Shown: positions 1 to 6,461 of the stretch, in pieces
Position numbering within the stretch: the stretch's first letter is position 1
Layout: each line of letters opens with the position of its first letter
Source of the DNA: Microcaldota archaeon
Lineage (GTDB): Archaea; Micrarchaeota; Micrarchaeia; Micrarchaeales; Micrarchaeaceae
DNA length: 6,461 bases
Direction of reading: 5' to 3'
Assembly: GCA_021816645.1 (NCBI GenBank)
Contig: JAKAXF010000035.1
Span: forward strand, 1 to 6,461
Translations under genes and position numbers: made by a program
The notes under the pieces: generated by a model
Database searches by the model: none
What the model saw: only the letters and a program-made list of their open reading frames with translations
Told to the model about the DNA's origin: nothing

Positions 1-43
1 TGGATTTTGGCTAGCCATTATAAGCACCACGCCAGGGCTGGGA

Positions 44-71
44 TATTCATAAACCCAATTAAGAAGTTTAT
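44..71 (-). other. 28-nt intron in the T-loop of tRNA-Ser (position 59/60)
   Basis: The intron folds as a near-perfect bulge-helix-bulge. The outer helix is the T stem CTGGG/CCCAG. The central 4-bp helix pairs exon TTCA with intron TGAA. The 5' bulge is AAA (cut after the second A), the 3' bulge is TAT (cut after TA), and the inner helix is TAAAC/GTTTA with an 11-nt loop. Splicing as the archaeal tRNA endonuclease cuts BHB motifs gives exactly the standard 7-nt T-loop TTCAAAT. This is a non-canonical intron site. The splice points are inferred from the fold and from the sensible mature product. Confidence 0.9.
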
Positions 72-105
72 TTTGAACCCAGACGGCTCGGAAGAGCCAT
101 ACGCT

Positions 106-118
106 GCCGGGTAGGTAA
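106..118 (-). other. 13-nt canonical intron in the anticodon loop of tRNA-Ser (37/38)
   Basis: The 20-nt loop between the anticodon stem strands TACGC and GCGTA must lose 13 nt to reach 7. Removing 118-106 leaves CTGGAAA, with anticodon GGA and the usual T33. The splice motif is short and relaxed: exon CTGG can pair with intron CCGG (one G-U pair), leaving a 2-nt 3' bulge, or with CCCG (one mismatch), leaving a 3-nt bulge. The remaining intron loop is only about 6 nt, so there is no inner helix. Site and length follow from loop size; the exact fold is less certain. Confidence 0.75.
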
Positions 119-193
119 TTCCAGGCGTACGCGATACCAGTTTCCGCCACCCTGGCAATGAATTGTACTTGTAACTGATACTTTGAGCAGAAA

Positions 194-202
194 GGTATTT
201 AA
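194..202 (-). promoter_or_regulatory. possible TATA box upstream of tRNA-Ser
   Basis: Minus-strand TTAAATACC lies about 42 nt upstream of the tRNA-Ser 5' end, preceded by GGAG, which could act as part of a BRE. The distance allows a short 5' leader. The stretch between the two tRNAs (157-244) shows nothing else recognisable; co-transcription with tRNA-Lys is equally possible. Confidence 0.35.
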
Positions 203-244
203 CTCCTTCGCAGTCCCTCGCCCGTCGCGCATACTATCGGTTAA

Positions 245-351
245 CGGGCCCGGTGGGAGTTTCACATATCCGCGTTCAACGCGAAAAAGTTTTGAACCCA
301 CGACTGATGGGTTAAAAGCCCACCACTCTGGCCATGCTGAGTTACGGGCCC
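245..351 (-). tRNA. tRNA-Lys(TTT) with a T-loop intron
   Basis: This lysine tRNA is read on the minus strand. Acceptor GGGCCCG (351-345) pairs with CGGGCCC (252-246), the discriminator is G at 245, and no CCA is encoded. The D stem is ACTC/GAGT. The anticodon stem GTGGG/CCCAT (one G-U pair) carries the normal 7-nt loop CTTTTAA with anticodon TTT, and the variable loop has 5 nt. The T stem GTGGG/CCCAC (301-297/257-253) encloses 39 nt rather than 7. Removing 32 nt restores TTCAAAT and gives a 75-nt mature tRNA. There is no anticodon intron. The gene is divergent from the RNase H gene and 88 nt upstream of tRNA-Ser on the same strand. Confidence 0.94.
259..290 (-). other. 32-nt intron in the T-loop of tRNA-Lys (position 59/60)
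   Basis: The bulge-helix-bulge fold has outer helix GTGGG/CCCAC, central helix TTCA/TGAA, 5' bulge AAA and 3' bulge ACT. The intron interior forms a hairpin with a CGCG/CGCG core, a TTGAA loop, and a weaker lower stem with mismatches. Cutting AA|A and AC|T gives T-loop TTCAAAT. The insertion point, central helix and 5' bulge are identical to those of the tRNA-Ser T-loop intron, while the intron interiors differ. Confidence 0.9.
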
Positions 352-376
352 GTGGTTAGACTTTTGATTTTAATCA

Positions 377-385
377 TTTATATAA
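377..385 (-). promoter_or_regulatory. TATA box of tRNA-Lys in the divergent intergenic region
   Basis: TTATATAAA on the minus strand is centred 30 nt upstream of the tRNA-Lys 5' end, the usual archaeal TATA spacing. The motif is nearly palindromic, so it could also be read on the plus strand. It would then place an RNase H transcript start near 407, downstream of the GTG at 392. Confidence 0.6.
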
Positions 386-391
386 CTTGTT

Positions 392-868
392 GTGCTTAGC
401 ATTAGCGGTGCTGCATTGGACGGGAAGAAAGGTCCGCGAAAGCTCGTGGTGTATACAGACGGAGCCGCGAGGGGCAACCCGGGCGAGAGCGCTTCGGGAT
501 TCGAGGTATACGAAGACGGCAGGCCGATCTTCAACACTGTAGTGTACAACGGAGTTAAGACGAACAACTATGCGGAATACAACGCAATAATAAAGGCCCT
601 GGAGTGGTGCGCCGCCAACTCCGACAAAGCCGAAACGTCGGTGGAGCTGTTCTCCGACAGCGACGTGGTGGTAAACCAGATCAACGGAAGGTACAAGGTA
701 AAATCCGCCGGGCTTTCAGAACTTAATGAAAGGGTGCGTGCCATTGCCGGCGATTTTTCAAGCGTTACGTTCAAGAACGTGCCAAGGGAGACGGATGGGA
801 TAAAGAGAGTAGACAAAACACTCAACCGTTTCCTTGATACAAAGGCTTCTTTTAAGCATAAGGCATAA
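392..868 (+). CDS. rnhA: ribonuclease H type 1 (RNase HI family)
   Basis: The 158-residue protein is a single RNase HI domain, which cuts the RNA strand of RNA-DNA hybrids such as R-loops and Okazaki primers in the cytoplasm. Visible motifs in order are YTDGAARGNPG (catalytic D23), NNYAEYNAI (catalytic E62), LFSDSDVVVNQ (catalytic D89) and KRVDKTLNRFL, whose D141 fits the fourth metal-binding aspartate, so the two-metal site looks complete. The C-terminus has the short Archaea-like form without an obvious His loop. The start is uncertain. GTG at 392 gives a 17-residue lead-in before the first strand; TTG at 416 removes eight of these and fits a leaderless transcript from the 377-385 TATA box read on the plus strand. 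No Shine-Dalgarno is visible for either. The downstream AAA gene has its own promoter, so this gene is probably monocistronic. Confidence 0.88.
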   Translation: MLSISGAALDGKKGPRKLVVYTDGAARGNPGESASGFEVYEDGRPIFNTVVYNGVKTNNYAEYNAIIKALEWCAANSDKAETSVELFSDSDVVVNQINGRYKVKSAGLSELNERVRAIAGDFSSVTFKNVPRETDGIKRVDKTLNRFLDTKASFKHKA

Positions 869-888
869 ATATTATTAAAGAGAGATGC

Positions 889-899
889 AATAAATATTT
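889..899 (+). promoter_or_regulatory. TATA box of the TPR-AAA gene
   Basis: AATAAATATTT is centred about 28 nt upstream of the ATG at 922, the spacing expected when the transcript starts at or just before the start codon. There is no Shine-Dalgarno in front of 922, so translation is probably leaderless. A second A/T-rich stretch at 863-877, overlapping the RNase H stop, is too far upstream to be preferred. Confidence 0.5.
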
Positions 900-921
900 T
901 GATTGATTATTTCATCTGGTA

Positions 922-2484
922 ATGCCGATGCCAAAGGAGGAACAGGGAGAGGAGGGCGAAAAAGAAGAGGTCAAGGCAAATGGCAAGTCTGAAGACGAGG
1001 CAAAGGAGCACTGGAAGAACGGCAACGCACGCTTTCAGGAGGGAAATTACGAAGAAGCCGTCAAAGAATATGAAGAGGCGATAAGGCTAAAGAAGGACTA
1101 CGCCGATGCGTATTTCAACAAGGCCCTGACCGAGTATGCGAGCGACAACGTGTTTGATGCCAGGGAGGACCTTGAAAAAGTAATGGAGATACAGCCAAAC
1201 AGCCACGACGCGCCGTACGTAATGGGTGACATTGCAGAGAAGAGAGGCGACCTGATAGGCGCGAGGTACTGGTACGAAAGATCCCTGGCCAACAATCCGA
1301 GATTTGAAGAAGCTAAAAAGAAACTCGAGGAGATAGACTCGAGGCTGCACGAAGACGGAAGGAAGGCGTCGGCTGCGAGCAGCAAGATAGAGCAGCAGAT
1401 TTCTATCAGCAAGAGCTCCACCAAAAAGGAGGCGGAGGATAAGGACGTAATCGAGGAGGGTCAGATAAAAAGCGTGAGGCTTTACAGGCCAAAAAACACT
1501 TTTGATAATGTTGTGGGCGAGCAGAAGGTAAAGGAGTACCTTTACGACAACGTAGTGCTCGCCGTAAAGAAACCGGAGCTGTTCAAAAAATACGGCAAGA
1601 AGCTCGGTGTCGGACTGCTTCTGTACGGGCCGCCTGGAACGGGCAAGACGTACATAGTCGATGCAATAGGCGGTGAATCCAAAGCCAACGTAATAGTAGT
1701 CAGGATACATCAGATAGTAGACATGTACACGGGAAACACTGAGAAGAACCTCAGCAAGATGTTCGAGCTTGCTAAGGCGAACAGGCCGTGCATACTGTTC
1801 TTCGATGAGCTCGACGCGCTCGGAACTAAGAGGGGAGGCGGCGGACCACAGGGAGAGAGCAATTCGATAAGGCTCGCGGTTAACACTTTCCTTACAGAGA
1901 TGAACGGGATAGAAAGCGACCCTGAAGGACTTTTCGTTATAGGTGCGACGAACCAGCCGTGGGATATAGATCCGGCGCTTAAGAGAAGCGGAAGGTTTGG
2001 CGACAGCCTGTACATACCCCCACCCAAGTACAAGGACAGGCGCGAACTTTTCAAGCTTTACACCAAGAACAAGCCGAGGGGCTGGATCAACTACGGCAGG
2101 CTGGCGAGGGCAACTACGGGATACACGCCGGCCGACATAGAGAGGATATGCGACAAGGCGGCGATGAGACCCCTTCTTCACGAATACAGATTCAATAAAG
2201 AGTCAAAGCTTACAATGAAAGATATGCTTGCAGTGCTGAAAGACAAGGATATGAGCGGAAGTACGCTGGACGAATGGTACAGCATGGTGAAGAAGGATGT
2301 GATAAGCTCGACCGAGACGCAGATAGTTGACGGTAAGAAGCAGGAGATAGTAAAGGAGGGCAAGCTCGACTCGCAGGAGAAGGTCCTCTACAAGACCATG
2401 GTGAAGGACATAAAGAAGAACACCAGCGGTTGGAGGATCACCGTAAAGAAAATGATCAGATGGTTCGCGATTCATTTCTTCTGA
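922..2484 (+). CDS. TPR-repeat AAA ATPase (classical Cdc48/SpoVK/Vps4-like AAA module)
   Basis: This 520-residue cytoplasmic protein joins a binding domain to an ATP-driven motor. Residues 1-25 are acidic and low complexity. About three TPR units occupy residues 26-130, for example GNYEEAVKEYEEAI, and are likely to bind a partner or substrate. A charged linker follows to about 185. The AAA module then shows Walker A GPPGTGKT (236-243), an aromatic pore loop MYTG (268-271), Walker B ILFFDELDAL (D295, E296), sensor 1 N344 in GATNQP, and arginine fingers R355/R358 in KRSGRF. All catalytic residues are present and the pore-loop tyrosine suggests substrate threading. Residues 362-440 form the helical lid; about 80 further residues (to FAIHFF) are charged and unrecognised. 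There is one AAA domain only and no Cdc48 N-domain. The substrate is unknown. ATG at 928 is an alternative start two codons later. Confidence 0.9.
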   Translation: MPMPKEEQGEEGEKEEVKANGKSEDEAKEHWKNGNARFQEGNYEEAVKEYEEAIRLKKDYADAYFNKALTEYASDNVFDAREDLEKVMEIQPNSHDAPYVMGDIAEKRGDLIGARYWYERSLANNPRFEEAKKKLEEIDSRLHEDGRKASAASSKIEQQISISKSSTKKEAEDKDVIEEGQIKSVRLYRPKNTFDNVVGEQKVKEYLYDNVVLAVKKPELFKKYGKKLGVGLLLYGPPGTGKTYIVDAIGGESKANVIVVRIHQIVDMYTGNTEKNLSKMFELAKANRPCILFFDELDALGTKRGGGGPQGESNSIRLAVNTFLTEMNGIESDPEGLFVIGATNQPWDIDPALKRSGRFGDSLYIPPPKYKDRRELFKLYTKNKPRGWINYGRLARATTGYTPADIERICDKAAMRPLLHEYRFNKESKLTMKDMLAVLKDKDMSGSTLDEWYSMVKKDVISSTETQIVDGKKQEIVKEGKLDSQEKVLYKTMVKDIKKNTSGWRITVKKMIRWFAIHFF

Positions 2485-2493
2485 CACGCGAAC
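2463..2493 (+). repeat. 7-bp inverted repeat across the AAA stop codon
   Basis: GTTCGCG (2463-2469) and CGCGAAC (2487-2493) are perfect complements separated by 17 nt, with the TGA stop in the loop. No T-run follows directly, so it is not a standard terminator. It may be an mRNA 3'-end structure or chance. Confidence 0.3.
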
Positions 2494-2574
2494 GCTTCGT
2501 TGTGGCAAGACAATAATAAGCGATACAGCCGATGTGCTGCCCCATGACATCAGGTCGGATTCGCGGCTCAAACG

Positions 2575-2584
2575 TTTTTTATTT
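2575..2584 (+). terminator. T-rich terminator after the TPR-AAA gene
   Basis: TTTTTTATTT lies about 90 nt after the AAA stop and just before the convergent tRNA-His. Archaeal RNA polymerase can terminate at T-runs without a hairpin. The stretch 2485-2574 holds no other gene I can support. Confidence 0.45.
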
Positions 2585-2590
2585 GAAAGG

Positions 2591-2662
2591 GGCCTTAGCC
2601 GGGAATCGGACCCGGTCTTGAGGATCCACAGTCCTCCGTGCGGCCATTACACCACTAAGGCC
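2591..2662 (-). tRNA. tRNA-His(GTG), intronless
   Basis: This histidine tRNA is read on the minus strand. Acceptor GCCTTAG (2661-2655) pairs with CTAAGGC (2598-2592). The extra 5' G (-1) at 2662 is encoded and faces C73 at 2591, the identity pair of tRNA-His. The anticodon stem GAGGA/TCCTC encloses CTGTGGA with anticodon GTG. The T stem CCGGG/CCCGG holds a plain 7-nt loop TCCGATT. CCA is not encoded. It has no introns, in contrast to the two tRNAs at the left of the window. It sits downstream of, and on the same strand as, the pilin operon, 77 nt beyond its last stop. Confidence 0.95.
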
Positions 2663-2692
2663 ATGTATGGCATTATGCTGTTCGCGTGAATC

Positions 2693-2700
2693 AATTTAAT
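2693..2700 (-). promoter_or_regulatory. possible TATA box of tRNA-His
   Basis: ATTAAATT on the minus strand is centred about 35 nt upstream of the tRNA-His 5' end. It would give the tRNA its own promoter, independent of the pilin operon that ends at 2740. Confidence 0.4.
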
Positions 2701-2739
2701 TCTATCGCTGGCGTGGATTAATCGAGATTGTTGGTTGCC

Positions 2740-3063
2740 TTACTTGTTCAATTCCATAGTTGCGTACACTTTTGGGTAGGAGTTGCTTTCTGCCAAAATC
2801 GTTCCGTTGATTATCCGTACTGAGAATCCATCTATCGCTGCGGCCGACTTGAATTCCGAGAACCAACCGGTAAAATTAGTGGTGTTTTGAATGTTCGGGG
2901 CCGCGCTTGACATTGCCCTGAGTGCCTCGGCGCTAATTATGTTGTTGTTCAATTCCTGGGCGTATAGCAGCTTCGAATACGATGCTGAAAAGCATAAAGC
3001 GTCGGAAACAACCAGCGCTGCGATAAACAGAGATGCGATAAGGGCAGTACCATATAGGCTCGT
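2740..3063 (-). CDS. small membrane-anchored pilus-operon protein, probable ACG start
   Basis: I do not recognise a family. With ACG at 3061-3063 as start the product has 107 residues, beginning with a hydrophobic segment at about 6-19 (GTALIASLFIAALV), then a short extracytoplasmic domain with sequons NTT, NFT and NGT. It ends operon-style with no recognised downstream partner. It lacks the Q-x-S-x-E motif of its neighbours, so it may be a minor pilin-like or ordinary signal-anchored protein. The first ATG/GTG/TTG in frame is TTG at 2952, which would delete the whole membrane segment and leave a 111-nt gap in an otherwise gapless operon. The ACG follows the previous TGA directly and is preceded by GGTGAT (3072-3067), a perfect Shine-Dalgarno core. 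Alternatives are GTG at 3071-3069 with a -1 shift, or a missing base. Confidence 0.65.
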   Translation of the reverse strand, partial: TSLYGTALIASLFIAALVVSDALCFSASYSKLLYAQELNNNIISAEALRAMSSAAPNIQNTTNFTGWFSEFKSAAAIDGFSVRIINGTILAESNSYPKVYATMELNK

Positions 3064-3447
3064 TCAATCACCACACGCGTACATGCACGAAAGCGAAAAT
3101 TTTGTGCTCTGATTTACTACACCGCACATCAGAGATTTGTGAGTGCAGTATGCGGATCCCCCGTAACTACTCACATTTCCGTCTGCATTGATGCTGATGT
3201 AGTCCACGCCGTATACATAGGCCAGACGCTCCAGTATCGCATGACACGATTCCCCTGCGTACGCAAGGCAGCTATTGAAAGTTTGGTTGCTGCGCGCGGA
3301 CTGCAGAAAATCGTAGAATAGCGCGTGGTATTCCGTGCTGAAACTATCTGCAGACGAAGCGTAAATAGAATATGATACGGTGGAGATTACCGCAACTAGA
3401 ATCAATATTGCTATCAGTGATTCAGTAAGCGCAAATTGTGCACGCGT
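3064..3447 (-). CDS. cysteine-rich type IV pilin-like protein, probable ACG start
   Basis: Read from ACG at 3445-3447 the product has 127 residues and begins M-R-A-Q-FALTE, followed by a hydrophobic stretch (residues 10-24). This is a class III signal segment: positively charged tip, then a cleavage point before Q4 or F5, with E9 in the place of the pilin Glu+5. The remaining part is extracytoplasmic, with sequons (NQT, NVS, NQS) and six cysteines that could form three disulfides. TTG at 3405 is the first ordinary start in frame, but it cuts away the charged tip and half of the hydrophobic helix. The in-frame TGA immediately before ACG blocks any longer start. GGTGA (3456-3452), overlapping the upstream gene's stop, gives a Shine-Dalgarno 4 nt from ACG. 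Pilin-like nature is well supported; the start codon is an inference. Confidence 0.72.
   Translation of the reverse strand, partial: TRAQFALTESLIAILILVAVISTVSYSIYASSADSFSTEYHALFYDFLQSARSNQTFNSCLAYAGESCHAILERLAYVYGVDYISINADGNVSSYGGSAYCTHKSLMCGVVNQSTKFSLSCMYACGD
3067..3072 (-). promoter_or_regulatory. Shine-Dalgarno GGTGAT before the ACG of the last pilus gene
   Basis: GGTGAT matches the complement of the archaeal 16S 3' end and lies inside the last codons of the preceding gene. The order is GGTGAT-TGA-ACG, where TGA is the preceding gene's stop. It decides in favour of the ACG at 3061-3063. Confidence 0.55.
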
Positions 3448-3451
3448 TCAC

Positions 3452-3456
3452 TCACC
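3452..3456 (-). promoter_or_regulatory. Shine-Dalgarno GGTGA before the ACG of the cysteine-rich pilin gene
   Basis: GGTGA overlaps the stop of the large pilin-like gene. The sequence runs GGTGAG-TGA-ACG, so the spacing to ACG (3445-3447) is 4 nt after GGTGA, the same as GGTGG-TAAG-ATG used by the gene starting at 5962. Confidence 0.55.
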
Positions 3457-4807
3457 GTATGTAAATGTACGACCCCGAAACCGAAAATGAAGCGTTTTTG
3501 TGCGGCACCGAATTGTTTATTTTAACGGTCAGGTTCCCAAAGTCTATAGCGCCGAAGGGTTTGCACGAGTACAACGGAGTGCTTGTATTATATTGAGATA
3601 TAGCGCACGGCGAATCTGCTCTGGTGCTGTTGTACAGCTCCGCTGCTCCGCGGTTGTACGAACTTATGGTCTGCTGTATTGTTGCAAGTTCGCTATCCCC
3701 TATCTCAGAGCCGTTGTAATATCCAAGGACATCATTGAGGCTGTTTAGAAGTTGCGTATACTGTGAAGCGGTGCTGCTGTTTATAATTGTAAAGTTCTCA
3801 GATCTGCGCAGCACGTAGTAAGAATAGTCCTGTGTCGGTACGTATGCCGTTACCTGGCCGCCCACGGTTACATTCCCTACGCTTGCGTTGCTGCCACTCT
3901 CCCGGAGTATGCTCGTATTTGTGAGGCTGTTGATGCTGGAGTATAACGTTTTACTTTCTGAAGCGTTTGACAGGAGAAGCGTGTCGTTGTATATGTACCT
4001 ATTCTGAACGCCTATCGAATATAGCGTGCTGTTCATTGTGTTTTCGTATACGCACGTGGTAGCCCATACGACTCCGTCGTCGTAATAACAGGGGTCTGAA
4101 AACATGTAGTAATACCATTTTGCGTTGCTGCCGCATTCGGCCTGCATCGACAGCTCGTGTCCCCAGAAGCCTATGTAACCGCAGTGGCTCCATTCAGAAA
4201 GGTAGGTTATGTTGCTTTGCGGAGAGATGTTGCTGAGTACCGACCCATAATTCTCTGTTAGGGTTGGAACGAACAGAGGGGCCGAGGTGCTATTCGGCGT
4301 TAATGCGGAACCTGGTTGCAGCACGGAGTAGGTAGTCGTGTTTTTTAGTATATGGTTTACACCCGACATTGTCTGCACTACAGAATCGATCGTTATGTTC
4401 AGCCGTCCGACAGCTTCTGGTATCACCGTGAACGAGAATATTTGCACCTGGGCTATAGAAGTATTGTAAAATTTACTTGGTATTGCATACATATGGTCGG
4501 CGCCCATCGTGATATTGTCCATGGTAGCGTTGCTCGCATAAACGACAACCTGGACCGTGCTTGAATGATTTACATATACTTCTTCTGGGGCGTATACATA
4601 TTCGAGAACATTATCCGACGGACTTGCGGCTATGTACCCTGTCTGGTTCTTAATTTCTGTGGCTGTTGCGTTTAGCAGTTCTGTGTACGCGCTTGTTTGG
4701 CTGTGCGTAACATGCAGGTAAATTCCCAATACTGACACGGCAAACGATGACACTGCGGCCAGCAGTATTATGAATTCTATACTTGACTGACCGATTCTTC
4801 TTATCAT
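3452..4807 (-). CDS. large, heavily sequon-rich pilin-like surface protein
   Basis: The 451-residue protein has a type IV pilin-like N-terminus: RRIG then QSSIEFIIL, an exact Q-x-S-x-E-x-x-x-L motif as described for archaeal pilins cut by EppA-type peptidase, with cleavage expected after G6, followed by a hydrophobic helix to about residue 31. The rest is a Ser/Thr/Asn/Tyr-rich outer domain with about 25 N-x-S/T sequons and six cysteines, which points to a glycosylated, disulfide-stabilised surface protein such as a tip adhesin or major non-standard pilin. It is three to six times longer than its neighbours, and I recognise no further domain. The ATG is set by an ATGA overlap with the previous stop and by GGTG five nt upstream. 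It is the fifth of eight genes in the operon. Confidence 0.85.
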   Translation of the reverse strand: MIRRIGQSSIEFIILLAAVSSFAVSVLGIYLHVTHSQTSAYTELLNATATEIKNQTGYIAASPSDNVLEYVYAPEEVYVNHSSTVQVVVYASNATMDNITMGADHMYAIPSKFYNTSIAQVQIFSFTVIPEAVGRLNITIDSVVQTMSGVNHILKNTTTYSVLQPGSALTPNSTSAPLFVPTLTENYGSVLSNISPQSNITYLSEWSHCGYIGFWGHELSMQAECGSNAKWYYYMFSDPCYYDDGVVWATTCVYENTMNSTLYSIGVQNRYIYNDTLLLSNASESKTLYSSINSLTNTSILRESGSNASVGNVTVGGQVTAYVPTQDYSYYVLRRSENFTIINSSTASQYTQLLNSLNDVLGYYNGSEIGDSELATIQQTISSYNRGAAELYNSTRADSPCAISQYNTSTPLYSCKPFGAIDFGNLTVKINNSVPHKNASFSVSGSYIYIR

Positions 4808-5136
4808 TTAGGCACCATCACGTATACTTTTCCGGCTACTGCTACTATCCTGCCCGCACCCCTGGCTACCGAGGAGTTGTAGAATCCTTGCAGTTCGTAT
4901 CCTTCGCCATTTGCCAAAGCGCTGAAAACCGTAAGATTTAGATTCGACGCGTACTCATCGTAGAGCAGCCGCTGCTCGGAGAGCCCACTACCTACCGCAG
5001 AATAGGAATTATTCAGATAGGAGAACCCGTAGCCGAATAGAGTCGCGGTCCTGAATGAAAGGAGCATGAATGCGGTAGTAGCAATCATGATGGCTATGAA
5101 AGCTTCGAAGCTTATTATGATGCCTTTATGTGGCAT
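4804..5136 (-). CDS. type IV pilin-like protein
   Basis: This 110-residue protein has N-terminus MPHKG followed by IIISFEAFIAI. The S-F-E core matches its neighbours, but the motif glutamine is replaced by Ile. Cleavage after G5 or I6 would leave E11 at +6 or +5. One hydrophobic helix (about residues 12-27) precedes a small domain with sequons NNS, NLT and NSS. ATG is supported by GGTGA (5147-5143) six nt upstream, and the gene overlaps the preceding one by 11 nt and the following one by ATGA. It is probably a minor or core pilin subunit; which of the two cannot be told from sequence. Confidence 0.82.
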   Translation of the reverse strand: MPHKGIIISFEAFIAIMIATTAFMLLSFRTATLFGYGFSYLNNSYSAVGSGLSEQRLLYDEYASNLNLTVFSALANGEGYELQGFYNSSVARGAGRIVAVAGKVYVMVPK

Positions 5137-5335
5137 TTTGTTTCACCATTATCCCGAACTCCGAATAGGGTTGTACCGACTGGTTTGCCAAGGATACCAC
5201 GCCAGCGTAGAGCGATTCCTGCTTGTCAATCGGCCAGTTGTGCAGGAGGTGATACGAGAATACTGCTAAAAATGACAGGAAAGCGATACTCACTAGCAAC
5301 CATACCATCATCTCAAAGCTTATCTGCGCCCTCAT
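5126..5335 (-). CDS. short type IV pilin-like protein
   Basis: This very small (69-residue) protein begins MRAQISFEMMVWLL, a compact class III signal with motif Q4-x-S6-x-E8 and cleavage expected between A3 and Q4. The hydrophobic helix runs to about residue 27 and only about 40 residues remain outside, containing one sequon (NQS). The start overlaps the preceding stop as ATGA. The size resembles the small archaeal pilins that form a filament core with little head domain. Confidence 0.83.
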   Translation of the reverse strand: MRAQISFEMMVWLLVSIAFLSFLAVFSYHLLHNWPIDKQESLYAGVVSLANQSVQPYSEFGIMVKQNAT

Positions 5336-5712
5336 CGTACCACATCCATCAGATACGTGCCATTTCCTAGATCTGACAGGGAGAGCATTTCCACAATACC
5401 TCCGGGACAGAGTGATCCAGAAATGGAAACGTTGTTATAGAGACGATAAGTAGCATTGCCATAAATGATAGATCTGCCAGAAACCGCAGCATTGCAGAGT
5501 CCTGGCGGCACGTACGCGTAGAAAGTGCTCGATACGTACTGCATGTTGAAGTTGACATCTGCTACAAATTGCGACATGGCTGAGGAATCCTCCAGCGCAG
5601 ATTCGTCAGAGTAAAGCCCTTTTGATAAGAAAAGTGCGGTGGACAGCGCCAACGCTGCCACCACAAGGTAGAGCATAAACTCGAACGATACCTGCGCTTT
5701 CATCCAATCCAT
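5332..5712 (-). CDS. type IV pilin-like protein
   Basis: The 126-residue protein begins MDWMKAQVSFEFMLYL, with K5-A6|Q7 as the expected cleavage site and Q-x-S-x-E intact (E11). A hydrophobic helix extends to about residue 30. The outer part has one sequon (NAT, NNVS and NGT nearby) and two cysteines that could pair. ATG at 5712 lies 1 nt after the preceding stop. ATG at 5703 (MKAQ) is an alternative that resembles the MRAQ start of the next gene, and TTG at 5724 would overlap the upstream gene and is less likely. The following gene overlaps by ATGA. Confidence 0.83.
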   Translation of the reverse strand: MDWMKAQVSFEFMLYLVVAALALSTALFLSKGLYSDESALEDSSAMSQFVADVNFNMQYVSSTFYAYVPPGLCNAAVSGRSIIYGNATYRLYNNVSISGSLCPGGIVEMLSLSDLGNGTYLMDVVR

Positions 5713-5713
5713 C

Positions 5714-5962
5714 TTATTTCCCAAGGCTCGTGGTTATGTTGGACAGCTCCGTTGCCAACGAACCCGCCACGCTGTGATTTGCAGAGCTGTTCAGGAATGC
5801 GTGCAGGGCCACGCCCTTCAGCTGCAGTATCATTGCCAGAGCCACAACTATCACTATGCTGACTGCAGACAGCATCATGATGTACTCCATCGAGCCCTGC
5901 GCCTTCCTGGACTTCGCGACCAGGAACATTGTCCGTACCAATCCGAGGTATTCTATACCCAT
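5714..5962 (-). CDS. type IV pilin-like protein following the platform gene
   Basis: The 82-residue protein has motif K-S-R-K-A|Q22-G-S-M-E26 followed by a strongly hydrophobic stretch (about 27-48) and a short outer tail with sequons NSS, NHS and NIT. The leader is unusually long (21 residues) if translation begins at the ATG at 5962. That start is supported by AGGTGG (5972-5967) four nt upstream and by lying 1 nt after the platform gene's stop. An internal ATG at 5929 would give a more usual 10-residue leader but has no comparable Shine-Dalgarno. It is probably the first pilin of the set and translationally coupled to the platform gene. Confidence 0.82.
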   Translation of the reverse strand: MGIEYLGLVRTMFLVAKSRKAQGSMEYIMMLSAVSIVIVVALAMILQLKGVALHAFLNSSANHSVAGSLATELSNITTSLGK

Positions 5963-5963
5963 C

Positions 5964-6461
5964 TTACCACCTAAGCAGCATGCTCCCTACCGCAGAACTC
6001 AGCCTGAATATGAGCAAGGCTGCGGCTATCTGCAGTGAGGAATAGGAAGCTATTGAAAGGGCGCTTCCTTTTGAAACGGAGTATTTTACTATTGAATTGT
6101 TGACCAAGGCGATGTACAGCATCAGTATTATAGATAGAGCGGCCGTGTTTATTTCAGCGGCACCGCCTATAACAGAAGTTATGCGTGTTATTTCTAGGCT
6201 TATTCCTGCAAATAATGGAAAGAAAATCATCGCGCCCAGCTTTACTATTGATCCCATGCTCTGCATTTTCGCATTGCTAAGCTTCTTTCCATTTATAGTG
6301 TAGATCTTTTGCTTCAGCTCTGTTATCGGAAGGTGCACATCGCTGCCGTTTTCTAGCGAATCTGCTATTATCCCTAACGCTTCGGACAACGCTCCTACAT
6401 TGTACCTGCTCGCTACGTCTGATATACACTCCGTTGATGAGGAATATCTGTAGGTAGATCG
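5964..6461 (-). CDS. FlaJ/TadC/GspF-type pilus platform protein, C-terminal part (cut by window edge)
   Basis: The reading frame is open to the window edge, so only the last 165 residues are seen. After a soluble segment containing SEALGIIADSLENG and ending near NGKKLSNAKMQSMG come three hydrophobic stretches: KLGAMIFFPLFAGISLEI, ALSIILMLYIALV and IASYSSLQIAAALLIF. A cytoplasmic helical domain followed by closely spaced membrane helices, with the LGAxxFFPLFAGIS motif, fits the second half of the archaeal TadC/FlaJ family. These form the inner-membrane platform that couples the assembly ATPase to pilin insertion. Family membership is judged from pattern and from the pilin genes that follow at once; the diagnostic N-terminal half is outside the window. 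Confidence 0.72.
   Translation of the reverse strand, partial: RSTYRYSSSTECISDVASRYNVGALSEALGIIADSLENGSDVHLPITELKQKIYTINGKKLSNAKMQSMGSIVKLGAMIFFPLFAGISLEITRITSVIGGAAEINTAALSIILMLYIALVNNSIVKYSVSKGSALSIASYSSLQIAAALLIFRLSSAVGSMLLRW
5967..5972 (-). promoter_or_regulatory. Shine-Dalgarno AGGTGG setting the start at 5962
   Basis: AGGTGG sits inside the last codons of the platform protein, followed by its TAA and the ATG: AGGTGG-TAA-G-ATG. It is the best match to the archaeal anti-Shine-Dalgarno in the operon and serves as a reference for the spacing seen at the two ACG sites. Confidence 0.6.

Follow-up and report, generated by a model that had tools for sequence, protein, structure and literature searches.

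ACG as a probable, rare start codon of pilin-like genes in Micrarchaeota

How can a gene be translated when the codon at which its protein should begin is neither ATG, GTG nor TTG? The question is raised by two small neighbouring genes, pil1 and pil2, in the window analysed here, a 6,461-nucleotide stretch of DNA from a member of the Micrarchaeota, where pil1 lies near the end of an operon of pilin-like genes (Table 1). Both frames carry ACG in the start position. To our knowledge, the start codons of NCBI translation table 11 exclude ACG. Those of archaea are usually taken to be AUG, GUG and UUG, the three named by a review of archaeal initiation in which the term ACG is absent from the text (PMC7531240). 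Moreover, among the literature matches listed, which were partly unspecific and had subscription papers mostly outside their scope, none describes ACG as a natural start in archaea.

Table 1. Features of the window (minus-strand genes are read towards lower positions) and three genes of Micrarchaeum sp. A_DKE with ACG starts.
Feature	Location	Strand	Remarks
tRNA-Lys(ttt)	277-350	-	
AAA ATPase	922-2484		83% identical to Micrarchaeota MAG contig L001; 49-70% to 33 other loci
tRNA-His(gtg)	2589-2661	-	
Row of pilin-like genes	6461 down to 2740	-	
pil2	2740..3063	-	small protein, hydrophobic N-terminus; 107 codons + stop
pil2 ACG start codon	3061..3063	-	ATG there in L001; ACG in G013 and G160
pil2 Shine-Dalgarno GGTGA	3068..3072	-	exactly 4 nt before ACG, as in pil1
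pil1	3064..3447	-	pilin-like; 127 codons + stop; R-A-Q-x-A-x-x-E opening, hydrophobic stretch, conserved cysteines
TTG in pil1	3403..3405	-	first conventional in-frame start; rejected, as it removes conserved Q4, A6, E9
pil1 ACG start codon	3445..3447	-	sequence reading; ATG at same codon in 58/84 ORFs
In-frame TGA of pil1	3448..3450	-	directly before ACG; longer start excluded
pil1 Shine-Dalgarno GGTGA	3452..3456	-	4 nt before ACG; contains stop of 'big', TGA 3454-3452
'big', upstream pilin-like gene	3452..4807	-	451 aa, ATG start; stop inside pil1 Shine-Dalgarno
p6, then p5, then p4		-	between p7 and 'big'
p5, comparison pilin MRAQISFEMM	5126..5335	-	ordinary ATG start at 5335
p7	5714-5962	-	class III signal match, below cut-off
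Protein cut off by window end	5964-6461	-	first of pilin-like row
Rrp42 (exosome), A_DKE	L112:12813-13595	-	ACG at homologous start
PduO-type cobalamin adenosyltransferase, A_DKE	L151:15853-16437	-	ACG at homologous start
Apt (adenine phosphoribosyltransferase), A_DKE	L152:3700-4236	-	ACG at homologous start

On the minus strand, GGTGA (3456-3452) is followed by GTGA (3451-3448), by the ACG (3447-3445) and by the codons CGT, GCA, CAA, TTT, GCG, CTT, ACT and GAA. The stop at 3450-3448 confirms the original prediction that no longer start is available; the two GTG triplets nearby (3455-3453 and 3451-3449) are both out of frame, and between this stop and TTG 3405 there is no in-frame ATG, GTG or TTG. 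Directly after the stop, the pil1 frame reads TRAQFALTESLIAILILV... and ends at TGA 3066-3064. With methionine placed at the ACG, the predicted protein would open with MRAQ, as does the pilin that begins at 5335, a likeness that had also been pointed out beforehand and that holds. The frame of pil2 reads D-stop-TSLYGTAL, its ACG standing directly after TGA 3066-3064, and ATG, GTG and TTG are absent between that stop and TTG 2952.

A shorter pil1 protein could be made from a downstream codon, either CTG 3420 or TTG 3405. TTG is a normal start, and the closest protein relatives, P0001 (84% identical to pil1) and P0002 (91% identical to pil2, on nine contigs), known as protein records only, have annotated starts inside the frame, at residues 11 and 12 respectively; such internal starts are, however, what would be expected of a gene caller if residue 1 were not ATG, GTG or TTG. 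Against this explanation, a downstream start would remove Q4, A6 and E9, each conserved in at least 90% over 37 pil1 sequences, while the Shine-Dalgarno motif is in register with the ACG and relatives have their ATG at that very codon. Furthermore, most relatives align from residue 1-3, with ATG as their first codon, and conservation beginning only at TTG 3405 was not seen. We therefore regard initiation at a downstream codon as quite improbable, and translation from the ACG as the preferred reading.

Among relatives, pil1 was found in 41 of 85 family-level and 88 of 164 order-level genomes; five of the order-level places (in G088, G096, G106 and G126, and the second of two in G104) lie outside the codon counts that follow. 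The replacement of ACG by ATG in relatives had been set beforehand as a test, and ATG indeed occupies the position in 58 of 84 distinct pil1 ORFs, the others having TTG (5), GTG (3), a different conventional start close by (10) or a near-cognate codon only (8: ACG in four, ATC in two, CTG in two); G072, with a conventional TTG three codons upstream, stands outside these 84. The four ACG carriers are the window, G079, G012 and G111. At pil2, the 52 ORFs have ATG in 37, TTG in five (two of them assigned by eye), GTG in four, a conventional start elsewhere in two, ACG in three (the window, G013 and G160) and ATC in one. None of the pil1 and pil2 positions classed as near-cognate carries ACA, ACC or ACT, and ACG makes up only about a quarter of the threonine codons in G076 and G079. 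As for the upstream gene 'big', one case of ATT was found in 46 ORFs, four of them with an open 5' end.

Some apparent oddities found during this survey were set aside. The TTC at the pil1 start position of L002 is explained by an ATG 10-11 codons upstream, and three rows of p5 and p6 that had been flagged as startless (loci L176 and L169) resulted from misplaced anchors, the L169 frame holding MRAQISLE. Other observations are recorded here in their own right: ATT is a candidate start of the large pilin in L067 (G064), and CTG a candidate start, not counted, of the AAA ATPase in L006. The ATPases of L013, L019, L022, L024 and L034, loci whose database titles read Candidatus Marsarchaeota, are 61-66% identical to that of the window. 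No relative of 'big' was found in viral_contigs.

The recurrence of ACG at these codons, in 4 of 84 pil1 and 3 of 52 pil2 ORFs with the window included, makes a sequencing slip unlikely. For sequencing or assembly errors to have produced ACG from ATG in both genes, one T-to-C change per site would suffice, but these would have to be two independent errors falling on two start codons. Moreover, the near relatives appear to be without ATG, GTG or TTG at both sites, as far as protein records tell, and besides the same codons in G079, G012, G111, G013 and G160, ACG is found in other genes in separate assemblies. An origin of both codons in error is, in our estimate, very improbable. How often ACG arose is a different matter. 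On a pil1 tree of 134 columns in which many forks are open, ACG against all other rows amounts to four changes, weakly resolved, and close relatives around the ACG-bearing G079 have ATG; when ACG is set against the four other near-cognate rows there are three changes, of which well supported branches force one only, so that any number of origins is tentative.

ACG starts in genes other than those of the pilus were sought by comparing 800 of the 990 kb of G076, taken as Micrarchaeum sp. A_DKE (NZ_CP060530.1), a complete genome, with 574 kb of G079, which gave 424 non-overlapping reciprocal best pairs. Where a Shine-Dalgarno motif of at least 4 nt precedes the start in both genomes and one of them has ATG, the other has ATG in 101 cases, GTG in five, ACG in two and nothing else, a count that omits any unconventional codon close to a conventional start, as in pil1 of G079. 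In a search anchored on the Shine-Dalgarno motif, ACG was the commonest codon among 23 candidates, with five rows, three of which were accepted; the other two (one gene, in both genomes) were dropped for an identical stretch of DNA with ATG further on. Five of seven earlier raw ACG matches had likewise been dropped for a conventional start beside or upstream.

The three accepted genes code for Rrp42, Apt and the cobalamin adenosyltransferase, identities confirmed by NCBIfam models, and in each the ACG is needed for the full-length protein. For Rrp42 (30 of 78 matching genomes examined), ACG stands at the start in G076, G082 and G078, the last with an ATG six codons earlier, and ATG in G079. 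Apt has ACG in G076 and ATG in G078, G079 and G080 (8 of 16 genomes matched). For the adenosyltransferase, 66 genomes match and 30 were examined, of which three species (G076, G078 and G079) have ACG and the remaining 27 a conventional start. In A_DKE, ACG is a rare start, with about three cases among some 330 conserved ones. It is found at 5 of 134 pil1 and pil2 starts outside the window, as compared with about 4 of 662 other starts in G076 and G079 (Fisher p 0.009, with approximate denominators). A spermidine-synthase-like protein of G076 (L116:8109) has a candidate ATC or ATT start and was not counted.

These genes also bear on the idea that pil1 and pil2 are decaying pseudogenes that have lost their starts. 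Near-cognate codons are weak starts, as would suit such decay, but neither frame is interrupted before its end, the conserved residues and the cysteines are retained, and relatives 84-91% identical seem to share this condition of their starts; furthermore Rrp42, an exosome subunit that is expected to be needed, also starts with ACG. Decay is, as a consequence, an explanation to which we give very little credence. The ACG start proposed for pil1 in the original prediction is supported, although not as the peculiarity of one gene: it would be a recurrent, rare start in an archaeal order.

What would allow a ribosome to begin there? At near-cognate pil1 starts, the Shine-Dalgarno motif is in register and somewhat longer than at conventional ones (p 0.026). 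The consensus used is one that we presume, its one support being its register before conventional starts. Pairing with the anti-Shine-Dalgarno is likewise assumed, since the 3' end of the 16S rRNA was not found by pattern in the fetched DNA of G076 and G079 or in the whole G076 chromosome (L339-L348 and earlier slices); Rfam returned no rRNA in G076 800001-900000. A masked, interrupted or divergent 3' end might be the reason for this lack of a match in G076.

A second candidate is coupling to the upstream gene, whose stop lies 4 nt from the ACG in pil1 and 0 nt from it in pil2. In all but one of 18 near-cognate rows, the end of an upstream open frame of 60 codons or more falls between -4 and +6 nt of the start (17 rows), the exception being G111 at +15, with the distance of two of the 18 set by hand to -1 and 0 (the script had taken a CTG a few bases early); the upstream TGA is often inside GGTGA. 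So placed are 35 of 181 conventional starts of A_DKE with a Shine-Dalgarno motif. Conventional starts of pil1 (53 of 64) and pil2 (40 of 44) are about as coupled, although their upstream frames were judged by a slightly less strict rule. Within these two families coupling consequently fails to set ACG apart from ATG, and the evidence comes down to the three non-pilus genes, all of which are coupled (3/3, p about 0.007). These figures are possibly biased, as genes were sought that have no upstream starts.

Changes in the initiation machinery were considered as well. Loss of aIF1 was rejected as a cause, PF01253 being found in 14 of 16 genomes and missing only from G001 and G003, whose listed sizes are 400 and 500 kb. 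An unusual initiator tRNA was rejected for the single CAU tRNA that Aragorn returned in each of A_DKE and G079, which looks like a normal initiator: its end pair is A-U, and its anticodon stem holds three G-C pairs. On the whole A_DKE chromosome Aragorn listed 35 tRNAs, with one CAU and no CGU, which indicates an incomplete set, from which others may be missing. Alternatively, the transcript could be altered. C-to-U editing of the start codon occurs in plant chloroplasts and, if it restored AUG here, would account for ACG being the most frequent replacement; the DNA sequences by themselves are compatible with it. Nevertheless, ATC, CTG and ATT are found at these starts too, and C-to-U changes cannot make AUG of them; we know of no mRNA editing of this kind in archaea. 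Editing is hardly to be believed.

It is very probable, on the sequence evidence as a whole, that pil1 and pil2 are translated directly from ACG by a coupled ribosome held by GGUGA and carrying the ordinary initiator Met-tRNA. The ribosome would end the upstream gene at a TGA that precedes the ACG by 4 nt or 0 nt and be held on terminating by pairing of GGUGA with 16S rRNA; the ordinary initiator Met-tRNA would then be accepted despite the mismatch at the middle base, and both products would start with methionine, keeping the R-A-Q pilin-like opening. In this sequence of events, initiation at ACG, insertion of methionine and coupling as the permitting factor are what we infer. A weak codon might also keep these presumed minor subunits scarce, a dosage role that is conjecture. 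Taken together, the comparisons point to ACG as a genuine, if rarely used, start codon in this group of Micrarchaeota, one complete genome included, and one that standard gene finders overlook. More tentatively, and as a proposal for which we claim plausibility rather than probability, ACG could be a regular if rare start in Micrarchaeota, tolerated at GG-TGA-N4-ACG or TGA-ACG junctions that pass the terminating ribosome directly on to the following gene, and acting in pilus operons as a brake on minor pilins.

A natural and recurrent ACG start would show that archaeal initiation tolerates a middle-base mismatch in defined contexts, would make the roles of coupling and of aIF1-type proofreading in start stringency testable by proteomics, and would explain proteins cut short by pipelines. 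Should the wider proposal be true, archaeal start selection would resemble the near-cognate tolerance of eukaryotes, and gene catalogues would systematically truncate such genes.

By context, hydrophobic stretch and leader, as far as sequence tells, pil1 is a pilin-like protein: it has both the [KR]-[AG]-Q opening and the hydrophobic stretch. In class III signals, the glutamate stands four residues after the glutamine. With the type IV pilins bearing such archaeal signals (PF04021) pil1 shares a short charged leader, [KR]-A-Q, a hydrophobic stretch with a glutamate and a pilin operon, but in the pil1 family, which has several conserved cysteines, the glutamate register is shifted, the spacing being five (Q4 to E9) as against four in p5, p6, p7 and 'big', and PF04021 matches none of 37 members; nor was there a match to the PDB by profile search. 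The class III signal first claimed for the ACG start is consequently to be retained as a resemblance of the opening.

Among known cases of unusual initiation, infC and pcnB of E. coli have AUU as a rare natural non-AUG start. The likeness lies in a weak codon at the start of a gene that is regulated or of low dose, while the codon and the domain of life differ. Termination-reinitiation in Haloferax volcanii and E. coli, in the part of the work consulted, concerns overlapping or adjacent genes with stop and start codons a few nucleotides apart, as in pil1 and pil2, and in Haloferax volcanii reinitiation falls by 60% at 13 nt and is abolished at 22 nt; the starts of these pairs are conventional as far as that part goes, whereas here the downstream start would be ACG (PMC10666635). 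In yeast, according to the portion consulted, ACG is usable as a start at a low level (PMC6898956), and aIF1-type proofreading is described as common to archaea and eukaryotes in the review text available to us (PMC7531240). Nevertheless, yeast ribosomes scan from the cap, whereas the ACG codons of Micrarchaeota are genomic and recurrent, and stand in operons behind a Shine-Dalgarno motif.
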